A stretch of DNA of 64,000 nucleotides from Roseivirga sp. GTDB taxonomy: Bacteria > Bacteroidota > Bacteroidia > Cytophagales > Cyclobacteriaceae. The notes under the pieces were generated by a model, which did not search any database, was not told the origin of the DNA, and saw nothing but the letters and a program-made list of their open reading frames with translations. The position numbers and the translations under genes are program-made. Location of the stretch: positions 1,024,001-1,088,000 of the forward strand of contig JAGYIY010000001.1 in NCBI GenBank assembly GCA_018402485.1. Reading direction: 5' to 3'. Below, piece after piece: positions 1 to 64,000 of this stretch. Each line of letters begins with the position of its first letter. Position 1 is the stretch's first letter.

Positions 1-535
1 CCAGATCTTCCGGGTAATCCTCCAATAGGGGTTCAATGATGGCAATGGCTTGGCTTGAACCACTTATGTCGATATGAATGCCATCACCTTGAATGGGCAG
101 AATGCATGAAGAGGCGGTGTGGTTGACAAGACAATTTACTTGTTCACCTAACCGAATATAGCACAGCGCCTTGAGCCGTTTGAAAAAATAATCCCATTGT
201 TCGGAAAGTTGGATTTTTAGGTTGAGTTGATTCTCATTCCATTCATCTAAAAGCTGAATGGATTTTTCGGTAGCACCACTATTTAAAGTTTCGCGTATGT
301 ACCAATAGGTATGAGAAATATAGTCTTCGGCTGTTTTAGCAAAAGTATTGCGAATAGAGTCTAGTGCCTGTGCGCGCTTTAGGTTGTAGTAGTAGGTGAT
401 GTCAGTGGGTATTACCGTTGTATGCCGTTCTTCCAAGAGCTCAACCATCCTTTCATTTGAATGATTATCTGTTTTAGAGCAAGCTCCTAAAAACAGATAA
501 GAGCATAAAAGCAGTAAAAAAAAAGGCTTATTCAT
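1..535 (-). CDS. TPR/CRTAC1-type lipoprotein, N-terminal part (runs off window)
   Basis: Open frame from the ATG at 533-535 to the window edge, about 178 residues. It starts with a lipoprotein signal (hydrophobic stretch, then LGAC with Cys19 as lipidation site). The helical part that follows contains a NCLVNHTASSCILPI segment and GDGIHID, which I recognise from the N-terminal tetratricopeptide-like part of Bacteroidota CRTAC1 / FG-GAP repeat (ASPIC-UnbV) proteins. These are surface lipoproteins of unknown exact role. The C-terminal propeller would lie outside the window, so the family call rests on the N-terminus only. A perfect -7 element lies 5 nt before the start codon. Confidence 0.6.
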   Translation of the reverse strand, partial: MNKPFFLLLLCSYLFLGACSKTDNHSNERMVELLEERHTTVIPTDITYYYNLKRAQALDSIRNTFAKTAEDYISHTYWYIRETLNSGATEKSIQLLDEWNENQLNLKIQLSEQWDYFFKRLKALCYIRLGEQVNCLVNHTASSCILPIQGDGIHIDISGSSQAIAIIEPLLEDYPEDL

Positions 536-540
536 GTGTT

Positions 541-548
541 CAAAGATA
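541..548 (-). promoter_or_regulatory. Bacteroidota -7 element (TATCTTTG)
   Basis: The minus strand reads TATCTTTG, matching the TAnnTTTG consensus of the Bacteroidota housekeeping sigma factor. Only a partial -33 (TTTC) lies about 17 nt upstream. The start codon of the lipoprotein gene begins 5 nt downstream, so the transcript would have almost no leader. Confidence 0.45.
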
Positions 549-609
549 TAGAATTATTACTTTCGAAATTACGGAAACTCATATTGGCTCATCTTTTAAC
601 CATCATTAC

Positions 610-1833
610 ATGATTGTGCAACCTCTTTCCATTGGCCTTATCAAAGAAGGTAAAATCCCGACTGACAAAAGGGTGCCGCTTACCCCTGATCAGGTAGAGG
701 AACTGTTGTCAAAATACCCTGAAGTGGAATTAAAATGTCAGCGGAGTGATATCCGTTGTTTTGCAAATGAGGCTTATGCGAATGCCGGGGCAGCATTATG
801 CGATGATGTAACAGGTTGCGATGTGATACTTGGTGTCAAAGAGGTGCCTGTGGAAATGCTGGCAGAAGGTAAAACACACTTTTTCTTTTCGCATACCATA
901 AAAAAACAGTCTTATAATAGGTCATTGCTTCAAGCTATGTTAAACAAGAACATTCGGCTCATTGATTGGGAGTGCCTCACCGATACCCATGGAAGGCGCT
1001 TGATTGCTTTTGGCCGCTATGCCGGAATTGTTGGTGCCTATAACGCTATTTTAACCTTTGGACAACGCTACAACCTCTTTCATTTACGGCCTGCTCATCA
1101 ATGCTTCGATCTAGATGATTTAAAATCAGAATTCGAAAAAGTAAAATTGCCCAAAATTAAAATTGTGCTTACCGGAGGTGGACGAGTGGCCAAAGGAGCT
1201 ATAGAGGTTTTGGCAGGTATGCAGATAAGAAAAGTAAGCCCGGCTGAGTTGCTTCATGAAGTGTATGATGAACCTGTTTTTGCTCAATTAAATTCCCGTG
1301 ATTATCATCTGAGAAAGGATGGGGCAGCTTTTAATCGAGATGATTTTTATGCTAATCCATCTGCTTATGACTCTGATTTTTTGAAGTTTGCCCGAAAAGC
1401 AGACGTATTGATTGCAGGAGCCTTTTGGGACCCCGAAGCACCAGTGCTCTTTACCCGGGAAGACATGACCCATCTCGATTTTAAACTAAGGGTAATTGCT
1501 GATATTACCTGCGATATTGAAGGCTCTATTCCTTCCACCAAAAGATCAACCACCATTGAAGATCCATTGTACGATTATAATCCCGACAATGACAGAGAAG
1601 AGCCTCCCTTTACCGATGAAGGTAATGTTACAGTGATGGCGGTGGATAATTTGCCCTGTGAGTTACCAAGAAATGCTTCTCATGATTTTGGTAGAGAATT
1701 TCTCAGACAAATACTTCCTAGTCTTTTGGGTGATGATCAGGATAGAATCATTGGGCGTGCTACCATTACCGATCAGGGAGCCCTAACTCCTGAATTCAAA
1801 TACCTGCAAGGCTATGTCGATGGAACTGAATAG
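610..1833 (+). CDS. Saccharopine dehydrogenase / alanine dehydrogenase-like NAD(P) oxidoreductase
   Basis: A 407-residue cytosolic protein. The N-terminal third (to about residue 140) resembles the AlaDh/PNT N-terminal domain. A Rossmann segment follows with LTGGGRVAKGAIEVL near residues 187-201. The arrangement fits the Lys1-type saccharopine dehydrogenase (lysine-forming) and alanine dehydrogenase superfamily; Bacteroidota members are usually only called NAD(P)-dependent oxidoreductase. The true substrate cannot be read from the sequence. The last 20 bases overlap deoC, so the two are probably cotranscribed. No downstream lysine-pathway gene is present to support a saccharopine role. Confidence 0.75.
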   Translation: MIVQPLSIGLIKEGKIPTDKRVPLTPDQVEELLSKYPEVELKCQRSDIRCFANEAYANAGAALCDDVTGCDVILGVKEVPVEMLAEGKTHFFFSHTIKKQSYNRSLLQAMLNKNIRLIDWECLTDTHGRRLIAFGRYAGIVGAYNAILTFGQRYNLFHLRPAHQCFDLDDLKSEFEKVKLPKIKIVLTGGGRVAKGAIEVLAGMQIRKVSPAELLHEVYDEPVFAQLNSRDYHLRKDGAAFNRDDFYANPSAYDSDFLKFARKADVLIAGAFWDPEAPVLFTREDMTHLDFKLRVIADITCDIEGSIPSTKRSTTIEDPLYDYNPDNDREEPPFTDEGNVTVMAVDNLPCELPRNASHDFGREFLRQILPSLLGDDQDRIIGRATITDQGALTPEFKYLQGYVDGTE

Positions 1834-2482
1834 ATACATAGAACATACAGCCTTGTATCCAACCATAATGAGTGCAGATGTTGAAGAACTCATCAAAGAG
1901 GCTTTGGAGTATGATTTTGTAGGAGTTTGTGTTCCGCCGTTTTGGGTGAAAAAGGCAGCTCGTGAACTGAAGCATTCTGAAATCGCTCTGGTAACCGTAA
2001 TTGGCTTTCCTTTAGGCTACCAAATGACTCAGACCAAAGAAGCTGAAATTAAACAAGCCCTAAGTGATGGAGCCACTGAGCTAGACATTGTAATGAATGT
2101 TTCGGCTTTTAAAAGTGGAATGCCATGGGTGAAGATTGAGTTGGCCAAATGTGCTCATTTGATACATTCGGCCGGTTGTTTAATGAAAGTAATCATAGAA
2201 ACGGCCTATTTATCTGATGAAGAAATCATAAAGGCTACCCTTTTGGCTTGTGAAGCAGGTACTGACTTTGTAAAAACATCTACAGGCTTTGCTTCGCAAG
2301 GCGCACAAGTTGCGCAAGTAGCTTTGATGCGTAAAACAGCCACATCAGAAGTAGGTATTAAGGCCTCCGGAGGAATTAAAACTTGGAAGCAAGCCCAAGA
2401 AATGATTGCAGCAGGTGCCGATCGCATCGGTTGCTCGGCAGGGGCTCAAATGATAGAGGATTGGTTAAAGGAAAAGCCTTGA
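1814..2482 (+). CDS. deoC: Deoxyribose-phosphate aldolase
   Basis: A class I aldolase that cleaves 2-deoxyribose 5-phosphate to glyceraldehyde 3-phosphate and acetaldehyde in deoxynucleoside catabolism. The 222-residue length is normal. Lys154 in VKTSTGF is the Schiff-base lysine, Lys183 in GIKASGGIK the second active-site lysine, and Asp91 in LDIVMN the conserved aspartate. The ATG at 1814 lies inside the end of the upstream gene (20 bp overlap). A second in-frame ATG at 1820 is equally possible. The gene ends 2 nt before the stop of the convergent unknown gene. Confidence 0.93.
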   Translation: MSMELNRYIEHTALYPTIMSADVEELIKEALEYDFVGVCVPPFWVKKAARELKHSEIALVTVIGFPLGYQMTQTKEAEIKQALSDGATELDIVMNVSAFKSGMPWVKIELAKCAHLIHSAGCLMKVIIETAYLSDEEIIKATLLACEAGTDFVKTSTGFASQGAQVAQVALMRKTATSEVGIKASGGIKTWKQAQEMIAAGADRIGCSAGAQMIEDWLKEKP

Positions 2483-2484
2483 GC

Positions 2485-3015
2485 TTATGATGCTTTTTTC
2501 GCCTTGTAATCTTGTATGCCCTTGTGTTTGTAAACTTTTAGTTCAAAATGGTCGAAAATAGCCATTTTTAATCGGTTTTGTGCAGATCCTAAACGATCGG
2601 GTTCACAAGGGAAAACGGTTAATTCTAAAGCGGCCATTAAAAATGTCCGTTTTTTACATAGGTCTTTCAGGTAAGCCAAATAAGTATTCTTCCAGTCGGC
2701 CAAATACTTTTCGTAATGACTGCTCCCATCAAACAGTAGCTCAAGTTGGTTGTCACCGATTTGGTACCTAAAAATACCGGCTAGTATTTGGTATCCTTCC
2801 GCTAGTATTTCTAAATGATCAGATTGAAATTGTGCAATTTTTTCGCTGGTGGCATCCATCAGCTGTAAAGGGTTGTATTGCTCGAAGTAAGATGCTTTTA
2901 TTTCTTCCAACATTTCCACTAACAATTCCCTTTGTGCATCGCGCTGTGCTTGCTTAAGGATGTAATTCTTATCTAATACGAACAGTCTTCCTTCCAAAAT
3001 TCTAACGTTTCCCAA
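2485..3015 (-). CDS. Conserved-looking protein of unknown function
   Basis: A 176-residue, soluble, mostly helical protein without signal peptide or membrane segment. I recognise no family. It has a charged amphipathic N-terminal half (many Gln, Glu and Lys) and a C-terminus ending in a Lys/Ala-rich tail. It fills the space between deoC and the M14 peptidase gene and is convergent with deoC. Length, amino-acid composition and the lack of a better frame support a real gene. A function cannot be assigned. Confidence 0.6.
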   Translation of the reverse strand: MGNVRILEGRLFVLDKNYILKQAQRDAQRELLVEMLEEIKASYFEQYNPLQLMDATSEKIAQFQSDHLEILAEGYQILAGIFRYQIGDNQLELLFDGSSHYEKYLADWKNTYLAYLKDLCKKRTFLMAALELTVFPCEPDRLGSAQNRLKMAIFDHFELKVYKHKGIQDYKAKKAS

Positions 3016-3052
3016 AGGTAGCTATTTTTTTAAAAGCAGTAAATGATTGATT

Positions 3053-5623
3053 TTACCTTGCGGAGTAGCCACTCACTGTTTTTCCAAAGAAAATTGCATT
3101 CATCATTAGTTTGTTTGTGCCATACCAAAAGGCCCGAAAGTTGGGGTTGTCTGTCATTGAAACCACACGACCGCGTCCAAATCCACTGACCCGTATCACA
3201 GATGTTCCCCCTAATGCTTTATGGTTAGCATCGCTAATCCAGCCACTGCGCAAAGGTTTCTCCACATATACCATCGGGTTAGAAAATTTATTTTCAGATG
3301 CTTCTATCATTACATTTCCCCTTCTGAAAGTGGGCAATTCTTCTTTGTAATACCCGAAGGTCATGGGGTGAGATAGCTCTAATTTAGCCATGTAGACGCC
3401 ACCTGGAATGTACTGACCTCTTGAATAATTAGAAATCTCATCATAGGAAACCTCTTCAGCGCCAGGATATTCTACATTCACCATCTCTAAATTGGATAAC
3501 CCACTTCTTGCCATCCAACTCACAGCCGACCCTGTGCCAATGAGCACGCCTCCGTTGCGAACCCAATCTTTCAAGTTATTTAAGCCATTTTCATTGAGCG
3601 GCATGCTACCTGTAATAATGAGGGTATTATACCGGTCTATACCGCTACCCGACAAACGCGAGGCGGGTAGTTTTGTAATGGGCATATCCATGCGGGTGTC
3701 TAGTAAATGCCATATCTCCCCAGCATCGTATGAGCTTCCAGCTTCAACCACGAACGCAATCTTGGGTTTTTCAATGTTGCTAAAACTATTACTTCCCAGC
3801 GAAACCCCACCGGTTAGTCCGGTATTTAAAGCATGAACGTCCAACCCGTCTTCTTGCGAAATTCTAAGCATTTCCTGAAACAAGTCATACTCACTCATTT
3901 CTTGGCCCTTTACGGGAATGAGAATGGTGCCACGATCGAATTCCTTTTCTCCTGGCCCTATAAATTTGCCAGTAGCCACTTTAATGCGGATACCTTTTTC
4001 TAGCAACTGATAAGCTGCACGAGGAGCGTAGTAGCCATGCCATTCGAACGCATAAGCATATTTGCTCAGTCCTCCATAGACCTGCCCTTTTGGGAATGTC
4101 GGTTGTTCTACTTTTTCACCCAATTGGCCACGGCCATACTCTCGGTTGGTCATACTTTTGTATTCCAGGTTGAATGCCATGGGGTACGTCCAGCCGGAAA
4201 TGTCGTAGAAAAGGCTGTCTTGAAATGCTGTGCGTTGCTCAAACATAGCCTTCACTAGCTTATAATTACGTTGTTTGAGCGGAATAATGTAACTGTTTTC
4301 AGGTTTGTAGGATTCGTCTTCTAACTTAATTTCTCGCGAAGGGCGATAGAAATCAATCTCCTGTTGTGCTAGAATTTCGGCCAAGTGAAATGAACGAGCC
4401 GGATCTTTTTCGGCTTTGAACACATAGGCTTTGATGTCATCGCTATCTGCTTCTTTCAGGGCATTTTTGTAAAAGTCTTTTTGATGCTGGAGGAGCTCCT
4501 CTCGCATGTTGACAGCTGCTGCCCAGGTAGAAAGAGCGGTGGTAAATTGATTTTTAATCGTAAATGGAAACGTCAAAACTCCATTAACGCTTTCTTGCGC
4601 ATGACCTCTGGAACTCGCCTGTTCAAATAAAATGCCCATGCCACCATTGATATCTGGAAAAGTTGAGCCTTTTCCGTAATAAAAATCATCATAACCTTCT
4701 TTGGTGTAATACAGTGAACCAATGCTATCAAGAGCTGCTGCATGAAAGGTTCCGATTTTCTCTGTGAGCTCTTGGTTTACCGGAGGAGTAAGGGGATGGG
4801 TACGTTCGGGTACGCCCGGCTGAAAGAAAAAGGTGGAATTTGTCCCCATTTCATGGTGGTCAGTCAGGATATTGGGTTTCCAAAGGTGATATTGTTTGAT
4901 ACGGTTTTGAGACTCTGGTTGTTGAACAGGTAACCAATCTCGATTCAGGTCGAACCAGTAATGATTGGTTCTGCCACCCGGCCAAACTTCATCATATTCC
5001 CTGTCCATGGGGTCGGTGCTAATGTTTTTGCTTTTGTGCATGTTGGCCCATGTGGCAAATCGGTTAAGACCATCAGGATTAAAAGAGGGGTCCAATAAAA
5101 CAACGGTTTGACGCAAAGCCTTATCAATTTCTGGTCCTTCTGCTGCGGCCATGTAATAGGCCATTAGCAAAGCAGCATTTGAACCACTCGGCTCATTGCC
5201 GTGTATGCTAAAGCCCATGTAGGCTACTGAAGGCATTTTTGTGATGTCAAACTTATCTGCTTCATTGGGGTAGGTGAGCCAGGAATGGTCGCTTCTGATT
5301 TTTTCGATTCCGGCTAAGTTATCCGGATGTGTTACCGTTAACAGTAATTGTTCTCTTCCTTCGTGGCTTGTTCCAATCACCTCAAAATCAATTCGTTCGG
5401 AGGCCTTGGCCAATGTTTTCATATAATACACCAATTTGTCGTGCGTAATATGCCATTCGCCTACCTGATGACCAATAACGGACTCTGGTGTGGGGATATC
5501 TGGATTGTAGGTGACATGATTAGGCAAATAATAGGATAATGTCTCTTGTGCAGCAACATTTAAGGTCGTCACTAAGGACAGAAAGCATAGAACCAATACG
5601 GTGATTTTTTTCATAGGTCTCAT
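3053..5623 (-). CDS. Secreted M14-family zinc carboxypeptidase
   Basis: An 856-residue exported metallopeptidase. A signal peptide covers roughly residues 1-26 (ends VAAQ). The M14 domain carries HGNEPSG with zinc ligands His141 and Glu144, a later DHHEMG with the third ligand at His256/257, and a catalytic glutamate, probably Glu334 in LFEQASSRG. The metal site therefore looks complete. The C-terminal 350 residues hold a glutamine-amidotransferase-like/DUF4350-like region, common in large Bacteroidota M14 proteins. A second Met at residue 4 is an alternative start. Probably digests extracellular peptides; the specificity is unknown. Confidence 0.85.
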   Translation of the reverse strand: MRPMKKITVLVLCFLSLVTTLNVAAQETLSYYLPNHVTYNPDIPTPESVIGHQVGEWHITHDKLVYYMKTLAKASERIDFEVIGTSHEGREQLLLTVTHPDNLAGIEKIRSDHSWLTYPNEADKFDITKMPSVAYMGFSIHGNEPSGSNAALLMAYYMAAAEGPEIDKALRQTVVLLDPSFNPDGLNRFATWANMHKSKNISTDPMDREYDEVWPGGRTNHYWFDLNRDWLPVQQPESQNRIKQYHLWKPNILTDHHEMGTNSTFFFQPGVPERTHPLTPPVNQELTEKIGTFHAAALDSIGSLYYTKEGYDDFYYGKGSTFPDINGGMGILFEQASSRGHAQESVNGVLTFPFTIKNQFTTALSTWAAAVNMREELLQHQKDFYKNALKEADSDDIKAYVFKAEKDPARSFHLAEILAQQEIDFYRPSREIKLEDESYKPENSYIIPLKQRNYKLVKAMFEQRTAFQDSLFYDISGWTYPMAFNLEYKSMTNREYGRGQLGEKVEQPTFPKGQVYGGLSKYAYAFEWHGYYAPRAAYQLLEKGIRIKVATGKFIGPGEKEFDRGTILIPVKGQEMSEYDLFQEMLRISQEDGLDVHALNTGLTGGVSLGSNSFSNIEKPKIAFVVEAGSSYDAGEIWHLLDTRMDMPITKLPASRLSGSGIDRYNTLIITGSMPLNENGLNNLKDWVRNGGVLIGTGSAVSWMARSGLSNLEMVNVEYPGAEEVSYDEISNYSRGQYIPGGVYMAKLELSHPMTFGYYKEELPTFRRGNVMIEASENKFSNPMVYVEKPLRSGWISDANHKALGGTSVIRVSGFGRGRVVSMTDNPNFRAFWYGTNKLMMNAIFFGKTVSGYSAR

Positions 5624-5995
5624 TTTGAAAAATCCAATATAAGCAATCTGTTATGTTTTGAAAATAAAAATGTGCTGTAGGGGACAACATAAAAGCGCTA
5701 GATCGCCCTATGAAATAATAAATCTCAGATGATATGGTCCATTTCACCACCTGGTTCTTCTTTTGATTGAGGCATGCTTTGCCTAGAAGATGCATCTGTA
5801 AAATCTTATAGAATGAAGTTGAGAGGGCGATTTGTGAATTTATGTTAACAAAAGGTTAAAACCACCTTTGTTTCATAGCGAAAGCATAACATTTAAAAAG
5901 AAGGATGGATGTTCTGAAAAAGTAAATTTGAGGTGTGAAAAGGGAAAACTATGCTTCCCCGAACTAAAACTTAAATCTATCTAACATTATTGTCT
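5624..5995. other. Intergenic region between M14 peptidase and Oar-like receptor
   Basis: About 370 bases between two divergent genes. It is AT-rich with no convincing gene; a minus-strand open frame entering it from the peptidase gene lies in another frame and is not supported. It should carry promoters for both genes. The clearest one is TAAATTTG at 5923-5930 facing the receptor. Confidence 0.5.
5923..5930 (+). promoter_or_regulatory. Candidate -7 element for the Oar-like receptor gene
   Basis: TAAATTTG matches TAnnTTTG. No good TTTG -33 was found at the expected distance. The implied leader of about 60 nt before the ATG at 5996 is plausible for a major outer-membrane protein. Confidence 0.4.
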
Positions 5996-8900
5996 ATGAA
6001 AAAACTATTACTCAATGTGTTCCTAGTGGGTATGTTGGCTGCTTTTGCAACCACTGCTTTCGGTCAAGGAACAACAAACTCTTCCATTAATGGAAAAGTA
6101 ACAGATGCAAGTGGTGAGACACTTCCGGGTGCTACTGTTGTGGCAGTACACACACCTAGTGGATCTCGTTATGGCAATGTAACAGATGCAAAGGGATTCT
6201 TTAGAATTCCTAACATGCGTGTAGGTGGTCCTTACACGGTAACAGTAACTTTTGTGGGTTACAGTGAATTTAAGCAAGAAAATCTTTTTTTAAGCTTAGG
6301 TCAGTCTTTTCAAATCGAACCTGTTTTGAAAGAAGATAATGTTACTTTAGGAGAGGTAGAGGTTGTTGGAGAACGTAACAGTATCTTCGATGGCAACAGA
6401 ACTGGCTCTGAGACAGTAATAGGACTTGAGCAAATTAATGCGACTCCAACGATTGCTCGTGCCATTGGTGATTTTGCCAGATTTACTCCTCAAGCGATCA
6501 TTGATGAAGGTAGTGATGGTTTCTCCATTTCCATTGGAGGACAAAACAACCGTTACAACTCAATCTATATCGATGGTGCTGTAAACAATGATGTATTTGG
6601 TTTGGCTGGCTCTGGTACTAACGGAGGTCAAACTGGTGTATCACCTATTTCTGTGGATGCTATTGAGCAGTTCCAAGTACAGGTTGCTCCTTTTGATGTA
6701 CGTGTTTCGGGTTTTGCCGGTGGTGCCATCAATGCAGTGACTAGATCAGGCTCTAACGAAATTGAAGCATCTGTTTACAATTTTTGGAGAAATGAAAAAA
6801 TGGCCGGTAAAACGCCAACAGATGTTGAAAGAGCTCGTGAAAAATTGAATGAATTTACTGCTCAAACCTATGGTTTCAGAGTGGGCGGCCCCATCATTAA
6901 AGACAAGCTTTTCTTCTTTGTAAATTACGAAAAGCAAGACGATGAAACACCTCAGCCTTTTAATTTTAACGATTATGAAGGTGATGCCTCTCAATCAGAT
7001 GTTAATGCGTTAATTAACAAATTGAATGGCTTCGGTTATGATCCAGGATCATTAGATGGAAACCCAGTTGTTTTGGAGTCTGACAAAATCACGGCCAAAT
7101 TCGATTACAACTTGAATACCAATAATAAGGTTGCTGTACGATACTCCTATGTAAAAGCCGATAACATTGAAGGTGTAAGATCATCTCCTCGTACTTTGAA
7201 CTTTTACAACAGATCTGAGTCTTTCCTTTCAAAAACGAACTCTTTATCTGCTGAATGGTCTTCAACGATTGGCTCCAATATGTCCAATAAATTGACAGTG
7301 GGTTATGTAAATGTTGATGATGATAGAGACCCTACAGGCGGTGATTTCCCTACTGTGAATATTAATGATGGAAGAGGAAATATTCGCTTTGGAGCAGAAG
7401 AATTCTCTACGGCCAACTTGTTGAAACAAGAAGTCATTACAGTGAACAATAACTTTGAGGTATACAAAGGCAGACATACGTTTACTTTTGGCTTCAATGC
7501 TGAGTTCTATGCTGCAGAAAACCTTTTTATTGCCCAGAACTTTGGTCGTTATACTTACAATTCTCTAAGTGACTTTTTGAATGATCAACCTGCTGATGAC
7601 TATTTCCGATTGTATTCTAATAGAGATGATGTAACCGGCGACGGTTCTATCGCGGCAGCAGTATTTAATTCCAATGTCATTGGTTTTTATGCTCAGGACG
7701 AATTCCAAGTGAATAACGATTTGAAAGTTACTTTTGGTCTGAGACTTGATTTCCAAGGCTTTGATGATACACCTGTCAACTCAGAATTCAACAACAATGT
7801 AATTCCTGAACTAGAGTCTTTCGGATACGATCTAAAAGGTGCCAGTGTGGGTTCTTTTATTGAGACACAAGCTTTGTTTTCTCCACGAATTGGTTTTAAC
7901 TGGGATGTGAATGGAGATAAAACACTTCAATTAAGAGGAGGTGCGGGTATCTTCACTTCTCGTGTTCCTTTGGTTTGGCCAGGTGGTGCATTCAATAACA
8001 ATGGATTTAACTTAGGTTCTGCCGATGAGAATAGTTTCGACGGTATTTTTAGACCTGATGTAAATAATCAGCCTAGAAATCCTGTAAACAGCCCTGTTCA
8101 GTCAGGTAACATCGATTTGTTCGCTGCTGATTTCAAAGCACCTAGAGTAGCTAAATTCAATGTTGCTGCCGATAAAAAACTGGGCAACAGTGGGTTTATC
8201 CTTACTGTGGATGCTTTGTATACAAAAACCATCACTGCTTTGCTTTATGAGAACATAAACATCAAACCAGCTACACGTTTTCTTACCAATACAGGCGACT
8301 TGAGACCTATCTATAATAGGTTTGATAGAATTGCACGTCAATACGGAGGAATTTACTTGGCTTCAAATACGAGTAGAGGTTATGCATACAACCTTTCAAC
8401 CACTTTGACTATGCCTGTTATAAACGGATTCCAAGGTAGTATTTCGTATTCTTATGGTGAAGCGTTCAACGTGTTTGATGGTACCTCTTCTCAAAACTCT
8501 TCTCAATGGAGAGGTTTGAACTCAGTGGGTGGTAGAAACTTTGATCAACCATTAGTAAAGTCAGCTTTCTCTCCCGGACACAGAGCAATTGCTCAAGTAT
8601 CATACAGACATGAGTGGGGCAAAAATGCTGCAACTCAAATAGGTTTGGTATGGGAAGGTCGTTCAGGAAGACCATTTTCTTACATTTACAATGATGGAGG
8701 AAGGTTAAATAACGAGGATTCCAGAGAAAGAAACTTGATCTATGTTCCTGCTAGTAGAGATGATATCGTTTTAGTTGATGATGCTAGAGCTGGTAATGCA
8801 GCGTCTCAATGGGCAAAATTGAACCAGTTCATTTCCAATGATCCTTACTTGAACTCAAGAAGAGGAAATTATGCAGAAGTGAATGCTTCAAGAGCCCCTT

Positions 8901-9217
8901 TTACTTCCATCTTTGACTTAAGATTCTTGCAAGAAGTTTCTTTGTCTGCAGGGGGTAAGGAGCATACGCTTCAGTTCACAGCCGATATTTACAATTTTGG
9001 AAATATCCTCAACAAAGATTGGGGTCGTAGGTATTTCGTTCCCTCTAACTTTGAATTGTTGAACTTTGAAGGCTTTTTAGCTGATGGCACTACTCCTACT
9101 TTTACTTTTGATGGAGTGACTGATAATGATCCTTCTGCCAATAGAATTGATGACTCTGGTTTGGTCAGTTCAAGATGGCAAATGCAATTAGGTATCAGAT
9201 ACATCTTCGGTAACTAG
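5996..9217 (+). CDS. TonB-dependent receptor, Oar-like
   Basis: Outer-membrane beta-barrel protein of about 1073 residues. Signal peptide MKKLLLNVFL... ends near FGQ (about residue 24). A carboxypeptidase-regulatory-like beta-sandwich follows (INGKVTDASGETLPGATV to about residue 115). The plug region contains the QNNRYNSIYIDGAVNND type sequence, and the long barrel ends in an aromatic-rich strand finishing IRYIFGN. This is the Oar/cell-adhesion subtype rather than SusC; no SusD partner follows. The upstream in-frame TTG at 5990 is a less likely start than the ATG at 5996. A strong terminator closes the unit, so it appears monocistronic. The ligand is unknown. Confidence 0.88.
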   Translation: MKKLLLNVFLVGMLAAFATTAFGQGTTNSSINGKVTDASGETLPGATVVAVHTPSGSRYGNVTDAKGFFRIPNMRVGGPYTVTVTFVGYSEFKQENLFLSLGQSFQIEPVLKEDNVTLGEVEVVGERNSIFDGNRTGSETVIGLEQINATPTIARAIGDFARFTPQAIIDEGSDGFSISIGGQNNRYNSIYIDGAVNNDVFGLAGSGTNGGQTGVSPISVDAIEQFQVQVAPFDVRVSGFAGGAINAVTRSGSNEIEASVYNFWRNEKMAGKTPTDVERAREKLNEFTAQTYGFRVGGPIIKDKLFFFVNYEKQDDETPQPFNFNDYEGDASQSDVNALINKLNGFGYDPGSLDGNPVVLESDKITAKFDYNLNTNNKVAVRYSYVKADNIEGVRSSPRTLNFYNRSESFLSKTNSLSAEWSSTIGSNMSNKLTVGYVNVDDDRDPTGGDFPTVNINDGRGNIRFGAEEFSTANLLKQEVITVNNNFEVYKGRHTFTFGFNAEFYAAENLFIAQNFGRYTYNSLSDFLNDQPADDYFRLYSNRDDVTGDGSIAAAVFNSNVIGFYAQDEFQVNNDLKVTFGLRLDFQGFDDTPVNSEFNNNVIPELESFGYDLKGASVGSFIETQALFSPRIGFNWDVNGDKTLQLRGGAGIFTSRVPLVWPGGAFNNNGFNLGSADENSFDGIFRPDVNNQPRNPVNSPVQSGNIDLFAADFKAPRVAKFNVAADKKLGNSGFILTVDALYTKTITALLYENINIKPATRFLTNTGDLRPIYNRFDRIARQYGGIYLASNTSRGYAYNLSTTLTMPVINGFQGSISYSYGEAFNVFDGTSSQNSSQWRGLNSVGGRNFDQPLVKSAFSPGHRAIAQVSYRHEWGKNAATQIGLVWEGRSGRPFSYIYNDGGRLNNEDSRERNLIYVPASRDDIVLVDDARAGNAASQWAKLNQFISNDPYLNSRRGNYAEVNASRAPFTSIFDLRFLQEVSLSAGGKEHTLQFTADIYNFGNILNKDWGRRYFVPSNFELLNFEGFLADGTTPTFTFDGVTDNDPSANRIDDSGLVSSRWQMQLGIRYIFGN

Positions 9218-9237
9218 TATTTAACTAACATCTTATC

Positions 9238-9268
9238 AAAAGCCTGTCCAGCAATGGACAGGCTTTTT
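9238..9268 (+). terminator. Rho-independent terminator after the Oar-like receptor
   Basis: Perfect 12-bp stem AAAAGCCTGTCC / GGACAGGCTTTT with a 6-nt loop (AGCAAT), followed by further T residues. It lies 20 nt behind the receptor stop codon. Confidence 0.92.
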
Positions 9269-9293
9269 ATTTTTATGAATGGATTGTTTTGTG

Positions 9294-9331
9294 AACGGTT
9301 GAACTTAATTTAAACGCAACCGTTAATTTTG
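9294..9331 (+). promoter_or_regulatory. Candidate promoter with an inverted repeat in its spacer
   Basis: TAATTTTG at 9324-9331 matches the -7 consensus, with a TTG at 9299-9301 about 22 nt upstream. A perfect 8-bp inverted repeat, AACGGTTG (9294-9301) and CAACCGTT (9317-9324), touches both elements. This geometry suggests an operator controlling the hydrolase and efflux genes. It is inference from position and symmetry; no regulator gene is adjacent. Confidence 0.45.
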
Positions 9332-9343
9332 AGTTAATAACTT

Positions 9344-10132
9344 ATGCTTTATTATAAAACATATCGACATCCTAATTCTACTGAATGGGTAACCTTTGTG
9401 CATGGCGCAGGAGGTAGTTCTTCCATTTGGTACAAACAAATAAAGTCTTTCAAAAATGAATTTAATGTGCTGCTGATAGACTTAAGAGGACATGGGAAAT
9501 CTCAGGAGATGTTTGAGAGATATTTTAAAAATGAGTACAATTTTGAAAACATTTCGCGCGATATTTTAGAAGTGCTTGACCACCTTGAAATTGAAAAGAG
9601 TCATTTTGTAGGGATTTCTTTGGGAACTATTTTGATGCGTACCATTTCGGATATTGCACCTGAGCGTGTTGCTTCCCTCATCATGGGAGGGGCGGTTACT
9701 CGTCTGAATATACGCTCCAAATTTTTGGTAGCAGTCGGTAATTTTGCCAAACGATTACTACCTTTTATGTGGTTGTATCGATTATTTGCTTGGATTATCA
9801 TGCCTAGAAAGCGCAACCAAGAATCAAGAATTCTCTTTGCCAACCAAGCTAAAAAGTTATGTCAAAAAGAATTCATTCGTTGGTTCAATCTTACCTACAA
9901 ATTAAATCCACTTTTAAAGTACTTCAACGAAATAGATACAGGATTACCTACCCTCTACTTGATGGGAGATGAAGACTACATGTTTTTGCCACAAGTGATG
10001 AAATTAGTTAAAAAACAATCCAACGCACTTTTACAAATCGTTCCTGATAGTGGCCATGTTTGTAATGTGGAGCAACCTGATTTTTTTAATCAAAATGCCA
10101 TACATTTCATCCATGCCCATGCAGCCAATTAA
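9344..10132 (+). CDS. Alpha/beta hydrolase
   Basis: A 262-residue cytosolic alpha/beta-hydrolase-fold protein. An oxyanion-hole type HGAGGSS lies at residues 20-26. The nucleophile elbow GISLG has Ser92, an acidic residue sits in MGDED (Asp209 or Asp211), and His238 lies in SGHVCN. A helical cap (about 120-190) is rich in aromatic and basic residues. The substrate is unknown. The stop codon is only 14 nt before the RND adaptor gene, so it may be the first gene of that operon, behind a promoter with a palindromic spacer. Confidence 0.85.
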   Translation: MLYYKTYRHPNSTEWVTFVHGAGGSSSIWYKQIKSFKNEFNVLLIDLRGHGKSQEMFERYFKNEYNFENISRDILEVLDHLEIEKSHFVGISLGTILMRTISDIAPERVASLIMGGAVTRLNIRSKFLVAVGNFAKRLLPFMWLYRLFAWIIMPRKRNQESRILFANQAKKLCQKEFIRWFNLTYKLNPLLKYFNEIDTGLPTLYLMGDEDYMFLPQVMKLVKKQSNALLQIVPDSGHVCNVEQPDFFNQNAIHFIHAHAAN

Positions 10133-10146
10133 TCACAAATCATATC

Positions 10147-11235
10147 ATGAATAAGGTTACCAAAGTTGTACTTCTCATCGTTATACTCACTGCCCTTGTG
10201 GCTTGGGCTGTTTACCCACGATTAGATGATTTGTTTCCAAAGGGGAAAGACAAGTCGAATATTTCTACAACCAATGTTGCCAATAATTCCTCCGCTTTGC
10301 CCGTAAATGCTGTGGTGGCAACCCCTAAATTTTTGGAAAACAAAATCAAGATCACCGGATCTCTCTTGCCCAATGAATCTGTAACCATCATGAGCGAAGT
10401 GGCTGGCATGGTAACTGAAATTATGTTTGAGGAGGGCCAAAAGGTAAGGAAGGGAGATTTACTGCTTAGACTAAAAGACGATGAATTAAGGGCTCAACTG
10501 GAAAAACTCAAGTACAGCAAAAAATTGGCACAAGAAACTGAAAATAGGCAAAGGCAATTGTTGGAAAAAGAGGCCATCAGCCAAGAGGAATACGATATTA
10601 CCTTGACCAACCTCAACACCTCGGAAGCTGATATCAAACTATTGCAAACCCAAATAGAGCGAACCTACATGCGAGCTCCTTTTGATGGTGTTATAGGGTT
10701 GAGGCAAATCAGTGAAGGAGCTTACATTACCTCTTCTACATCAATTACTACATTGTACAATCTCGACCCCATGAAAGTGGCCTTTGCCATACCTGGTAAG
10801 TATGTGAACAAAGTAAACGTTGGTGATGAAATTGAGTTTTCTACAGAGGTATCTAATCAACTATTTAAGGGGGAAGTGTATGCCATAGAACCCCAAATTG
10901 AAGCCAATACAAGAACCGTTCAGATTCGTGCCTATGCCGTTAATAAGGATGCGCAACTTATTCCCGGACAATTTGCCAAGGTGGAATTGCTCATGGAGCG
11001 TATTGAAGATGCTTTAATGCTGCCTGCCTATGCCGTTATTCCGGAACTCAATGGTCATAAGCTTTTTCTCGTAAAGGATGGTAAAGCCATACAGCGCATG
11101 GTTCAAATCGGTGTACGTACAGAAAGTGAAGTGCAGATATTGGAAGGATTGAATCCACAAGACACCGTAATTACTTCCGGCTTGCTCGAAATCAGGCCCG
11201 GCATTGAAGTGAAGCTTAAATCCATTAATAACTAA
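10147..11235 (+). CDS. RND efflux periplasmic adaptor (membrane fusion protein)
   Basis: A 362-residue HlyD/AcrA-type adaptor that bridges an inner-membrane RND pump and a TolC channel. One N-terminal membrane anchor (about residues 6-25) is followed by a lipoyl-like half (MSEVAGMVTEIMFEEGQKV), an alpha-hairpin (about 115-160), the second lipoyl half (MRAPFDGVIGLRQISEGAYI), a beta-barrel and a membrane-proximal domain. It sits 2 nt upstream of the pump gene. The lack of a lipobox points to membrane anchoring by the N-terminal helix. Confidence 0.93.
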   Translation: MNKVTKVVLLIVILTALVAWAVYPRLDDLFPKGKDKSNISTTNVANNSSALPVNAVVATPKFLENKIKITGSLLPNESVTIMSEVAGMVTEIMFEEGQKVRKGDLLLRLKDDELRAQLEKLKYSKKLAQETENRQRQLLEKEAISQEEYDITLTNLNTSEADIKLLQTQIERTYMRAPFDGVIGLRQISEGAYITSSTSITTLYNLDPMKVAFAIPGKYVNKVNVGDEIEFSTEVSNQLFKGEVYAIEPQIEANTRTVQIRAYAVNKDAQLIPGQFAKVELLMERIEDALMLPAYAVIPELNGHKLFLVKDGKAIQRMVQIGVRTESEVQILEGLNPQDTVITSGLLEIRPGIEVKLKSINN

Positions 11236-11237
11236 AA

Positions 11238-14200
11238 ATGTCTAGCTTATCCACCATCAGTATTAAACGTCCGGTCTTGGCCATGGTGATGAATATCGTC
11301 ATTGTCATTTTTGGTGTCATTGGTTTTTTATACCTGGGCGTGCGCGAATTTCCAAGCGTTGACCCTCCTGTCATTTCGGTGTCTACTTCTTATACGGGAG
11401 CCAATGCGGAAATCATAGAATCGCAGATTACTGAACCCATTGAGGAAGCATTGAACAGTATTGCCGGTATAAAAACATTGACATCCGTCAGCAGGGATGG
11501 TGGCAGCTCTATTAGTGCTGAATTTGATTTGGGGGTAGATTTGGAAGCTGCAGCTAATGACGTAAGAGATAAAGTGGCGGGCGTCGTACGTCGGCTTCCA
11601 CCAGATGTTGAGCCTCCAAATGTTTCTAAGGCAGATGCAGATTCTAGTCCCATCATATTTCTGAATATTTCTAGCCGCGAAAGAGATCTGCTTGAGTTGA
11701 CCTTATTAGCAGAAAATACTTTTAAAGAACGTGTTCAAACCATTCAAGGAGTGAGCTCAGTGCAGGTTTGGGGTTCCAAGCGGTATTCTATGAGGTTGTG
11801 GATGGATCCTGAGAAATTAGCAGCTTATGGTCTTACGCCTTTGGATGTCCAAGAAGCCGTTAATAGAAACAATGTAGAATTGCCTTCTGGTAGAGTGGAG
11901 GGATCGGAAACCGAACTGACCATCAGAACCATAGGCCGAATCAATTCTCCCGAAGAATACAATAACCTGATTGTAAAAGAAGAAGGCGACATGGTGGTAA
12001 AGTTTCGGGATATTGGGAGAGCAGCCCTTGCACCTGAAAATGAAAGAACCATTCTGAAAAGAAATGGAGTGCCTATGGTAGGAATCGCCGTCATCACCCA
12101 ACCAGGATCTAATAGCATTGAAATTGCAGATGCTTTTTGGAATAGAATAGACCTGATTAAAAAAGATTTGCCTGCCGACATTGAGCTAGGAGTGGGATTC
12201 GACAATACCCAATATGTGAGAGAATCGATCACAGAAGTTCAGCAAACCATTCTTGTTGCGTTTTCACTTGTGGTGGTCATCATCTTCTTATTCTTTAGAG
12301 ATTGGCGCACGACTATTATTCCAATTGTTACCATTCCCATCTCCCTGATTGGTGCTTTTTTCATCATGTATTTTGCAGGCTTTTCCATCAATGTTTTAAC
12401 CTTGCTGGGAATTGTTCTTGCCATTGGGCTGGTGGTTGACGACACGATTGTTGTATTGGAAAATATCTATGCCAAGATTGAGGGAGGTTTGGATCCGGAA
12501 GAGGCAGGGATCAAAGGAGCGAACGAAATCTTTTTTGCCGTCGTCTCTACCACAGTAGCCTTGGTCGCCGTGTTCATGCCTGTTATTTTCTTACAAGGGT
12601 TGACAGGCCGTTTATTTAGAGAGTTTGGAATTGTGGTAGCCGGTGCCGTCGTGATTTCTTCTTTTGTGGCACTCACCCTAACGCCAATGATGAGCTCCAA
12701 AATTTTAAAGAAAAGAGAACGGCATAATTGGTTTTACAGGGTTACAGAGCCCTTTTTCTTATGGCTTAATCGTGTATATGAAGAAGCACTAGACGCCTTT
12801 ATGCGTGTAAGAGGCCTAGCTTTTGTGGTAATTTTAGGGAGTGTTGGCTTGATCGCGTTGCTTCTCACCAACAACCGCGTTCCTGAAGAATTAGCTCCCA
12901 TCGAAGACAGGAGCTCTTTGAGTGGAACAGCTACCGGTCCTGAAGGAGCAACTTTTGAATACATGGATAGTTATGTGGATAGTATCATTGGAGCGGTTCG
13001 CCAGCATATTCCAGAAACCAATGCACTGATTACCGTTACATCTCCTGGATTTGGAAATAGTTCAGTCAATTCTGCCCGTATCAATATTAAATTGGTAGAT
13101 CCCGATGAAAGAGAAAGAAGTCAGCAAGACATCTTGGATGACTTTAGCCCGATACTCTCCAAATACACAAAGGCACGCGCCTTTTTATCCCAGTCTCCAA
13201 CCATTGGCGGAAGACGTGCCCGAGGTTTTGCTGTACAATATGTTATACAATCGCCTACTTTGGAAAAACTGAAGGAAGTGTTGCCTGCTTTTATGGAAAA
13301 GGCGCAGCAAGCCGAAGAGTTCTCTTATGTAGACATGAACTTGAAATTCACGAAGCCTGAGATAACAGTGGAAATTGATAGAGAAAAAGCCCAATCGCTG
13401 GGGCTATCCGTTAGAGACGTGGCGCAAACATTGCAGCTAGGCCTTTCGGGACAAAGGTTTGGATTTTTTATCATGGGCGGAAAGCAATATCAGATCATTG
13501 GGCAAGTCGATCGTGAAAACCGAAACGACCCTTTAGACCTTAAAAATTTGTATGTCAGAAACAAAGAAGGAACTTTAATTCAGCTTGATAATATTGTCTC
13601 CCTCGAGGAACGTAGCTCACCGCCTCAGCTCTACCGCTTCAACCGATTTGCTGCTGCTACTATTTCTGCCAACCTATCGCCAAAGATTACTACAGGACAA
13701 GGAATTGCAGCAATGGATGCCATAGCCGATGAGGTATTAGACGATACTTTTCAGACAGATTTAGCCGGCCAGTCCCGAGAATTTAGAGACAGTACCAACA
13801 GTCTGTACTTTGCTTTTGGTTTTGCTCTTGTATTGATTTATCTCGTGCTATCTGCTCAATTCGAGAGTTTTCGAGATCCGCTAATCATTATGTTTACCGT
13901 TCCTTTGGCTTTGGCAGGGGCACTTTTGGTCTTGTGGAGGTACGAAGAGACACTTAATATTTTCAGCCAAATTGGAATTATTATGCTCGTAGGTCTTGTA
14001 TCGAAAAATGGTATTCTCATTGTTGAATTTGCCAACCAAAGAAAGGCGGCAGGTTTACCCATTATCGAAGCCATCAAAGAAGCTGCAAAAGCTCGTTTTA
14101 GACCCATTTTGATGACTTCTCTGTCTACCATTTTGGGGATTTTACCCATTGCCCTCGCACTTGGTGCCGGGGCTGAAAGCCGCGTGTCTATGGGGGTAGC

Positions 14201-14309
14201 AATCATCGGAGGGTTGGTGTTTTCTACAGTTCTTACCCTGTTCGTTATACCTGCCATGTACTCCTTTTTTACCAGTAAGAAAAGCAGATTAGCTCGCACA
14301 ACCACCTAA
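11238..14309 (+). CDS. RND multidrug/solute efflux pump, AcrB/MdtBC type
   Basis: A 1023-residue proton-driven inner-membrane transporter. TM1 is at about residues 11-30, followed by two large periplasmic loops and two blocks of membrane helices. The proton-relay aspartates appear as VDD in GLVVDDTIVVLEN near residue 400. Conserved pump segments include GVSSVQVWGS and the C-terminal GLVSKNGILIVEF. The length is typical of HAE1-type pumps. The stop codon overlaps the TolC gene start as TAATG. Substrates cannot be predicted; drugs, bile-like compounds or lipids are all possible. Confidence 0.95.
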   Translation: MSSLSTISIKRPVLAMVMNIVIVIFGVIGFLYLGVREFPSVDPPVISVSTSYTGANAEIIESQITEPIEEALNSIAGIKTLTSVSRDGGSSISAEFDLGVDLEAAANDVRDKVAGVVRRLPPDVEPPNVSKADADSSPIIFLNISSRERDLLELTLLAENTFKERVQTIQGVSSVQVWGSKRYSMRLWMDPEKLAAYGLTPLDVQEAVNRNNVELPSGRVEGSETELTIRTIGRINSPEEYNNLIVKEEGDMVVKFRDIGRAALAPENERTILKRNGVPMVGIAVITQPGSNSIEIADAFWNRIDLIKKDLPADIELGVGFDNTQYVRESITEVQQTILVAFSLVVVIIFLFFRDWRTTIIPIVTIPISLIGAFFIMYFAGFSINVLTLLGIVLAIGLVVDDTIVVLENIYAKIEGGLDPEEAGIKGANEIFFAVVSTTVALVAVFMPVIFLQGLTGRLFREFGIVVAGAVVISSFVALTLTPMMSSKILKKRERHNWFYRVTEPFFLWLNRVYEEALDAFMRVRGLAFVVILGSVGLIALLLTNNRVPEELAPIEDRSSLSGTATGPEGATFEYMDSYVDSIIGAVRQHIPETNALITVTSPGFGNSSVNSARINIKLVDPDERERSQQDILDDFSPILSKYTKARAFLSQSPTIGGRRARGFAVQYVIQSPTLEKLKEVLPAFMEKAQQAEEFSYVDMNLKFTKPEITVEIDREKAQSLGLSVRDVAQTLQLGLSGQRFGFFIMGGKQYQIIGQVDRENRNDPLDLKNLYVRNKEGTLIQLDNIVSLEERSSPPQLYRFNRFAAATISANLSPKITTGQGIAAMDAIADEVLDDTFQTDLAGQSREFRDSTNSLYFAFGFALVLIYLVLSAQFESFRDPLIIMFTVPLALAGALLVLWRYEETLNIFSQIGIIMLVGLVSKNGILIVEFANQRKAAGLPIIEAIKEAAKARFRPILMTSLSTILGILPIALALGAGAESRVSMGVAIIGGLVFSTVLTLFVIPAMYSFFTSKKSRLARTTT

Positions 14310-15616
14310 TGATGAAACGTATAAACTTCTTATTTTTTAGTTGTCTATTGTCCATCTCTCTTTCTGCTCAAGAGCAGCTTTCTCTGCAGGATGCCATCAT
14401 TAAAGGCTTAGAGAGCAACTTGTCGATAAAGATCAGTGAAAAAGCCAGAGACATTGGTGTGAATGATTACGATAAAAGTATTGGAGAATATTTACCTCAG
14501 GTAAGTGTAACAGCTGGAAAGAATTTTTCCACCTCCAATGTCGTACAACAGTTTGTTAATGATAATGAACCTCGAACCATTGATGGTGCAAAATCGAATA
14601 CTTTGGATGTTAGCCCCGTACTTAACTGGACTATTTTTGATGGATTGGGTATGTTCTATGCGCGCGACAGGTTTGAAAAGCAAATGAACTTGGTGAATGA
14701 TGATTTGAAAATACAAATTGAAAATACCATTGCACAAATCTCTAGTGCTTTCTATACCCTTGCGCTAGAGGAGGAAAGGTTGCGGGTGTTAAAAGATGCC
14801 TTGGAACTTTCAAAGACACGAGTTGATTTTGCAAAAGTAAGATACGATGTTGGGAAAACATCAAAACTAGAATATTTACAGGCTCAGGTAGACTACAATA
14901 CCGATCAGTCAAATATTATGTTGCAAGAAGAGGTGGTTGCTAACACCTTAGTTGATTTAAACCGGCTGATGGGCGAAGCATTGGAAACAAATTACGTCGT
15001 ACCTACTGAATTTATTCCGAATGTTGAAATGAATCTAAACGATTTACTACAGAGCTCCCAGTTGAATAACCCCGGTTTGGTTAGGGCTCAACGCGCTCGG
15101 GAGTTGTCTTTATCACAATTGAAGGAAATCAATGCCGAAAGACTTCCCACTGTAAATTTCAATCTCGGTTATAATTTCAATGATAGAAACTCTGATGCTG
15201 GCTTTTTAATTAGTAATACCTCTAAAGGTGTAAATTATGGATTCAGTGCTTCTTGGAATATTCTTAATGGATTTGATGTGAAAAGAAGACAACAAAATGC
15301 AAAAATTACCATCGAAAGTAGGGAGTTAGAAGTGCAAGACCTTAAGCAGCAACTTGAGGCCGATGTTCGAAAGGTTTTTGTTAATTACCAGAACAGTCTT
15401 TCTCTGAGAACTTTAGAAGAAACCAACTATGAGATTGCTGTCGAAAATTTTGACATTGCCCAAGAGCGTTATCGCTTGGGAAATTCCAATGCCCTGGAGC
15501 TGCGCGAGGCACAAGTCAATTTAATACAGGCAGAATTAAGAAAAGTTTTAGCAGGGTATAATATCAAAATGGCTGAAATTGAATTGAAGCGTTTAGCCGG
15601 AGAAAATCTAAAGTAA
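14309..15616 (+). CDS. TolC-family outer-membrane efflux channel
   Basis: A 435-residue outer-membrane factor. Signal peptide residues 1-20 (ends LSAQ). Two repeats of long heptad-rich helices follow, typical of the OEP fold, including ALEEERLRVLKDALELSK and RYRLGNSNALELREAQ. It completes the adaptor-pump-channel set and is translationally coupled to the pump (TAATG, with tandem ATGs at 14309 and 14312). No clear terminator follows. Confidence 0.92.
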   Translation: MMKRINFLFFSCLLSISLSAQEQLSLQDAIIKGLESNLSIKISEKARDIGVNDYDKSIGEYLPQVSVTAGKNFSTSNVVQQFVNDNEPRTIDGAKSNTLDVSPVLNWTIFDGLGMFYARDRFEKQMNLVNDDLKIQIENTIAQISSAFYTLALEEERLRVLKDALELSKTRVDFAKVRYDVGKTSKLEYLQAQVDYNTDQSNIMLQEEVVANTLVDLNRLMGEALETNYVVPTEFIPNVEMNLNDLLQSSQLNNPGLVRAQRARELSLSQLKEINAERLPTVNFNLGYNFNDRNSDAGFLISNTSKGVNYGFSASWNILNGFDVKRRQQNAKITIESRELEVQDLKQQLEADVRKVFVNYQNSLSLRTLEETNYEIAVENFDIAQERYRLGNSNALELREAQVNLIQAELRKVLAGYNIKMAEIELKRLAGENLK

Positions 15617-15902
15617 AATATTTATTCTCTGCTATTTGGGGTACGGGCCTACCATTTAAAATTCCTGATTTTTATTCCATAAACAAAGAAATGCCCAGAT
15701 GTTTGCGGACAAAGAAAACGGGTTGCTATTGTATGTTCTGTTTCTTTTTAACCTTATAGTGCTCAAATGAATAGTGCTGAGCGTGATGGCCTAAATTCTT
15801 TCTACACGAGGCATTAGAGTTAAAAAGGAATTGATTTTGTAAAATCGACACAGAGATGAATAGCAATTTTGTCGGTTCTAAATACCTAAAAAGGATTGAT
15901 AA

Positions 15903-17372
15903 TTATGAAGGATGCATGAGCTCATCCATAACTTTAGCAGATGATAGGCAAAGGGGAATGCCTCCTCCCGGATGAACACTACCCCCACAAAAGAACAAAT
16001 CCTCGATAAATCTTGATTGATTCGGATGTCTTAAAAAAGCAGCAAACTTATTATTCGAACTGTTTCCGTACAAGGCGCCTTGAGAAGAGCTTGTTTTTTG
16101 TTCAATACCTCTGGGGTCAAGTACATCTTCCTCTACAATCAATGCAGAAATGTCTTCACCCAAGGCATGAGAAAGCCTATCGAGTATTATGTTTTTCGCC
16201 TTAGGAATTAAATGATCCCAATCTAAGGAGGTATCAGAAGGCACGTTAATCATGGTAAACCAATTCTGACAGCCTTTAGGGGCATCTTTAGCATTATGAA
16301 CAGCACTTATGTTTACATAAACCGTAGGGTCAATGGGTAAGGTTTTACTTTTAAAAATATGTTTAAACTCTGTTTTGTAATCTTCGCTAAAAAATATATT
16401 ATGTAAACCCAGTGTTTTAAATTCTTTTTGAATACCCCAATAAAAAATCAATGCAGAACTAGATTTTTCTTGCTCGATTAGCTTTTTAGGCTGTTTTTGG
16501 TTTTTGAGTAATTTACCATAGGCAGCACTCATGTCCATGTTACATACTACTTTCTGCATGGGGTGAAAGCCCTTGGATGTTTCTATGCCTATGGCCTTTT
16601 CTTTTTCTACAATAATTTTTGTTACTGGCTGTTCAAAATTGAACTGAACCCCAACCTCAAGCGCCAATTGGTATAAAGCTTGGGTAATGGATTCCATTCC
16701 ACCACATGGGAAAAAGGCACCTTTTCCAAACTCAAGATGAGGAATCATGTTCAGCGTGGAGGGGGTTTGGTAAGGGTCAGAACCATTATAAGTGGCATAC
16801 CGGTCGAAAAGCTGAACAGTTTTCAGGTTTTGAAAAGTGCTTTTATTTGCTGCGTGCATGGATTGGTTGAAGCCAAACTTGTGCAATTTTCCATAGGCCC
16901 GAAAGGCAGCCTTACTCAACCAAGTACTTTTTTTATGCAAACTTTTTTCAATAAAAAGGGGGGCTAGGTGTTCATACTTGAAAGCACTTGCCTCCAAAAA
17001 TACCTGAACATGCTCCCATGGTTCATGTAATTTTGATTCAAATTCTTTTTGCAATTTAGACCGATTCGACCAAGCGGTAAACTGTGTTCCATCGGGATAA
17101 AAATACCGGCAGCTCTCATCGAGCTTTTCATAAGAAAAATAAGAAGATATATCGACATTGGATAGCTCAAAGAGCTCTTCGACCAAATGAGGAAGGGTGA
17201 ACAATGACGGCCCTGCATCAAAGCGATAAGCACCTAACCGAAAAGAGGTTAGCTTACCACCTGGATAGGAGTTAGCTTCAAAAACAGAAACGACATGACC
17301 TCGATTGGCTAAACGTATGGCCGCAGCCATACCACCAATACCCGCACCAATCACGGCTACATTTATAGGCAT
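15903..17372 (-). CDS. CrtI/CrtD-type carotenoid desaturase-like FAD oxidoreductase
   Basis: A 489-residue flavoprotein. The N-terminal dinucleotide-binding motif is GAGIGGMAAAIRLANRG (residues 9-25), followed by EANSYPGGKLTS. The C-terminus has FFCGGSVHPGGGIPLC, the signature region of phytoene-desaturase relatives such as CrtI, CrtD and CrtN. It probably introduces double bonds into a carotenoid or related polyene pigment. No other carotenoid gene is near. It is the last gene behind the kynurenine genes (56 nt after kmo), so it may be carried on that transcript. Which desaturase subtype it is cannot be decided here. Confidence 0.8.
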   Translation of the reverse strand: MPINVAVIGAGIGGMAAAIRLANRGHVVSVFEANSYPGGKLTSFRLGAYRFDAGPSLFTLPHLVEELFELSNVDISSYFSYEKLDESCRYFYPDGTQFTAWSNRSKLQKEFESKLHEPWEHVQVFLEASAFKYEHLAPLFIEKSLHKKSTWLSKAAFRAYGKLHKFGFNQSMHAANKSTFQNLKTVQLFDRYATYNGSDPYQTPSTLNMIPHLEFGKGAFFPCGGMESITQALYQLALEVGVQFNFEQPVTKIIVEKEKAIGIETSKGFHPMQKVVCNMDMSAAYGKLLKNQKQPKKLIEQEKSSSALIFYWGIQKEFKTLGLHNIFFSEDYKTEFKHIFKSKTLPIDPTVYVNISAVHNAKDAPKGCQNWFTMINVPSDTSLDWDHLIPKAKNIILDRLSHALGEDISALIVEEDVLDPRGIEQKTSSSQGALYGNSSNNKFAAFLRHPNQSRFIEDLFFCGGSVHPGGGIPLCLSSAKVMDELMHPS

Positions 17373-17428
17373 ACAAGTGAATTTAAACGGTCAATATAAG
17401 CAAAGGAAGATTCTTAGTACATACCATC

Positions 17429-18763
17429 CTAGTCCAATGCCGCAATAATTTCTTTCAAATCAATGCTTTTCCATGCGGTTTCGATACCTGGAATATTCAG
17501 CACTTCATCCATGATGGCTTGCTGTTTTTTAGCAATGGCTAAAGCCTCTGAATACCTGTAATCACTGAAAGTTACAAGTGTATATAAAGGTATCCATTGC
17601 TTAGGATATTCTTTATGCAGTCGCTGTTCCAATTTTTTTTGAAGTATGAAAAGTGGATCTGTTACTTTATCACGCATTTCAATGAAATTATACAAGGCTA
17701 AATCAGAAATCGCATCTGCATCAACCTTCCTTTCTTCTTGGAAGGCATGAAGCACCTTTTTACTTAGCCCACAATTTTCTTCAATCAAACGATCAAGTAC
17801 AAAACAGTCTTCAAAACCGGCATTCATACCTTGACCGTAGAAGGGTACAATTGCGTGGGCAGCATCACCAATCAATAGAGAATGATTTTGAACGTATGGG
17901 AAGCATTTGACTGTAATTAAGGACGAGGTCGGGTGATTTTTAAAGTCTGCAAGCAGGTTGGGCATATGTTGTTTGGCATCAGAGAAATGTTCCTCAAAAA
18001 AGGAATTAACCTCTTTATCTGTTTGAAGTGAGTCAAATGAAATTTTTCCTTCAAAGGGCAAGAAAAGCGTACAAGTAAAGGATTTATCTACATTAGGTAA
18101 AGCAATAAGCATAAACTCTTGCCGAGGCCAAATGTGTAAAGCATTAGGGTCGAGAGCAAACTCCCCTTTAGGTGTAGGCGGCATGCTGAGTTCTTTGTAG
18201 CCGCTTGAAATATACTGCTGTGAAAAATTAAAGCGAGGCGCACGCATGTAAGCTTTTCTTAAGGCGCTAAAAGCACCATCAGCTCCAAAAATAAAAGAAG
18301 CCTGATGGCTTAAGGTTTTGCCTTGATGGGTAAAATAGGCTTCATTCTTCTCGGTTTCTACTTTTCCGCAGAAATGTTCAAAGTGAAAAAATACACCCGC
18401 TTGCTCTGCAGCATCCATAAGAAGACAGTTCAATTCCAACCTAGCGATCGAATTGATTTGTTGCCCTGTTTTGCCATAAGGCTGAAAATCTTCTTTTTCA
18501 TCAATGGTATGCACCATTCTACCGGGCATAGGAATGCAATGCGATATTACCTTTGGCATAAGCCCCACCTTTTCTAAAGCTTTTAACCCTCTTCTACTAA
18601 GTGCTAAATTGATAGACCTTCCTTCTTCCTTTTTGTCTAACCTTAAGTCTGTCCGTTTTTCAAATACATGTACGTTATAACCTCTTTTGACAAGGAATAA
18701 TGCTAATAAAGAGCCTACTAAACCCGCTCCAAGGATGATGATTTTATTTTCGGATGAATTCAT
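17429..18763 (-). CDS. kmo: Kynurenine 3-monooxygenase
   Basis: A 444-residue FAD-dependent hydroxylase converting L-kynurenine to 3-hydroxykynurenine with NADPH and oxygen. It shows GAGLVGSLLALFLVKRG (residues 12-28), the family-specific EEGRSINLALSRRG, SIARLELNCLLMD, and the second FAD motif GDAAHAIVPFYGQGMNAG. The C-terminal helix expected in mitochondrial forms is reduced. It follows kynU after 9 nt on the minus strand, so it is in the same operon, directly before kynureninase in the reaction order. Confidence 0.95.
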   Translation of the reverse strand: MNSSENKIIILGAGLVGSLLALFLVKRGYNVHVFEKRTDLRLDKKEEGRSINLALSRRGLKALEKVGLMPKVISHCIPMPGRMVHTIDEKEDFQPYGKTGQQINSIARLELNCLLMDAAEQAGVFFHFEHFCGKVETEKNEAYFTHQGKTLSHQASFIFGADGAFSALRKAYMRAPRFNFSQQYISSGYKELSMPPTPKGEFALDPNALHIWPRQEFMLIALPNVDKSFTCTLFLPFEGKISFDSLQTDKEVNSFFEEHFSDAKQHMPNLLADFKNHPTSSLITVKCFPYVQNHSLLIGDAAHAIVPFYGQGMNAGFEDCFVLDRLIEENCGLSKKVLHAFQEERKVDADAISDLALYNFIEMRDKVTDPLFILQKKLEQRLHKEYPKQWIPLYTLVTFSDYRYSEALAIAKKQQAIMDEVLNIPGIETAWKSIDLKEIIAALD

Positions 18764-18772
18764 GCGATGAGC

Positions 18773-20053
18773 TTAACCCTGTTGTTTTATGGCTTCGGAT
18801 AATATCTGTCCAAATTGATAAACGTCTTCGAAAGAATTGTACAATGGTGCAGGAGCAATTCGAATGACATTAGGTTCTCGCCAATCACCAATGACGCCAT
18901 TGGCAATCAGATGATCAAATAAAGATTTACCATTTTTGTGAAAAAAGATCGATAATTGTGCTCCTCTTTGCGAGGGATCAGAAGGTGTAATGATTTCGAA
19001 TAAACCTCTATCACCGCTGAGTTCTTGAATAATGAATTCTAAATAACCTGTAAGTTGTAAACTTTTTTCTCTTATTGCTGGCATTCCGACCTCATCGAAT
19101 ATTTCTAAAGAAGCGAGATGAGCTGCTGTAGAAATTATATTGCCATTACTGAGTTGCCATCCATCTGCACCAGGCATGGGTTGAAAGCCTTTTTTCATTA
19201 AAAACCTTTCTTTTTCATTATGCCCCCACCATCCGGCAAACCTAGGAAGGCTATCGTTATGGGCATGTCTCTCGTGTACAAAAATACCACTGACATTTCC
19301 CGGACCTGAGTTGAGGTATTTGTAAGAACACCAAGTAGCAAAATCAACATCCCAGTCGTGGAGCTGAACAGGTACATTACCAGCGGCATGGGCTAAATCA
19401 AAACCAACATAAGCCCCCACTTTGTGTCCGGCTTGTGTTATGGATTCCATGTCGAACCACTGACCCGTATAGTATTGTACCCCTCCAAAAAGAACAAGGG
19501 TAAGCTCTTTTCCATGCTTTTCAATGGTTTCGATAATGTCTTCTGTGCGTAGGGTATTCTCACCGTCTCTAGGAGCTACTTCAATTAGCGCCTCTTCGGG
19601 GTCTAAACCATGAAATTTAAATTGTGATTCAAACATATATTGATCTGATGGAAAAGCACCTGCTTCGCAAATGATTTTAAACCTTTGAGCAGTAGGTTGA
19701 TAAAATGACACCATCAATAAATGGAGGTTCACAGTCAAATTATTCATGGCTACTACCTCGAGTGGGAGTGCTCCTAACACACCTGCCAAACTTGGCTTAC
19801 TGGCTTCATGAAACTTGAGCCATGGGTTCTTTTTGGGTAAAAAATGACCTTCAACAGCAAATTCTTCCCACTTTTGCATTTCCTCTTCCACATAAACGCG
19901 AGCTCGTTTCGGTTGTAGACCTAAAGAATTCCCTGTGAAATAAAGGGCATTTGCACCCTTGTGTTGCGGAAAATAAAATTCCTTACGCCACCCATGGAGA
20001 GGATCAGCCTCATCTAAAGTTTGAGCAAAAGAAAGTGTGTTTTGATACTTCAT
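18773..20053 (-). CDS. kynU: Kynureninase
   Basis: PLP enzyme that hydrolyses 3-hydroxykynurenine (or kynurenine) to 3-hydroxyanthranilate (or anthranilate) and alanine. About 426 residues from the ATG at 20053. Family markers are YFTGNSLGLQPK, GFDLAHAAGNVP (Asp219, His222) and the PLP lysine Lys245 in CSYKYLNSG. The frame extends upstream to 20131, but the extra 26 residues are not family-like. The ATG at 20053 overlaps the stop of the alkyltransferase-like gene as ATGA, which implies translational coupling. Confidence 0.95.
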   Translation of the reverse strand: MKYQNTLSFAQTLDEADPLHGWRKEFYFPQHKGANALYFTGNSLGLQPKRARVYVEEEMQKWEEFAVEGHFLPKKNPWLKFHEASKPSLAGVLGALPLEVVAMNNLTVNLHLLMVSFYQPTAQRFKIICEAGAFPSDQYMFESQFKFHGLDPEEALIEVAPRDGENTLRTEDIIETIEKHGKELTLVLFGGVQYYTGQWFDMESITQAGHKVGAYVGFDLAHAAGNVPVQLHDWDVDFATWCSYKYLNSGPGNVSGIFVHERHAHNDSLPRFAGWWGHNEKERFLMKKGFQPMPGADGWQLSNGNIISTAAHLASLEIFDEVGMPAIREKSLQLTGYLEFIIQELSGDRGLFEIITPSDPSQRGAQLSIFFHKNGKSLFDHLIANGVIGDWREPNVIRIAPAPLYNSFEDVYQFGQILSEAIKQQG

Positions 20054-20547
20054 TTGAATAAATTTAGTCGATTTGCGCCTGGGATATAATGTGCATGGTT
20101 GAGTAACCGTTCTTTTTTCACTATTCCCCAAGCAAAGCCTGATAAACTTCCCTTACTTCCGATAACGGGGTGGAAAGGTATTAAAATTGCCAAAGGATTT
20201 TTGACGTTTGCCAGATCTGTGCCTCTCATTTTTTCAACATCTCCCATCTTTTTGGTCACTTCTGAATAAGCAAAAGTTTTTTTGGAAGGGATTTGTTGCA
20301 GATGTGTACAAACATTTTTTTTAAAATGGATGTAAACCGAATCTAAACCCAATTTAATTTCTGGCTGTTTACCTGCAAAATATGCTTGAATTCGATACGT
20401 ACATGCAAGCACAATTGGACGAAATTCCCCATGGGTTAAGCATGTCAGATACTTCGTAAAAGTAACCCATCGGATGGCCTCAGCATCACCAATGATTTTT
20501 AGTCTTCTCATTGGGGTGTATAAAAAACGTGTTGCGGCATTTTTCAC
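20050..20547 (-). CDS. Alkyltransferase-like protein (MGMT/Ogt homologue lacking the acceptor cysteine)
   Basis: A 165-residue protein clearly related to O6-alkylguanine-DNA alkyltransferases. It has QAYFAGK, then QIPSKKTFAYSEVTKKMG (Tyr94 matches the DNA-phosphate-rotating Tyr of human MGMT), MRGTDLANVKNPLAIL (Arg108 matches the arginine finger), and SLSGFAWGIVKKERLLNHA. The active-site PCHRV is replaced by PFHPV (Phe125, His126, Pro127), so alkyl transfer to Cys is impossible. Known cysteine-less homologues (ATL proteins) bind alkylated DNA and recruit nucleotide excision repair. The N-terminal part is divergent. It lies between haaO and kynU, sharing ATGA with kynU. Met13 is an alternative start. 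Confidence 0.82.
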   Translation of the reverse strand: MKNAATRFLYTPMRRLKIIGDAEAIRWVTFTKYLTCLTHGEFRPIVLACTYRIQAYFAGKQPEIKLGLDSVYIHFKKNVCTHLQQIPSKKTFAYSEVTKKMGDVEKMRGTDLANVKNPLAILIPFHPVIGSKGSLSGFAWGIVKKERLLNHAHYIPGANRLNLFK

Positions 20548-20571
20548 AAAAAATAGATTGGGTGATTGTTT

Positions 20572-21102
20572 TTATTCAGTATAGCGTGGGTCCGACGATG
20601 TAACGTGTCCACAATTCGAACATGTTCTTAATGTTTCAGAAGCATAGAAATGTTTAAAACGAGGCAAAAAGTCCTTTTCAATATTTTTTAATGGAAAGTA
20701 AGTTTCATGTAGTTTGTGATTACAGTTTTCGCAATACCATAAAAGCCCGTCTTTGTGTTGAGCTTGTCTTACTCGTTCAATTACCAGACCCACAGAGCCT
20801 TCTGAACGAATAGGAGAATGAGGCACTTTTGGCGGGTGCAAATACATATCTCCAGGCCCTAGGGCCATATCGACCGCTTTACCATTCTCCTGAATTCTGA
20901 TGGTGACATGGCCTTTAATTTGATAAAAGAGTTCTTCCGTTTCATTGTAATGAAAATCCTTCCGGGCATTCGGACCGGCTACAATCATTACAATATAGTC
21001 GCTACCTTCCGGATAAAGATTTTTATTCCCTACAGGTGGCTGAAGTAAATCCCTGTTATCATCAATCCATTTCAGTAAATTAAAGGGCCTTTTTATGTTC
21101 AT
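20572..21102 (-). CDS. haaO: 3-hydroxyanthranilate 3,4-dioxygenase
   Basis: A 176-residue cupin dioxygenase that opens the ring of 3-hydroxyanthranilate, giving the precursor of quinolinate (NAD synthesis) or of further degradation. Iron ligands are His51, Glu57 (in HYNETEE) and His95 (in PPKVPHSP). The C-terminal rubredoxin-like metal site has CENC (Cys124, Cys127) and CSNC (Cys161, Cys164), the bacterial form of the family. First gene of the minus-strand operon; a palindrome overlaps its likely -7 element. Tryptophan dioxygenase and formamidase are not in the window. Confidence 0.95.
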   Translation of the reverse strand: MNIKRPFNLLKWIDDNRDLLQPPVGNKNLYPEGSDYIVMIVAGPNARKDFHYNETEELFYQIKGHVTIRIQENGKAVDMALGPGDMYLHPPKVPHSPIRSEGSVGLVIERVRQAQHKDGLLWYCENCNHKLHETYFPLKNIEKDFLPRFKHFYASETLRTCSNCGHVTSSDPRYTE

Positions 21103-21168
21103 ATGTGTTCCACTTCTGTGGGCGTTAAAATTAATTAAAAATGAGTGAGGACTATCTATAATTGTCTG

Positions 21169-21186
21169 ATTTGTCGGACAAATGTA
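21169..21186 (-). promoter_or_regulatory. Candidate promoter/operator of the kynurenine operon
   Basis: On the minus strand TACATTTG (21179-21186) fits the -7 consensus, with a TTG about 22 nt upstream (21209-21211). The 15-bp palindrome ATTTGTC-G-GACAAAT (21169-21183) overlaps it. The symmetry TTGTCnGACAA resembles sites of FadR-type GntR regulators, so a repressor site is plausible. No regulator gene of that type is in the window. Confidence 0.45.
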
Positions 21187-21751
21187 GGTGAATGATCAGT
21201 ATGCGGATCAATGAAACAAAGTGTCAATCTGTATGAACTCGTTACAGGCTACGCTATATGTAATCGAATAATGGAACGATTCAAATGTAATTAATCATTG
21301 AATAATTCAAAATGAGGCATAAGCGTGGGTTGCGGAATCAAAAACAAAAAAGCCTGATAGGCAAGAATATAATTAAAAATAATCTTTTGAATCAACTTTT
21401 GAGTTTTTTCATCAGTTAAATTAATTAAAAGAAAATTCATACTATATTTGATAAAAGAAAAGGTGACTAATCCTTTTTTATACAGAGCTAACACACACAA
21501 CATTTAGGAAAAGTCTGGGTGTAGAAATCGAAAGGTTTGCTATTGTAGTTAGTTGCCCAGGTGTTTAGGTGATAGGGAGTTGCCCCAATGGGGGTGACTC
21601 TCCTATATTCTACCTATTCCTTTTAAAACGTTGATTTTTACTTTTCAACTTTTCTGCACCTTCAATTCAGGTCTTACAATCAATTCTACTTTTTCCATTG
21701 CTAGTACGATTGCTACTTTCATAAGCTGAAAAACCTCCCTATCTTTCTTTT
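21187..21751. other. Intergenic region between haaO and the BNR lipoprotein gene
   Basis: The whole gap is about 650 bases, AT-rich. It holds the operator-like palindrome near haaO and a 50-nt imperfect hairpin at 21566-21616. A 70-codon minus-strand frame (21291-21503) has no recognisable features. Near 21695-21750 TTTC and TATCTTTC elements 19 nt apart, each one base off consensus, may be the lipoprotein promoter. Confidence 0.4.
21566..21616. repeat. Imperfect palindromic element
   Basis: TAGGT and GATAGGGAGTTGCCCC pair, with a few bulges, with GGGGGTGACTCTCCTAT and ACCTA around an AAT loop. There is no T-tract and no gene ends here, so it is not a terminator. It looks like an intergenic REP-type palindrome; the copy number is unknown. 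Confidence 0.4.
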
Positions 21752-22960
21752 ATGAAATATGTAGTTTTTTTGTTTTTAGTTACTGTTGCTTGTACATCGA
21801 ACCTTGATCGTGCTGAACCTTTTGTAGAAGAATTGATTGTGCCTAATGAATTTCAGAGCCAATTGCCTTTTTTATACACATCAAATGAGGGGCAAACTTA
21901 TCTTTCTTGGGTTGAAGAGTTTGGGGACACGGCTCAACTTAGGTTTTCAAAGCTAGAACCAACAGGCTGGTCAGAGCCCAAAAATATTGCGAAGGGTAAC
22001 AACTGGTTTGTCAATTGGGCTGATTTTCCCTCTTTGGTAGCTAATGGAGATCATCTTACGGCACATTGGCTCCAAAAAAGAGCAGCAGGAACCTATGACT
22101 ATGATATTTATATCGCACAATCAACCGATGGTGGGGATAATTGGCAAACGCCGTTTATTTTACACAAAGATGGTGTGGCTGCCGAGCATGGATTTGTGAG
22201 TTTGCTGCCTTCGGGTAATGGGAAGGTTTTTGCCACCTGGTTAGATGGAAGGAACACCAAGGGTTTGGGGCATGCCAACCACGAAGTATCTACCGAGTCC
22301 GCCATGACCCTACGTGCAGCATGGATCAATGCCGAGGGGGAAACTACAGAAGAATGGGAGCTGGACAATCGTACCTGTGATTGTTGCCAAACCGATGCAT
22401 TAATGACTCCTGAAGGACCTGTAGTTGTCTTTCGCGACCGGTCTATTCATGAGATCCGTGATATTTATATTACCAAACTTTTTCAAAACGATTGGTCAAC
22501 TCCAAAACCCGTTCACCAAGATTTTTGGGAGATTCCGGGCTGTCCCGTCAATGGTCCTGCCATCGCAGGAAACGAAAAGGGAATGGCAGTGGTATGGTTT
22601 ACAGCAGCAAACCAAACGTCCAAAGTGAAATGGTCATTTAGTTCAAATGGTGGGAAAAACTTTTCAACTCCCATTGTATTGGCTGAAGCCAATACATTAG
22701 GCAGGGTAGACATCATTGCTTTAAATAATGAGCAATTTGGTGTAAGCTGGATGGAAACTCAAGGTGAATTAGCGGTTATTCAATGGGCTAGAATCAGTAC
22801 ACGGGGTGACATTTTGCAAAAAATCAAGGTAGTAGAAACGAGTTCAGCTCGTGCGAGTGGTTTTCCCGTAATGACACAAAATTTAGATGGTGTTCTGATG
22901 GCTTGGACAGAATTAATAGGGGAAGAACCCAAAGTGCAATCAGCTTGGATTCGATATTGA
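21752..22960 (+). CDS. Lipoprotein with sialidase-like BNR/Asp-box propeller
   Basis: A 402-residue lipoprotein; the lipobox ends VTVAC with Cys14. The body looks like a beta-propeller of the sialidase/BNR superfamily: an Asp-box STDGGDNW at residues 124-131 and similar tryptophan-containing turns later (SSNGGKNF). An unusual cluster TCDCC near residue 212 could bind metal. The catalytic arginine triad and nucleophilic Tyr/Glu pair of true sialidases are not evident, so enzyme activity is not claimed. It stands alone and is convergent with the MORN/FKBP gene (stops 2 nt apart). Confidence 0.7.
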   Translation: MKYVVFLFLVTVACTSNLDRAEPFVEELIVPNEFQSQLPFLYTSNEGQTYLSWVEEFGDTAQLRFSKLEPTGWSEPKNIAKGNNWFVNWADFPSLVANGDHLTAHWLQKRAAGTYDYDIYIAQSTDGGDNWQTPFILHKDGVAAEHGFVSLLPSGNGKVFATWLDGRNTKGLGHANHEVSTESAMTLRAAWINAEGETTEEWELDNRTCDCCQTDALMTPEGPVVVFRDRSIHEIRDIYITKLFQNDWSTPKPVHQDFWEIPGCPVNGPAIAGNEKGMAVVWFTAANQTSKVKWSFSSNGGKNFSTPIVLAEANTLGRVDIIALNNEQFGVSWMETQGELAVIQWARISTRGDILQKIKVVETSSARASGFPVMTQNLDGVLMAWTELIGEEPKVQSAWIRY

Positions 22961-22962
22961 TT

Positions 22963-23613
22963 CTACCTTGCCTGAAGTGTTATAATATGGAAAATGATGG
23001 GGCTATCAGCAGGAATATTTTCAGTGCCTTTATCACCATATGCTAAGTGAGCAGGGACTTTTAGATAACCGTTGTCTCCTTTTGTGAAATAACGCAGTCC
23101 TAAGACAAAACCTTTTACCAAGTTATTTCTATAAAGATTTACTGCGATGGGCAGCTCTCTTCGGATTGAGTTATCAAGCTCTTTTCCGTTAGGCAAATAG
23201 GTGGCATAGTGGATGATTAAATCCTTGTGTCCCCTAACTTTAGGATTTTTTTGTCCTCTAAGTAGGTGAATAGCAAGCCCTTCTTCTATTTTTACCCAAT
23301 TGAAGCCCTCAAACTGCCGGGCGCGCATTTTTTCAAAAACCTCTTCCGGATTTTCATCGCGTATAACATCTCCTTCCTTATTCCATTCTTCTATCCTAAT
23401 AAGCAGCCCATTTTCTGTGTAAGTTTCTTCTTTATTCTTTTCACCTGTCTCATGCCAATAACTATGTTTACCCACTTTCAGCCCATTTTTTAGCTTACCT
23501 CGGTATTTTTTTTGACCGTTTTCATAATCTTCTTTGACCCTTTGTGAAAAAACTTCAGTGGGTAAAACCCATCCGATACAGCAAAGGAGGATGAATATAG
23601 GTAATCTTCTCAT
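22963..23613 (-). CDS. Secreted MORN-like repeat / FKBP-type peptidyl-prolyl isomerase fusion
   Basis: About 216 residues from the ATG at 23613, which begins a clear signal peptide (MRRLPIFILL... ends VFSQ). The frame extends upstream to 23661 but that adds 16 residues ahead of the signal. Residues about 28-75 carry YENGQKKYRGKLKNG and GKHSYWHETGEKN, which are MORN/YwqK-like repeats. The C-terminal half is an FKBP domain (IIHYATYLPNGKELDNS, VKGFVLGLRYF, PAHLAYGDKGT). The usual active-site Trp is Phe or absent, so it may be a weak isomerase or a chaperone. Role in periplasmic folding is inferred. Confidence 0.78.
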   Translation of the reverse strand: MRRLPIFILLCCIGWVLPTEVFSQRVKEDYENGQKKYRGKLKNGLKVGKHSYWHETGEKNKEETYTENGLLIRIEEWNKEGDVIRDENPEEVFEKMRARQFEGFNWVKIEEGLAIHLLRGQKNPKVRGHKDLIIHYATYLPNGKELDNSIRRELPIAVNLYRNNLVKGFVLGLRYFTKGDNGYLKVPAHLAYGDKGTENIPADSPIIFHIITLQAR

Positions 23614-23617
23614 GTCC

Positions 23618-23625
23618 CAAAGATA
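23618..23625 (-). promoter_or_regulatory. -7 element (TATCTTTG) immediately before the MORN/FKBP gene
   Basis: Perfect TAnnTTTG match on the minus strand ending 4 nt before the ATG at 23613. No -33 is obvious. It predicts a leaderless or near-leaderless transcript if 23613 is the true start. Confidence 0.4.
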
Positions 23626-23676
23626 AAAAGGACATGATAAAAAATAGGGCTTCCTCGCCATATCTAAAAGTTTTTC

Positions 23677-23684
23677 TACCTTTG
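23677..23684 (+). promoter_or_regulatory. -7 element for the cobalamin operon
   Basis: TACCTTTG matches TAnnTTTG exactly and ends about 10 nt before the first bases of the riboswitch, the expected distance for a start site just 5' of the aptamer. The -33 is not convincing. Confidence 0.5.
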
Positions 23685-23693
23685 GTCCGAATT

Positions 23694-23868
23694 CGAAGGT
23701 TTACAAATCATATCATTTGGTTTGTAATTAAAAGGGAATCAGGTGTAAATCCTGGACAGTCCCAGCTGCTGTAATCCCATTTTTTCGATCGCTGAATACT
23801 GCCACTGCATCACTTATAGATGTGGGAAGGCTCAGTTGAACGGGGAAAGTCAGAAGACCTGCCTTTGA
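23694..23868 (+). promoter_or_regulatory. Adenosylcobalamin riboswitch
   Basis: Conserved core blocks appear in order: AAAAGGGAATCAGGTG (with P3-type CCTGGACAGTCCC), GCTGCTGTAA, GCCACTG, TGTGGGAAGGC, and GAAAGTCAGAAGACCTGCC; the B12-box type sequence is present. The closing stem pairs AAGGT at the start with ACCT near the end. It precedes a cobalamin ABC transporter and receptor operon and would switch the operon off when cobalamin is plentiful. The expression platform likely overlaps the btuF-like start, 40 nt downstream. Confidence 0.93.
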
Positions 23869-23908
23869 TGTTGCGCACTAAAATGCTTTCTGAGGAAAAG
23901 CCGTTAGT

Positions 23909-25105
23909 ATGAAAAGACAAACACATAACTCTACCCACCGCAGGGCGGTATATACCCTGCCGTGGCTCATTTTAGGTTTCTTCTTGTTGGCTTGTCAGCT
24001 ACAGAATAACGACGATTCTGATCGATCAAAACCTGATCTAAAAGATCATTTTTCAACAAAATTAAGCATCGAGCACGCCATAGGTTTCCAATTGATTTAC
24101 CATGATCATTGGAAAGAACTTCAGCTTTATCGGCATTATAATGATCAAGCAGATACCATTCGTTTTGCCTTAGTTCCTAAAGGTGAAACAGCTCCTAAAG
24201 GTTACCAAAACAACCGTATTTTAAGAATACCACTCAACCGTGTGGCTACGGTTTCCACAACACATTTGGGCATGTTCGAAGCACTGAATGCCATGCCTCA
24301 GCTTAAAGGAGTAGAAGCGGCTAAATACGTGTCGAGTAATGAGATAAAGCGAAAAATAACCGAAGGGAAAATTTTTGAATTAGCTCCTTCAGGCATGCTT
24401 AATGTAGAAAAGGTGGTGGCCGAAAAGATAGAAGTTTTGATGGGCGTTGGCTACCCCAATGCACAAAACAATACTTACCAAAACTTGGAAAATGCGGGTG
24501 TGCCTGTTTTACTCAATGCGGAATGGCAAGAGAAAACACTTTTGGGGAGAGCGGAATGGGTAAAAATGCTAGCAGCTTTGCTCAACAAAGAAGCGGAAGT
24601 AACAAAGATTTTTGATGACCTAGAAAGGAAATACAATGAAGTCTTGACTCAGCTTGAAGATAAACCCCTAACTGCTCCAATGGCCATTACAGGTTTGGTG
24701 CAAGGAGATGCTTGGTTTGTTGCCGGTGGAAAAAGTTTTGCCAACCATTTGATGCAATTGGCCAATGTGCAATATCCCTGGTCAGACACAAACAATACGG
24801 GAAGCCTAAAATTAGACTTCGAATCCATTTATGCCTACGGATTGGAGGCGGAGTATTGGTTGGTACCTAGTACAGCTAAAACCATGAATGAGCTATTACA
24901 AGCAGACAGTCGCTTGGCTGACTTCAAATCGGTACAAAAACAACAGGTTTACAATATATATGGTAGATATACACCTGGGGGTGGAAATGATTTCTACGAA
25001 TCCGCGGTCATGCAACCACATCTAGTGTTGAAAGATATACTGAGCATTTTTCATCCTCAGTACTTTCCCAACCATGAATTAGTATATTACAACCGCTTAA
25101 AATAG
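23909..25105 (+). CDS. btuF: Cobalamin ABC transporter substrate-binding lipoprotein
   Basis: A 398-residue protein of the periplasmic-binding family PF01497 (BtuF/FepB type). A long N-terminal segment ends in the lipobox LLAC (Cys near residue 29), so it is anchored to a membrane. The body shows the two-lobe pattern joined by a long helix, with VEVLMGVGYPNAQ-like and GNDFYESAVMQPHLVLKDI segments. It binds a chelate or corrinoid. The upstream AdoCbl riboswitch and the btuC-D-B order make vitamin B12 (or a precursor) the likely ligand. It ends directly at the next start (TAGTTG). Confidence 0.85.
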   Translation: MKRQTHNSTHRRAVYTLPWLILGFFLLACQLQNNDDSDRSKPDLKDHFSTKLSIEHAIGFQLIYHDHWKELQLYRHYNDQADTIRFALVPKGETAPKGYQNNRILRIPLNRVATVSTTHLGMFEALNAMPQLKGVEAAKYVSSNEIKRKITEGKIFELAPSGMLNVEKVVAEKIEVLMGVGYPNAQNNTYQNLENAGVPVLLNAEWQEKTLLGRAEWVKMLAALLNKEAEVTKIFDDLERKYNEVLTQLEDKPLTAPMAITGLVQGDAWFVAGGKSFANHLMQLANVQYPWSDTNNTGSLKLDFESIYAYGLEAEYWLVPSTAKTMNELLQADSRLADFKSVQKQQVYNIYGRYTPGGGNDFYESAVMQPHLVLKDILSIFHPQYFPNHELVYYNRLK

Positions 25106-26179
25106 TTGGATAAGTTAAGCAGCCATACCGAAATAAAACCTCAAAAACTTCAATCGGCTCAGTTACTGATCTTGATTTTGTTGGGGGTACTATTAGCCTT
25201 ATTAGATATACGGCTAGGTTCGGTGAGTATGTCTTTGATGGATGTTTACAAGGTATTTTTTGTCCCCGAATCTGCAAATGAAGCTTATTCAGCTATTATT
25301 TATAAAATACGGATACCCAGAACTGTCACTGCAATTTTGGCTGGGGCGGCTTTATCTGTAGCAGGTCTTCAAATGCAAACCCTTTTCCGAAATCCGCTTG
25401 CAGGTCCATCAGTGTTAGGCATAACAGCAGGAGCTAGTTTAGGTGTTGCAGCCGTTATGCTCGTTACAGGCGCTTCGACTACCTTGTTCAGCATACGGCA
25501 ACTAGGATTAGGTGGCAGTACGCTCATCATTTTAGCAGCAATTGCAGGGGCTGCAGCCGTGCTAGTGATCATTATGGCTATTGCTTTGAAAATTAGAGAC
25601 AATGTAGTAATGCTGATCGTCGGGTTGATGGTGGCCAATATCACCATCGCAGTGGTAAGTATTTGGCAGTATTTCAGTGAACCTGAACAGATACAAGAAT
25701 ATATTTTATGGACGTTTGGGAGCCTAAGCGGTGTCACTAACGATCAACTGACCATTTTGGCAATAGTGGTGTTGACAGGTATATTTCTCACGTTTTTACT
25801 GTCAAAGACATTGAATGTGTTGCTGCTAGGCGAAGACTACGCGGCGAGTATGGGGCTCAATACTCGCTGGGCAAAAACTTCTGTGATTTTGGTTACTAGT
25901 TTGTTGACTGGTGCCATTACAGGGTTTTGTGGCCCCATTGGCTTTGTTGGAATTGCCGTACCACATTTGACGCGTAGTTATCTCAATACCTCCGATCACC
26001 GCCTGCTTATTCCTGCATCTGTACTTACCGGAGCAATTTTGATGCTCCTTTGTGATATCATTGCTCAAGTACCTGGAAGCGCCACAGTTTTACCTGTCAA
26101 TGCAATTACGGCCATCATAGGATCGCCCATTGTCATTTGGATCATAGCGAAAAGAAGAAATCTAAAATCTGCTTTTTGA
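25106..26179 (+). CDS. btuC: Cobalamin ABC transporter permease, FecCD/BtuC family
   Basis: A 357-residue inner-membrane permease with about ten membrane helices. Family motifs are RIPRTVTAILAGAALSVAG, QTLFRNPLAGPSVLG, and FVGIAVPHLTRS near the C-terminus (coupling region for the ATPase). The only start upstream of the first membrane helix is TTG at 25106, abutting the btuF stop; there is no ATG until after TM1. It works with the binding protein and the ATPase to move corrinoids into the cytoplasm. Confidence 0.88.
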   Translation: MDKLSSHTEIKPQKLQSAQLLILILLGVLLALLDIRLGSVSMSLMDVYKVFFVPESANEAYSAIIYKIRIPRTVTAILAGAALSVAGLQMQTLFRNPLAGPSVLGITAGASLGVAAVMLVTGASTTLFSIRQLGLGGSTLIILAAIAGAAAVLVIIMAIALKIRDNVVMLIVGLMVANITIAVVSIWQYFSEPEQIQEYILWTFGSLSGVTNDQLTILAIVVLTGIFLTFLLSKTLNVLLLGEDYAASMGLNTRWAKTSVILVTSLLTGAITGFCGPIGFVGIAVPHLTRSYLNTSDHRLLIPASVLTGAILMLLCDIIAQVPGSATVLPVNAITAIIGSPIVIWIIAKRRNLKSAF

Positions 26180-27177
26180 AAAAAGACCAAAAACATATCA
26201 CCTTACTGAGCACCAAGGATTTATCGATTGGTTATAGAGCTGATAAAGCAATTTTATCAGACCTAAACCTCGATTTACAAGCGGGTCGATTGACCTGTTT
26301 ATTGGGTCCGAATGGCTGTGGTAAGTCTACCTTGCTCAACGTATTATCATCTGGCATGAAGCCCTTGAAAGGTAGGGTAGCATTGAAACAAAAAAACATA
26401 CAGGATTTCAGTGCCAAAGCATTGGCCAAGACTTTGAGCATGGTGTATACAGAAAATCTGGCACCAGGTAACCTAACAGCCTATGCACTAGTTTCTCTAG
26501 GTCGCTTTCCTTACACAGGTTGGATGGGCCGACTCAGTACAGAAGATGAGCAAACGATTCAAAGAGCCATGCAACGTACAGGTATGCTTTCTTTGGCCAA
26601 TCGACATGTAGGCGAATTGAGCGATGGGGAAAGACAAAAAGTAATGATTGCTCGGGCATTGGTTCAAGATACAGAGCTTATGTTTTTAGATGAACCTACT
26701 GCTCATTTAGACCATCCGAATCGCTTGGAAGTTTTCGATATGCTCAAAAGATTGGCAGAGCAAGATGGAAAAGGTATTTTATTGACCACCCATGACTTGG
26801 ACATGGCCTTGCACCATGCTGACAAGCTGTGGCTTGTTACCCCTAAAGGAAGTATCGTATCTGGCATGCCCGAAGATTTGGTATTGAATGGTAGTTTGGC
26901 GAAAACTTTTGAAAGAGACCACATCGCCTTTGATTATGATAGAGGTGGATTGAGGAAAGTAAAAAATTCAACAGGTAAGTCCTTTGCCTTAACAGGAGAT
27001 CAGCCAGGCGTGCAATGGCTCAAAAAAGCATTAGAAAGGAATGATTTAAAAATTGAGCAAGAGGCCACTTTAAAAATCATAGCCAAATTTAAAAATCAAC
27101 AGTGGCACTTTCATTTTCAAGAACAGATTTTTAACACCCTCGAAAAACTTATTAACCACATTAAATATGAGATATAG
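26176..27177 (+). CDS. btuD: Cobalamin ABC transporter ATP-binding protein
   Basis: About 333 residues. Walker A GPNGCGKST, signature LSDGERQKV, Walker B LMFLDEPTAHLD and the switch His in LLTTHDLD identify an ABC ATPase of the iron-chelate/B12 class. A C-terminal extension of about 80 residues follows the ATPase core and has no recognised fold. The frame opens at a TTG at 26137 inside btuC, but the TTG at 26176, overlapping the btuC stop as TTGA, is the more likely start. It overlaps the receptor gene by 11 bp. Confidence 0.88.
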   Translation: MKKDQKHITLLSTKDLSIGYRADKAILSDLNLDLQAGRLTCLLGPNGCGKSTLLNVLSSGMKPLKGRVALKQKNIQDFSAKALAKTLSMVYTENLAPGNLTAYALVSLGRFPYTGWMGRLSTEDEQTIQRAMQRTGMLSLANRHVGELSDGERQKVMIARALVQDTELMFLDEPTAHLDHPNRLEVFDMLKRLAEQDGKGILLTTHDLDMALHHADKLWLVTPKGSIVSGMPEDLVLNGSLAKTFERDHIAFDYDRGGLRKVKNSTGKSFALTGDQPGVQWLKKALERNDLKIEQEATLKIIAKFKNQQWHFHFQEQIFNTLEKLINHIKYEI

Positions 27178-29038
27178 ACTTTTCATCTTTTGTCTGCTAT
27201 GCCGTTTTTTTTCCTTTCAACTTTTGTTTGGTCAAGAAGAAAAGGTTAAAGATATAGGAGAGATAGTTGTAACGGCTAATAAACTCGAGACACCCATTGA
27301 AAAAACGGGTAAAGTCATTTATAAAATTACAGCAGAAGATATTCGTCTGAAGTCGGGGCAGTCTGTAGCTCAATTGATCAATGGTCTGCCAGGCATCAAT
27401 ATTGAAGGTGTATTTGGTGCTCCGGGCACCAACTTAGAATACAGTATCCGTGGTGGAAGAAATCGCCATACCCTTGTTTTAATCAATGGGTTGCCCATCA
27501 ATGACCCATCACTGATTTCAAGTGATTATGATTTGCGGTTGCTTAATGCCAATCAAGTCGAATCTATTGAAGTCATGAAAGGGGGGGCTGCTGCACTTTA
27601 TGGTACAAATGCTGCTGCAGGAGTCATCAATATTCAGCTGAAAACAGCCCAAACGGAGACACCAGTAATCAATCTGAGGCAAAGTATTGGCTCTTTTTCC
27701 ACGCTAGAGAGTTACGCAGACTTTAGTGGGAAAACCGGTAAGCTCAACTACTTCTTGTCTGGCCAATATGGACAAAGTGATGGTATTTCCGCTGCCACTT
27801 CTAATGATCCAAATGTGGTTTTTGGAAATGATGGTTACGTACAAAAAGGCTTTAGAACACACTTGAAGTATGATTTTTCAGAACGATTTGATTTGACCGC
27901 TCAAATGGCTTTAGATGATTTAGAAGCAGATTTTGACGGTGGTGCATTTTCCGATGCCAATCATAAATTTAATGTCCAGCAGTGGAGTGTTGGTTTAAAT
28001 CCTAAGTGGCAATTCGATCGGGGAAAGGTGGAATTAAAGTTCAATTATAATACCATCGACCGATCTTTTGAATCTACTTTTCCTTCAGAACACCAAGGGG
28101 ATAATTGGCAAGCAGACCTTGTGCATCAATTTGAATGGAGTGATAAAACACAGCTGATTACGGGCGTACAATATCAGAAATTTCAATTCGACAATGAAGG
28201 CGAAGAGCCACAGCAGCTTAATGTTGATCCATACCTACATCTGGCTTCAGATATTACAGAGGCCCTGACCTTGAATGCAGGTATTCGGTTGAATCATAAC
28301 AGTGAGTATGGCAACAATTTTTTGTTTAACCTCAATCCATCTTATTACATTCCAATCAGCGATAAGCATAGGCTAAAGTTTTTTGGTAGTTATGCTACAG
28401 CATTTGTGGCGCCCAGTTTATTTCAGCTTTATGCTGGTTTTTTTGGAAACCCCAACTTAGAGGCTGAGACGACCAGGTCTGTTGAAATGGGGAGTTCATT
28501 ATACCTTTCAGATGCCTTGACTCTCAACGTTGCGTATTTTGAAAGAGTTGAAGAAAATGCCATCGATTTTGTTTCACAGTTCGATAATGATGGAAATTAT
28601 ATCGGAGGGTCATATGCCAATGTTGCTGGTGAACGAGTAATATCTGGGATCGAAATAGATGCTGAATGGAAGATGAGTGACATTTTTGAACTAAAAGGCC
28701 ACTATGCCAACTATAAATTTGGAAATCCTGACCAGTTTTTTCGCATACCCGACCAAAAATGGGGGATAGCTCTACAAGCCAAACTGCCTGCGGGAACCGC
28801 ACTTTATCTTTCTTATGATCGATTTGGTGAAAGAAGTGCAGCTATTTTTTCAGATCCTTTTTTGGTGGATTTAGAAGCTTACAATATGGTTCAGTTCAAT
28901 ATCAATCAAAGCTTTATGAAGGATAAATGGCAGGTATCGGGCAGTTTGGAAAATCTATTGAATGAAGATTTTGTGGGTGTTTATGGCTTCAATACCCGAC
29001 CCATAAATTTCAAACTGGCTGTCTCAGTAAAATTTTGA
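27167..29038 (+). CDS. btuB: TonB-dependent cobalamin receptor, BtuB-like
   Basis: A 623-residue outer-membrane receptor without the CarboxypepD_reg domain found in the Oar-like protein. Signal peptide about residues 1-24 (ends LFGQ); TonB box-like IGEIVVTANK; plug with NGLPGINIEG, YSIRGGRNRHTLVLINGLP and VESIEVMKGGAAALYG; and a 22-strand-type barrel ending in a C-terminal phenylalanine (SVKF). Size and architecture match BtuB. The last gene of the riboswitch-controlled operon, it brings corrinoids across the outer membrane for the btuFCD transporter. Confidence 0.88.
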   Translation: MRYRLFIFCLLCRFFSFQLLFGQEEKVKDIGEIVVTANKLETPIEKTGKVIYKITAEDIRLKSGQSVAQLINGLPGINIEGVFGAPGTNLEYSIRGGRNRHTLVLINGLPINDPSLISSDYDLRLLNANQVESIEVMKGGAAALYGTNAAAGVINIQLKTAQTETPVINLRQSIGSFSTLESYADFSGKTGKLNYFLSGQYGQSDGISAATSNDPNVVFGNDGYVQKGFRTHLKYDFSERFDLTAQMALDDLEADFDGGAFSDANHKFNVQQWSVGLNPKWQFDRGKVELKFNYNTIDRSFESTFPSEHQGDNWQADLVHQFEWSDKTQLITGVQYQKFQFDNEGEEPQQLNVDPYLHLASDITEALTLNAGIRLNHNSEYGNNFLFNLNPSYYIPISDKHRLKFFGSYATAFVAPSLFQLYAGFFGNPNLEAETTRSVEMGSSLYLSDALTLNVAYFERVEENAIDFVSQFDNDGNYIGGSYANVAGERVISGIEIDAEWKMSDIFELKGHYANYKFGNPDQFFRIPDQKWGIALQAKLPAGTALYLSYDRFGERSAAIFSDPFLVDLEAYNMVQFNINQSFMKDKWQVSGSLENLLNEDFVGVYGFNTRPINFKLAVSVKF

Positions 29039-29093
29039 ACTAAAAAACCGTTAAAGTCGAAACAATTCTCTACCACAAATATTTACTTAACTT

Positions 29094-29567
29094 ATGAATT
29101 ATTTGTCCATTAATACCTGGGACGTGATATCCAGTGAAATGTCAGAAAAAAGGAAAGTTCAAGCCGACCAAATCGATTTCAATGGGTTAGAAGACATGAA
29201 ATTAGCCTACGGCTGGAAACAATTGCCTTTTGAATTGCTGACCAAAAATTTTGATGCCTTAGTCATCACCGACAAACAACAAGTCATTCAGTGGGTGAGC
29301 AAAGGATTCCAACAAATGACGGGTTATTTTCCGAATGAAGCCATTGGTCGTAGGCCTAAATTTTTGCAAGGACCTGCCACCTGTGAGTTAACAAAAGCCA
29401 AAATTAGAGAAGCTTTAGAAAAAGATGTAAAAGTAAAAGGGTCGGTTTTGAATTATAAAAAATCTGGAAAACCCTATTTATGCGCTATTGAAATTTTCCC
29501 CATGTTAAATCATGATCAAAATATTACGCATTACATGGCGATTGAACGCGAAATACAGAACTACTAA
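29094..29567 (+). CDS. LOV-like PAS domain protein lacking the photoactive cysteine
   Basis: A 157-residue protein made of one PAS domain (about 45-155) with a short N-terminal helix region. The sequence is close to LOV photoreceptors: ITDKQQVIQWVSKGFQQMTGY, GRRPKFLQGP (residues 85-94) and LNYKKSGKPY. LOV proteins have GRNCRFLQG here; the cysteine that forms the flavin adduct is Pro88. Some flavin contacts (Gln92, Asn120) are kept. No effector domain is attached. It may be a redox or flavin sensor or an inert binding module. It begins 55 nt after btuB and could be read through from that operon. Confidence 0.75.
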   Translation: MNYLSINTWDVISSEMSEKRKVQADQIDFNGLEDMKLAYGWKQLPFELLTKNFDALVITDKQQVIQWVSKGFQQMTGYFPNEAIGRRPKFLQGPATCELTKAKIREALEKDVKVKGSVLNYKKSGKPYLCAIEIFPMLNHDQNITHYMAIEREIQNY

Positions 29568-29617
29568 TTGATTTTTTCGGAATTATTTCGACTATTTATT
29601 TGTCTCATATCCAAAGC

Positions 29618-29646
29618 GTCAGAAAAAATACATCACTTTTTCTGAC
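29618..29646. repeat. Short perfect inverted repeat between the PAS and DUF547 genes
   Basis: GTCAGAAAAA and TTTTTCTGAC flank a 9-nt loop. It is AT-rich, without a following T-tract outside the arm. It could act as a weak terminator for the PAS gene, or as an operator for the DUF547 gene that starts 27 nt later. Confidence 0.4.
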
Positions 29647-29673
29647 AGATGCCAATCCTAAAATCGAGCAGTA

Positions 29674-30447
29674 ATGAAACTTTTCTTTACAATTGTTTTA
29701 GGCTTTACGCTTTCATGTTCACAGGCGCAGTCTCATTTTGAAAAAGATTCTTCTCCTAAGGTATACCATTCCGATTGGACAAATTATTTAAGTAAATATG
29801 TAAGAAAAGATGGATTTGTCAATTATCAGGGCATGGTAAATGACAAAGCACAATTGAGCCTTTATACCAAACGACTCTCTGAAAACCCTCCAGGAAAAAA
29901 TTGGTCAGATGCTGAAAAAATAGCATATTGGATCAACGCTTACAATGCATTCACCCTTAAGCTCATTGTAGATAATTATCCGGTTGAAAGTATAAAAAAC
30001 TTAAACCCCACGCTTTCCATTCCACTTGTTCGCACAGTGTGGACACAGAAATGGTTTCAAATTGGTGGTGAATATTTTAGTTTAGATGAAATTGAGCATA
30101 AAATTTTACGGAAAGATTTTGAGGAGCCACGCATTCATTTTGCTGTAAACTGTGCTTCCATATCTTGTCCTATGCTAAGGCAAGAAGCCTATACAGCAGA
30201 TCGCTTAGACCAACAGCTGGATGAGCAGGCACGTATTTTTATTAATGATGAAAAGAGAAATATAATCGAACCTAACCAGATAAAGATCTCAAAAATATTC
30301 AAATGGTTCTCAGCAGATTTTATCAAGGAAGGTACCATGATTGACTTTTTAAACCAGTACAGTGAAATCAAGATTGATCAGGATGCAAGGATCGAACATT
30401 TAGATTACCACTGGGGCTTGAACGATGTTCATTTGCTTGAGCGTTAA
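29674..30447 (+). CDS. Secreted DUF547 protein
   Basis: A 257-residue protein with an N-terminal signal (residues 1-19, ending SQAQ; a Cys at 15 also makes a lipoprotein possible). DUF547 markers are WSDAEKIAYWINAYNAFTLK, HFAVNCASISCPML and the later IFKWFSADF. The conserved Asn, Cys and His pattern (AVNCAS) suggests a papain-like or transglutaminase-like active site, but no biochemical role is established. The upstream inverted repeat may be regulatory. Confidence 0.82.
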   Translation: MKLFFTIVLGFTLSCSQAQSHFEKDSSPKVYHSDWTNYLSKYVRKDGFVNYQGMVNDKAQLSLYTKRLSENPPGKNWSDAEKIAYWINAYNAFTLKLIVDNYPVESIKNLNPTLSIPLVRTVWTQKWFQIGGEYFSLDEIEHKILRKDFEEPRIHFAVNCASISCPMLRQEAYTADRLDQQLDEQARIFINDEKRNIIEPNQIKISKIFKWFSADFIKEGTMIDFLNQYSEIKIDQDARIEHLDYHWGLNDVHLLER

Positions 30448-30504
30448 ACAAGTATTTTTGTTCTTTTTTTTATTATCATTGCGCTGTACAGCTCAACCTA
30501 ACTA

Positions 30505-31791
30505 ATGGCTCAGAAGTATTTCTCAATACTGACTTTTGTACTTGTTGGAGTTTTGATACTCCTTGCTAGCAGCATGAAAATGGCTGTTCCTACCTTGATA
30601 CCCGAAGCGAAAGAGGAAATAAAACCTCCTAAAAAACTTAGCAATAGCGACTCAGAACTTTTAGCCTTCAAACCTATAGATTCCATGATGAATAGGTTGA
30701 TGACTGGACTTCGGTTGACAGGAGCAACGGTTGCCATTGTTAAGGATGAGCAATTGGTTTACGCTAAAGGATTTGGGTTTGCAGATAAAGAGCAAAAAGT
30801 AAAGGTGGAACCTTACCACAGGTTTCGCATAGGGTCTATTTCAAAACTCATCACTGCTACAGCTGTTCTTAAATTAGTAGACGAGGGAAAATTAAGTATG
30901 GATGATTATGTTTTTGGAGAAAGCGGAATTTTAAGAGGAGGTCCCTACAATGTCATTCAAAATCGCAATATTTATCAAATCCGTGTAAAGCACCTGTTGA
31001 ATCATACGGCAGGTTGGAGTTTAATTACCTACGGTGACCCCATGTTTATTCCTCACCGCATTCATAAAATGGACAAGGTAGACTACCCCATAGTTTTCGA
31101 TGATATTGTGCGCTTTGTGCTCAAAAGGCATCTGCCATACCGTCCAGGCCGCAAGTATAATTACTCCAATTTTGGTTATGTGTTATTGGGTGAGGTTATT
31201 TCGGCAGTAACCGGAAATTCCTATGAGAATTGGGTAAACCAGAATCTATTAGAACCCAATGGCATTATGGATATGGCATTGGCCGGTAACTTAGAAAAAG
31301 ACAGGCAACAATTGGAGGTAAAGTACTACGATTACAGCCCAGATAATCAGCAACTTGCCTACCATGGAACTGGAGAGATGGCGTATAAACCTTATGGAGC
31401 AGATGATATTCGCATGTTAGGCCCTGCTGGCGGCTGGCTTGCCACTTCGGTAGATTTAATGAAATTTTTGGTCTTAGTAGATGGTTATTCTAACCGATAC
31501 AAAGACATTTTGAGTGCAGGGCTCATCGACAAAATGGTCAATGGAGTCGATGGAATACAGAGACCTTTAGGTTGGAGGAGCGTAAAAGATGAACATTGGT
31601 GGAGAACCGGAACACTCTCAGGTACTTCAGCTTTGCTAACGAGAGATTCGAACGGCTATAGTTGGGTAGTCATTTCGAATACCACTCCTAGAAGAGGGAG
31701 TTTCCCAGGTACCAGTCGCTGGGCCATGCGAGAGGCTCTTGCTAAAGTGAAGGATTGGCCTGATCGTAATCTTTTTGACAGGTCGGAATAA
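30505..31791 (+). CDS. Serine hydrolase, class C beta-lactamase / D-Ala-D-Ala peptidase-like
   Basis: A 428-residue protein with an N-terminal membrane helix or signal (about residues 5-25). The penicillin-binding fold is shown by SISK (Ser111, Lys114), YSN (Tyr220 to Asn222) and a KTG-like RTG in WWRTGTLSGTS near residue 372. These Bacteroidota enzymes are often esterases or D-aminopeptidases rather than antibiotic-resistance enzymes, so resistance is not implied. It stands alone between a DUF547 gene and the convergent PhoH gene. Confidence 0.85.
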   Translation: MAQKYFSILTFVLVGVLILLASSMKMAVPTLIPEAKEEIKPPKKLSNSDSELLAFKPIDSMMNRLMTGLRLTGATVAIVKDEQLVYAKGFGFADKEQKVKVEPYHRFRIGSISKLITATAVLKLVDEGKLSMDDYVFGESGILRGGPYNVIQNRNIYQIRVKHLLNHTAGWSLITYGDPMFIPHRIHKMDKVDYPIVFDDIVRFVLKRHLPYRPGRKYNYSNFGYVLLGEVISAVTGNSYENWVNQNLLEPNGIMDMALAGNLEKDRQQLEVKYYDYSPDNQQLAYHGTGEMAYKPYGADDIRMLGPAGGWLATSVDLMKFLVLVDGYSNRYKDILSAGLIDKMVNGVDGIQRPLGWRSVKDEHWWRTGTLSGTSALLTRDSNGYSWVVISNTTPRRGSFPGTSRWAMREALAKVKDWPDRNLFDRSE

Positions 31792-31894
31792 AATAGGCTA
31801 AGCCTACAAAAGGATCATTCACTTTCAAGCAGATGGGCTTACACCCGACTGAATCATATCTTAGTCTAATTCCACAAAGGTTAAGGTAAATTAT

Positions 31895-33244
31895 TTACAA
31901 CAATTCATTCGCTAAGTTGGCTAACTCAGAGCGCTCACCTTTTTCTAAAGTAATGTGGGCATACAAAGGATGATCCTTCACCCGATCGATCAGATAAGAG
32001 AGACCATTGGATTGCGAGTCTAAGTAAGGTGTATCGATTTGGTGAATGTCTCCTGTAAATACGATTTTGGTATTTTCCCCCGCCCGAGTAATGATGGTTT
32101 TGATTTCGTGTGGTGTAAGGTTCTGTGCTTCATCAACAATAAAAAAAATGTTCGATAAGCTTCTACCTCTAATGTAGGCCAAAGGGGTAATTAACAACTT
32201 CTCCTTGTTGACCATGTCTGTAATGGTCTTGAACTCTTTATCAGTTTCGTTGTATTGGTTTTGAATAAATTTCAAATTATCCCAAAGCGGTTCCATGTAC
32301 GGATTGAGTTTGGATTTAATATCCCCTGGTAAATAGCCAATGTCCTTATTGCTCAAGGGTACGATGGGGCGCGCTAAATAAATTTGCTTGTATTCTCTAC
32401 GTTGTTCTAAAGCACCCGCTAAAGTCAACAATGTTTTCCCAGTTCCTGCCACGCCTTGAATAGAAACCAAACGCACCTCTGGGTTCATAATGGCATGAAT
32501 AGCAAAGGTTTGTTCCGCATTTTTGGGTTTAACGCCCGAAGCCGGCCGCTTGTCCACCTTTTCGATGAGCTGAGTAGCCGCATTATAGTAAGCTAAAACG
32601 GAGTTTTTGTCACTTTTTAAAATCAGATACTGATTGGGTTGTGCCTTTTTACGCTTTAAAACCTCCTTCGGAGCAATGCTTCCATTCTCATAAAGTTGAT
32701 TGATCACTTCTGAATCTACCTTTTCAATCTCTATCTTACCTTTTCGAAGCGAATCTACATTCTTAATTTTACCTGTTTCATAGTCTTCGGCAGGTAGCCC
32801 CAAAGATTTGGCCTTCATGCGTAGGTTAATGTCTTTAGATACAAGAATGACTTTGCGTTTAGGGTTCTCCTCCTTTAAACGCAAAGCAGCGTTCAAAATA
32901 CGATGATCATTCTTACGTTCTCCAAAAATCTGATTCGCATCGTAACCTTCAGCTCCCGAGCCCGCTTCCAAAACGACTTTAAAACTACCGCGAGTTTTAC
33001 CATTTAAAGGAATCCAGTCTTGCAAAGACTTATCTTTGGCGAGTTTATCAAGCATGCGGGTAAACTCACGAGCTTCAAAATTCTTGGTATCGTTTCCTTT
33101 TTTAAACTGGTCTAATTCTTCAAGAACGGTAATGGGGATCCCTACATCATGCTCTTCAAAATTCATCAAAGCAATGTGTTCATAAAGGATTACAGAAGTG
33201 TCGAGAACGAAAATTTTGCGGTCAGAAGTCTTGGCTCTAGGCAT
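31895..33244 (-). CDS. PIN domain / PhoH-type ATPase
   Basis: A 449-residue cytosolic protein. The N-terminal PIN nuclease domain (about 8-160) has acidic residues in FVLDTSVILYEH, LEELDQF and KDIN contexts. The C-terminal PhoH ATPase has Walker A GVAGTGKT (residues 264-271) and Walker B-like IFFIVDEAQN. PhoH2/YlaK relatives act as RNA helicase/nucleases. The protein is complete and of usual length. The transcript runs toward the serine hydrolase gene (convergent). Confidence 0.93.
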   Translation of the reverse strand: MPRAKTSDRKIFVLDTSVILYEHIALMNFEEHDVGIPITVLEELDQFKKGNDTKNFEAREFTRMLDKLAKDKSLQDWIPLNGKTRGSFKVVLEAGSGAEGYDANQIFGERKNDHRILNAALRLKEENPKRKVILVSKDINLRMKAKSLGLPAEDYETGKIKNVDSLRKGKIEIEKVDSEVINQLYENGSIAPKEVLKRKKAQPNQYLILKSDKNSVLAYYNAATQLIEKVDKRPASGVKPKNAEQTFAIHAIMNPEVRLVSIQGVAGTGKTLLTLAGALEQRREYKQIYLARPIVPLSNKDIGYLPGDIKSKLNPYMEPLWDNLKFIQNQYNETDKEFKTITDMVNKEKLLITPLAYIRGRSLSNIFFIVDEAQNLTPHEIKTIITRAGENTKIVFTGDIHQIDTPYLDSQSNGLSYLIDRVKDHPLYAHITLEKGERSELANLANELL

Positions 33245-33408
33245 AAAGAATGTAGTTCATTTGGATAATAGAACGAGCTTAAATTAGTAAATAAAAACTG
33301 TAAAAAAAGGAATGGGCATATCTTAACAAATAAATAATTTTCTCACCCTTTGTATCTGACATTTACTTGCGCTTTTGCTATTTTTCAGCTTCATAAAAAA
33401 ACAACCCT

Positions 33409-34782
33409 ATGAAAACCCAAACCAACTCCCGAAGAAAGTTTTTGAAGTCAGCTGCTGCCACAGGCATGGCCATGCCTTTCGTTTCACCCATCATGCTTTT
33501 TGGCAATGAACGCAAATCAAAAATGCGTTTGGCTTTTATTGGTACAGGTGAGCGAGGCAGGGCTCAGCTCAATGTGGCCCTGTACCGAAATGATGTTACC
33601 ATTACCGCTTTGGCTGATCCGCATGATGATGCTTTGCAGAAAGCTGCCGAAATGGTGGAAAAGCGAAGTGGAAAAAGACCTGCCTTGTTTGGCGATGGAA
33701 ACTATGACTATCAAAACTTACTTAAAAGGGAAGATGTAGATGCGGTTTACATTGCTACCCCTTGGCTTTGGCATGTGCCGATGGGTGTAGAAGCCATGGA
33801 GGCAGGAAAGGCTGTGGCCATGGAGGTTTCTGGAGCCACAGATATAAATGAATGCTGGGAGTTGGTACAAACACAAGAGGGCACGGGTACTCCTTTTATG
33901 TTTATGGAAAACGTGAATTACCGGAGAGACGTCATGGCCGTCATGAACATGGTGCGGGCAGGACTCTTTGGTGAAATGATTCACTTGGAAGGAGGGTATC
34001 AACATGATTTGCGTGGGGTGAAATTCAATGATGGAAAATCGCCTTATGGTCAGGGCGTACAATTCGGACAAGAGGAGGGGTATAGTGAATCCAAATGGAG
34101 AACAGATCATTCCGTTCATCGAAATGGAGATTTGTATCCTACGCATGGTTTAGGGCCCGTGGCTGCCACCCTCAATATCAATAGAGGCAATCGTTTTGCC
34201 TACCTTACCTCCATGTCCAGTAAAGCACGAGGTTTACATAACTATATCGTTAATCACCCTGAGGGAGGAGAAAATCATCCGAATGCCGATGTACGTTTTA
34301 AATTAGGAGATGTGGTGACCACCATGATCAAAACAGTCAACGGGGAAACGATTACCCTTTTTCACGATACAAATTTACCCAGACCTTACTCTTTAGGCTT
34401 CCGCTATCAAGGAACTAAAGGGCTTTGGATGGATTTGAACAACTCTTTGTATGTTGAGGGTGAAGGGCAGGCGCACCAATGGCAATCTGATGCAGAATAC
34501 ATGCAAAAGTACGACCATCCACTGTGGAAGCGCTATGGACAAGAAGCCTCCACAGCCGGCCATGGGGGAATGGACTTTTTTGTTTTACACGCCTTTGTAG
34601 AGGCTTGGAAACGAGAAGCGCCTATGCCAATTGATGTGTATGATGCGGCAGCACTTATGGCCGTTACTTGTTTATCAGAGGAATCCATACGTCAGGGTAG
34701 CGAACCTATGGCTTTTCCAGATTTTACAAAAGGGAAATGGATGCAGCGTGAACCTATTTTTGCTTTTGACGAGCGTTATTAA
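33409..34782 (+). CDS. Gfo/Idh/MocA family protein, GH109 alpha-N-acetylgalactosaminidase-like
   Basis: A 457-residue exported protein. A twin-arginine type signal SRRKFLKSAAATG lies at residues 7-19. The NAD-binding Rossmann domain has FIGTGERGRAQ near residues 43-53. Segments MENVNYRRDVMAVMNMV, GEMIHLEGGYQHDLRG and YPTHGLGPVA match GH109, NAD-dependent retaining glycosidases first described for releasing alpha-linked GalNAc; the Tyr and His of YPTH fit the proposed active site. Specificity beyond the family is uncertain. It is convergent with a sodium/solute symporter gene (4-bp overlap of ends) and near a hexosamine kinase-like gene. Confidence 0.8.
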   Translation: MKTQTNSRRKFLKSAAATGMAMPFVSPIMLFGNERKSKMRLAFIGTGERGRAQLNVALYRNDVTITALADPHDDALQKAAEMVEKRSGKRPALFGDGNYDYQNLLKREDVDAVYIATPWLWHVPMGVEAMEAGKAVAMEVSGATDINECWELVQTQEGTGTPFMFMENVNYRRDVMAVMNMVRAGLFGEMIHLEGGYQHDLRGVKFNDGKSPYGQGVQFGQEEGYSESKWRTDHSVHRNGDLYPTHGLGPVAATLNINRGNRFAYLTSMSSKARGLHNYIVNHPEGGENHPNADVRFKLGDVVTTMIKTVNGETITLFHDTNLPRPYSLGFRYQGTKGLWMDLNNSLYVEGEGQAHQWQSDAEYMQKYDHPLWKRYGQEASTAGHGGMDFFVLHAFVEAWKREAPMPIDVYDAAALMAVTCLSEESIRQGSEPMAFPDFTKGKWMQREPIFAFDERY

Positions 34783-36545
34783 AAGGTAAGTTTTCGCCAA
34801 AGGACAATTAAACCGATTGCGCTGGCCATAGAGAATATGCCTAAAGTTATGCCCATTGCCATTTGCCCGTAAAGCAGCATGCCAATGGAAAATAAAGCAC
34901 CATAAACAATGAATACGCCCAGGCCAATGGCCATTAAATCTGCACTGAATTTGCCAGTGCCTTTGGGAAGGCTTTCTCCTTGCAAATTCAACTGCTTGCG
35001 AAAACCATTCCAGCCTACGCCATAGGGTTTGATCAAGAGGTAAAACTTGCGAAGTGTATCTTCTTTTTCCGGCAAAGTAAGAAAAGTCACCATTACCCAA
35101 ACCAAAGTGGTGATGCCTACGCCAACTACCAACTCCCAATGACTAGCAAGGCCTGTGGGGAAGAGTTTAAATCCAATAGCCAAGATAAAAGAAACCGCCA
35201 TTCCACTGATTTCCGACCAAGCATTGACCCGCCACCAAAACCACCTCAACAAAAAAACCGAACCTGTGCCAGCGCCTATTTGTAGAAGAATGTTAAAGGC
35301 ATCTAAAGCATTTTCTAAGGCAAGCGCCAAAAGCCCGGCAAAAAACATTAACAAGACGGTGGATAGCCTACCAATGCCCACTTTCAATTTTTCTGAGGCT
35401 TGGGGATTGATAAACCTTTCGTAAAAATCGTGTACCAAATAAGAAGCCCCCCAATTGAGGTGGGTAGAAATGGTAGACATAAAAGCAGCGATGAGGGAAG
35501 CCACTACCAAACCCAGCAATCCAGTTGGAAGTGTCAAAAGCATGGCTGAGTAGCCCAAATCATCGTTAATAATTTGCGAGTCAATATTGGGGAATGCGGT
35601 TTGAATGCTCTCCAGATTAGGATAAACGACCAAGGAAGCCAAGGCAATAATAATCCAAGGCCAAGGCCTAAGTGCGTAATGCGTAATGTTAAAGAGTAAA
35701 GTGGCCAGTACCGCATGTTTTTCATTTTTGGCCGAAAGCATCCGCTGGGCAATGTACCCACCACCTCCGGGTTCGGAGCCCGGATACCAAACACTCCACC
35801 ATTGCACAGCCAGCGGAATGACCAACAAGGGTATGTACACAGAGGCATCGCTAAAATCAGGAAGAATATTCAATTTGCCTACTACATTTTTATGGGCCAA
35901 AAGCGCATCTAAGCCTCCGATCTCTGGCATATTCATCACATAAATGGCAGCACCTACTGCTCCTACCATGGCAATAATGAATTGAATAAAGTCTGTTAAA
36001 ATAACACCTTTCAGACCACCTAGTGAGGAATAAGCGACAGTCACAATAGAAGCAATTAAAACGCTTTCGATGGGCCTTAGATCAAATAGTACACTACCAA
36101 TTTTAATGCCCGCCAAGGTCACCGTTGCCATAATCATAATATTGAAAAAGAAACCGAGGTACAATGCACGAAAAGCCCTAAGAAACCGTGCTGACGCCCC
36201 ACCATACCTAATTTCGTAGAATTCTAGATCAGTGAGTACACCAGACTTACGCCACAGACGGGCATAAATAAAAACAGTGACCATCCCCGTGATGAGAAAG
36301 GCCCACCAAGTCCAGTTTCCTGAAACACCATTTTTACGCACAATGTCGGTGACTAAATTAGGTGTGTCGGCAGAAAAGGTTGTGGCCACCATAGAAACAC
36401 CAATCAGCCACCAAGGCATGTTGCGCCCAGACAGAAAAAAGTCTTTGGCACTTTTGCCTGCCGTTTTGGAGGCCCACATACCGATAGAGAGAAAAATAAC
36501 AAAAAAGCCAATAATAATGGACCAATCCAGTGGAGACAACTTCAT
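34779..36545 (-). CDS. Sodium/solute symporter (SSS family)
   Basis: About 588 residues from the ATG at 36545 with MKLSPLDWSIIIGFF. The frame extends to 36635, but the 30 extra residues are not family-like. About 13-14 membrane helices. SSS features are SKTAGKSAKDFFLSGRNMPWW after TM1, SADTPNLVTDIVR and the GGLKGVILTDFIQ segment. Likely imports a sugar, amino sugar or similar solute with sodium. Position next to GH109 and the sugar kinase/nucleotidyltransferase pair makes an amino sugar a reasonable but untested substrate. Confidence 0.88.
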   Translation of the reverse strand: MKLSPLDWSIIIGFFVIFLSIGMWASKTAGKSAKDFFLSGRNMPWWLIGVSMVATTFSADTPNLVTDIVRKNGVSGNWTWWAFLITGMVTVFIYARLWRKSGVLTDLEFYEIRYGGASARFLRAFRALYLGFFFNIMIMATVTLAGIKIGSVLFDLRPIESVLIASIVTVAYSSLGGLKGVILTDFIQFIIAMVGAVGAAIYVMNMPEIGGLDALLAHKNVVGKLNILPDFSDASVYIPLLVIPLAVQWWSVWYPGSEPGGGGYIAQRMLSAKNEKHAVLATLLFNITHYALRPWPWIIIALASLVVYPNLESIQTAFPNIDSQIINDDLGYSAMLLTLPTGLLGLVVASLIAAFMSTISTHLNWGASYLVHDFYERFINPQASEKLKVGIGRLSTVLLMFFAGLLALALENALDAFNILLQIGAGTGSVFLLRWFWWRVNAWSEISGMAVSFILAIGFKLFPTGLASHWELVVGVGITTLVWVMVTFLTLPEKEDTLRKFYLLIKPYGVGWNGFRKQLNLQGESLPKGTGKFSADLMAIGLGVFIVYGALFSIGMLLYGQMAMGITLGIFSMASAIGLIVLWRKLTF

Positions 36546-36834
36546 AAGGTCTGTGTCAATTGACGGTGAATGAAAAAGATTGCTTTCAATTAAAGCTACA
36601 ATATAAAAACTTTTTAATGAGGAAGAGATAAGCACTTTGGGTTAAGTGGGAAGGATTTAGGTGGTTTTAATAAGTCAAAAAGGTAGCGTGGTTAAACCTC
36701 GAGCAACGCATACCTTCTGCTCTTCATTTTGGTGAATAGGGCTATTTATTAATTAGTAATCTAAATCATTGTGAACTAAAGAGATTTTATTCAATTTCAA
36801 GCCTAGAATGATTAAAGACTCAAACGGATACATT

Positions 36835-37725
36835 ATGGAATTAACTTTAGTGGTTTTGGCTGCAGGTATGGGCAGTAGGTATGGCGGAAATAAGCAATTA
36901 GATGGTATTGGCCCTAATGGTGAAATCATCATGGATTACTCCATTCACGACGCGATAGCTGCGGGATTCAAAAAAGTAGTATTTATCATTCGCACCGATT
37001 TGAAAGAAGCTTTTGAACATCATTATGCCAATCGCTTTCAAGGCCAAATTGAAATGGAGTATGCTTTTCAGAATGAATTCATCAAGCATACAGCCGCTTA
37101 TGAAGACCAACGATTAAAGCCTTGGGGAACTACCCACGCAATTCTTTCAGCAAAACACTTGATTGATGGCCCTTTCGTAGTCATCAACGCTGATGATTAT
37201 TACGGCCAAGCTTCTTTTCATGAAGCGGTAAAAGCCATGCAAGGTCTAGCAGAAAATGAATATTTAATTATGGGCTATAACCTCATTAACACCCTCTCCG
37301 ACCATGGAACTGTGAATCGGGGTGTGTGCCAAGTAGACGAGAACCATACTTTGACTGGTATTCAGGAGACTTTAGCCATTGGAAAAGAAGGAAATGAAAT
37401 TGTCTACCAAGAGGATGGAGAGAGAAAAGTGCTTGATCCGAGGACCTATGTATCTATGAATTTTTGGGGCTTTCCAGTCGATTCGCTATCACATTTTGAG
37501 AACAAGTTTAAAGCTTTCGTAGCAGAAAACCACGAAAATCCTAAGGCAGAATGCTTTATTCCGGTAGAGGTAGACCACTTGATGAAGGAGGGTAAAGCCA
37601 GTGTAAAGGTGGTACCTACAACGGCTTCGTGGCTCGGAGTAACTTACAAAGAAGACAAACCTTTTGTGGTGTCAGGCATTCAATCCATGATTGCTGATGG
37701 TAAATACCCGGAGCGTTTAGGTTAA
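36835..37725 (+). CDS. Sugar-1-phosphate nucleotidyltransferase
   Basis: About 296 residues from the ATG at 36835; the frame opens at 36808, but residues before MELTLVVLAAG are not family-like. The Rossmann-like nucleotidyltransferase fold has LAAGMGSRYGGNKQLDGIG (activating-nucleotide loop), INADDYYG (metal-binding Asp pair) and a Lys-containing LKPWGTTHA. It would join NTP and a sugar 1-phosphate, giving an NDP-sugar. It shares its stop with the next start (TAATG), which is a phosphotransferase resembling hexosamine 1-kinase, so the pair probably makes UDP-sugar from a free sugar. Confidence 0.82.
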   Translation: MELTLVVLAAGMGSRYGGNKQLDGIGPNGEIIMDYSIHDAIAAGFKKVVFIIRTDLKEAFEHHYANRFQGQIEMEYAFQNEFIKHTAAYEDQRLKPWGTTHAILSAKHLIDGPFVVINADDYYGQASFHEAVKAMQGLAENEYLIMGYNLINTLSDHGTVNRGVCQVDENHTLTGIQETLAIGKEGNEIVYQEDGERKVLDPRTYVSMNFWGFPVDSLSHFENKFKAFVAENHENPKAECFIPVEVDHLMKEGKASVKVVPTTASWLGVTYKEDKPFVVSGIQSMIADGKYPERLG

Positions 37726-38735
37726 TGGAGCAGGTACGCGCTGCCCTGGTATTTTTTCCTTTGAAGGAGAAGGTTGAACAGGTTCAGCCCTTTGGTCAAG
37801 GCCATATCAACGAAACTTTTCGTGTTACAACAGCCAAGCAAGAATGGCTGTTGCAAGCCGTCAATACTTCTGTTTTTCAACATCCCGAAATCATCGAAGC
37901 ACATTTACAGCTTTTGCTAAAGCATAATACAAAGCTTTTTGTTCCTCATGTATTAAGTAAGGAACGAACCTATCACATTACCGCGGGAGGCAAGGTTTGG
38001 CGTTTACAGCAATTCATGCAAAACACCTATGCCCCTGATGGATGTAATGATGACCAGAGGAAAGAAGTAGTGAAAGGAATTGCTGCTTTTACTCAATCGG
38101 TGCATGGTTTGTCTCTTTCGGATTTTCGACCAACGATTCCTAAGTTTCATGACCTTTCTGATCGCTTGCTGCAATATGAAAAGGCTAAAGCTGCTGACCC
38201 GCTCCATCGTTTAAAGAGTGCTAAGGCCATTGTGGAAAAACTAGATCAATGGAAGGGAATAGCCAACCGTTTCGAGGGTCTGGTGCGAAAGGGTTTGCCA
38301 CTTCGCATTGTACACAACGATGCCAAATCCACTAATGTCTTGCTGCATCAAAACGATAATCGCTTTGCAAAAGTCATTGATTTAGATACCGCAGGTCCCG
38401 GTTACTTGCTTTTTGATTTTGGTGATTTGCTTCGATCCATGTTACCTGATGTCAGGGAAAATGCATCGGTCAATAAGGTGAACATCAGCAGGGAACGGGC
38501 TAAGCAGATGCAAGCTGTTTTTTTAGACGAATGCGGAAACCTACTGAGTCCTTTAGAGCAAGAAACACTCGGCTTTGGTGGATTGTATATGACCTATTTG
38601 ATGGCACTGCGTTTTTTTACAGATTATTTAATGGGTGACATTTACTATCGCGTAAACCATCCTAACGAAAACCTTGATCGCGCTACGAATCAATGTGCCG
38701 TTCTGGAAGGAATGTTGGAAGTGAGTATAGGTTAA
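37725..38735 (+). CDS. Phosphotransferase, N-acetylhexosamine 1-kinase-like
   Basis: A 336-residue APH-fold kinase. Gly-rich loop-like FGQGHINETFRV (nucleotide end), the Brenner motif HNDAKSTNVLL near residue 205 with catalytic Asp, and the metal-binding IDLDTAGPGYLLFDFGD near 225-240. This pattern is closest to NahK-type kinases that phosphorylate GlcNAc/GalNAc at O1. Coupled to the upstream nucleotidyltransferase by TAATG. The substrate is inferred from similarity and context, not proven. Confidence 0.8.
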   Translation: MEQVRAALVFFPLKEKVEQVQPFGQGHINETFRVTTAKQEWLLQAVNTSVFQHPEIIEAHLQLLLKHNTKLFVPHVLSKERTYHITAGGKVWRLQQFMQNTYAPDGCNDDQRKEVVKGIAAFTQSVHGLSLSDFRPTIPKFHDLSDRLLQYEKAKAADPLHRLKSAKAIVEKLDQWKGIANRFEGLVRKGLPLRIVHNDAKSTNVLLHQNDNRFAKVIDLDTAGPGYLLFDFGDLLRSMLPDVRENASVNKVNISRERAKQMQAVFLDECGNLLSPLEQETLGFGGLYMTYLMALRFFTDYLMGDIYYRVNHPNENLDRATNQCAVLEGMLEVSIG

Positions 38736-39230
38736 GATTGTTGTTTCTCCTCGATTAATCAGTGTGCTATTGCGCTAGGAATTATTGAGAAAAACATTTT
38801 TTTAACGAAACCCTCTATGTCGTTTAGATGAAATGATACGCCCCAAATCCATTTTCCAAAACCGACATGTTTGTTGATCGCAATTTATATTGCCATTTGG
38901 CTCCATAGGAGCCTTGTTTTTGTAAAAAATTCACCATGCAACCTTTTAACTCCGTAGGAGCGCAACGTTATGCTATCCATTCAAATAAATATGGGTTGTT
39001 AAATTACACATTGAATTTTTTTAAAAATCAACGTATTCTTCTTTTAATGTCTTTTTACGGTGACGTACAGGTAGACTCAAAATGTATTTCGCCATTACAT
39101 CCCATTGGTCTTTTGCATTCCTAAATGCTCTGTGGCCTTCTTGCCAATTGAATTTTGATTTTGCCAAGCATAGCAAATATAAATGAAGCTAAATACGCTC
39201 TTTTGGTAAGAGCTTTTTCTAAAAACACAA
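38736..39230. other. Intergenic region after the kinase gene
   Basis: About 500 bases with no credible gene; a 62-codon frame at 38936-39124 overlaps palindromic repeats and has no features. Short palindromes occur at 38899-38913 and 38950-38960. The end of the region runs into the rplU-rpmA terminator. Confidence 0.45.
38899..38960. repeat. Two related short palindromes (GGAG-type)
   Basis: GGCTCC-ATA-GGAGCC at 38899-38913 is a perfect inverted repeat, and CTCC-GTA-GGAG at 38950-38960 is a similar shorter one. They look like remnants of an intergenic repeat family. There is no T-tract. Confidence 0.35.
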
Positions 39231-39231
39231 A

Positions 39232-39261
39232 AAACCCTGACACTTTACAGCATCAGGGTTT
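39232..39261 (-). terminator. Terminator of rplU-rpmA
   Basis: Read on the minus strand, AAACCCTGA and TCAGGGTTT form a 9-bp stem with a 12-nt loop, followed by TTTTG. It lies about 24 nt behind the rpmA stop codon. Confidence 0.85.
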
Positions 39262-39284
39262 GATCAAAAACTTGAAAATAATAC

Positions 39285-39560
39285 CTAAGCTTTCGCAGTC
39301 TCTTTACTGAAGGCATCTACAGAAACATAAGATCTGTCTTGCTTGCCTTTTTTAAACGTAACTACACCATCTGTTAATGCAAATAGCGTGTGGTCTTTAC
39401 CCATACCCACATTGGTTCCTGGGTGATGCTTTGTCCCTCTTTGTCTTACAATGATATTGCCAGCTATAGCTGCTTGCCCACCGTAGATTTTAACACCTAA
39501 TCGTTTACTTTCCGATTCTCTGCCGTTCTTTGAACTACCAACTCCTTTCTTGTGTGCCAT
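39285..39560 (-). CDS. rpmA: 50S ribosomal protein L27
   Basis: A 91-residue ribosomal protein beginning [16 protein letters not shown], with [12 protein letters not shown] and [16 protein letters not shown], all diagnostic for L27. There is no N-terminal cleaved extension of the Firmicutes type. It sits 10 nt behind rplU in the usual order, with a terminator after it. Confidence 0.98.
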
Positions 39561-39569
39561 GGTATCCTA

Positions 39570-39881
39570 TTATTTAGTAATGTTCTCTATCAATAATTTT
39601 GTGTACTGCTGACGATGACCATTCTTCACTTTGTAGCCTTTTCTACGCTTCTTTTTGAAGACAATAACTTTGTCACCTTTTACATGTCCGATAATCTTAC
39701 CGGAAACCTTGGCACCTTTCACTGTGGGCGTGCCAACTTTAACTTTCCCTTCATTGTCGACTAACAAAACGTTATCGAACTCTACGGAAGCGCCTTCCTC
39801 ACCCTCCATCAATGGAGCGTATACGGATTGGTCTTGCGTTACTTTGAACTGCTTTCCTGCTATGTTTACAATTGCGTACAT
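39570..39881 (-). CDS. rplU: 50S ribosomal protein L21
   Basis: A 103-residue ribosomal protein. Start chosen at the ATG at 39881 (MYAIVNIAGKQFKV), the standard N-terminus; the frame opens 18 nt upstream. The C-terminal KKRRKGYKVKNGHRQQYTKL is typical. It binds 23S rRNA. Cotranscribed with rpmA from the promoter at 39910-39940. Confidence 0.98.
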   Translation of the reverse strand: MYAIVNIAGKQFKVTQDQSVYAPLMEGEEGASVEFDNVLLVDNEGKVKVGTPTVKGAKVSGKIIGHVKGDKVIVFKKKRRKGYKVKNGHRQQYTKLLIENITK

Positions 39882-39909
39882 TATCAATGTATTTTTCAAA
39901 AATGGACTG

Positions 39910-39940
39910 CAAAGATAAGGTTTTGATTTTTAAAATCAAA
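39910..39940 (-). promoter_or_regulatory. Bacteroidota promoter of rplU-rpmA
   Basis: On the minus strand TTTG (39937-39940) and TATCTTTG (39910-39917) are separated by exactly 19 nt, a textbook match to the Bacteroidota -33/-7 consensus. The leader to the ATG at 39881 would be about 22 nt. Confidence 0.8.
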
Positions 39941-40343
39941 TGAAATTGAAATGTAAAAACAGACTCTCTGATCAAGAATAAAATTTATTTTTTTTTTGCC
40001 TTGGTATACGGTAAAAAATAAATGAAGTTAAAATATAATAATGTCAACCTAAATCCTTGTAAAACAGATGGATAAGCTAACGTATGAAAATGGTTTCATA
40101 TGGTAGAAACGCCAAGTTTTAGCGTTGATTTTTGTTCGAGATTTTCTAATATTTGTTTCCGGTTACGACCACAACAAACAACCTAACATCTGGTTATGCC
40201 TTTACTCGTAAGAGCATCAAGGTTTTAGCTAGGTGCCCAAAGCGTGTTGACATGTATCTGCACCAATTAAGGCATAAGACATATGTTGTGAAGAATTAAT
40301 TTTCTTCTTCGTAACCATTTTATTCAACCCAAAAAACAAGAAC
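39941..40343. other. Intergenic region between rplU and nrdB
   Basis: About 400 bases, AT-rich. No gene supported. It should hold the nrdBA promoter, but I see no exact TAnnTTTG and no convincing NrdR box. A minus-strand frame entering nrdB (40229-40432) is a shadow. Confidence 0.4.
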
Positions 40344-41345
40344 ATGAGTGAATTAACTACCAAAGTGGAAGAACCTTTATTGGAAGAGAACAAAAACCGT
40401 TTTGTGCTTTTCCCCATAGAGCATAACGACATTTGGAGGTACTACAAACAAGCAGAGGCAAGTTTTTGGACAGCTGAGGAAATTGATCTTCATCAGGATC
40501 TGTCGGATTGGAATAATAAACTGAACGACGAAGAGCGATACTTCATCAAACATGTTTTGGCGTTTTTTGCCGCTTCAGATGGCATTGTCAATGAGAATTT
40601 AGCAGAGAACTTTGTCAGTGAGGTACAATACACGGAAGCAAAATTCTTTTACGGCTTTCAAATCATGATGGAGAATATTCATTCGGAAACATATTCTTTG
40701 TTAATAGATACCTACATTAAAGATCCAAAGGAAGCCGATAAGTTATTTCATGCCATCGAAAATTTCCCTGCGATAAAAGAAAAGGCAGATTGGGCCTTAC
40801 GCTGGATTGAGTCACCTTCTTTCGCGGAAAGACTTATTGCTTTTGCAGCAGTAGAAGGTATCTTTTTCTCAGGAAGCTTTTGCTCCATTTTTTGGTTGAA
40901 GAAAAGAGGTTTAATGCCAGGACTTACTTTCTCGAACGAGTTAATATCTAGAGATGAAGGGTTACATTGTGATTTTGCCTGTCATTTACACAATCAACAC
41001 CTGAAGAATAAGGTCTCCGAAGAGCGCATTAGAGAAATCATTTTAGATGCACTAAGAATTGAAAGAGAATTCATTACAGAATCTTTACCTGTAAGGCTTA
41101 TTGGCATGAATTCGGACTTGATGGAACAGTATTTAGAGTTTGTTACAGATCGTCTTTTGGTAGAATTGGGATGTGCAAAAGAGTTTAATGCAACTAATCC
41201 TTTCGATTTTATGGAGATGATTTCACTTCAAGGTAAAACCAACTTCTTCGAAAAAAGAGTGGCAGAGTACCAAAAAGCAGGTGTCATGAATGAGAAGAAA
41301 GATGATCAAAGCTCAAGGTCTATCTCTTTTAATGATGACTTTTAA
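40344..41345 (+). CDS. nrdB: Ribonucleoside-diphosphate reductase, small (R2) subunit
   Basis: A 333-residue class I R2 protein that supplies the tyrosyl radical for deoxyribonucleotide synthesis. [13 protein letters not shown] provides the first carboxylate, [19 protein letters not shown] the radical Tyr and the ExxH iron ligands, and [12 protein letters not shown] the second set. The sequence resembles eukaryotic-type R2 proteins, common in Bacteroidota. It lies 36 nt upstream of nrdA. Confidence 0.96.
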
Positions 41346-41381
41346 TCAATAATTTATTAACACCCCCAAAACCCCCAAATA

Positions 41382-43751
41382 ATGTTAGTTGTAAAAAGGG
41401 ACGGACGACATGAATCCGTCAAATTTGATAAGATCACAGCCCGGATAGAGAAACTATCTTATGGCCTTGATCTTAATTTTGTGCATCCCATAGATGTGGC
41501 CCAAAAGGTAATAGAAGGATTGTACGATGGCGTAAGTACACACGATCTAGATAATCTTGCGGCCGAAATAGCGGCGACAATGACCGTAAAACATCCTGAC
41601 TATGCAAAATTGGCTGCTCGTATTGCTGTCTCAAACTTGCACAAAACCACTAGTAAGTCTTTCAGCAATACTATGAAAAGGCTTTATACCTATGTGGATG
41701 AAAAGACTGGTGAAAATGCACCTCTGGTTTCTAAAGAAACCTATGGGATTGTCAAGAAAAATGCCGCTTTGCTAGATTCTACTATCATTTACGACCGAGA
41801 TTTCAATTATGATTATTTCGGTTTTAAAACCCTTGAGCGTTCTTACTTAATGAAGCTCAATGGAAAGATTGTAGAGCGTCCGCAGCATATGTTGATGCGT
41901 GTGGCCGTTGGTATTCATGGCCAAGACATGAAAAAAGCCATTGAAACCTATCACCTATTATCAGAAAAGTGGTTTACACATGCAACACCTACCTTATTCA
42001 ACGCAGGTACACCAAAACCACAATTATCGTCTTGCTTCCTTTTAACCATGAAGGATGATAGCATCGACGGTATCTATGACACCTTGAAACAATGCGCTAA
42101 AATATCTCAGTCTGCCGGGGGAATCGGTCTGAGCGTTCATAACATACGCGCAAAAGGCTCATACATAAAAGGAACAGGAGGGGTTTCCAATGGTATTGTG
42201 CCTATGTTGAGGAACTTTGACATGACTGCTCGTTATGTCGATCAAGGAGGGGGTAAGCGCAAAGGATCTTTCGCTATTTATTTGGAACCTTGGCATGCTG
42301 ATATTTTCGATTTCCTAGATTTGAAAAAGAACCATGGAAAAGAAGAAATGCGTGCAAGAGATTTATTCTATGCGGTGTGGATCTCTGATTTGTTCATGAA
42401 GCGTGTTGAAGCCAACGAAGATTGGACACTCTTCTGCCCCAACGAATGCCCCGGTTTGGCAGATACGTATGGCGATGAATTTGAAAAACTTTACCATAAG
42501 TATGAGAAAGAGGGTAAAGGCTTGAAAACCATCAAAGCACAAGACCTTTGGTTCGAAATTTTAGAGTCACAAATTGAGACAGGTACGCCTTATATGCTGT
42601 ATAAAGATGCGGCCAACAAAAAGTCAAATCAAAAAAATCTTGGCACCATCAAATCTTCAAACCTGTGCACAGAAATCATCGAATACACTGCCCCAGATGA
42701 GGTAGCTGTGTGTAATCTCGCATCTTTGGCTCTACCCAAGTATGTAAATGAAGAGGAAAAATCTTACGATTTTCAAACTTTGTACGACGTAACATACGTG
42801 GCCACCATGAACCTGAACAAGGTAATTGATGTGAATTATTATCCTGTGGAAGAGGCAAAAAATTCCAATATGCGTCACCGTCCCATTGGCCTCGGGGTTC
42901 AAGGCTTAGCCGATGCTTTTATTTTAATGGGCTTTCCTTTTGACTCTGAGGAAGCAAGGAAGTTAAATCGCGATATTTTTGAAACCATCTATTATGCTGC
43001 CATGAAAGCATCTATGGATTTGGCCAAGGTTGAAGGTCCTTACGAAACCTTCAAAGGCTCTCCGGTTTCAAAGGGTATTTTCCAATTTGATATGTGGGGC
43101 GTAACGCCTGATTCGGGTTTGTGGGATTGGGATCAATTGAAAAAGGATGTGAAAAAGCATGGTGTCAGAAACTCCTTGCTGGTAGCGCCAATGCCTACGG
43201 CTTCAACTTCACAAATTTTGGGTAATAATGAGTGTTTCGAACCTTACACGTCTAATATTTATACCCGAAGAACCCTTTCAGGTGAATTTGTCATTGTGAA
43301 CAAACACTTAATGAAAGATTTGATAGAGCTTGGGCTTTGGAATGCAGATATGAAAAATAAACTGATTGCACACAAAGGATCAGTTCAAAATATCAATGAG
43401 ATTCCTCAACGCATCAAAGAACTCTACAAAACCGTTTGGGAGATTTCTCAAAAGGCCATTATCGATATGTCTGCCGATCGGGGAGCTTTTATTTGTCAAT
43501 CGCAAAGCTTGAATATCCACATTCAGGATCCGAATTTTGGTAAGCTAACGTCTATGCATTTTTATGCTTGGAAGAAAGGCTTGAAAACAGGTATGTACTA
43601 TCTTAGATCGAGAGCAGCAGCAGATGCCATACAGTTTACGGTTGATAAAGCTGCCGCCGCACAGCCATCGGCTGAGGAGCAAGCACAGCGTGCTTCAGAT
43701 ATGGCATGCTCGCTAGATGACCCCGATAATTGCGAGGCTTGTGGTAGCTAA
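41382..43751 (+). CDS. nrdA: Ribonucleoside-diphosphate reductase, large (R1) subunit
   Basis: A 789-residue R1 subunit. An N-terminal ATP-cone ([17 protein letters not shown] to about residue 95) gives allosteric activity control. Catalytic cysteines are in LSSCFLLTM and NLCTEI, with the radical site in [16 protein letters not shown]. The C-terminal tail ends with CEACGS, the redox-shuttle cysteine pair. It forms the aerobic class Ia enzyme with nrdB. A strong terminator follows. Confidence 0.97.
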
Positions 43752-43770
43752 AGCTTTTCGAACATAAACC

Positions 43771-43807
43771 AAAAGCAGCACCTTCTTTTAAAGGGTGCTG
43801 CTTTTTT
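43771..43807 (+). terminator. Terminator of nrdBA
   Basis: AAAAGCAGCACC and GGTGCTGCTTTT form a strong stem around a short T/A-rich loop, followed by T residues, 20 nt after the nrdA stop. Confidence 0.92.
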
Positions 43808-43936
43808 ATTGCTCAAATTGAGAGAATGGTTCATCAACGAATACTCCTTGCGTCGTATTACAGGCCAATGGAATGCATAAAAAGATGTATACTCATGAGA
43901 TAACCTTCAGCTAAACTTTAAAGGATATCAATAAAC

Positions 43937-44740
43937 TTATCTGCTTTGTCTGATAAAGGCTCGGGCGAGTAAACTGAGTTTCATTGGGTAGGGAACAATG
44001 CCTCCAAATACCTTATAAATCTTTGGAAATACACCAGGAATAACTACCGCTTTGCCTTTGAGCATACGTGTAATGGTATAATCTGCTACAGCTTCAGGAC
44101 TTTGCTGTGTAATCTGTGAGGCAAGACCCATTTCTTTATTTCTTAATAGCACGTCGGCATTGGTGCTGACCATAGCAGGGCATAAAACGGTTACATTAAT
44201 ATTGGAATGTTCGAGTTCTTTACGTAAAGACCTAGAAAAAGAATAAATAAAGCGTTTACTGGCAGAGTAAATGCCTTTGAAAGGAATATCGTAATAAGCT
44301 GCCATACTGGCTACATTCAGTATATTGGCTTTGGTGTGTTGCTCGAGTAAAGGAATAAACAAATGGGTAAGCATTACCACCGAGACCATATTTAGCTGCA
44401 TTTGTGTATAGTAAAAAGCTGCATCTCGGCTCATAAATGGTCCTGAATTTCCCAATCCAGCATTATTCACTAATGTATCGATACCATAATTATTCTTATT
44501 GCACCAACCTAAAACTACCTGCGATGCATTTTTGTCAGTTAAGTCAATACCCAAACAATCAAATTGTTGGTGGGGATACTGTTTTTTCAAGGCTTGCGTA
44601 GTTTCAGCAAGCATAGGCTCAGGTAAAGCCACCAATAGCACATTTTGACCACGAGCTGCACAATTTTCGGCCAGAGCCTTCCCAATCCCTTGGCTAGCAC
44701 CTGTAATTAAGGTGAATGTAGTTTGTGTTTTATGCTTCAT
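43937..44740 (-). CDS. Short-chain dehydrogenase/reductase (classical SDR)
   Basis: A 267-residue NAD(P)-dependent oxidoreductase. Cofactor motif TGASQGIG (residues 13-20), NNAG in TLVNNAGLGN, and catalytic YSASK near residue 158. The C-terminus carries a hydrophobic helix similar to the DltE/ketoacyl-reductase-like SDRs seen with membrane lipids or sterols. Its start overlaps the end of the epimerase gene by 11 bp. Substrate unknown. Confidence 0.88.
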   Translation of the reverse strand: MKHKTQTTFTLITGASQGIGKALAENCAARGQNVLLVALPEPMLAETTQALKKQYPHQQFDCLGIDLTDKNASQVVLGWCNKNNYGIDTLVNNAGLGNSGPFMSRDAAFYYTQMQLNMVSVVMLTHLFIPLLEQHTKANILNVASMAAYYDIPFKGIYSASKRFIYSFSRSLRKELEHSNINVTVLCPAMVSTNADVLLRNKEMGLASQITQQSPEAVADYTITRMLKGKAVVIPGVFPKIYKVFGGIVPYPMKLSLLARAFIRQSR

Positions 44741-45716
44741 TCTTTAACCAATTAATGGTTTCTTGCAAGCCGTTCCTTAAAGTGGTGTGCTGGTAACCCA
44801 ATTCCTTATAGGCTTTCTCGCTAGATACTTTCCATTCGTAATGATACTTTCTCACCCAACCAGGCGTAATCATCGGGGGTCTTCCAAATAATTCTGCCAT
44901 AAAAAGCTGCATTTTACCAAAAGCCAGCATCACCCCCAACGGCATTTTATATAGTTTATGACGCTGACCACCAATTTCAGCAATGTGATCAAAAAGCTGA
45001 TGGTATGTGGCGTCTTCACCTCCTAATAAATAACGCTCTCCTGAACGTCCTTTTTCCATTGCCTTCAAGTGGCCTTGTATCACATCTTCAACATACACAT
45101 AATTCCCTGTGCTCATACCATTACCCGGGATGAATTTCCATTTTCCTTCCAAATACTGTTTTACCAACTTGGTTACAGAATTACTCACATTCAAAGGTCC
45201 TGGCCCATAAACGCGTGTAGGATTTACAATTACGATATGCTGCCCTTCTTCAACTCGCTCTCTGATTTTTTGCTCTGAAATGTATTTTGAGCTCTCGTAA
45301 GGGGTGAAGAAATCTACTTTCCGCGGGCTGTCTTCATTGACTGGGCCATCTATTGCTGGTCCAATTACACCGGCAGTGGAGGTAACCAACGTCTTATTTA
45401 CACCTTGTTTTTGTGCGGCGTTTAATATGTTGAGCGTTCCTTGAATGTTGACTTTTTCAAAAGTATCGTCTTTGGCCCAGACACTTGCAAAAGCAGCGAG
45501 ATGATAAACCTCATCACAGCCTGCCATACCTGCCATCATGGCTTCAGTTGAAAACAAATCCCCTTTCACCAATTGAATTTCTTTTTCAGCCAAATAATGA
45601 GCCTTTTTAGGGTCGCGTACCAAGGCAACCACATCTACCCCTGTGTCTTTTAAAGCCATAGCCAGTTTTTGTCCTATAAAACCAGTCGCTCCTGTTATGA
45701 ATACTTTCTTTTTCAT
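44730..45716 (-). CDS. NAD-dependent epimerase/dehydratase (extended SDR)
   Basis: A 328-residue extended SDR. TGATGFIGQ at residues 8-16, active-site YESSK near 141, and the DFR-like segment NPTRVYGPGP. This places it with dihydroflavonol-4-reductase / 3-beta-HSD-like reductases rather than with sugar-nucleotide epimerases. It is the middle gene of a tightly coupled trio: its ATG is shared with the CPBP stop (TAATG) and its end overlaps the next SDR gene. Substrate unknown. Confidence 0.87.
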   Translation of the reverse strand: MKKKVFITGATGFIGQKLAMALKDTGVDVVALVRDPKKAHYLAEKEIQLVKGDLFSTEAMMAGMAGCDEVYHLAAFASVWAKDDTFEKVNIQGTLNILNAAQKQGVNKTLVTSTAGVIGPAIDGPVNEDSPRKVDFFTPYESSKYISEQKIRERVEEGQHIVIVNPTRVYGPGPLNVSNSVTKLVKQYLEGKWKFIPGNGMSTGNYVYVEDVIQGHLKAMEKGRSGERYLLGGEDATYHQLFDHIAEIGGQRHKLYKMPLGVMLAFGKMQLFMAELFGRPPMITPGWVRKYHYEWKVSSEKAYKELGYQHTTLRNGLQETINWLKNEA

Positions 45717-46432
45717 TAATTCACTCGCATTTCAGGATGATTTTTTAAAGAGAAAAAGAAGTTGGATAGTGCTAGGCAAGTGTGTACGCCGAACGCAACC
45801 CAAAAAGTGCCTGTGCTTAAGGTTATGAGGCATAACAATAAACCTAAAGGAATGGCTCCTATGGTCTCTTCCAAATTTTTAGGTACGTGGACTAAAGCAT
45901 ATAAAGCAGTATTTAAAATAATGGCTGGCCAAGCGCCCATAAATTCTACTGTGGTAAAAAGCAAGAGGCCACGAAACATTAATTCATAGCCAAACAAATA
46001 AGCAATCCAAGTAAATGCATTATATGCCACCATTCCTTTGGTCCATTTTTTTTCCCTAACATTAGGGTAAAAGGAAAGGTTTTTAGGCTTGCGGGCATTG
46101 AAAAAATTCATCGGTATGATTAGGCAGGCCAATGCCCCAATCCATAACAAAGAGGTGCTTGTATTTTTGAAAGATAGGCCTAAGTCATTTGGGGATGTAC
46201 CGAGTACCCATAAAGCCAAGACAAAAGGGATTAACCCAATGCTTAAACTACCGATGTAGCGACTGAACCACAAAAACCGAGTAGGGCCTTTTATTGGACC
46301 ATATTGACCAATAAAACGAGCCTGGAGCTTTTCGGATAGGCTTACAAAATGGTATAAGCTAAAACCAATGGTGAGCGTTGAAAATGCGAAGGTGGGGGCC
46401 AAATATGACGTATTCCAGGTAGGGATTTCCAA
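45716..46432 (-). CDS. CPBP-family intramembrane protein (CAAX protease-like)
   Basis: A 238-residue protein with about six to seven membrane helices. The family motif EExxxR appears as YELMFRG (Tyr149, Glu150, Arg154), so the first Glu is Tyr. The second motif FxxxH appears as YALVH (His182). The third has His217, but the usual Asn/Asp four residues later is Ala221. With two altered positions it may be proteolytically inactive. Translationally coupled to the reductase gene downstream (TAATG), so its work is probably linked to those two SDR enzymes. Confidence 0.75.
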   Translation of the reverse strand: MEIPTWNTSYLAPTFAFSTLTIGFSLYHFVSLSEKLQARFIGQYGPIKGPTRFLWFSRYIGSLSIGLIPFVLALWVLGTSPNDLGLSFKNTSTSLLWIGALACLIIPMNFFNARKPKNLSFYPNVREKKWTKGMVAYNAFTWIAYLFGYELMFRGLLLFTTVEFMGAWPAIILNTALYALVHVPKNLEETIGAIPLGLLLCLITLSTGTFWVAFGVHTCLALSNFFFSLKNHPEMRVN

Positions 46433-46457
46433 TATTTTCTTTCTAATAAACCAATTT

Positions 46458-46465
46458 CAAAAATA
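46458..46465 (-). promoter_or_regulatory. Candidate -7 element for the CPBP-SDR operon
   Basis: TATTTTTG on the minus strand fits TAnnTTTG and leaves a 25-nt distance to the ATG. No -33 was convincing. Confidence 0.4.
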
Positions 46466-46593
46466 AGAACAATCTTTGAGATATTCAGCTTCTATTTTTT
46501 TAAAAAGTATGGCATGAGTAGAACCTTTTATGGGAAGGTATTTTAGAAATACAAATCCTCTTTTATTCATTAAACTCCCGCTCTTTGATTTTG

Positions 46594-46601
46594 TATCTTT
46601 G
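46594..46601 (+). promoter_or_regulatory. -7 element (TATCTTTG) before the DUF6503-like gene
   Basis: Perfect TAnnTTTG match, 25 nt before the ATG at 46627. The -33 region is weak. Confidence 0.5.
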
Positions 46602-46626
46602 AAGCCTATCTTAATATTAGGTCAAA

Positions 46627-47355
46627 ATGAAAAAGTGTATAGGAATGGTTACCGTTTTCATGCTGATGGTAAATGGCTACACGCAAGAAATGCCTTCTGC
46701 TGAGGTGATTCAGCGAGCCATGGCCTTTCATGACCCCACGCTGCGATGGTATGAATCGGATATTACTTTGATTGTTGAAACAAAAATCGCTCCCGATTCG
46801 GAAAGAACAAGCTGGATAGAATTGCAACATCGCACAGGCAATTTTCAACTCAAAATGTTAAAAGACAGTGAGTTACTGGAATGGTATCTGCCATCAACTG
46901 GTCCAGTAGAAGTTAAACGTAATTTTTTAACTGTTAGGGACTCTACCCAACTTGCTCAAAATCAGCTGACTCCTGAAAGAGCAAATTGGTGGCGTGATTA
47001 TTACAGTTTTCTTTATGGTTTACCGATGAACCTAAAAGATGAAGGCACAAAATGGTCCGAAATGGCTCAGCTTTCGCAATTTCTAGGACGGGAGGTTTGG
47101 GCCGTTCGTGTAACCTATAGCCCTGAAGTGGGAGACGATACCTGGTACTTTTATTTTGATACCAATACTTTTGCTTTGCGTGGTTATCGTTTCTACCACG
47201 ATGAGGAGGCCAATGATGGTGAATACATTCTTTTAGAAGACATGGAAATTAAAGGGAATCTGAGGATTCCCAAAAAAAGAACTTGGTACACCAATCAAGG
47301 AGATAAATTGCTTGGTGTCGATTTATTGGTAGGCTTAAAAATCGAGGAAATGTAA
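46627..47355 (+). CDS. Secreted protein, DUF6503-like
   Basis: A 242-residue exported protein. Signal peptide residues 1-19 (ends GYTQ). The body starts with SAEVIQRAMAFHDPTLRW and continues as a beta-rich domain with several aromatic strands (DDTWYFYFDTNTFALRGYRF). It resembles DUF6503-type Bacteroidota secreted proteins, which have a LolA-like look; this call is from memory of the family and not certain. Function unknown. Convergent with the next gene, 6 nt between ends. Confidence 0.65.
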   Translation: MKKCIGMVTVFMLMVNGYTQEMPSAEVIQRAMAFHDPTLRWYESDITLIVETKIAPDSERTSWIELQHRTGNFQLKMLKDSELLEWYLPSTGPVEVKRNFLTVRDSTQLAQNQLTPERANWWRDYYSFLYGLPMNLKDEGTKWSEMAQLSQFLGREVWAVRVTYSPEVGDDTWYFYFDTNTFALRGYRFYHDEEANDGEYILLEDMEIKGNLRIPKKRTWYTNQGDKLLGVDLLVGLKIEEM

Positions 47356-47361
47356 GGAATC

Positions 47362-48009
47362 CTATTTTTTCTTCAAAGACTGAATGAATTTAGCCCATGC
47401 AAAAGGATTTAACAGAGGGTTAACTTGGGGGCCTGCTCTGTTTTGCATTTCAGTAAATTGTCGATTCATCATGATGCGGTAGTTCATCTCAGGTGAGGCC
47501 CCCATAGGGAGTGATTGAACCAATTGCCTTACCACTTCTGGTTCAAAATCTTCCATTACCGTACGTTGATCTTGACTAAGGTTCATTGCCAAAATAGCCT
47601 CTTTGAAAATCTCCTCAGTTGGAAAAGGATTAACCTCTACTTCTTCCAATTGAGTTATTTCTTCTTCCAGGGCGATGATCAAAGTATATCGGTCACCTAT
47701 GTTGTCAGGCACCACAATGCGTTGATTTTTAAAATTTATGGCACTCACAATGAGCGTATCTCCAGCCAAAAAGGCTTTGCTAAACCATCCCTTGTAGTCA
47801 GAAACCGTACCTCTACCTCTTCTTGCCTCATAAATATGAACACCCGGTATGGTGTATGTCGTATCTTGGTTCATGACCAATCCAGAAACCTGTACGACTT
47901 CCAAGCCTTTATTATCTTGAGCCTGCACGTGAAAGGATATGATAAACAGTATACCTGTCAAGGACAAGATGGAAAACAGTTTAAGAAGTGTGAATGGCCT
48001 GGCTTTCAT
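47362..48009 (-). CDS. Secreted protein with CarboxypepD_reg-like domain
   Basis: A 215-residue exported protein. An N-terminal signal (about residues 1-30, ends VQAQ) is followed by a beta-sandwich of the TonB-receptor N-terminal type: VSGLVMNQDTTYTIPGVHIYEARRG, TVSDYKGWFSKAF, GDTLIVSAINF. A helical C-terminal part (residues 125-215) follows without a receptor barrel. Such proteins are common in the phylum; the role is unknown. Confidence 0.72.
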   Translation of the reverse strand: MKARPFTLLKLFSILSLTGILFIISFHVQAQDNKGLEVVQVSGLVMNQDTTYTIPGVHIYEARRGRGTVSDYKGWFSKAFLAGDTLIVSAINFKNQRIVVPDNIGDRYTLIIALEEEITQLEEVEVNPFPTEEIFKEAILAMNLSQDQRTVMEDFEPEVVRQLVQSLPMGASPEMNYRIMMNRQFTEMQNRAGPQVNPLLNPFAWAKFIQSLKKK

Positions 48010-48141
48010 ACTATTTTAAGAACGTAAAGATAATCAAATAGATACGATTTTTCTGCGACTTTAAGACAATATTAGGTGTGTCTTTGTTTAAAAAGACATC
48101 AGAAAGCCATAACTTTCAATGGATTTAACAAGGTTTAACGC

Positions 48142-48525
48142 ATGCGTCTCAAAAAATTTAGTCTCTCTTTTGGTAGTCAGATATTCAAATCTGTAGCCGA
48201 CGAATCACGCATTAGAATTTTGCATTTGCTCTATAAAAATGGGGAACTTACGATTTCTGACTTGGAACACATTCTGGATTTTACCCAAACAAAAACGTCA
48301 AGACATATTACTTATTTGAAAAACTCAGGAATGGTAAACGCCCGAAAAATAGATCAGTGGGTTTTTTATAGCTTGCGTGAAGAAGTGGAAGAAATTGTAA
48401 ATCAGATTTTTAGCTTTTTGGCAAAAGATCATACATTACAAAAAGATCAAGAAACCTACGAAATTTTAGCTTCGAATCGTGAACTTGCGCAAAACCGGTT
48501 CAATAAAAACATTTTCTACAAGTAG
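48142..48525 (+). CDS. ArsR-type winged-helix transcription regulator
   Basis: A 127-residue DNA-binding protein. The winged helix has SRIRILHLLYKNGELTISDL, recognition-helix region FTQTKTSRHITYLKNSG, and a wing with WVFYSLREEV. No CxC metal-binding motif is visible in the sensor helix, so metal sensing is not indicated. It lies 2 nt upstream of the nucleotidase gene and is probably cotranscribed with it. Confidence 0.82.
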   Translation: MRLKKFSLSFGSQIFKSVADESRIRILHLLYKNGELTISDLEHILDFTQTKTSRHITYLKNSGMVNARKIDQWVFYSLREEVEEIVNQIFSFLAKDHTLQKDQETYEILASNRELAQNRFNKNIFYK

Positions 48526-48527
48526 GC

Positions 48528-49223
48528 TTGCCCAAATACAAACACATATTTTTCGACCTTGACCACACCTTATGGGACTATGATGCCAATGCCACAGCAT
48601 CCCTAAATGAGCTTTATGCCACACATGGTTTGGACAGGTATGGTCAATTTTTGCCAGAGCAAATGGTAGCTACCTTTTTCGAGGTGAATTATGAACTTTG
48701 GGAGTTATATAATGCCCATAAAATTGGCAAAGAAGATATTCGATCGCTACGTTTTCCGCGTATTTTTGAAAAAATGCAAGTGCCTCTGGCTTTATTGCCT
48801 AATGGTTTTGAAGATGAATATGTGGCTTTGTGCCCAACCAAGTCTAAAACTTTTCCGCATGCACACGATATTCTTACTTATTTGGGCAATAAATATGAAT
48901 TGCATATCATAACCAATGGATTCAATACGATTCAAAAATGTAAACTTGAGAGTGCCGACTTGGCTAAATTCTTTAGCAAGGTGGTAACCTCTGAATCTTC
49001 TCAGGCCCGCAAACCTCATCCCAAGATTTTTGAATTTGCATTTCAACTGACAGGAGCTTCGGCTCAGGATAGCCTCATGATTGGCGATAACCTAACCTCT
49101 GACATAGCAGGGGCAAGAAATGTGAACATGGATTACATTTGGTTCAATCCAAGCAACCAAAAGACAAAACTTGAGATTCAGCAGGAAGTAATGAACCTTC
49201 TATCACTCAGAGACCTTCTATAA
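48528..49223 (+). CDS. yjjG: HAD hydrolase, YjjG-type nucleotidase
   Basis: A 231-residue haloacid-dehalogenase hydrolase. Nucleophile motif FFDLDHTLWDYDAN (Asp10, Asp12), motif II ITNG, Lys in RKPHPKIF, and motif IV MIGDNLTSDI. YjjG-type enzymes dephosphorylate non-canonical pyrimidine nucleotides. The start is a TTG at 48528, only 2 nt after the upstream stop, because no ATG precedes the nucleophile motif. Confidence 0.87.
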   Translation: MPKYKHIFFDLDHTLWDYDANATASLNELYATHGLDRYGQFLPEQMVATFFEVNYELWELYNAHKIGKEDIRSLRFPRIFEKMQVPLALLPNGFEDEYVALCPTKSKTFPHAHDILTYLGNKYELHIITNGFNTIQKCKLESADLAKFFSKVVTSESSQARKPHPKIFEFAFQLTGASAQDSLMIGDNLTSDIAGARNVNMDYIWFNPSNQKTKLEIQQEVMNLLSLRDLL

Positions 49224-49235
49224 TCGCATACTCGT

Positions 49236-49265
49236 TTTGCATCCTTAACGGAGTTCTTATATTTG
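49236..49265 (+). promoter_or_regulatory. Bacteroidota promoter of pruA
   Basis: TTTG (49236-49239) and TATATTTG (49258-49265) are 18 nt apart, close to the consensus. The leader to the ATG at 49299 would be about 28 nt. Confidence 0.7.
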
Positions 49266-49298
49266 TTACTAAGTAAACATCAACATAAAAAACTTACT

Positions 49299-50927
49299 AT
49301 GGCAACAGGATTTTTCAATGTCCCAAAAGCAATCAATGAACCCATTAAAAGTTACGCTCCGGGTACTCCCGAACGTGAGTCTCTTCAAGCAGCAATTGCT
49401 GAGGCGCGTTCTAAACAAGTGGATATCCCCATGTACATCAATGGAAAAGAGGTACGAACAGATAAAAAACTTAAATTATCACCTCCTCACGACCATCAGC
49501 ATGTTTTGGGGTACTTTCATGAGGGCGATGCTTCTCATGTTAAATCTGCAATTGATGCAGCCATGGGAGCCAAAGCTAAATGGGGCAATTTAAGTTGGGA
49601 AAACCGCGCAGCTATTTTTTTGAAAGCTGCTGATCTCATTGCCGGTCCTTACCGAGATAAAATGAATGCAGCTACCATGTTGGGGCAATCTAAAAATGCT
49701 TATCAGGCAGAAATTGACTCTGCATGTGAGATTGTTGATTTTCTGCGCTTCAATGTGGAATACATGACCGAAATTTATAAGCAACAACCCAATTCCTCTG
49801 AAGGTGTTTGGAATAGGGTCGAGCAGCGTCCGTTAGAAGGTTTTGTTTTTGCACTGACGCCTTTCAATTTTACAGCAATAGCAGGTAACCTGCCTTCTGC
49901 GCCCGCCATGATGGGGAACACTGTGGTTTGGAAGCCTGCTCACACTCAAATTTATGCTGCACAAGTGATCATGGAAGTCTTCCAGGAAGCGGGTGTGCCC
50001 GCAGGTGTCATCAACCTCGTCTATGTAAATGGGCCTACAACAGGCGATGTGATTTTTAAACACAAAGACTTTGGTGGGCTACACTTTACGGGTAGTACAG
50101 GTGTTTTCAAACACATTTGGAGAACCATTGGCGAAAACATCGACAATTATGTTTCTTACCCTCGCATTGTAGGTGAGACCGGTGGGAAAGATTTTATTAT
50201 GGTACATGAATCGGCTTATGCCAAGCCGGTAGCCACAGCCATCAGCCGGGGTGCTTTTGAGTTCCAAGGCCAAAAATGCTCTGCAGCTTCAAGGGCTTAC
50301 ATTCCATCTAATCTTTGGGAAGAAGTGAAGCACTACGTGCAGGAAGATTTGGCTTCTTTTAAAATGGGTGGAACTGAAGATTTCTCTAACTTTATCAATG
50401 CTGTAATCGATGAGAAGTCATTTGACAAAATCGTTCAATACATAGAAGATGCGAAAGCAAGCGACAAGGTAGAAGTGGTAGCTGGAGGAAACTATGACAA
50501 ATCGAAAGGTTATTTTATTGAGCCTACGGTTTTGCTAACTACCGACCCTAAGTATACTACTATGTGTGAAGAAATTTTTGGTCCTGTGATTACCATTTAC
50601 GTGTACGATCCAAAGGACTATGAAGACACTTTGAAGTTGGTAGATGGTACTTCGCCTTACGCTTTAACAGGGGCTATCTTCTCTCAAGATCGCTATGCGT
50701 TAGAAGTTGCAGTGAGGGCTCTAGAGCCATCGGCTGGCAACTTCTACATCAACGATAAGCCAACAGGTGCTGTGGTGGGCCAACAACCCTTCGGTGGAGC
50801 AAGAGGGTCTGGAACGAATGATAAAGCGGGATCTATGATTAACCTATTACGCTGGGTGTCTCCAAGATTAATTAAAGAGACTTTTGTAACCCCAACAGAT
50901 TATCGTTATCCATTTTTGGGTGAATAA
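49299..50927 (+). CDS. pruA: L-glutamate gamma-semialdehyde dehydrogenase (1-pyrroline-5-carboxylate dehydrogenase)
   Basis: About 542 residues from the ATG at 49299 (MATGFFNVPKAINEP); the frame opens at 49263, but the upstream part contains the promoter region. Aldehyde dehydrogenase motifs: catalytic Cys327 in GQKCSAASR, Glu in ETGGKDF, and the TGAVVGQQPFGGARGSGT C-terminal block. It oxidises glutamate semialdehyde to glutamate in proline catabolism with NAD. The proline dehydrogenase partner is not in the window. A terminator follows. Confidence 0.95.
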   Translation: MATGFFNVPKAINEPIKSYAPGTPERESLQAAIAEARSKQVDIPMYINGKEVRTDKKLKLSPPHDHQHVLGYFHEGDASHVKSAIDAAMGAKAKWGNLSWENRAAIFLKAADLIAGPYRDKMNAATMLGQSKNAYQAEIDSACEIVDFLRFNVEYMTEIYKQQPNSSEGVWNRVEQRPLEGFVFALTPFNFTAIAGNLPSAPAMMGNTVVWKPAHTQIYAAQVIMEVFQEAGVPAGVINLVYVNGPTTGDVIFKHKDFGGLHFTGSTGVFKHIWRTIGENIDNYVSYPRIVGETGGKDFIMVHESAYAKPVATAISRGAFEFQGQKCSAASRAYIPSNLWEEVKHYVQEDLASFKMGGTEDFSNFINAVIDEKSFDKIVQYIEDAKASDKVEVVAGGNYDKSKGYFIEPTVLLTTDPKYTTMCEEIFGPVITIYVYDPKDYEDTLKLVDGTSPYALTGAIFSQDRYALEVAVRALEPSAGNFYINDKPTGAVVGQQPFGGARGSGTNDKAGSMINLLRWVSPRLIKETFVTPTDYRYPFLGE

Positions 50928-50956
50928 AATCCCCCATGAGTGATTACGTTATGATT

Positions 50957-50999
50957 AACCCTTTGCCGAGCGTTTCATGTCTTGGTAAAGGGTTTTTTT
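50957..50999 (+). terminator. Terminator of pruA
   Basis: AACCCTTTGCC and GGTAAAGGGTT form a stem with one mismatch around a 16-nt loop, followed by six T residues, about 30 nt after the stop. Confidence 0.82.
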
Positions 51000-51020
51000 A
51001 AACTTTAAAATGAGAAAGCA

Positions 51021-51503
51021 ATGTCTAATGAAATAGCTGCTGCACGAACCTTTCTAAGTGACGAGTTACCCTCATTACTAGATCAGCTAAAGCCTGATCA
51101 GAAACCCGAGTGGGGTATTATGACCCCGCAACATATGGTGGAACACTTAATCATAACAGCCAAACTGTCATTAGGAAGATTTAATGTACCCATTGCCTCT
51201 TCACTGGAGGAGTTGGAAAAGCGCAAAAAGCATTTGATTACTGATGGCCCCATGAAAAAGTCTATTCAAATGCCGAATGGTAATAATGACCTCAAACCTC
51301 TTAAGTTCCCCAATTTGGAAGAAGCCGTAAAAACGTTGAAGGAGGCCATGGAAGAAGTTGTGAAGCGAGAAGAGCATCAACCTGAAACCAAAGTAAACCA
51401 TCCTTTTGGTGGCCCTATGACAGCAACAGAATGGGTGTTGTTCCATCGCAAGCACATCAAGCATCATTTGATTCAATTTGGTCTGCTTCCCGATTATGTC
51501 TAA
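51021..51503 (+). CDS. DUF1569 / DinB-like protein
   Basis: A 160-residue helical protein. MTPQHMVEHLIITAKLS and HPFGGPMTATEWVLFHRKHIKHHLIQFG resemble the DinB/DUF1569 four-helix bundle, with histidines (HMVEH, HRKHIKHH) that could bind a divalent metal. Function not established. Overlaps the thioesterase gene by 8 bp. Confidence 0.72.
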   Translation: MSNEIAAARTFLSDELPSLLDQLKPDQKPEWGIMTPQHMVEHLIITAKLSLGRFNVPIASSLEELEKRKKHLITDGPMKKSIQMPNGNNDLKPLKFPNLEEAVKTLKEAMEEVVKREEHQPETKVNHPFGGPMTATEWVLFHRKHIKHHLIQFGLLPDYV

Positions 51504-51930
51504 AACACATTTCGAAAAACTAGAAGCCCTTTTTGCAGCTGCTCCGGTAAATCGGATGATATATCGTGGTGGACGGATGGAGGTCAGCCATGGCGCATCG
51601 CGTTATGTTTGGGAGGTACAACCTGATTTTTTCCATGGGGCAGAAGCCCTGCATGGCACGGCTTATTTCAAACTATTGGACGATGCGGCTTATTTTGCCT
51701 CAGCCAGTTTAGAAGAAATCTACTTTTTGGTCACCAAGTCTTTTGAACTAGACTTTTTACTTCCCGTAGAGCAGGGAAAGCTGGTGGCTGAGGGAAAGGT
51801 GTTACAACAAACAGAGCAAGTGATTTATACACAAGCCAATATTTATCAAGAGCAGGGAAAACAGGTTGCTTCGGGAAAAGGAATTTTTGTGCGCAGCAGA
51901 AAGTTATTGAAAGACCTTCAGGCATTTTGA
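51496..51930 (+). CDS. PaaI-family hotdog thioesterase
   Basis: About 144 residues from the ATG at 51496, inside the end of the upstream gene; an in-frame TTG at 51478 is less likely. The hotdog core has FHGAEALHGTAYFKLLDDAAYFA (the HG with following acidic residue is the thioesterase signature) and the closing strands GKVLQQTEQVIYTQANIY. It likely hydrolyses acyl-CoA thioesters; the substrate is unknown. Confidence 0.82.
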   Translation: MSKTHFEKLEALFAAAPVNRMIYRGGRMEVSHGASRYVWEVQPDFFHGAEALHGTAYFKLLDDAAYFASASLEEIYFLVTKSFELDFLLPVEQGKLVAEGKVLQQTEQVIYTQANIYQEQGKQVASGKGIFVRSRKLLKDLQAF

Positions 51931-51946
51931 GAAAATACACCGAGGA

Positions 51947-52156
51947 CTACTTTTTGATTTTGACTACGATTTGTGCGTCTTTGACATCAATCAGTTTGCC
52001 TTTGTAGGGGCCTTTCAGCACTTCGTACACTTTACGGCTCAAGCGCTGAGAGTGTTCTTCTGAAAAGAATACCTTAAATACCACGTTTTCCAACCGCTCT
52101 TTTTGGTTGTGATACCATTCATTTTCAGCATCAAATTTGATCAGTCTGACTTTCAT
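51947..52156 (-). CDS. Small protein of unknown function
   Basis: About 69 residues from the ATG at 52156 (MKVRLIKFDAENEWYHNQ); the frame extends to 52189. Basic, no signal. It has a helix with EEHSQRLSRKVYEVLKG and beta-like segments at both ends, ending VVKIKK. It lies between thioesterase and peptidase genes. I recognise no family; compact size and composition support a real gene moderately. Confidence 0.5.
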   Translation of the reverse strand: MKVRLIKFDAENEWYHNQKERLENVVFKVFFSEEHSQRLSRKVYEVLKGPYKGKLIDVKDAQIVVKIKK

Positions 52157-52238
52157 TATCTCTATTGAAAGATACATAATTCGAGGCATTCGGCTTTAAA
52201 CCAAAAGTCACTAAAAGATTAAGAAAATGTAAGCTTTT

Positions 52239-53612
52239 TTAAAGTCCGTATTGATCAATCAGGTAGATCATAGCTGCCATGGCAGCAGCACCCATTTCCA
52301 GTTCGCGTTGGTTTACCGCTTCGAAGTTATCAATGGCGGTGTGGTGAATTTTGAAGTAACGTTGTCCATCTGGTAAGTAGCCAATGGTAGGCACATCTTG
52401 AGTGCGCAAGGGGCTAATATCTGCACCTCCGCCACCACGTTTGAACTGATACAAACCATAGGGAGCAAAGAGCGGTTGCCAGCTCAGCATTTTGTCTTGT
52501 TGGGCTTTGGTACCACTGATGCCAAAACCTACCGGTAAAAAACCACCTCGATCAGATTCCAAGGCGGCAACGTGTTTTTCCTTGTTTTCTCCAGCTAACT
52601 CAGCATACTTCCTTCCACCCCTTAAACCGTTTTCTTCATTCATGAACATCACAGCCCTGATCGTCCGTTGAGGTTGATAATTCAAGGCTTTGAAAAGCCT
52701 CAGCACTTCAATGGATTGTACACAGCCAGCTCCATCGTCGTGTGCACCTTCCGATAGGTCCCAAGAATCTAAATGTCCACCTACCGCTATGATTTCATCG
52801 GGATGAACCTTGCCATGAATTTCTCCCACCACATTGTAGCTCAATACATCTTCCAACATTTTGCAATGCGTTTCGAAATAGAAGCGCAAATTGGGTTCTT
52901 CTTTGAGCATGGCGCTGAGCATATCTGCATTTTTGGCACTGATGGCTACGGCTGGTATTTTAGGAATATTAAGGGCATAATTGGTTGAACCGGTATGCAA
53001 AACATCGTCTTTAAACGAGCTTAGAGAGCGCACAATCACTCCAATTGCACCGTATTTTGCAGCTTCGGAAGGGCCTGAACCTCGTTGTGATGCAGCTCCG
53101 CCATAGGCACTGAAAGTATCCATTAATTTCGGATCCATGGGGCGATTGAAAAACACAATTTTTCCTGTAATTTGGTCTTTTCCCAGTTCAGCCAGTTTTT
53201 GAAAATCCTGTACTTCAATCACTTCTGCAGCAACACCCTCAGGCCCTGTGCCAACAGAATTGCCCAAGGCGGTAACCGGCACGTCAAATGAGCCTCTTTT
53301 TTGAGAACCTACTATGCGTCCTTTTTCTTGTGCTCCACGCACCCAATGAGGAACCATCACAGGTTGCAAAAAAACCGTATCGAAACCGTAGCTCATCATC
53401 TGTTGCCGTGTCCATTCCACTGCCGCAGCAGCTTGTGGTGAACCACTCAATCTACCTCCAATGTTTTTGGTAAGGTAGTGTAACATGGAGTAGCTCTCTC
53501 CACGTTCCAAGGCTTCGTCAAAGAGGGTTCTGATGAATTTTTCGTCTTTTTCTTGCGCTTGAAGAGACAAAAATGTATTCAAAACAACGAGGAGGGTAAA
53601 AAGCTTTTTCAT
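52239..53612 (-). CDS. Secreted M28-family zinc aminopeptidase
   Basis: A 457-residue exported peptidase. Signal peptide residues 1-19 (ends LQAQ). A PA-like insert (GGAASQRGSGPSEAAKYGAIG) is followed by the catalytic domain with two-zinc motifs: GGHLDSWDLSEGAHDDGAG, MNEENGLRGG (catalytic Glu), ESDRGGF and a final His in KIHHTAIDNFE. The metal site is complete. It is the last gene of the lepB-CFFCG-M28 unit (4 nt after the CFFCG gene). Confidence 0.88.
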   Translation of the reverse strand: MKKLFTLLVVLNTFLSLQAQEKDEKFIRTLFDEALERGESYSMLHYLTKNIGGRLSGSPQAAAAVEWTRQQMMSYGFDTVFLQPVMVPHWVRGAQEKGRIVGSQKRGSFDVPVTALGNSVGTGPEGVAAEVIEVQDFQKLAELGKDQITGKIVFFNRPMDPKLMDTFSAYGGAASQRGSGPSEAAKYGAIGVIVRSLSSFKDDVLHTGSTNYALNIPKIPAVAISAKNADMLSAMLKEEPNLRFYFETHCKMLEDVLSYNVVGEIHGKVHPDEIIAVGGHLDSWDLSEGAHDDGAGCVQSIEVLRLFKALNYQPQRTIRAVMFMNEENGLRGGRKYAELAGENKEKHVAALESDRGGFLPVGFGISGTKAQQDKMLSWQPLFAPYGLYQFKRGGGGADISPLRTQDVPTIGYLPDGQRYFKIHHTAIDNFEAVNQRELEMGAAAMAAMIYLIDQYGL

Positions 53613-53616
53613 AGGG

Positions 53617-54048
53617 TTACTTTATCATTTCAGCATCGGTGAGCATGTACATCAATTGAATAGGGTCGTCTGCATTAATGTTTAATCTGCCTTTTAGGGT
53701 AATGCGTTTTTCTGTAAACTCAATGTTTTTCTTACTGAAGACTTCCATCACCGTCTCTGGACCGGCACCGCCACAAAAAAAGCAATTGCTAAAAGGAAAA
53801 GCAGAAAGTACAAAGTAATTCTCACCTCGCAGTTCATCTAAGGGCACCATCCAACCTTGGACTGTGATTTCCCTGCCTTCTAATGCTTTTACTTCATTGC
53901 TAAAGGTGGGGTAATCTACTTCAAAATTCAGTGTTTCATCAAACCGCTTTTCAATAGAGATATTTGCTAATACTTCCCAGGTATTTTTTTCCTGAGCAGG
54001 TAATGAAAAGCCATAGACAGCACCTAGAAGAAGAATAAGAAAACGCAT
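53617..54048 (-). CDS. Secreted CFFCG-motif protein (DUF3299-like), copy 1
   Basis: A 143-residue exported protein. Signal residues 1-18 (ends LPAQ). An OB-like beta domain follows with VQGWMVPLDE, then NCFFCGGAGPETVMEV (Cys89, Cys92) and LKGRLNINADDPIQLMY. It is a clear paralogue of the protein at 57264-57722 and resembles DUF3299, a family seen near zinc-related ABC transporters in proteobacteria. Its ATG is shared with the lepB stop (TAATG). The two cysteines could bind metal or act in redox; the role is not established. Confidence 0.75.
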   Translation of the reverse strand: MRFLILLLGAVYGFSLPAQEKNTWEVLANISIEKRFDETLNFEVDYPTFSNEVKALEGREITVQGWMVPLDELRGENYFVLSAFPFSNCFFCGGAGPETVMEVFSKKNIEFTEKRITLKGRLNINADDPIQLMYMLTDAEMIK

Positions 54049-55208
54049 TAATCAATTAAATTTAAAATTCTATTGAATCGGATACGATCAAAAAAGCCTG
54101 CATTGGGGTTGGTGCGGTCAACCGACCAAAAAATGAATAGCGGTTTACCTACAATATGGTCTTCCGGAACAAAGCCCCAAGAACGCGAGTCCAATGAATT
54201 GTGACGGTTATCGCCAATCATGAAATAATAACCTTGTTTAAAAGTATATTCCGTAATTTTTTCGCCATCAATGAAAATGTCATTGCCTTCGATCACTACA
54301 TCATCATTGTGCTCATAATGTTCAATCACCTCTCCATAAAGGGCTACATTTGCAGTGGTCATTGGGATGGTCATGCCTTCTTCGGGCATGGTCAAAGGAC
54401 CAAAATCGTCACGACTCCAATCGAATAATGGTGATTGAGGGTAAATGCCGGGCTCTCCTCTTTCAAAAAATACTTCTTCTACATCTTGAATGAAGGGGTA
54501 AGCGGCCAATTGTTCGGCTTTTTCATGGGTTGTATTGACATAAAATCCCATTCGGCCGTTATAGTTGTAATTCGGTAGGGCATTGGTGGCGTAGGTATCT
54601 CCCGGATTTTCATCGGTGTAATCTGAGATACCAATTTCTCTCATGTATCTTTCATGTACGCCCCTATCTGTTGTTACAAAAAAACTAGTAAGCATATTGG
54701 GTGGATTTTCAACCGCTGCTCCATTGATAAATATTTGTTTTTGTCTGACCTCAAATGTCTCTCCCGGCACGGCCATGCATCGCTTTACATAAAAGGTTTT
54801 CATGTCTACCGGAAAGCCTTTTTTATAATCTGGAGGGAAGTTAAATACAACAGGTTCTCCTCTTTTAACAGAGCGAAGGCCAGGTAGTCTGTACTGAGGT
54901 AGCTGAATAATGTCACTGTAGGAGGGAATGCCCGATCCCCAAAAAGTTTGATGTGCCAACGGAAATTGAATGGGAGTTTTTGGTGTTCTGGCACCGTAAT
55001 GAAACTTGCTCACAAACAAATGATCACCAATGAGCATGGAGTTTTCCATAGAGCCTGTTGGAATAGCAAAAGCTTCAACAAATAAGCCACGAAGAATGGT
55101 CACAGCAATTAAAGCAAATAGTATATCATTGAAAAGCTCCCTGAAAAAGCCTTTTTTCTTCTTCTGCTTATCTTCCGCTTTGTTTCTTTTCTTCCAAAAT
55201 TTTAGCAT
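54048..55208 (-). CDS. lepB: Signal peptidase I
   Basis: A 386-residue membrane serine protease that removes signal peptides from exported proteins. One membrane helix (about 29-46), then PTGSMENSM with nucleophile Ser53, and the general-base Lys142 in FYVKRCMAVPGE. The GDNRHNSLDSRSWG box E is present near the end. The length exceeds the E. coli enzyme because of a large periplasmic insert (about 155-300), common in Bacteroidota. The stop codon overlaps the next gene. Confidence 0.93.
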   Translation of the reverse strand: MLKFWKKRNKAEDKQKKKKGFFRELFNDILFALIAVTILRGLFVEAFAIPTGSMENSMLIGDHLFVSKFHYGARTPKTPIQFPLAHQTFWGSGIPSYSDIIQLPQYRLPGLRSVKRGEPVVFNFPPDYKKGFPVDMKTFYVKRCMAVPGETFEVRQKQIFINGAAVENPPNMLTSFFVTTDRGVHERYMREIGISDYTDENPGDTYATNALPNYNYNGRMGFYVNTTHEKAEQLAAYPFIQDVEEVFFERGEPGIYPQSPLFDWSRDDFGPLTMPEEGMTIPMTTANVALYGEVIEHYEHNDDVVIEGNDIFIDGEKITEYTFKQGYYFMIGDNRHNSLDSRSWGFVPEDHIVGKPLFIFWSVDRTNPNAGFFDRIRFNRILNLID

Positions 55209-55384
55209 AGTCTCTTTTCCCCAATTATCGCGTTAAAGGTATTATTTATTTGTTAGAATTCGATACCTCTAATGAGGTTAAAGCAATAAATTATGTATCC
55301 TTTTCACCCTATTTTACGAATAAATGACCAACGGTTTTCGATATTGATAGACCTTGGCTTACTTTACCTCAACAACACAGTACT

Positions 55385-56020
55385 ATGATTAGTATCGATC
55401 AATTGCAATTCAATTATGCCCACCATAAAGTATTGTCTATTCCCCATTTGGAAGTAAACGAGCAAGAGCATTTGTTGGTTTTAGGTACTTCTGGTAGCGG
55501 GAAAACAACACTTTTGCACATGATGGCGGGGTTATTGGAGCCCACTCATGGTAGCATAACCGTAGGGCAAACCAATTTGTATGGATTGGCGGCATCGGAA
55601 AGAGATAAGTACAGGGGTCAAAACATCGGACTGGTTTTCCAGAAATCGCACCTCATTAGTGCCCTGAATGTTGAAGATAATCTGCTCTTAGCCCAATATT
55701 TAGCTGGAGCCGCTCAAGACAGAGGACGTATACATGAAGTGTTAGAGGAGCTGGGGCTATTGGCAAAGAAAAAGAAGTCGGTGAAAGCACTCAGTCAAGG
55801 TGAGCAGCAAAGGGTAACCATTGCACGCGCTTTGCTTAACCGGCCCAGATTGATTCTAGCCGATGAGCCTACGGCTAGCTTAGACGATGCCAATGCCAGC
55901 AAGGTGATTAACCTGTTGAAAGAGCAAGCCAAACACAATGGTGCCTCTTTGTTGATTGCTACCCACGACCAACGGGTAAAAGACCAATTCGAATTACAAC
56001 TTAACCTGAGCGCACAATGA
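55385..56020 (+). CDS. ABC transporter ATP-binding protein (LolD/MacB-type)
   Basis: A 211-residue ATPase. Walker A LGTSGSGKTTLL, Q-loop LVFQKSHL, signature LSQGEQQRV, Walker B LILADEPT and switch ATHDQ. It lies just before a permease of the FtsX/LolC type (4-bp overlap: ATGA), so the two form one transporter. The family works in lipoprotein release or extraction of substrates; here the neighbours suggest a metal-related cargo. Confidence 0.9.
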   Translation: MISIDQLQFNYAHHKVLSIPHLEVNEQEHLLVLGTSGSGKTTLLHMMAGLLEPTHGSITVGQTNLYGLAASERDKYRGQNIGLVFQKSHLISALNVEDNLLLAQYLAGAAQDRGRIHEVLEELGLLAKKKKSVKALSQGEQQRVTIARALLNRPRLILADEPTASLDDANASKVINLLKEQAKHNGASLLIATHDQRVKDQFELQLNLSAQ

Positions 56021-57261
56021 ATTTATTGATATTAAGTTGGAATTACATCAAGGCCAAACCCCTGAATACCCTGCTCAATACGCTGCTAATGGGTTTAGGC
56101 ATTGCCATTATCCTTGTGCTCATTTTATTGAGCACACAATTAGAAGAAAATTTTGACAAAAATAAAAGAGGTGTCGATTTGGTGGTAGGTGCCAAGGGTA
56201 GCCCCTTGCAACTGATACTTGCCAATATCTACCACATCGATTTCCCTACCGGCAACATTAAATTGGAAGAAGCCAAAAGCTTAACCCGCAACCGCCTCAT
56301 CAAATCCGCCATTCCTTTGGCATTAGGCGATAACTATCGAGGTTTTCGCATTGTGGGCACCAACCACGATTACGTTAATCTCTACGAAGGTAAAGTAGCT
56401 GAAGGAGATTTGTGGAGCTACAATTTAGAAGCTGTTATTGGTGAACGGGTAGCCAAGCAATTGAAATTAGAAATTGGAGATACTTTTTTTGGCGCGCATG
56501 GCCTATCGGTTGCCGATATGGCGCATGAAGGAAAAAGCTATCGCGTAGTTGGCATTTTAGAACCAAGTGGTTCGGTCTTGGATCAGCTCATACTGACCAA
56601 CATTGAAAGTGTTTGGGTAGTACATGAGCATGAGGAAGAGGACCATGAGGAAGATCATGAGCACGAACCAGCCTTGGGCTCGGCCTATGAAACAGGGCTG
56701 CCTGATGGCGATGAAGAAGATGAAATAACCGCTATGTTATTACAATTCAGAAGTCCTTTAGGGGCGGTTCAGTTGCCTCGTATGATCAATTCCAATACCA
56801 ATATGCAAGCCGCTTCTCCTGCTTTCGAAACGCAGCGCTTGTTTTCACTGCTAGGAATTGGTGTGGACCTACTGAGAAGTTTTGCCTATATCATCATTGC
56901 CATTGCCGGTCTGAGTATTTTCATTTCTCTTTTCAATGCCTTGAAGGATAGAAAATACGACTTGGCTATTATGCGCTCCTTGGGAGCATCACGGGCAAAA
57001 CTATTCGTTCATGTCATCTTAGAAGGCATAATCATCACCATTTTAGGAGGAGGTTTGGGTTTTCTTTTGGGGCATGGACTCACCGAATTTTTAGCAGGTA
57101 CTTACGAAAAATCAAGTGAAATTGGCATCACCGGATTTATTTTCGTGAACCAAGAAATTTATGTTTTGTTCTTTAGTATATCAGTTGGGTTCCTAGCCGC
57201 GATCATACCCGCGATACAAGCCTACAAAACAGACATTTCAAAAGTTTTAGCACAAGATTAG
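56017..57261 (+). CDS. ABC transporter permease, FtsX/DevC type, with histidine-rich loop
   Basis: A 414-residue inner-membrane protein with four membrane helices in the MacB/LolC arrangement (TM1 about 20-40, three at 275-400) and a large periplasmic domain. A loop at residues 203-217 is HEHEEEDHEEDHEHE, followed by acidic residues near 230-236. Such a His/Glu/Asp tract points to divalent metal binding, typically zinc. The pair with the upstream ATPase resembles the zinc-associated transporter operons that also contain DUF3299 proteins. Direction of transport is not known. Confidence 0.82.
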   Translation: MNLLILSWNYIKAKPLNTLLNTLLMGLGIAIILVLILLSTQLEENFDKNKRGVDLVVGAKGSPLQLILANIYHIDFPTGNIKLEEAKSLTRNRLIKSAIPLALGDNYRGFRIVGTNHDYVNLYEGKVAEGDLWSYNLEAVIGERVAKQLKLEIGDTFFGAHGLSVADMAHEGKSYRVVGILEPSGSVLDQLILTNIESVWVVHEHEEEDHEEDHEHEPALGSAYETGLPDGDEEDEITAMLLQFRSPLGAVQLPRMINSNTNMQAASPAFETQRLFSLLGIGVDLLRSFAYIIIAIAGLSIFISLFNALKDRKYDLAIMRSLGASRAKLFVHVILEGIIITILGGGLGFLLGHGLTEFLAGTYEKSSEIGITGFIFVNQEIYVLFFSISVGFLAAIIPAIQAYKTDISKVLAQD

Positions 57262-57263
57262 CC

Positions 57264-57722
57264 ATGAGACAGATTGTATTGACTTTATTAATGGCCTTCA
57301 CAGCTCAACTGTTGATGGGCCAAACAGTGAAAATGGAAAGCAGTAAGCTTTGGGCAGCACTTGCCGATGTGAATTACGAAATCAAGCAAGATGAGTATGG
57401 CGATTTGTATGTGCCCGTTTTTGGAGAAAAAATACAAAAAGTGAAGGGAGAGTTAGTGGAAGTCGAGGGTTTTATCATTCCTTTTGATGGGATGTTCAAA
57501 CCGGAAGAGCTTATTTTATCCTCCTTACCCATCAGTGAGTGCTTTTTCTGCGGAAGTGGTGGCCCGGAAACCGTTATGGAAGTGGCCATGAAGGAAAAAC
57601 TCAAGTACACAGATAAGCGGGTAAAACTGCGTGGCAAGCTACAGCTCAATGCCGATGACCCCAATAAGCTGATGTACCAATTGGTAGATGCTGTTTTCCT
57701 TGGCCTAGCAGATAGTTATTAA
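57264..57722 (+). CDS. Secreted CFFCG-motif protein (DUF3299-like), copy 2
   Basis: A 152-residue exported protein. Signal residues 1-19 (ends LMGQ). Same fold pattern as the copy at 53617-54048: VEGFIIPFDG, ECFFCGSGGPETVMEV (Cys93, Cys96) and LRGKLQLNADDPNKLMYQL. It begins 2 nt after the permease stop and is part of the ABC operon, which suggests that the family acts with this transporter in the periplasm. Confidence 0.75.
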   Translation: MRQIVLTLLMAFTAQLLMGQTVKMESSKLWAALADVNYEIKQDEYGDLYVPVFGEKIQKVKGELVEVEGFIIPFDGMFKPEELILSSLPISECFFCGSGGPETVMEVAMKEKLKYTDKRVKLRGKLQLNADDPNKLMYQLVDAVFLGLADSY

Positions 57723-57753
57723 ATCATTCTAAACACCTTTAATCACACACACA

Positions 57754-58179
57754 ATGAGAAATTATCTTTTCCTTTTGTCTTTTTCTTTTTTTGCCTTTGG
57801 GGCTTGTTCGCCAAAGGGGCTTGATGTCGACCAAGAAGTCAATGCCATTTTTGATGTGCATGATGCTGTAATGCCAAAAATGGGAGAATTGATGACTTTG
57901 CGTAAGCAGGTGCTGGAGGGTGTCAACCGGGAAGGAATTTCCGAAGAAGAGCAGGCAGAAAGACGTGACTTGGCAAAGGTATTGGAGGAGGCCCAAAAAG
58001 GGATGATGCTGTGGATGAATGACTGGTCTAAAAATGCCAAGCCGCATATCAATGGTGAAACTACTACAGATGAGCAGCGCGTCTTTTTCGATAGCGAGAT
58101 GCAGCGGGTTACTCAGGTGAAAGAAGAGATCAATGGATCGATTGCCGCTGCCAAGCAATTGTTGTCGAATAAGCAATAA
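57754..58179 (+). CDS. Helical lipoprotein of the CFFCG/ABC operon
   Basis: A 141-residue lipoprotein; lipobox FGAC with Cys18. The mature part is almost entirely helical, with an Asp/Glu/Lys/Met-rich composition and a heptad-like pattern (MPKMGELMTLRKQVLEG, KVLEEAQKGMMLWMNDW). The conserved VHDAVMPKMGEL segment occurs in small Bacteroidota lipoproteins annotated only as hypothetical. It lies 31 nt behind the CFFCG gene and is likely the last gene of the operon. Function unknown. Confidence 0.72.
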   Translation: MRNYLFLLSFSFFAFGACSPKGLDVDQEVNAIFDVHDAVMPKMGELMTLRKQVLEGVNREGISEEEQAERRDLAKVLEEAQKGMMLWMNDWSKNAKPHINGETTTDEQRVFFDSEMQRVTQVKEEINGSIAAAKQLLSNKQ

Positions 58180-58192
58180 CGCACGAGAGTGG

Positions 58193-58277
58193 GGAGGTTA
58201 ATTTCTGCGAAGGAGATGAGCCAGGCCACTCCGTCTTGAAAACCAACTCTTCCGGATTTGCAATCCGTCAGACCTCC
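58193..58277. repeat. Palindromic repeat with CGGATTTGCAATCCG
   Basis: CGGATT-TGC-AATCCG (58253-58267) is a perfect inverted repeat. Outer GGAGGT (58193-58198) and ACCTCC (58272-58277) can pair around it. The GGATTTnCAATCC core recurs at about 59067-59082. I recall such sequences as dispersed intergenic repeats in Bacteroidota. There is no tRNA fold, although the core looks like an anticodon arm. Confidence 0.45.
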
Positions 58278-58427
58278 ACAAGCCAATGAGAAACCCATAG
58301 TTGAGAAAATCGGGCATTGTTAGGCGCACTGCCCTATGGAATTTTTGCAAAAATTATCTTATTTTTAAGAAAGCTTTTGGTTTCCACTTACATTTTACCC
58401 TGTGGATATTGATAAATACAACGTTTT
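58278..58427. other. Intergenic stretch without gene
   Basis: Unremarkable AT-rich sequence between two palindromic repeats. No open frame or promoter is convincing. Confidence 0.35.
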
Positions 58428-58460
58428 AGATGTCTGACACCTCAAAGGTGTCTGACATCT
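58428..58460. repeat. REP-like hairpin
   Basis: AGATGTCTGACACCT, CAA loop, AGGTGTCTGACATCT. The 15-bp arms pair with one central mismatch (T-T). It resembles the abundant TGTCnGACACCT palindromes of Bacteroidota that are thought to be moved by RAYT-type transposases. No T-tract follows, so it is not a standard terminator. Confidence 0.6.
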
Positions 58461-58554
58461 TGAGGGTACCGTTTTTACTGAAAAGTATCTAATTCAGCGG
58501 TTGTGAAGGTGAGTTTTAAGAGTGACTCCTCTAGCTGCCATTCAAAGAAAAAAT

Positions 58555-58986
58555 ATGAGGTACATTACATTTATCATTCTTTTGGTATTAACTTCTTGTG
58601 AAAATCACCAAACTGTTCGTGTGCCGCAGCATGTGAGAGAAATAGCCAAGAGCTTTAGTGAAAAATTTGGAGCGGAAGATTACTTCATTGAACAACCGAC
58701 TCATTCAGATTCAGACAATAGTTTTCTCGAAGTTACATTCAAAAATTGCAGTGAAGTAAATCTTTCGGACAGGGGCATCAAAAGTCTTCAAGATTCAGTT
58801 GCTGACGCCATAATTGTAAGCTTTGACCATCGGAAATCTCTTCCCGATAATTTAATAATCTCTTTTCACGAAGGTTTTGACTACTACATAGTGAGTAAAA
58901 GAAATGCCATAAATGAGGTTTATGAAAGAGAATACATACTCAGTCACTACGACAGCCATCAAACCAACTTTGCTATAGAAAAATAG
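58555..58986 (+). CDS. Small lipoprotein of unknown function
   Basis: About 143 residues from the ATG at 58555; the frame opens at a GTG at 58522, but the signal peptide begins at MRYITFIILLVLTSC (lipobox LTSC, Cys15). The mature part is mixed alpha/beta with conserved-looking NNSFLEVTFKNCSEVNL and IVSFDHRKSLPDN segments. No family recognised. It is isolated between repeat elements and may be accessory. Confidence 0.65.
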   Translation: MRYITFIILLVLTSCENHQTVRVPQHVREIAKSFSEKFGAEDYFIEQPTHSDSDNSFLEVTFKNCSEVNLSDRGIKSLQDSVADAIIVSFDHRKSLPDNLIISFHEGFDYYIVSKRNAINEVYEREYILSHYDSHQTNFAIEK

Positions 58987-59059
58987 ATAGGTGAATGAGT
59001 ACAGGAGAATAAAATTGGCGAAGCCAAGACACTTTGTGATTCAATTATAGCTTCAGTCA

Positions 59060-59125
59060 GCTGATCCTGATTTACAATCCAGAACGGTTATCACAGAATT
59101 TATAATCCGGCAACCCTAACACCCC
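59060..59125. repeat. Degenerate palindromic repeat copy
   Basis: CCTGATTTACAATCCAG (about 59066-59082) and CAGAATTTATAATCCGG (about 59094-59110) share the GGATTTnCAATCC design with the element near 58260. Each is an imperfect inverted repeat. Probably a decayed REP-type cluster. Confidence 0.4.
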
Positions 59126-59186
59126 AACCTGAACAGCCATTAGCTGTTGGCCAATAGCGATTAGTAATGACGATTTGACAAAAATC

Positions 59187-59255
59187 CCAAAATCCCTAGC
59201 TCCCCAACTCCCCAATCTCCCAACAACCCAATCACCCAAAAACCAAATACCCCCT
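59187..59255 (-). repeat. G-rich tract (C-rich on the plus strand)
   Basis: On the minus strand there are about eight runs of three or more G within 70 nt, separated mostly by 3-8 nt loops, ending a few bases inside the SpoU gene 3' end. This would allow G-quadruplex formation in the transcript downstream of the SpoU stop codon at 59254. It also resembles low-complexity intergenic filler of the phylum. Confidence 0.5.
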
Positions 59256-59784
59256 AAACCTTCCACTGCTTGATGCATTCCCATAGCACCACGCCTATGC
59301 TAACGCTTACGTTCAAAGAGTGCTTAGTGCCATATTGTGGAATTTCAAGACAAGCATCTGCCAGTGCTACAACCTCTTCGCTCACACCAAATACTTCATT
59401 GCCAAAAATAAGCGCCCATTTTTCATGTGTGCGGATATCGAAATCAGCCAAAGATAGAGATGGTTTTGCTTGCTCAACAGCCAAAAGTCGATAGCCTTCT
59501 GATTTCAAGGCTTGACAAGCTGCTATGGTTGTTTGGTGGTAGTGCCACGCTACCGATTCGGTAGCACCCAAGGCGGTTTTATGGATCTCTCGGTGAGGTG
59601 GTTGTGCTGTAATGCCACACAAATGAATGGCCTCGATGGCAAAGGCATCTGCCGTTCGAAAAGCAGCCCCTACATTGTGCATGCTACGCAAATTATCGAG
59701 TACCAAAGCCACAGGCGTTTTTTTCGTGTGCTGATACTCCTCCGGGCTTAAGCGGTTGAGTTCTTCATTAGAGATTTTACGCAT
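59254..59784 (-). CDS. SpoU-type RNA 2'-O-methyltransferase
   Basis: A 176-residue enzyme of the SPOUT superfamily that methylates ribose in tRNA or rRNA using S-adenosylmethionine. Motif 1 is LDNLRSMHNVGAAFRTAD with the catalytic Arg and Asn, motif 2 IFGNEVFGVSEEV, motif 3 IPQYGTKHSLNVSVSIGVV, forming the knotted cofactor site. The short length means no N-terminal RNA-binding domain. The exact target is unknown. The G-rich tract follows its stop. Confidence 0.93.
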   Translation of the reverse strand: MRKISNEELNRLSPEEYQHTKKTPVALVLDNLRSMHNVGAAFRTADAFAIEAIHLCGITAQPPHREIHKTALGATESVAWHYHQTTIAACQALKSEGYRLLAVEQAKPSLSLADFDIRTHEKWALIFGNEVFGVSEEVVALADACLEIPQYGTKHSLNVSVSIGVVLWECIKQWKV

Positions 59785-59831
59785 GCCGTAAAAGTATGAA
59801 AAAGGCAGGATAGCTTACCTTCAACCCCAAC

Positions 59832-59868
59832 AAAAAACCCAACTTGATCAAGGTCAAGATGGGTTTTC
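59832..59868 (-). terminator. Terminator of the S9 peptidase gene (possibly bidirectional)
   Basis: AAAACCCAACTTGA and TCAAGATGGGTTTT form a strong stem with one mismatch; on the minus strand a T-run follows. It lies about 26 nt after the S9 peptidase stop and before the SpoU gene. Confidence 0.8.
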
Positions 59869-59893
59869 TTAGGAATCACGCTTTGTAAAATAA

Positions 59894-62350
59894 CTAGCGC
59901 TCTTTGGTGTCAATCTTTGCGTTTTCTGGTTTGGTCGTAGCATTTTTTACATGCGTCTCCAACCAAGTATCCATTTCATACAGCATATGTAAAATAGACT
60001 CTTTGGCACGGTATCCATGGCTTTCAGCAGGAAGCATCACAAGTCTGGCTGTTCCACCATGGCCTTTCACCGCATTGTAAAAGCGAATACTCTGAATGGG
60101 GAATGTTCCGGAATTGTTATCGGCTTCACCGTGAATCAACAACAAAGGCTCATTCACCTTATCGGCATGCATAAAAGGCGACATATAGTTGTATAAATCG
60201 GGATCTTCCCAATAAGATCTTTCCTCTCTCTGAAAACCAAAAGGTGTAAGTGTACGGTTATAAGCGCCACTTCTAGCGATGCCAGCAGCAAAAAGGTCAG
60301 AGTGTGCCAATAAGTTGGCGGTCATAAAGGCACCATAAGAATGTCCCCCCACGCCTACACGATTTCGATCGCCTACACCCATTTCTGCTACCGCATCAAT
60401 GGCCGCTTCTGCATTCATCACCAGTTGCTCACGAAAAGTATCATTGGGCTCTTTATCACCTTCTCCGATGATGGGGAACTCTGTGTTTTCCATTACAGCA
60501 TACCCCCGCAATACCCAAAACAAAGGAGACCCCGAGCTGACGCGCGTAAAGGAATAAGGAGTACCTCGCACTTGTGCCGCCGTAGCAATAGATTTGTACT
60601 CTCTGGGATAAGCCCACATCAATACAGGTAATGGACCATCTTTCTCTTTGTCATATCCAGCTGGAGTATATAAAACCGCTGAAAGATCAACACCATCTGC
60701 TCTCTTATATTTGATGATTTCTTTATTCACACGGAGCATTTCTGGTTGAGGATGAGGGAAGTCAGTAATCTGCTCCATGCTGCCTTTCTTCAAATTACGG
60801 ATGAAGTAATTACTGGGCTCTGTTTCAGATTCTCGGAGGGTAATGATTTGATCACCTTTTCTAGAAAGCAAGTCAATGGGTCTTTCGTAGTAAGGCGCTT
60901 CTGAGCGGAAAAGAATTTCCTGTTCTTTTGTTCTGGTATTAAATCGGCTCAAAAATGGTCGGTCACCCTCAGGAGATCCACCCACAGCACTCATGAATAA
61001 ACTCTCTCCATCAAATAACAAGACACTGCGCCCGTAGGCATTGGTGGTCGTCATTGGGGTGCCCGGATCATTGTATCGATCTGTTGTTGCGCGTTCGACA
61101 ATCACATTTCCAGCTTGGTTTGGATTTGATGGATTGAACAAGGTGCGTTTGTCAAGTCTTTTGGCCCACCATTGCTCATTCAATAGGGCACGGTTGTCAT
61201 CTCCCCACTGAATGTAAGAATAACGCAATTGGGTTGTCGCCAATTTCTTGGCTTCGTTGGTAAAAGGGGCTTCCCACATAAAAACAGCATCTCTTTCTTC
61301 TGTCTCTACATTCGGATCGCCTCCATCGAGTGCTTCAGCCCAATATAGCGTAGCCGGAGCATCTGCCCGCCAGTTCATGCTTCTTGCTCCTTTGCGGGTA
61401 GCATCAAAGCCTTTCGGTCGAACCTCGTCCAATGGAATTTCAGCAACTGTTTTTACTTTTTGTCCACCGGTCGTCCAGATTTCGTAGTGAAATGGAAAAC
61501 GGCTGGCCGGAACCAAGTAAGAAAAAGGCTTTTGAATGGTTTCTACCAGCATATATTCCCCATTGGGAGAAATATCAAAGCCCTTGATGATTTGTGGTGT
61601 ACCCACTTTTTCCATGTTTCCATTCAGTGAAACTTTGCGCAATTGAACGGTGGTATAGTACTCAAACAGTACTTCATCGTGACTATTTTCTAATAAATCT
61701 TGGTAGGTGCGACTAGCGGCTTCTGCTCCTGCTGTTTCTTGAATGACCGGGCCTTTCGGAGTAGCAGGTCTTTTCGGTGCAGGACCACGGTTATCTACTA
61801 CTGTGCTTACCATCAACGATTGATTATCTGGTAACCAACTTAAGGCAGAGACATAGGCATTGTTGATGATTTCAGGGGTGAGACGCTGGGCTTGTTGGGT
61901 CGCCACATCTGCTATCCACAAAGAAATGCCTTCCTTACCGGTATGTGTAAAGGCAATTTTGTTTTCGTCATTCGACCAAGAAACATTGCTAATTTGTGGG
62001 TTGGTAGGAAGGTTTTGAATGGAAAATTCCTTGCCACTTTTGATGTTCTTTAGGCTGAGGCCTGTCATAAAACTTTGTCTACTTCGCCCGTTGGTAGCCG
62101 GATTGATACGTGTTCCACCAATTCTGAGTTCGGGTGCAGAGACTTCTGAAATGCTTGGGTATCCAGGGCGTTCCATCAACAGCATCCACTCTGCTTCACT
62201 GTCTAGACTTACGCCGGGGGTAGAGGGTGCGTCAATCAATTGAGCAATTACTTCAGGAGGACGCTGGTAACCATCTTGCGCATAAGTTTCGCTGGTGTGA
62301 AGTAAAAACACAAGCAAAGCAATTCCGATTATAGTTTTCAAATTTTTCAT
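59894..62350 (-). CDS. Secreted S9-family serine peptidase (prolyl oligopeptidase type)
   Basis: An 818-residue exported peptidase. Signal peptide residues 1-24 (ends TYAQ). The N-terminal beta-propeller (about 90-560) has WSNDENKIAFTHTGKEG-type blades. The C-terminal alpha/beta-hydrolase domain carries GGHSYGAF (nucleophile Ser), HGEADNNSG (Asp) and ESHGYRAKE (His). Sequence style is close to the glutamyl-endopeptidase-like / dipeptidyl-peptidase group in S9. A terminator follows. Likely peptide degradation in the periplasm or outside the cell. Confidence 0.9.
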   Translation of the reverse strand: MKNLKTIIGIALLVFLLHTSETYAQDGYQRPPEVIAQLIDAPSTPGVSLDSEAEWMLLMERPGYPSISEVSAPELRIGGTRINPATNGRSRQSFMTGLSLKNIKSGKEFSIQNLPTNPQISNVSWSNDENKIAFTHTGKEGISLWIADVATQQAQRLTPEIINNAYVSALSWLPDNQSLMVSTVVDNRGPAPKRPATPKGPVIQETAGAEAASRTYQDLLENSHDEVLFEYYTTVQLRKVSLNGNMEKVGTPQIIKGFDISPNGEYMLVETIQKPFSYLVPASRFPFHYEIWTTGGQKVKTVAEIPLDEVRPKGFDATRKGARSMNWRADAPATLYWAEALDGGDPNVETEERDAVFMWEAPFTNEAKKLATTQLRYSYIQWGDDNRALLNEQWWAKRLDKRTLFNPSNPNQAGNVIVERATTDRYNDPGTPMTTTNAYGRSVLLFDGESLFMSAVGGSPEGDRPFLSRFNTRTKEQEILFRSEAPYYERPIDLLSRKGDQIITLRESETEPSNYFIRNLKKGSMEQITDFPHPQPEMLRVNKEIIKYKRADGVDLSAVLYTPAGYDKEKDGPLPVLMWAYPREYKSIATAAQVRGTPYSFTRVSSGSPLFWVLRGYAVMENTEFPIIGEGDKEPNDTFREQLVMNAEAAIDAVAEMGVGDRNRVGVGGHSYGAFMTANLLAHSDLFAAGIARSGAYNRTLTPFGFQREERSYWEDPDLYNYMSPFMHADKVNEPLLLIHGEADNNSGTFPIQSIRFYNAVKGHGGTARLVMLPAESHGYRAKESILHMLYEMDTWLETHVKNATTKPENAKIDTKER

Positions 62351-62609
62351 TTTTGAGAGAAATTAGTTTGTTCATAGTGCGATGAACTTTTTCTTTTCGC
62401 ACCCTTCAAAACACAAAATACTAATTTTTTATAACAGTTTCATCGAGTAGTGTACAGAGGGGAAAAGTAGCTTTTAAGTGGGAATGCTGGGTTGGAATTT
62501 CCGAAAAGTTAAAAGCGAGCTAAAGAAAGGACAACTTAGTAAGTTGCTTTCGACGCATTCATTGTATTTCTACGAACACACACTCTGTGGCCATGGCTAG
62601 TTTCCAAAA

Positions 62610-63497
62610 CTATTCAACAATCACTCTTTTAATTTCTTTTCTAAAGTGAGAAGGGGTCTTGCCTGTAAACTGCTTGAAAAGCTTATTGAAATGCGAGAAA
62701 TTATTGAAACCACTCTCGAAACTTATCTCTGTAATGGTCATGGAAGTTTCAGCCAATAGCTTTGAAGCATGCACAATGCGATATTCATTTACGAATTGCG
62801 TAAAGGTTTTACGCGCTATTTTTTTGAAATACCTACAAAAGGCAGGAACGGTCATGTGCGCTTCCTCAGATATATCGTCTAGTGCAATGTGTGATTTAAA
62901 GTTATTTCGCACATAGGCATAAATTTCGTTCATGCGGTCATTGTCTTTGGTATCCACTGCAATGGCAACCCCTTTTGCATTTAGAATCTTATAATTACGG
63001 CTTTCTGAAAGAATTTTTAAAATTTCCAATAAACCCAATAAACGTCCGAATTGGTCTTTCCAAGTCAATGATTCTATCTGCATACCTACCTTTTGCTTGG
63101 TTTCTGTATCAAAGGCAATGCCTTTTTTCGATAATTCTAGTAGTTGTTTGATGGCACTCATTTCAGGCACATTAAAAAAGCTTTCACCTAAAAAGTCTTC
63201 TTTAAATTGAATAACAGTCTCAGATTTATTGCCTGTCAATCGGTCGGTAAAGCCATAATGGGGCAAATAGGAGCCCATTAATACCAAGTCACCGTCGTTA
63301 AAATAAGACATGTGTTGTCCAATATGTCGCTTTCCGCTGCCGCCTTGTACATAAATCAATTCAATTTCAGGGTGAAAATGCCAATTGGCCAATGTGTTCT
63401 CACAGGAATTGTTGTATCTCCTGACCAGAAAACTACTGCCAAAAGAAGGGACAATCTGCTCAAGTAGAGGTTTATGGGTATTCTGCTGCTTCTCCAT
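62610..63497 (-). CDS. AraC-family transcription regulator with cupin sensor
   Basis: A 295-residue regulator. The N-terminal cupin (about 20-110) shows WHFHPEIELIYVQGGSGKRHIG; the C-terminal pair of helix-turn-helix units has LDDISEEAHMTVPAFCRYFKK and ITEISFESGFNNFSHFNKLFK with GKTPSHFR. Such regulators often sense sugars or other carbon sources. The sensor ligand is unknown. It is divergent from the small secreted protein gene at 63707. Confidence 0.92.
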   Translation of the reverse strand: MEKQQNTHKPLLEQIVPSFGSSFLVRRYNNSCENTLANWHFHPEIELIYVQGGSGKRHIGQHMSYFNDGDLVLMGSYLPHYGFTDRLTGNKSETVIQFKEDFLGESFFNVPEMSAIKQLLELSKKGIAFDTETKQKVGMQIESLTWKDQFGRLLGLLEILKILSESRNYKILNAKGVAIAVDTKDNDRMNEIYAYVRNNFKSHIALDDISEEAHMTVPAFCRYFKKIARKTFTQFVNEYRIVHASKLLAETSMTITEISFESGFNNFSHFNKLFKQFTGKTPSHFRKEIKRVIVE

Positions 63498-63706
63498 TGT
63501 TATTTAATCAAACAGTAAATAAAGAAAGGTAGGTAAGCCAAACCTATACAAAACTAAGGATTATATGTTTTCATTTACTAAAAAAAGGCATTGAAATGAT
63601 GGGCGGGGTTAATATAGCATATGTTGTTACCAATCTAGTAGTAGTGTAGTCTATCTAGCTCCCTTACATTTGTGGTATAATTGGTTAAAACAAAACAATT
63701 AGCACA
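63498..63706. promoter_or_regulatory. Divergent promoter region of the AraC regulator and the secreted protein gene
   Basis: 209 bases between divergent genes. Facing right, TACATTTG at 63665-63672 fits TAnnTTTG. Facing left, TTTG and TACCTTTC about 17 nt apart are close to consensus. An AraC site would be expected here but no clear repeat was identified. Confidence 0.45.
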
Positions 63707-64000
63707 ATGAAAACAATGAAAAAAGTAATGTTGACCATCATGACAGTCATGATTTCAACGATGGCATTCGCTAATAACGAAAAACCAGTAGTGAAAGTAG
63801 AACGTGTAGGAGCTAAGTCTGTAGCGGTTATCGCTTATCACTTAGGGGAGGAGTCGACTCAAATTCAATTGAAAAGCAATAGTGGAAAAACTTTATACCG
63901 TGCAAATGTTGAACAAGGAAATCAGTTTGCGCAGCGATTAAATTTAACAGCCATTGCTGCTGGAGATTATACGCTTGAGATCGAAAACAACAGCACATTT
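63707..64000 (+). CDS. Small secreted protein, N-terminal part (runs off window)
   Basis: Open frame from the ATG at 63707 to the window end, 98 residues so far. It has a signal peptide (MKTMKKVMLT..., ends MAFA, about residue 22; an ATG at 63716 is an alternative start). The mature part is beta-rich with KVERVGAKSVAVIAYHL and a threonine/asparagine-rich pattern similar to secretion-tail or DUF3244-like beta-sandwich proteins of Bacteroidota. The full length and identity cannot be judged. Confidence 0.6.
   Translation, partial: MKTMKKVMLTIMTVMISTMAFANNEKPVVKVERVGAKSVAVIAYHLGEESTQIQLKSNSGKTLYRANVEQGNQFAQRLNLTAIAAGDYTLEIENNSTF

Follow-up and report, generated by a model that had tools for sequence, protein, structure and literature searches.

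Repair of O6-alkylguanine in DNA by alkyltransferases of the Ogt/AGT type (TIGR00589, PF01035) involves an acceptor cysteine that lies in a PCHR(V/I) motif and belongs to the Cys-His-Glu catalytic network of AGT, as described in PMC10779285. Alkyltransferase-like proteins (ATLs) are described in the same paper as having no N-terminal domain and mostly a Trp at the acceptor position, while the structural features of DNA binding are kept. Replacement of the acceptor Cys by Phe is represented by laboratory mutants that mimic the alkylated protein, namely C119F of the thermostable AGT SsOGT and C145F of human AGT. According to PMC4605297, the C119F change drops the Tm of SsOGT from 80 to about 45 C and slightly reduces its affinity for dsDNA, and the Cys-to-Phe form of human AGT is very unstable in E. 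coli.

Translational coupling between neighbouring genes has been studied in E. coli and Haloferax, where, according to PMC10666635, it occurs only if the two genes overlap slightly or lie almost next to each other, and is reduced or abolished by premature stops in the upstream gene. For three E. coli pairs, the same paper reports that premature stops leaving a 38-base gap cut reinitiation by at least 80%.

The locus described here lies in the window, which is the whole 64,000-nucleotide stretch of a Roseivirga genome that was analysed (host assembly 2.57 Mb, completeness 84.6%). Its features are as follows.

20572..21102, minus strand: haaO, 3-hydroxyanthranilate 3,4-dioxygenase (NF009763 and TIGR03037 passed)
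20548..20571, minus strand: haaO-ogt junction of 24 bases, with the ACMSD gene missing relative to 18/18 congeners
20050..20547, minus strand: ogt, a Cys-less Ogt orthologue with the motif PFHPV, 165 aa, GTG to TGA (open frame, PF01035 and TIGR00589, congener alignment)
20050..20053, minus strand: ATGA, the 4-base overlap of the ogt stop and the kynU start (junction read in the sequence)
18773..20053, minus strand: kynU, kynureninase (TIGR01814 passed; highly conserved, with changes at 4 of 200 invariant sites)
17429..18763, minus strand: kmo, kynurenine 3-monooxygenase (match to solved kynurenine 3-monooxygenases)
15903-17372, same strand as kmo: CrtD, carotenoid desaturase (NF042421 over cut-off)

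The genes haaO, ogt, kynU and kmo follow one another in this order, all four on the minus strand, and the identities of haaO and kynU rest on equivalog models. The ogt frame comprises 165 codons from its GTG with no internal stop, and its product scores above the cut-offs of both AGT-domain models, with 63.5 bits against PF01035 (cut-off 27) and 63.6 bits against TIGR00589 (cut-off 46.4). Its acceptor motif IPFHPVIG is encoded ATA CCT TTC CAC CCC GTT ATC GGA. The first-pass annotation had thus rightly described an Ogt/MGMT relative between haaO and kynU with PFHPV for PCHRV, including the TTC and CCC codons at the two changed positions; it had also placed the gene in a kynurenine operon, tied to kynU by the shared ATGA, and both of these features are confirmed and old, being found in 18/18 congeners. 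The CrtD gene lies 56 bases beyond kmo, and the same neighbour occurs in one congener locus (L049).

Each of the 18 congeneric species available for comparison has an ogt orthologue with 37-45% identity to the one described here, at the same operon place and with the PCHR motif, within the order haaO, ACMSD, ogt, kynU; kmo follows further along in 17 of them, and in the 18th (L042) the contig ends inside kynU. The stop-start overlap of ogt and kynU is likewise present in all 18, with a length of 4 bases in eight, 1 base in nine and 11 bases in one. Judged by operon position and alignment, ogt is therefore an orthologue of the canonical Ogt that is seated in the kynurenine operon throughout the genus. 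When the conservation proposed by the first-pass annotation was checked in these related genomes, the position between haaO and kynU stood in 18/18 (with ACMSD added), and the motif did not, since a search of the genus found PFHPV in none of the 18 congeners. A search of genome contigs with the protein found no close PFHPV relative, and gave one distant match, in a Mycobacteriales MAG, with 30% identity and PCHRV. Close relatives with an intact protein at this place had been named beforehand as a sign of a decaying Ogt gene and not of a functional ATL, and the PCHR proteins of the 18 congeners are such relatives.

The association with kynU extends beyond the genus. Of the 196 family genomes, at least 33, counting the present one, have an ogt gene on the same strand as kynU and no more than about 330 bases upstream of it, and they represent at least 12 of the 84 genera sampled; these counts, made by comparing coordinate lists by eye and with locus L074 added, are lower bounds. 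All 27 kynU-linked ogt genes that were read outside the genus (11 other genera) keep PCHR, and among the 46 linked genes read, loss of the Cys is confined to this genome. Because PCHR Ogt proteins occur at this place in 18/18 congeners and 27/27 genes outside the genus, the operon position is old. The linked loci (L058, L071, L074, L075, L077, L079, L082 and L095-L114, in addition to the congener loci L040-L057) often have the arrangement haaO-(ACMSD)-ogt-kynU. In L074, from genome G186, the ogt before kynU is broken at its N-terminus, with 114 codons open and PCHRVV kept. A literature search gave no report of linkage between ogt and a kynurenine operon among the matches listed; PMC3974807 lists both kinds of gene within a deletion in Pseudomonas, separated by about 30 kb.

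The lineage has also lost the gene upstream of ogt. An ACMSD gene lies between haaO and ogt in 18/18 congeners, where 1062-1546 bases separate the haaO stop from the ogt match, and it is missing here, which the first-pass annotation had not mentioned; its identity comes in one congener from a match to solved 2-amino-3-carboxymuconate-6-semialdehyde decarboxylases, and in the other 17 from ORF position and a similar sequence start. ACMSD was not found elsewhere in this genome by a protein search run without a control genome on the 84.6% complete assembly. From the known pathway, loss of ACMSD would direct the pathway product to quinolinate. Nine of the 18 congeners (L040, L041, L042, L044, L047, L050, L054, L055 and L057) have a small ORF of 119-128 codons between haaO and ACMSD, at an ORF limit of 100 codons; its product presumably resembles four-helix-bundle proteins.

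Relative to canonical Ogt, the protein encoded here has replaced the acceptor Cys, the motif Arg and the activating Glu. Of the Cys-His-Glu network only His126 is retained, the other two members being changed by C125F and E152A, and the genus-invariant residues altered further include R127P, W80C, W147R, G72Y, T73I and G89K, such that W80C and W147R together remove both invariant Trp. In the helix that directly follows the Arg finger, three residues invariant in the genus are substituted (A109G, V110T, G111D). Residues Y94, R108, N114, N117, P124 and H126 are retained, in agreement with the earlier reading of Tyr94 and Arg108. Because the Cys, the motif Arg and the activating Glu are gone, the DNA repair activity of the ogt product has almost certainly been lost, given the known mechanism of AGT. 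The change at the acceptor position is identical to that of SsOGT C119F and human AGT C145F, but ogt carries many changes beyond those of the laboratory mutants. Sequencing error was ruled out as the source of the motif change, as 29 invariant sites are altered across the gene and the frame is intact.

The pace of change in this lineage was compared among four genes of the operon, using sites that are invariant in the genus (18 congeners for OGT and HAAO, 17 each for KYNU and KMO). At such sites, 29 of 67 are changed here in OGT, against 11 of 109 in HAAO, 4 of 200 in KYNU and 18 of 194 in KMO, with Fisher P values for OGT of 6e-7, 3e-16 and 5e-9, respectively, and leave-one-out maxima among congeners of 5/72 for OGT, 5/114 for HAAO, 6/206 for KYNU and 12/206 for KMO. 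The terminal branch takes up 41% of the OGT tree, 20% of the HAAO tree, 11% of the KYNU tree and 19% of the KMO tree. OGT leads the four by a wide margin, with HAAO and KMO somewhat accelerated as well.

A dN/dS comparison, which had been suggested as a check, gave OGT an omega of 0.31 for this branch, against 0.021 in the rest of the tree (2dlnL 14.2). Together with the length of the branch, this relaxed selection is what is expected of a pseudogene, within a custom-built codon model in which silent sites are saturated, several fits have branch lengths at the upper bound of 40, and the underlying tree has weakly supported nodes, one of them with 21% support. Setting omega to 1 on the branch costs a 2dlnL of 2.5 for OGT, against 49 for HAAO, 80 for KYNU and 55 for KMO, each relative to its own branch model. 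A codon model with two site classes nevertheless rejects neutrality over the whole OGT branch (2dlnL 13.4), and its fits are similar for constraint followed by neutrality (-5562.9) and for general relaxation (-5562.4). The neutral part of the branch was put at 0.83-0.94 substitutions per codon by a two-phase model, with a profile of about 0.7-1.2 when the total branch was fixed.

Despite this rate, the alignment with congeners has no stop, frameshift or deletion in ogt and 0 gaps in 165 columns. Simulation of 0.83 neutral substitutions per codon, with all sites treated as equally mutable, gave a mean of 5.0-7.3 stops from four starting sequences and a probability of no stop of 0.0005-0.01, with indels uncounted; this probability rises to 1.6-4.9% at 0.5 substitutions per codon and to 6.5-16% at 0.3. 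Because no stop or indel is present where some 5-7 stops would be expected, ogt does not appear to be a plain pseudogene. The protein itself was compared with a neutral missense simulation in which stops were forbidden. Core-like columns are hydrophobic in 45 of 51 cases, where 41-42 would be expected (P 0.09-0.17 with 0.83 substitutions per codon and 0.02-0.07 with 0.95), and the net charge is +15, compared with +3 to +7 (P 0.015-0.06 with 0.83). These values hint weakly at selection on the product, and neither core hydrophobicity nor charge clearly rejects neutral missense drift. Since drift without stops explains the protein passably, the case for selection is stronger for the frame than for the protein, and within the limits of the models selection on the ogt reading frame is well supported.

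Collectively, these observations are best explained, at a probability of roughly 0.53, by a dead Ogt whose frame is preserved because its translation, as a leader, is coupled to that of kynU. The lineage has lost the upstream ACMSD gene, and the alkyltransferase its Cys, motif Arg and activating Glu. Ribosomes finishing ogt would re-initiate on kynU at the overlapping ATGA, so that the coupling would be broken by a premature stop or a frameshift in ogt but would survive missense changes, and the ORF would serve as a translated leader of kynU with a product of little importance. The frame would thus have stayed open because termination at ogt feeds re-initiation on a kynU that is needed. The short overlap, with its ATGA, TAATG or TGATG junction conserved in the genus, is of the type found in coupled gene pairs; the difference from described pairs is that the upstream partner here is apparently inactive, and coupling is read from the junction.

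A need for kynU is suggested by the absence of nadA. No nadA was detected in the 19 genomes of the genus (G000-G018), with 12 of 14 controls positive. For nadB the picture is less clear: it was over the cut-off in 0/19 genomes of the genus, where the controls were positive in only 5 of 14 and sub-threshold matches occurred in 19/19; in most genomes such weak matches lie in frames of about 600-690 codons and are probably succinate dehydrogenase. The genome described here has a nadC match and a partial tryptophan dioxygenase match. With nadA missing, the kynurenine route probably supplies quinolinate for NAD in the genus, and kynU may feed NAD synthesis. If kynU is needed for NAD, its coupling to ogt would have selective value, and maintenance of the frame by ogt-kynU coupling is the most likely explanation. 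Several points weaken the translated-leader explanation: a shorter ORF would also suffice, as the last 15 bases of an upstream gene are enough for coupling according to PMC10666635; HAAO and KMO share the somewhat raised rate of this lineage; core hydrophobicity and charge hint weakly at selection on the product; the nadB result has a weak control; and the argument from the frame depends on the codon model and on the neutral divergence fitted with it.

An alternative, possible but doubtful, is that the AGT fold has been retained for a new role, such as DNA binding without repair, regulation or partnership with kynureninase. The structure prediction that had been proposed was carried out, and the AlphaFold2 model of the ogt product has a two-domain AGT fold (pLDDT 75.4, pTM 0.70) that matches human AGT-DNA complexes with TMq 0.69-0.79, the highest value, 0.79, being to 1yfh_B. 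The input was a 14-row alignment in which all other rows are intact relatives, and the model indicates compatibility of the sequence with the AGT fold while being silent on stability, DNA binding and function. A new role would also agree with the open frame, the net charge, the rejection of neutrality over the whole branch and the retention of Tyr94, Arg108 and Asn117, and the Phe by itself could be compatible with binding, given that dsDNA is still bound by SsOGT C119F (PMC4605297). The instability of Cys-to-Phe mutants of both SsOGT and human AGT speaks against it, as do the three substitutions in the helix after Arg108 and the remaining changes, which strike polar and core sites broadly. 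A more elaborate version, in which an Ogt frozen by Phe in its spent alkylated shape and made more basic would be made at a fixed ratio to kynureninase and assist NAD synthesis by regulation or by binding nucleic acid, with O6-alkylguanine repair and the kynurenine route functionally linked across the family and the ogt-kynU linkage as a trace, is improbable.

Plain decay, in which an inactivated ogt has so far avoided a stop or indel by luck, is unlikely. The first-pass annotation had named decay as the competing explanation, and that part of it stands which concerns the lost catalytic residues and the relaxed selection. Loss of ACMSD, the size and completeness of the assembly and the existence of another family genome (G186, L074) whose ogt in this operon position is broken at the N-terminus are further points in its favour, but a recent decaying Ogt is an incomplete account of a frame that has neither a gap nor the stops predicted by simulation.

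The proposal that the product is a functional ATL, which binds O6-alkylguanine and passes it to excision repair, did not survive comparison with known ATLs and is very improbable. As in S. pombe Atl1 (3gva), the V. parahaemolyticus protein (2kif) and E. coli ATL, an AGT-related C-terminal domain lacks the acceptor Cys and keeps the Tyr and the Arg finger, and DNA binding by SsOGT C119F would also be in accord with it. Against it stand several differences: ogt arose here from a PCHR Ogt and is the fastest gene of the four; it has Phe and not the usual Trp; its Arg finger is followed by RGTD, whereas RxVG is kept at this point in 3gva, 2kif and the genome's own ATL (L001); it retains the N-terminal domain, as judged from the full-length alignment with congener Ogt and the predicted N-terminal strands and helix; and ATL structures align to the predicted model over 80-83 columns only, about half its length (TMq 0.41-0.44). 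The genome moreover already encodes that separate short ATL, with the motif PAHRVVN and S. pombe Atl1 as its best solved match, and an inactive human AGT, C145A, is reported to sensitise E. coli. Because PF01035 detects only ogt and the short ATL, no Cys-bearing alkyltransferase was found in this genome, of which about 15% may be missing.

The gene at 20050-20547, which automatic annotation would label a repair enzyme, would on its sequence be an Ogt that died in this lineage alone while occupying a long-established place in the operon; its loss of activity is near certain. If the translated-leader explanation is true, it would be a natural case of selection keeping a frame open while the protein goes, by way of translational coupling to an important neighbour. 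The old linkage of ogt to the kynurenine genes is the more interesting by-product of the analysis. At least 12 of the 84 genera sampled place an intact ogt immediately before kynU, which offers a testable link of alkylation repair with kynurenine and NAD metabolism.
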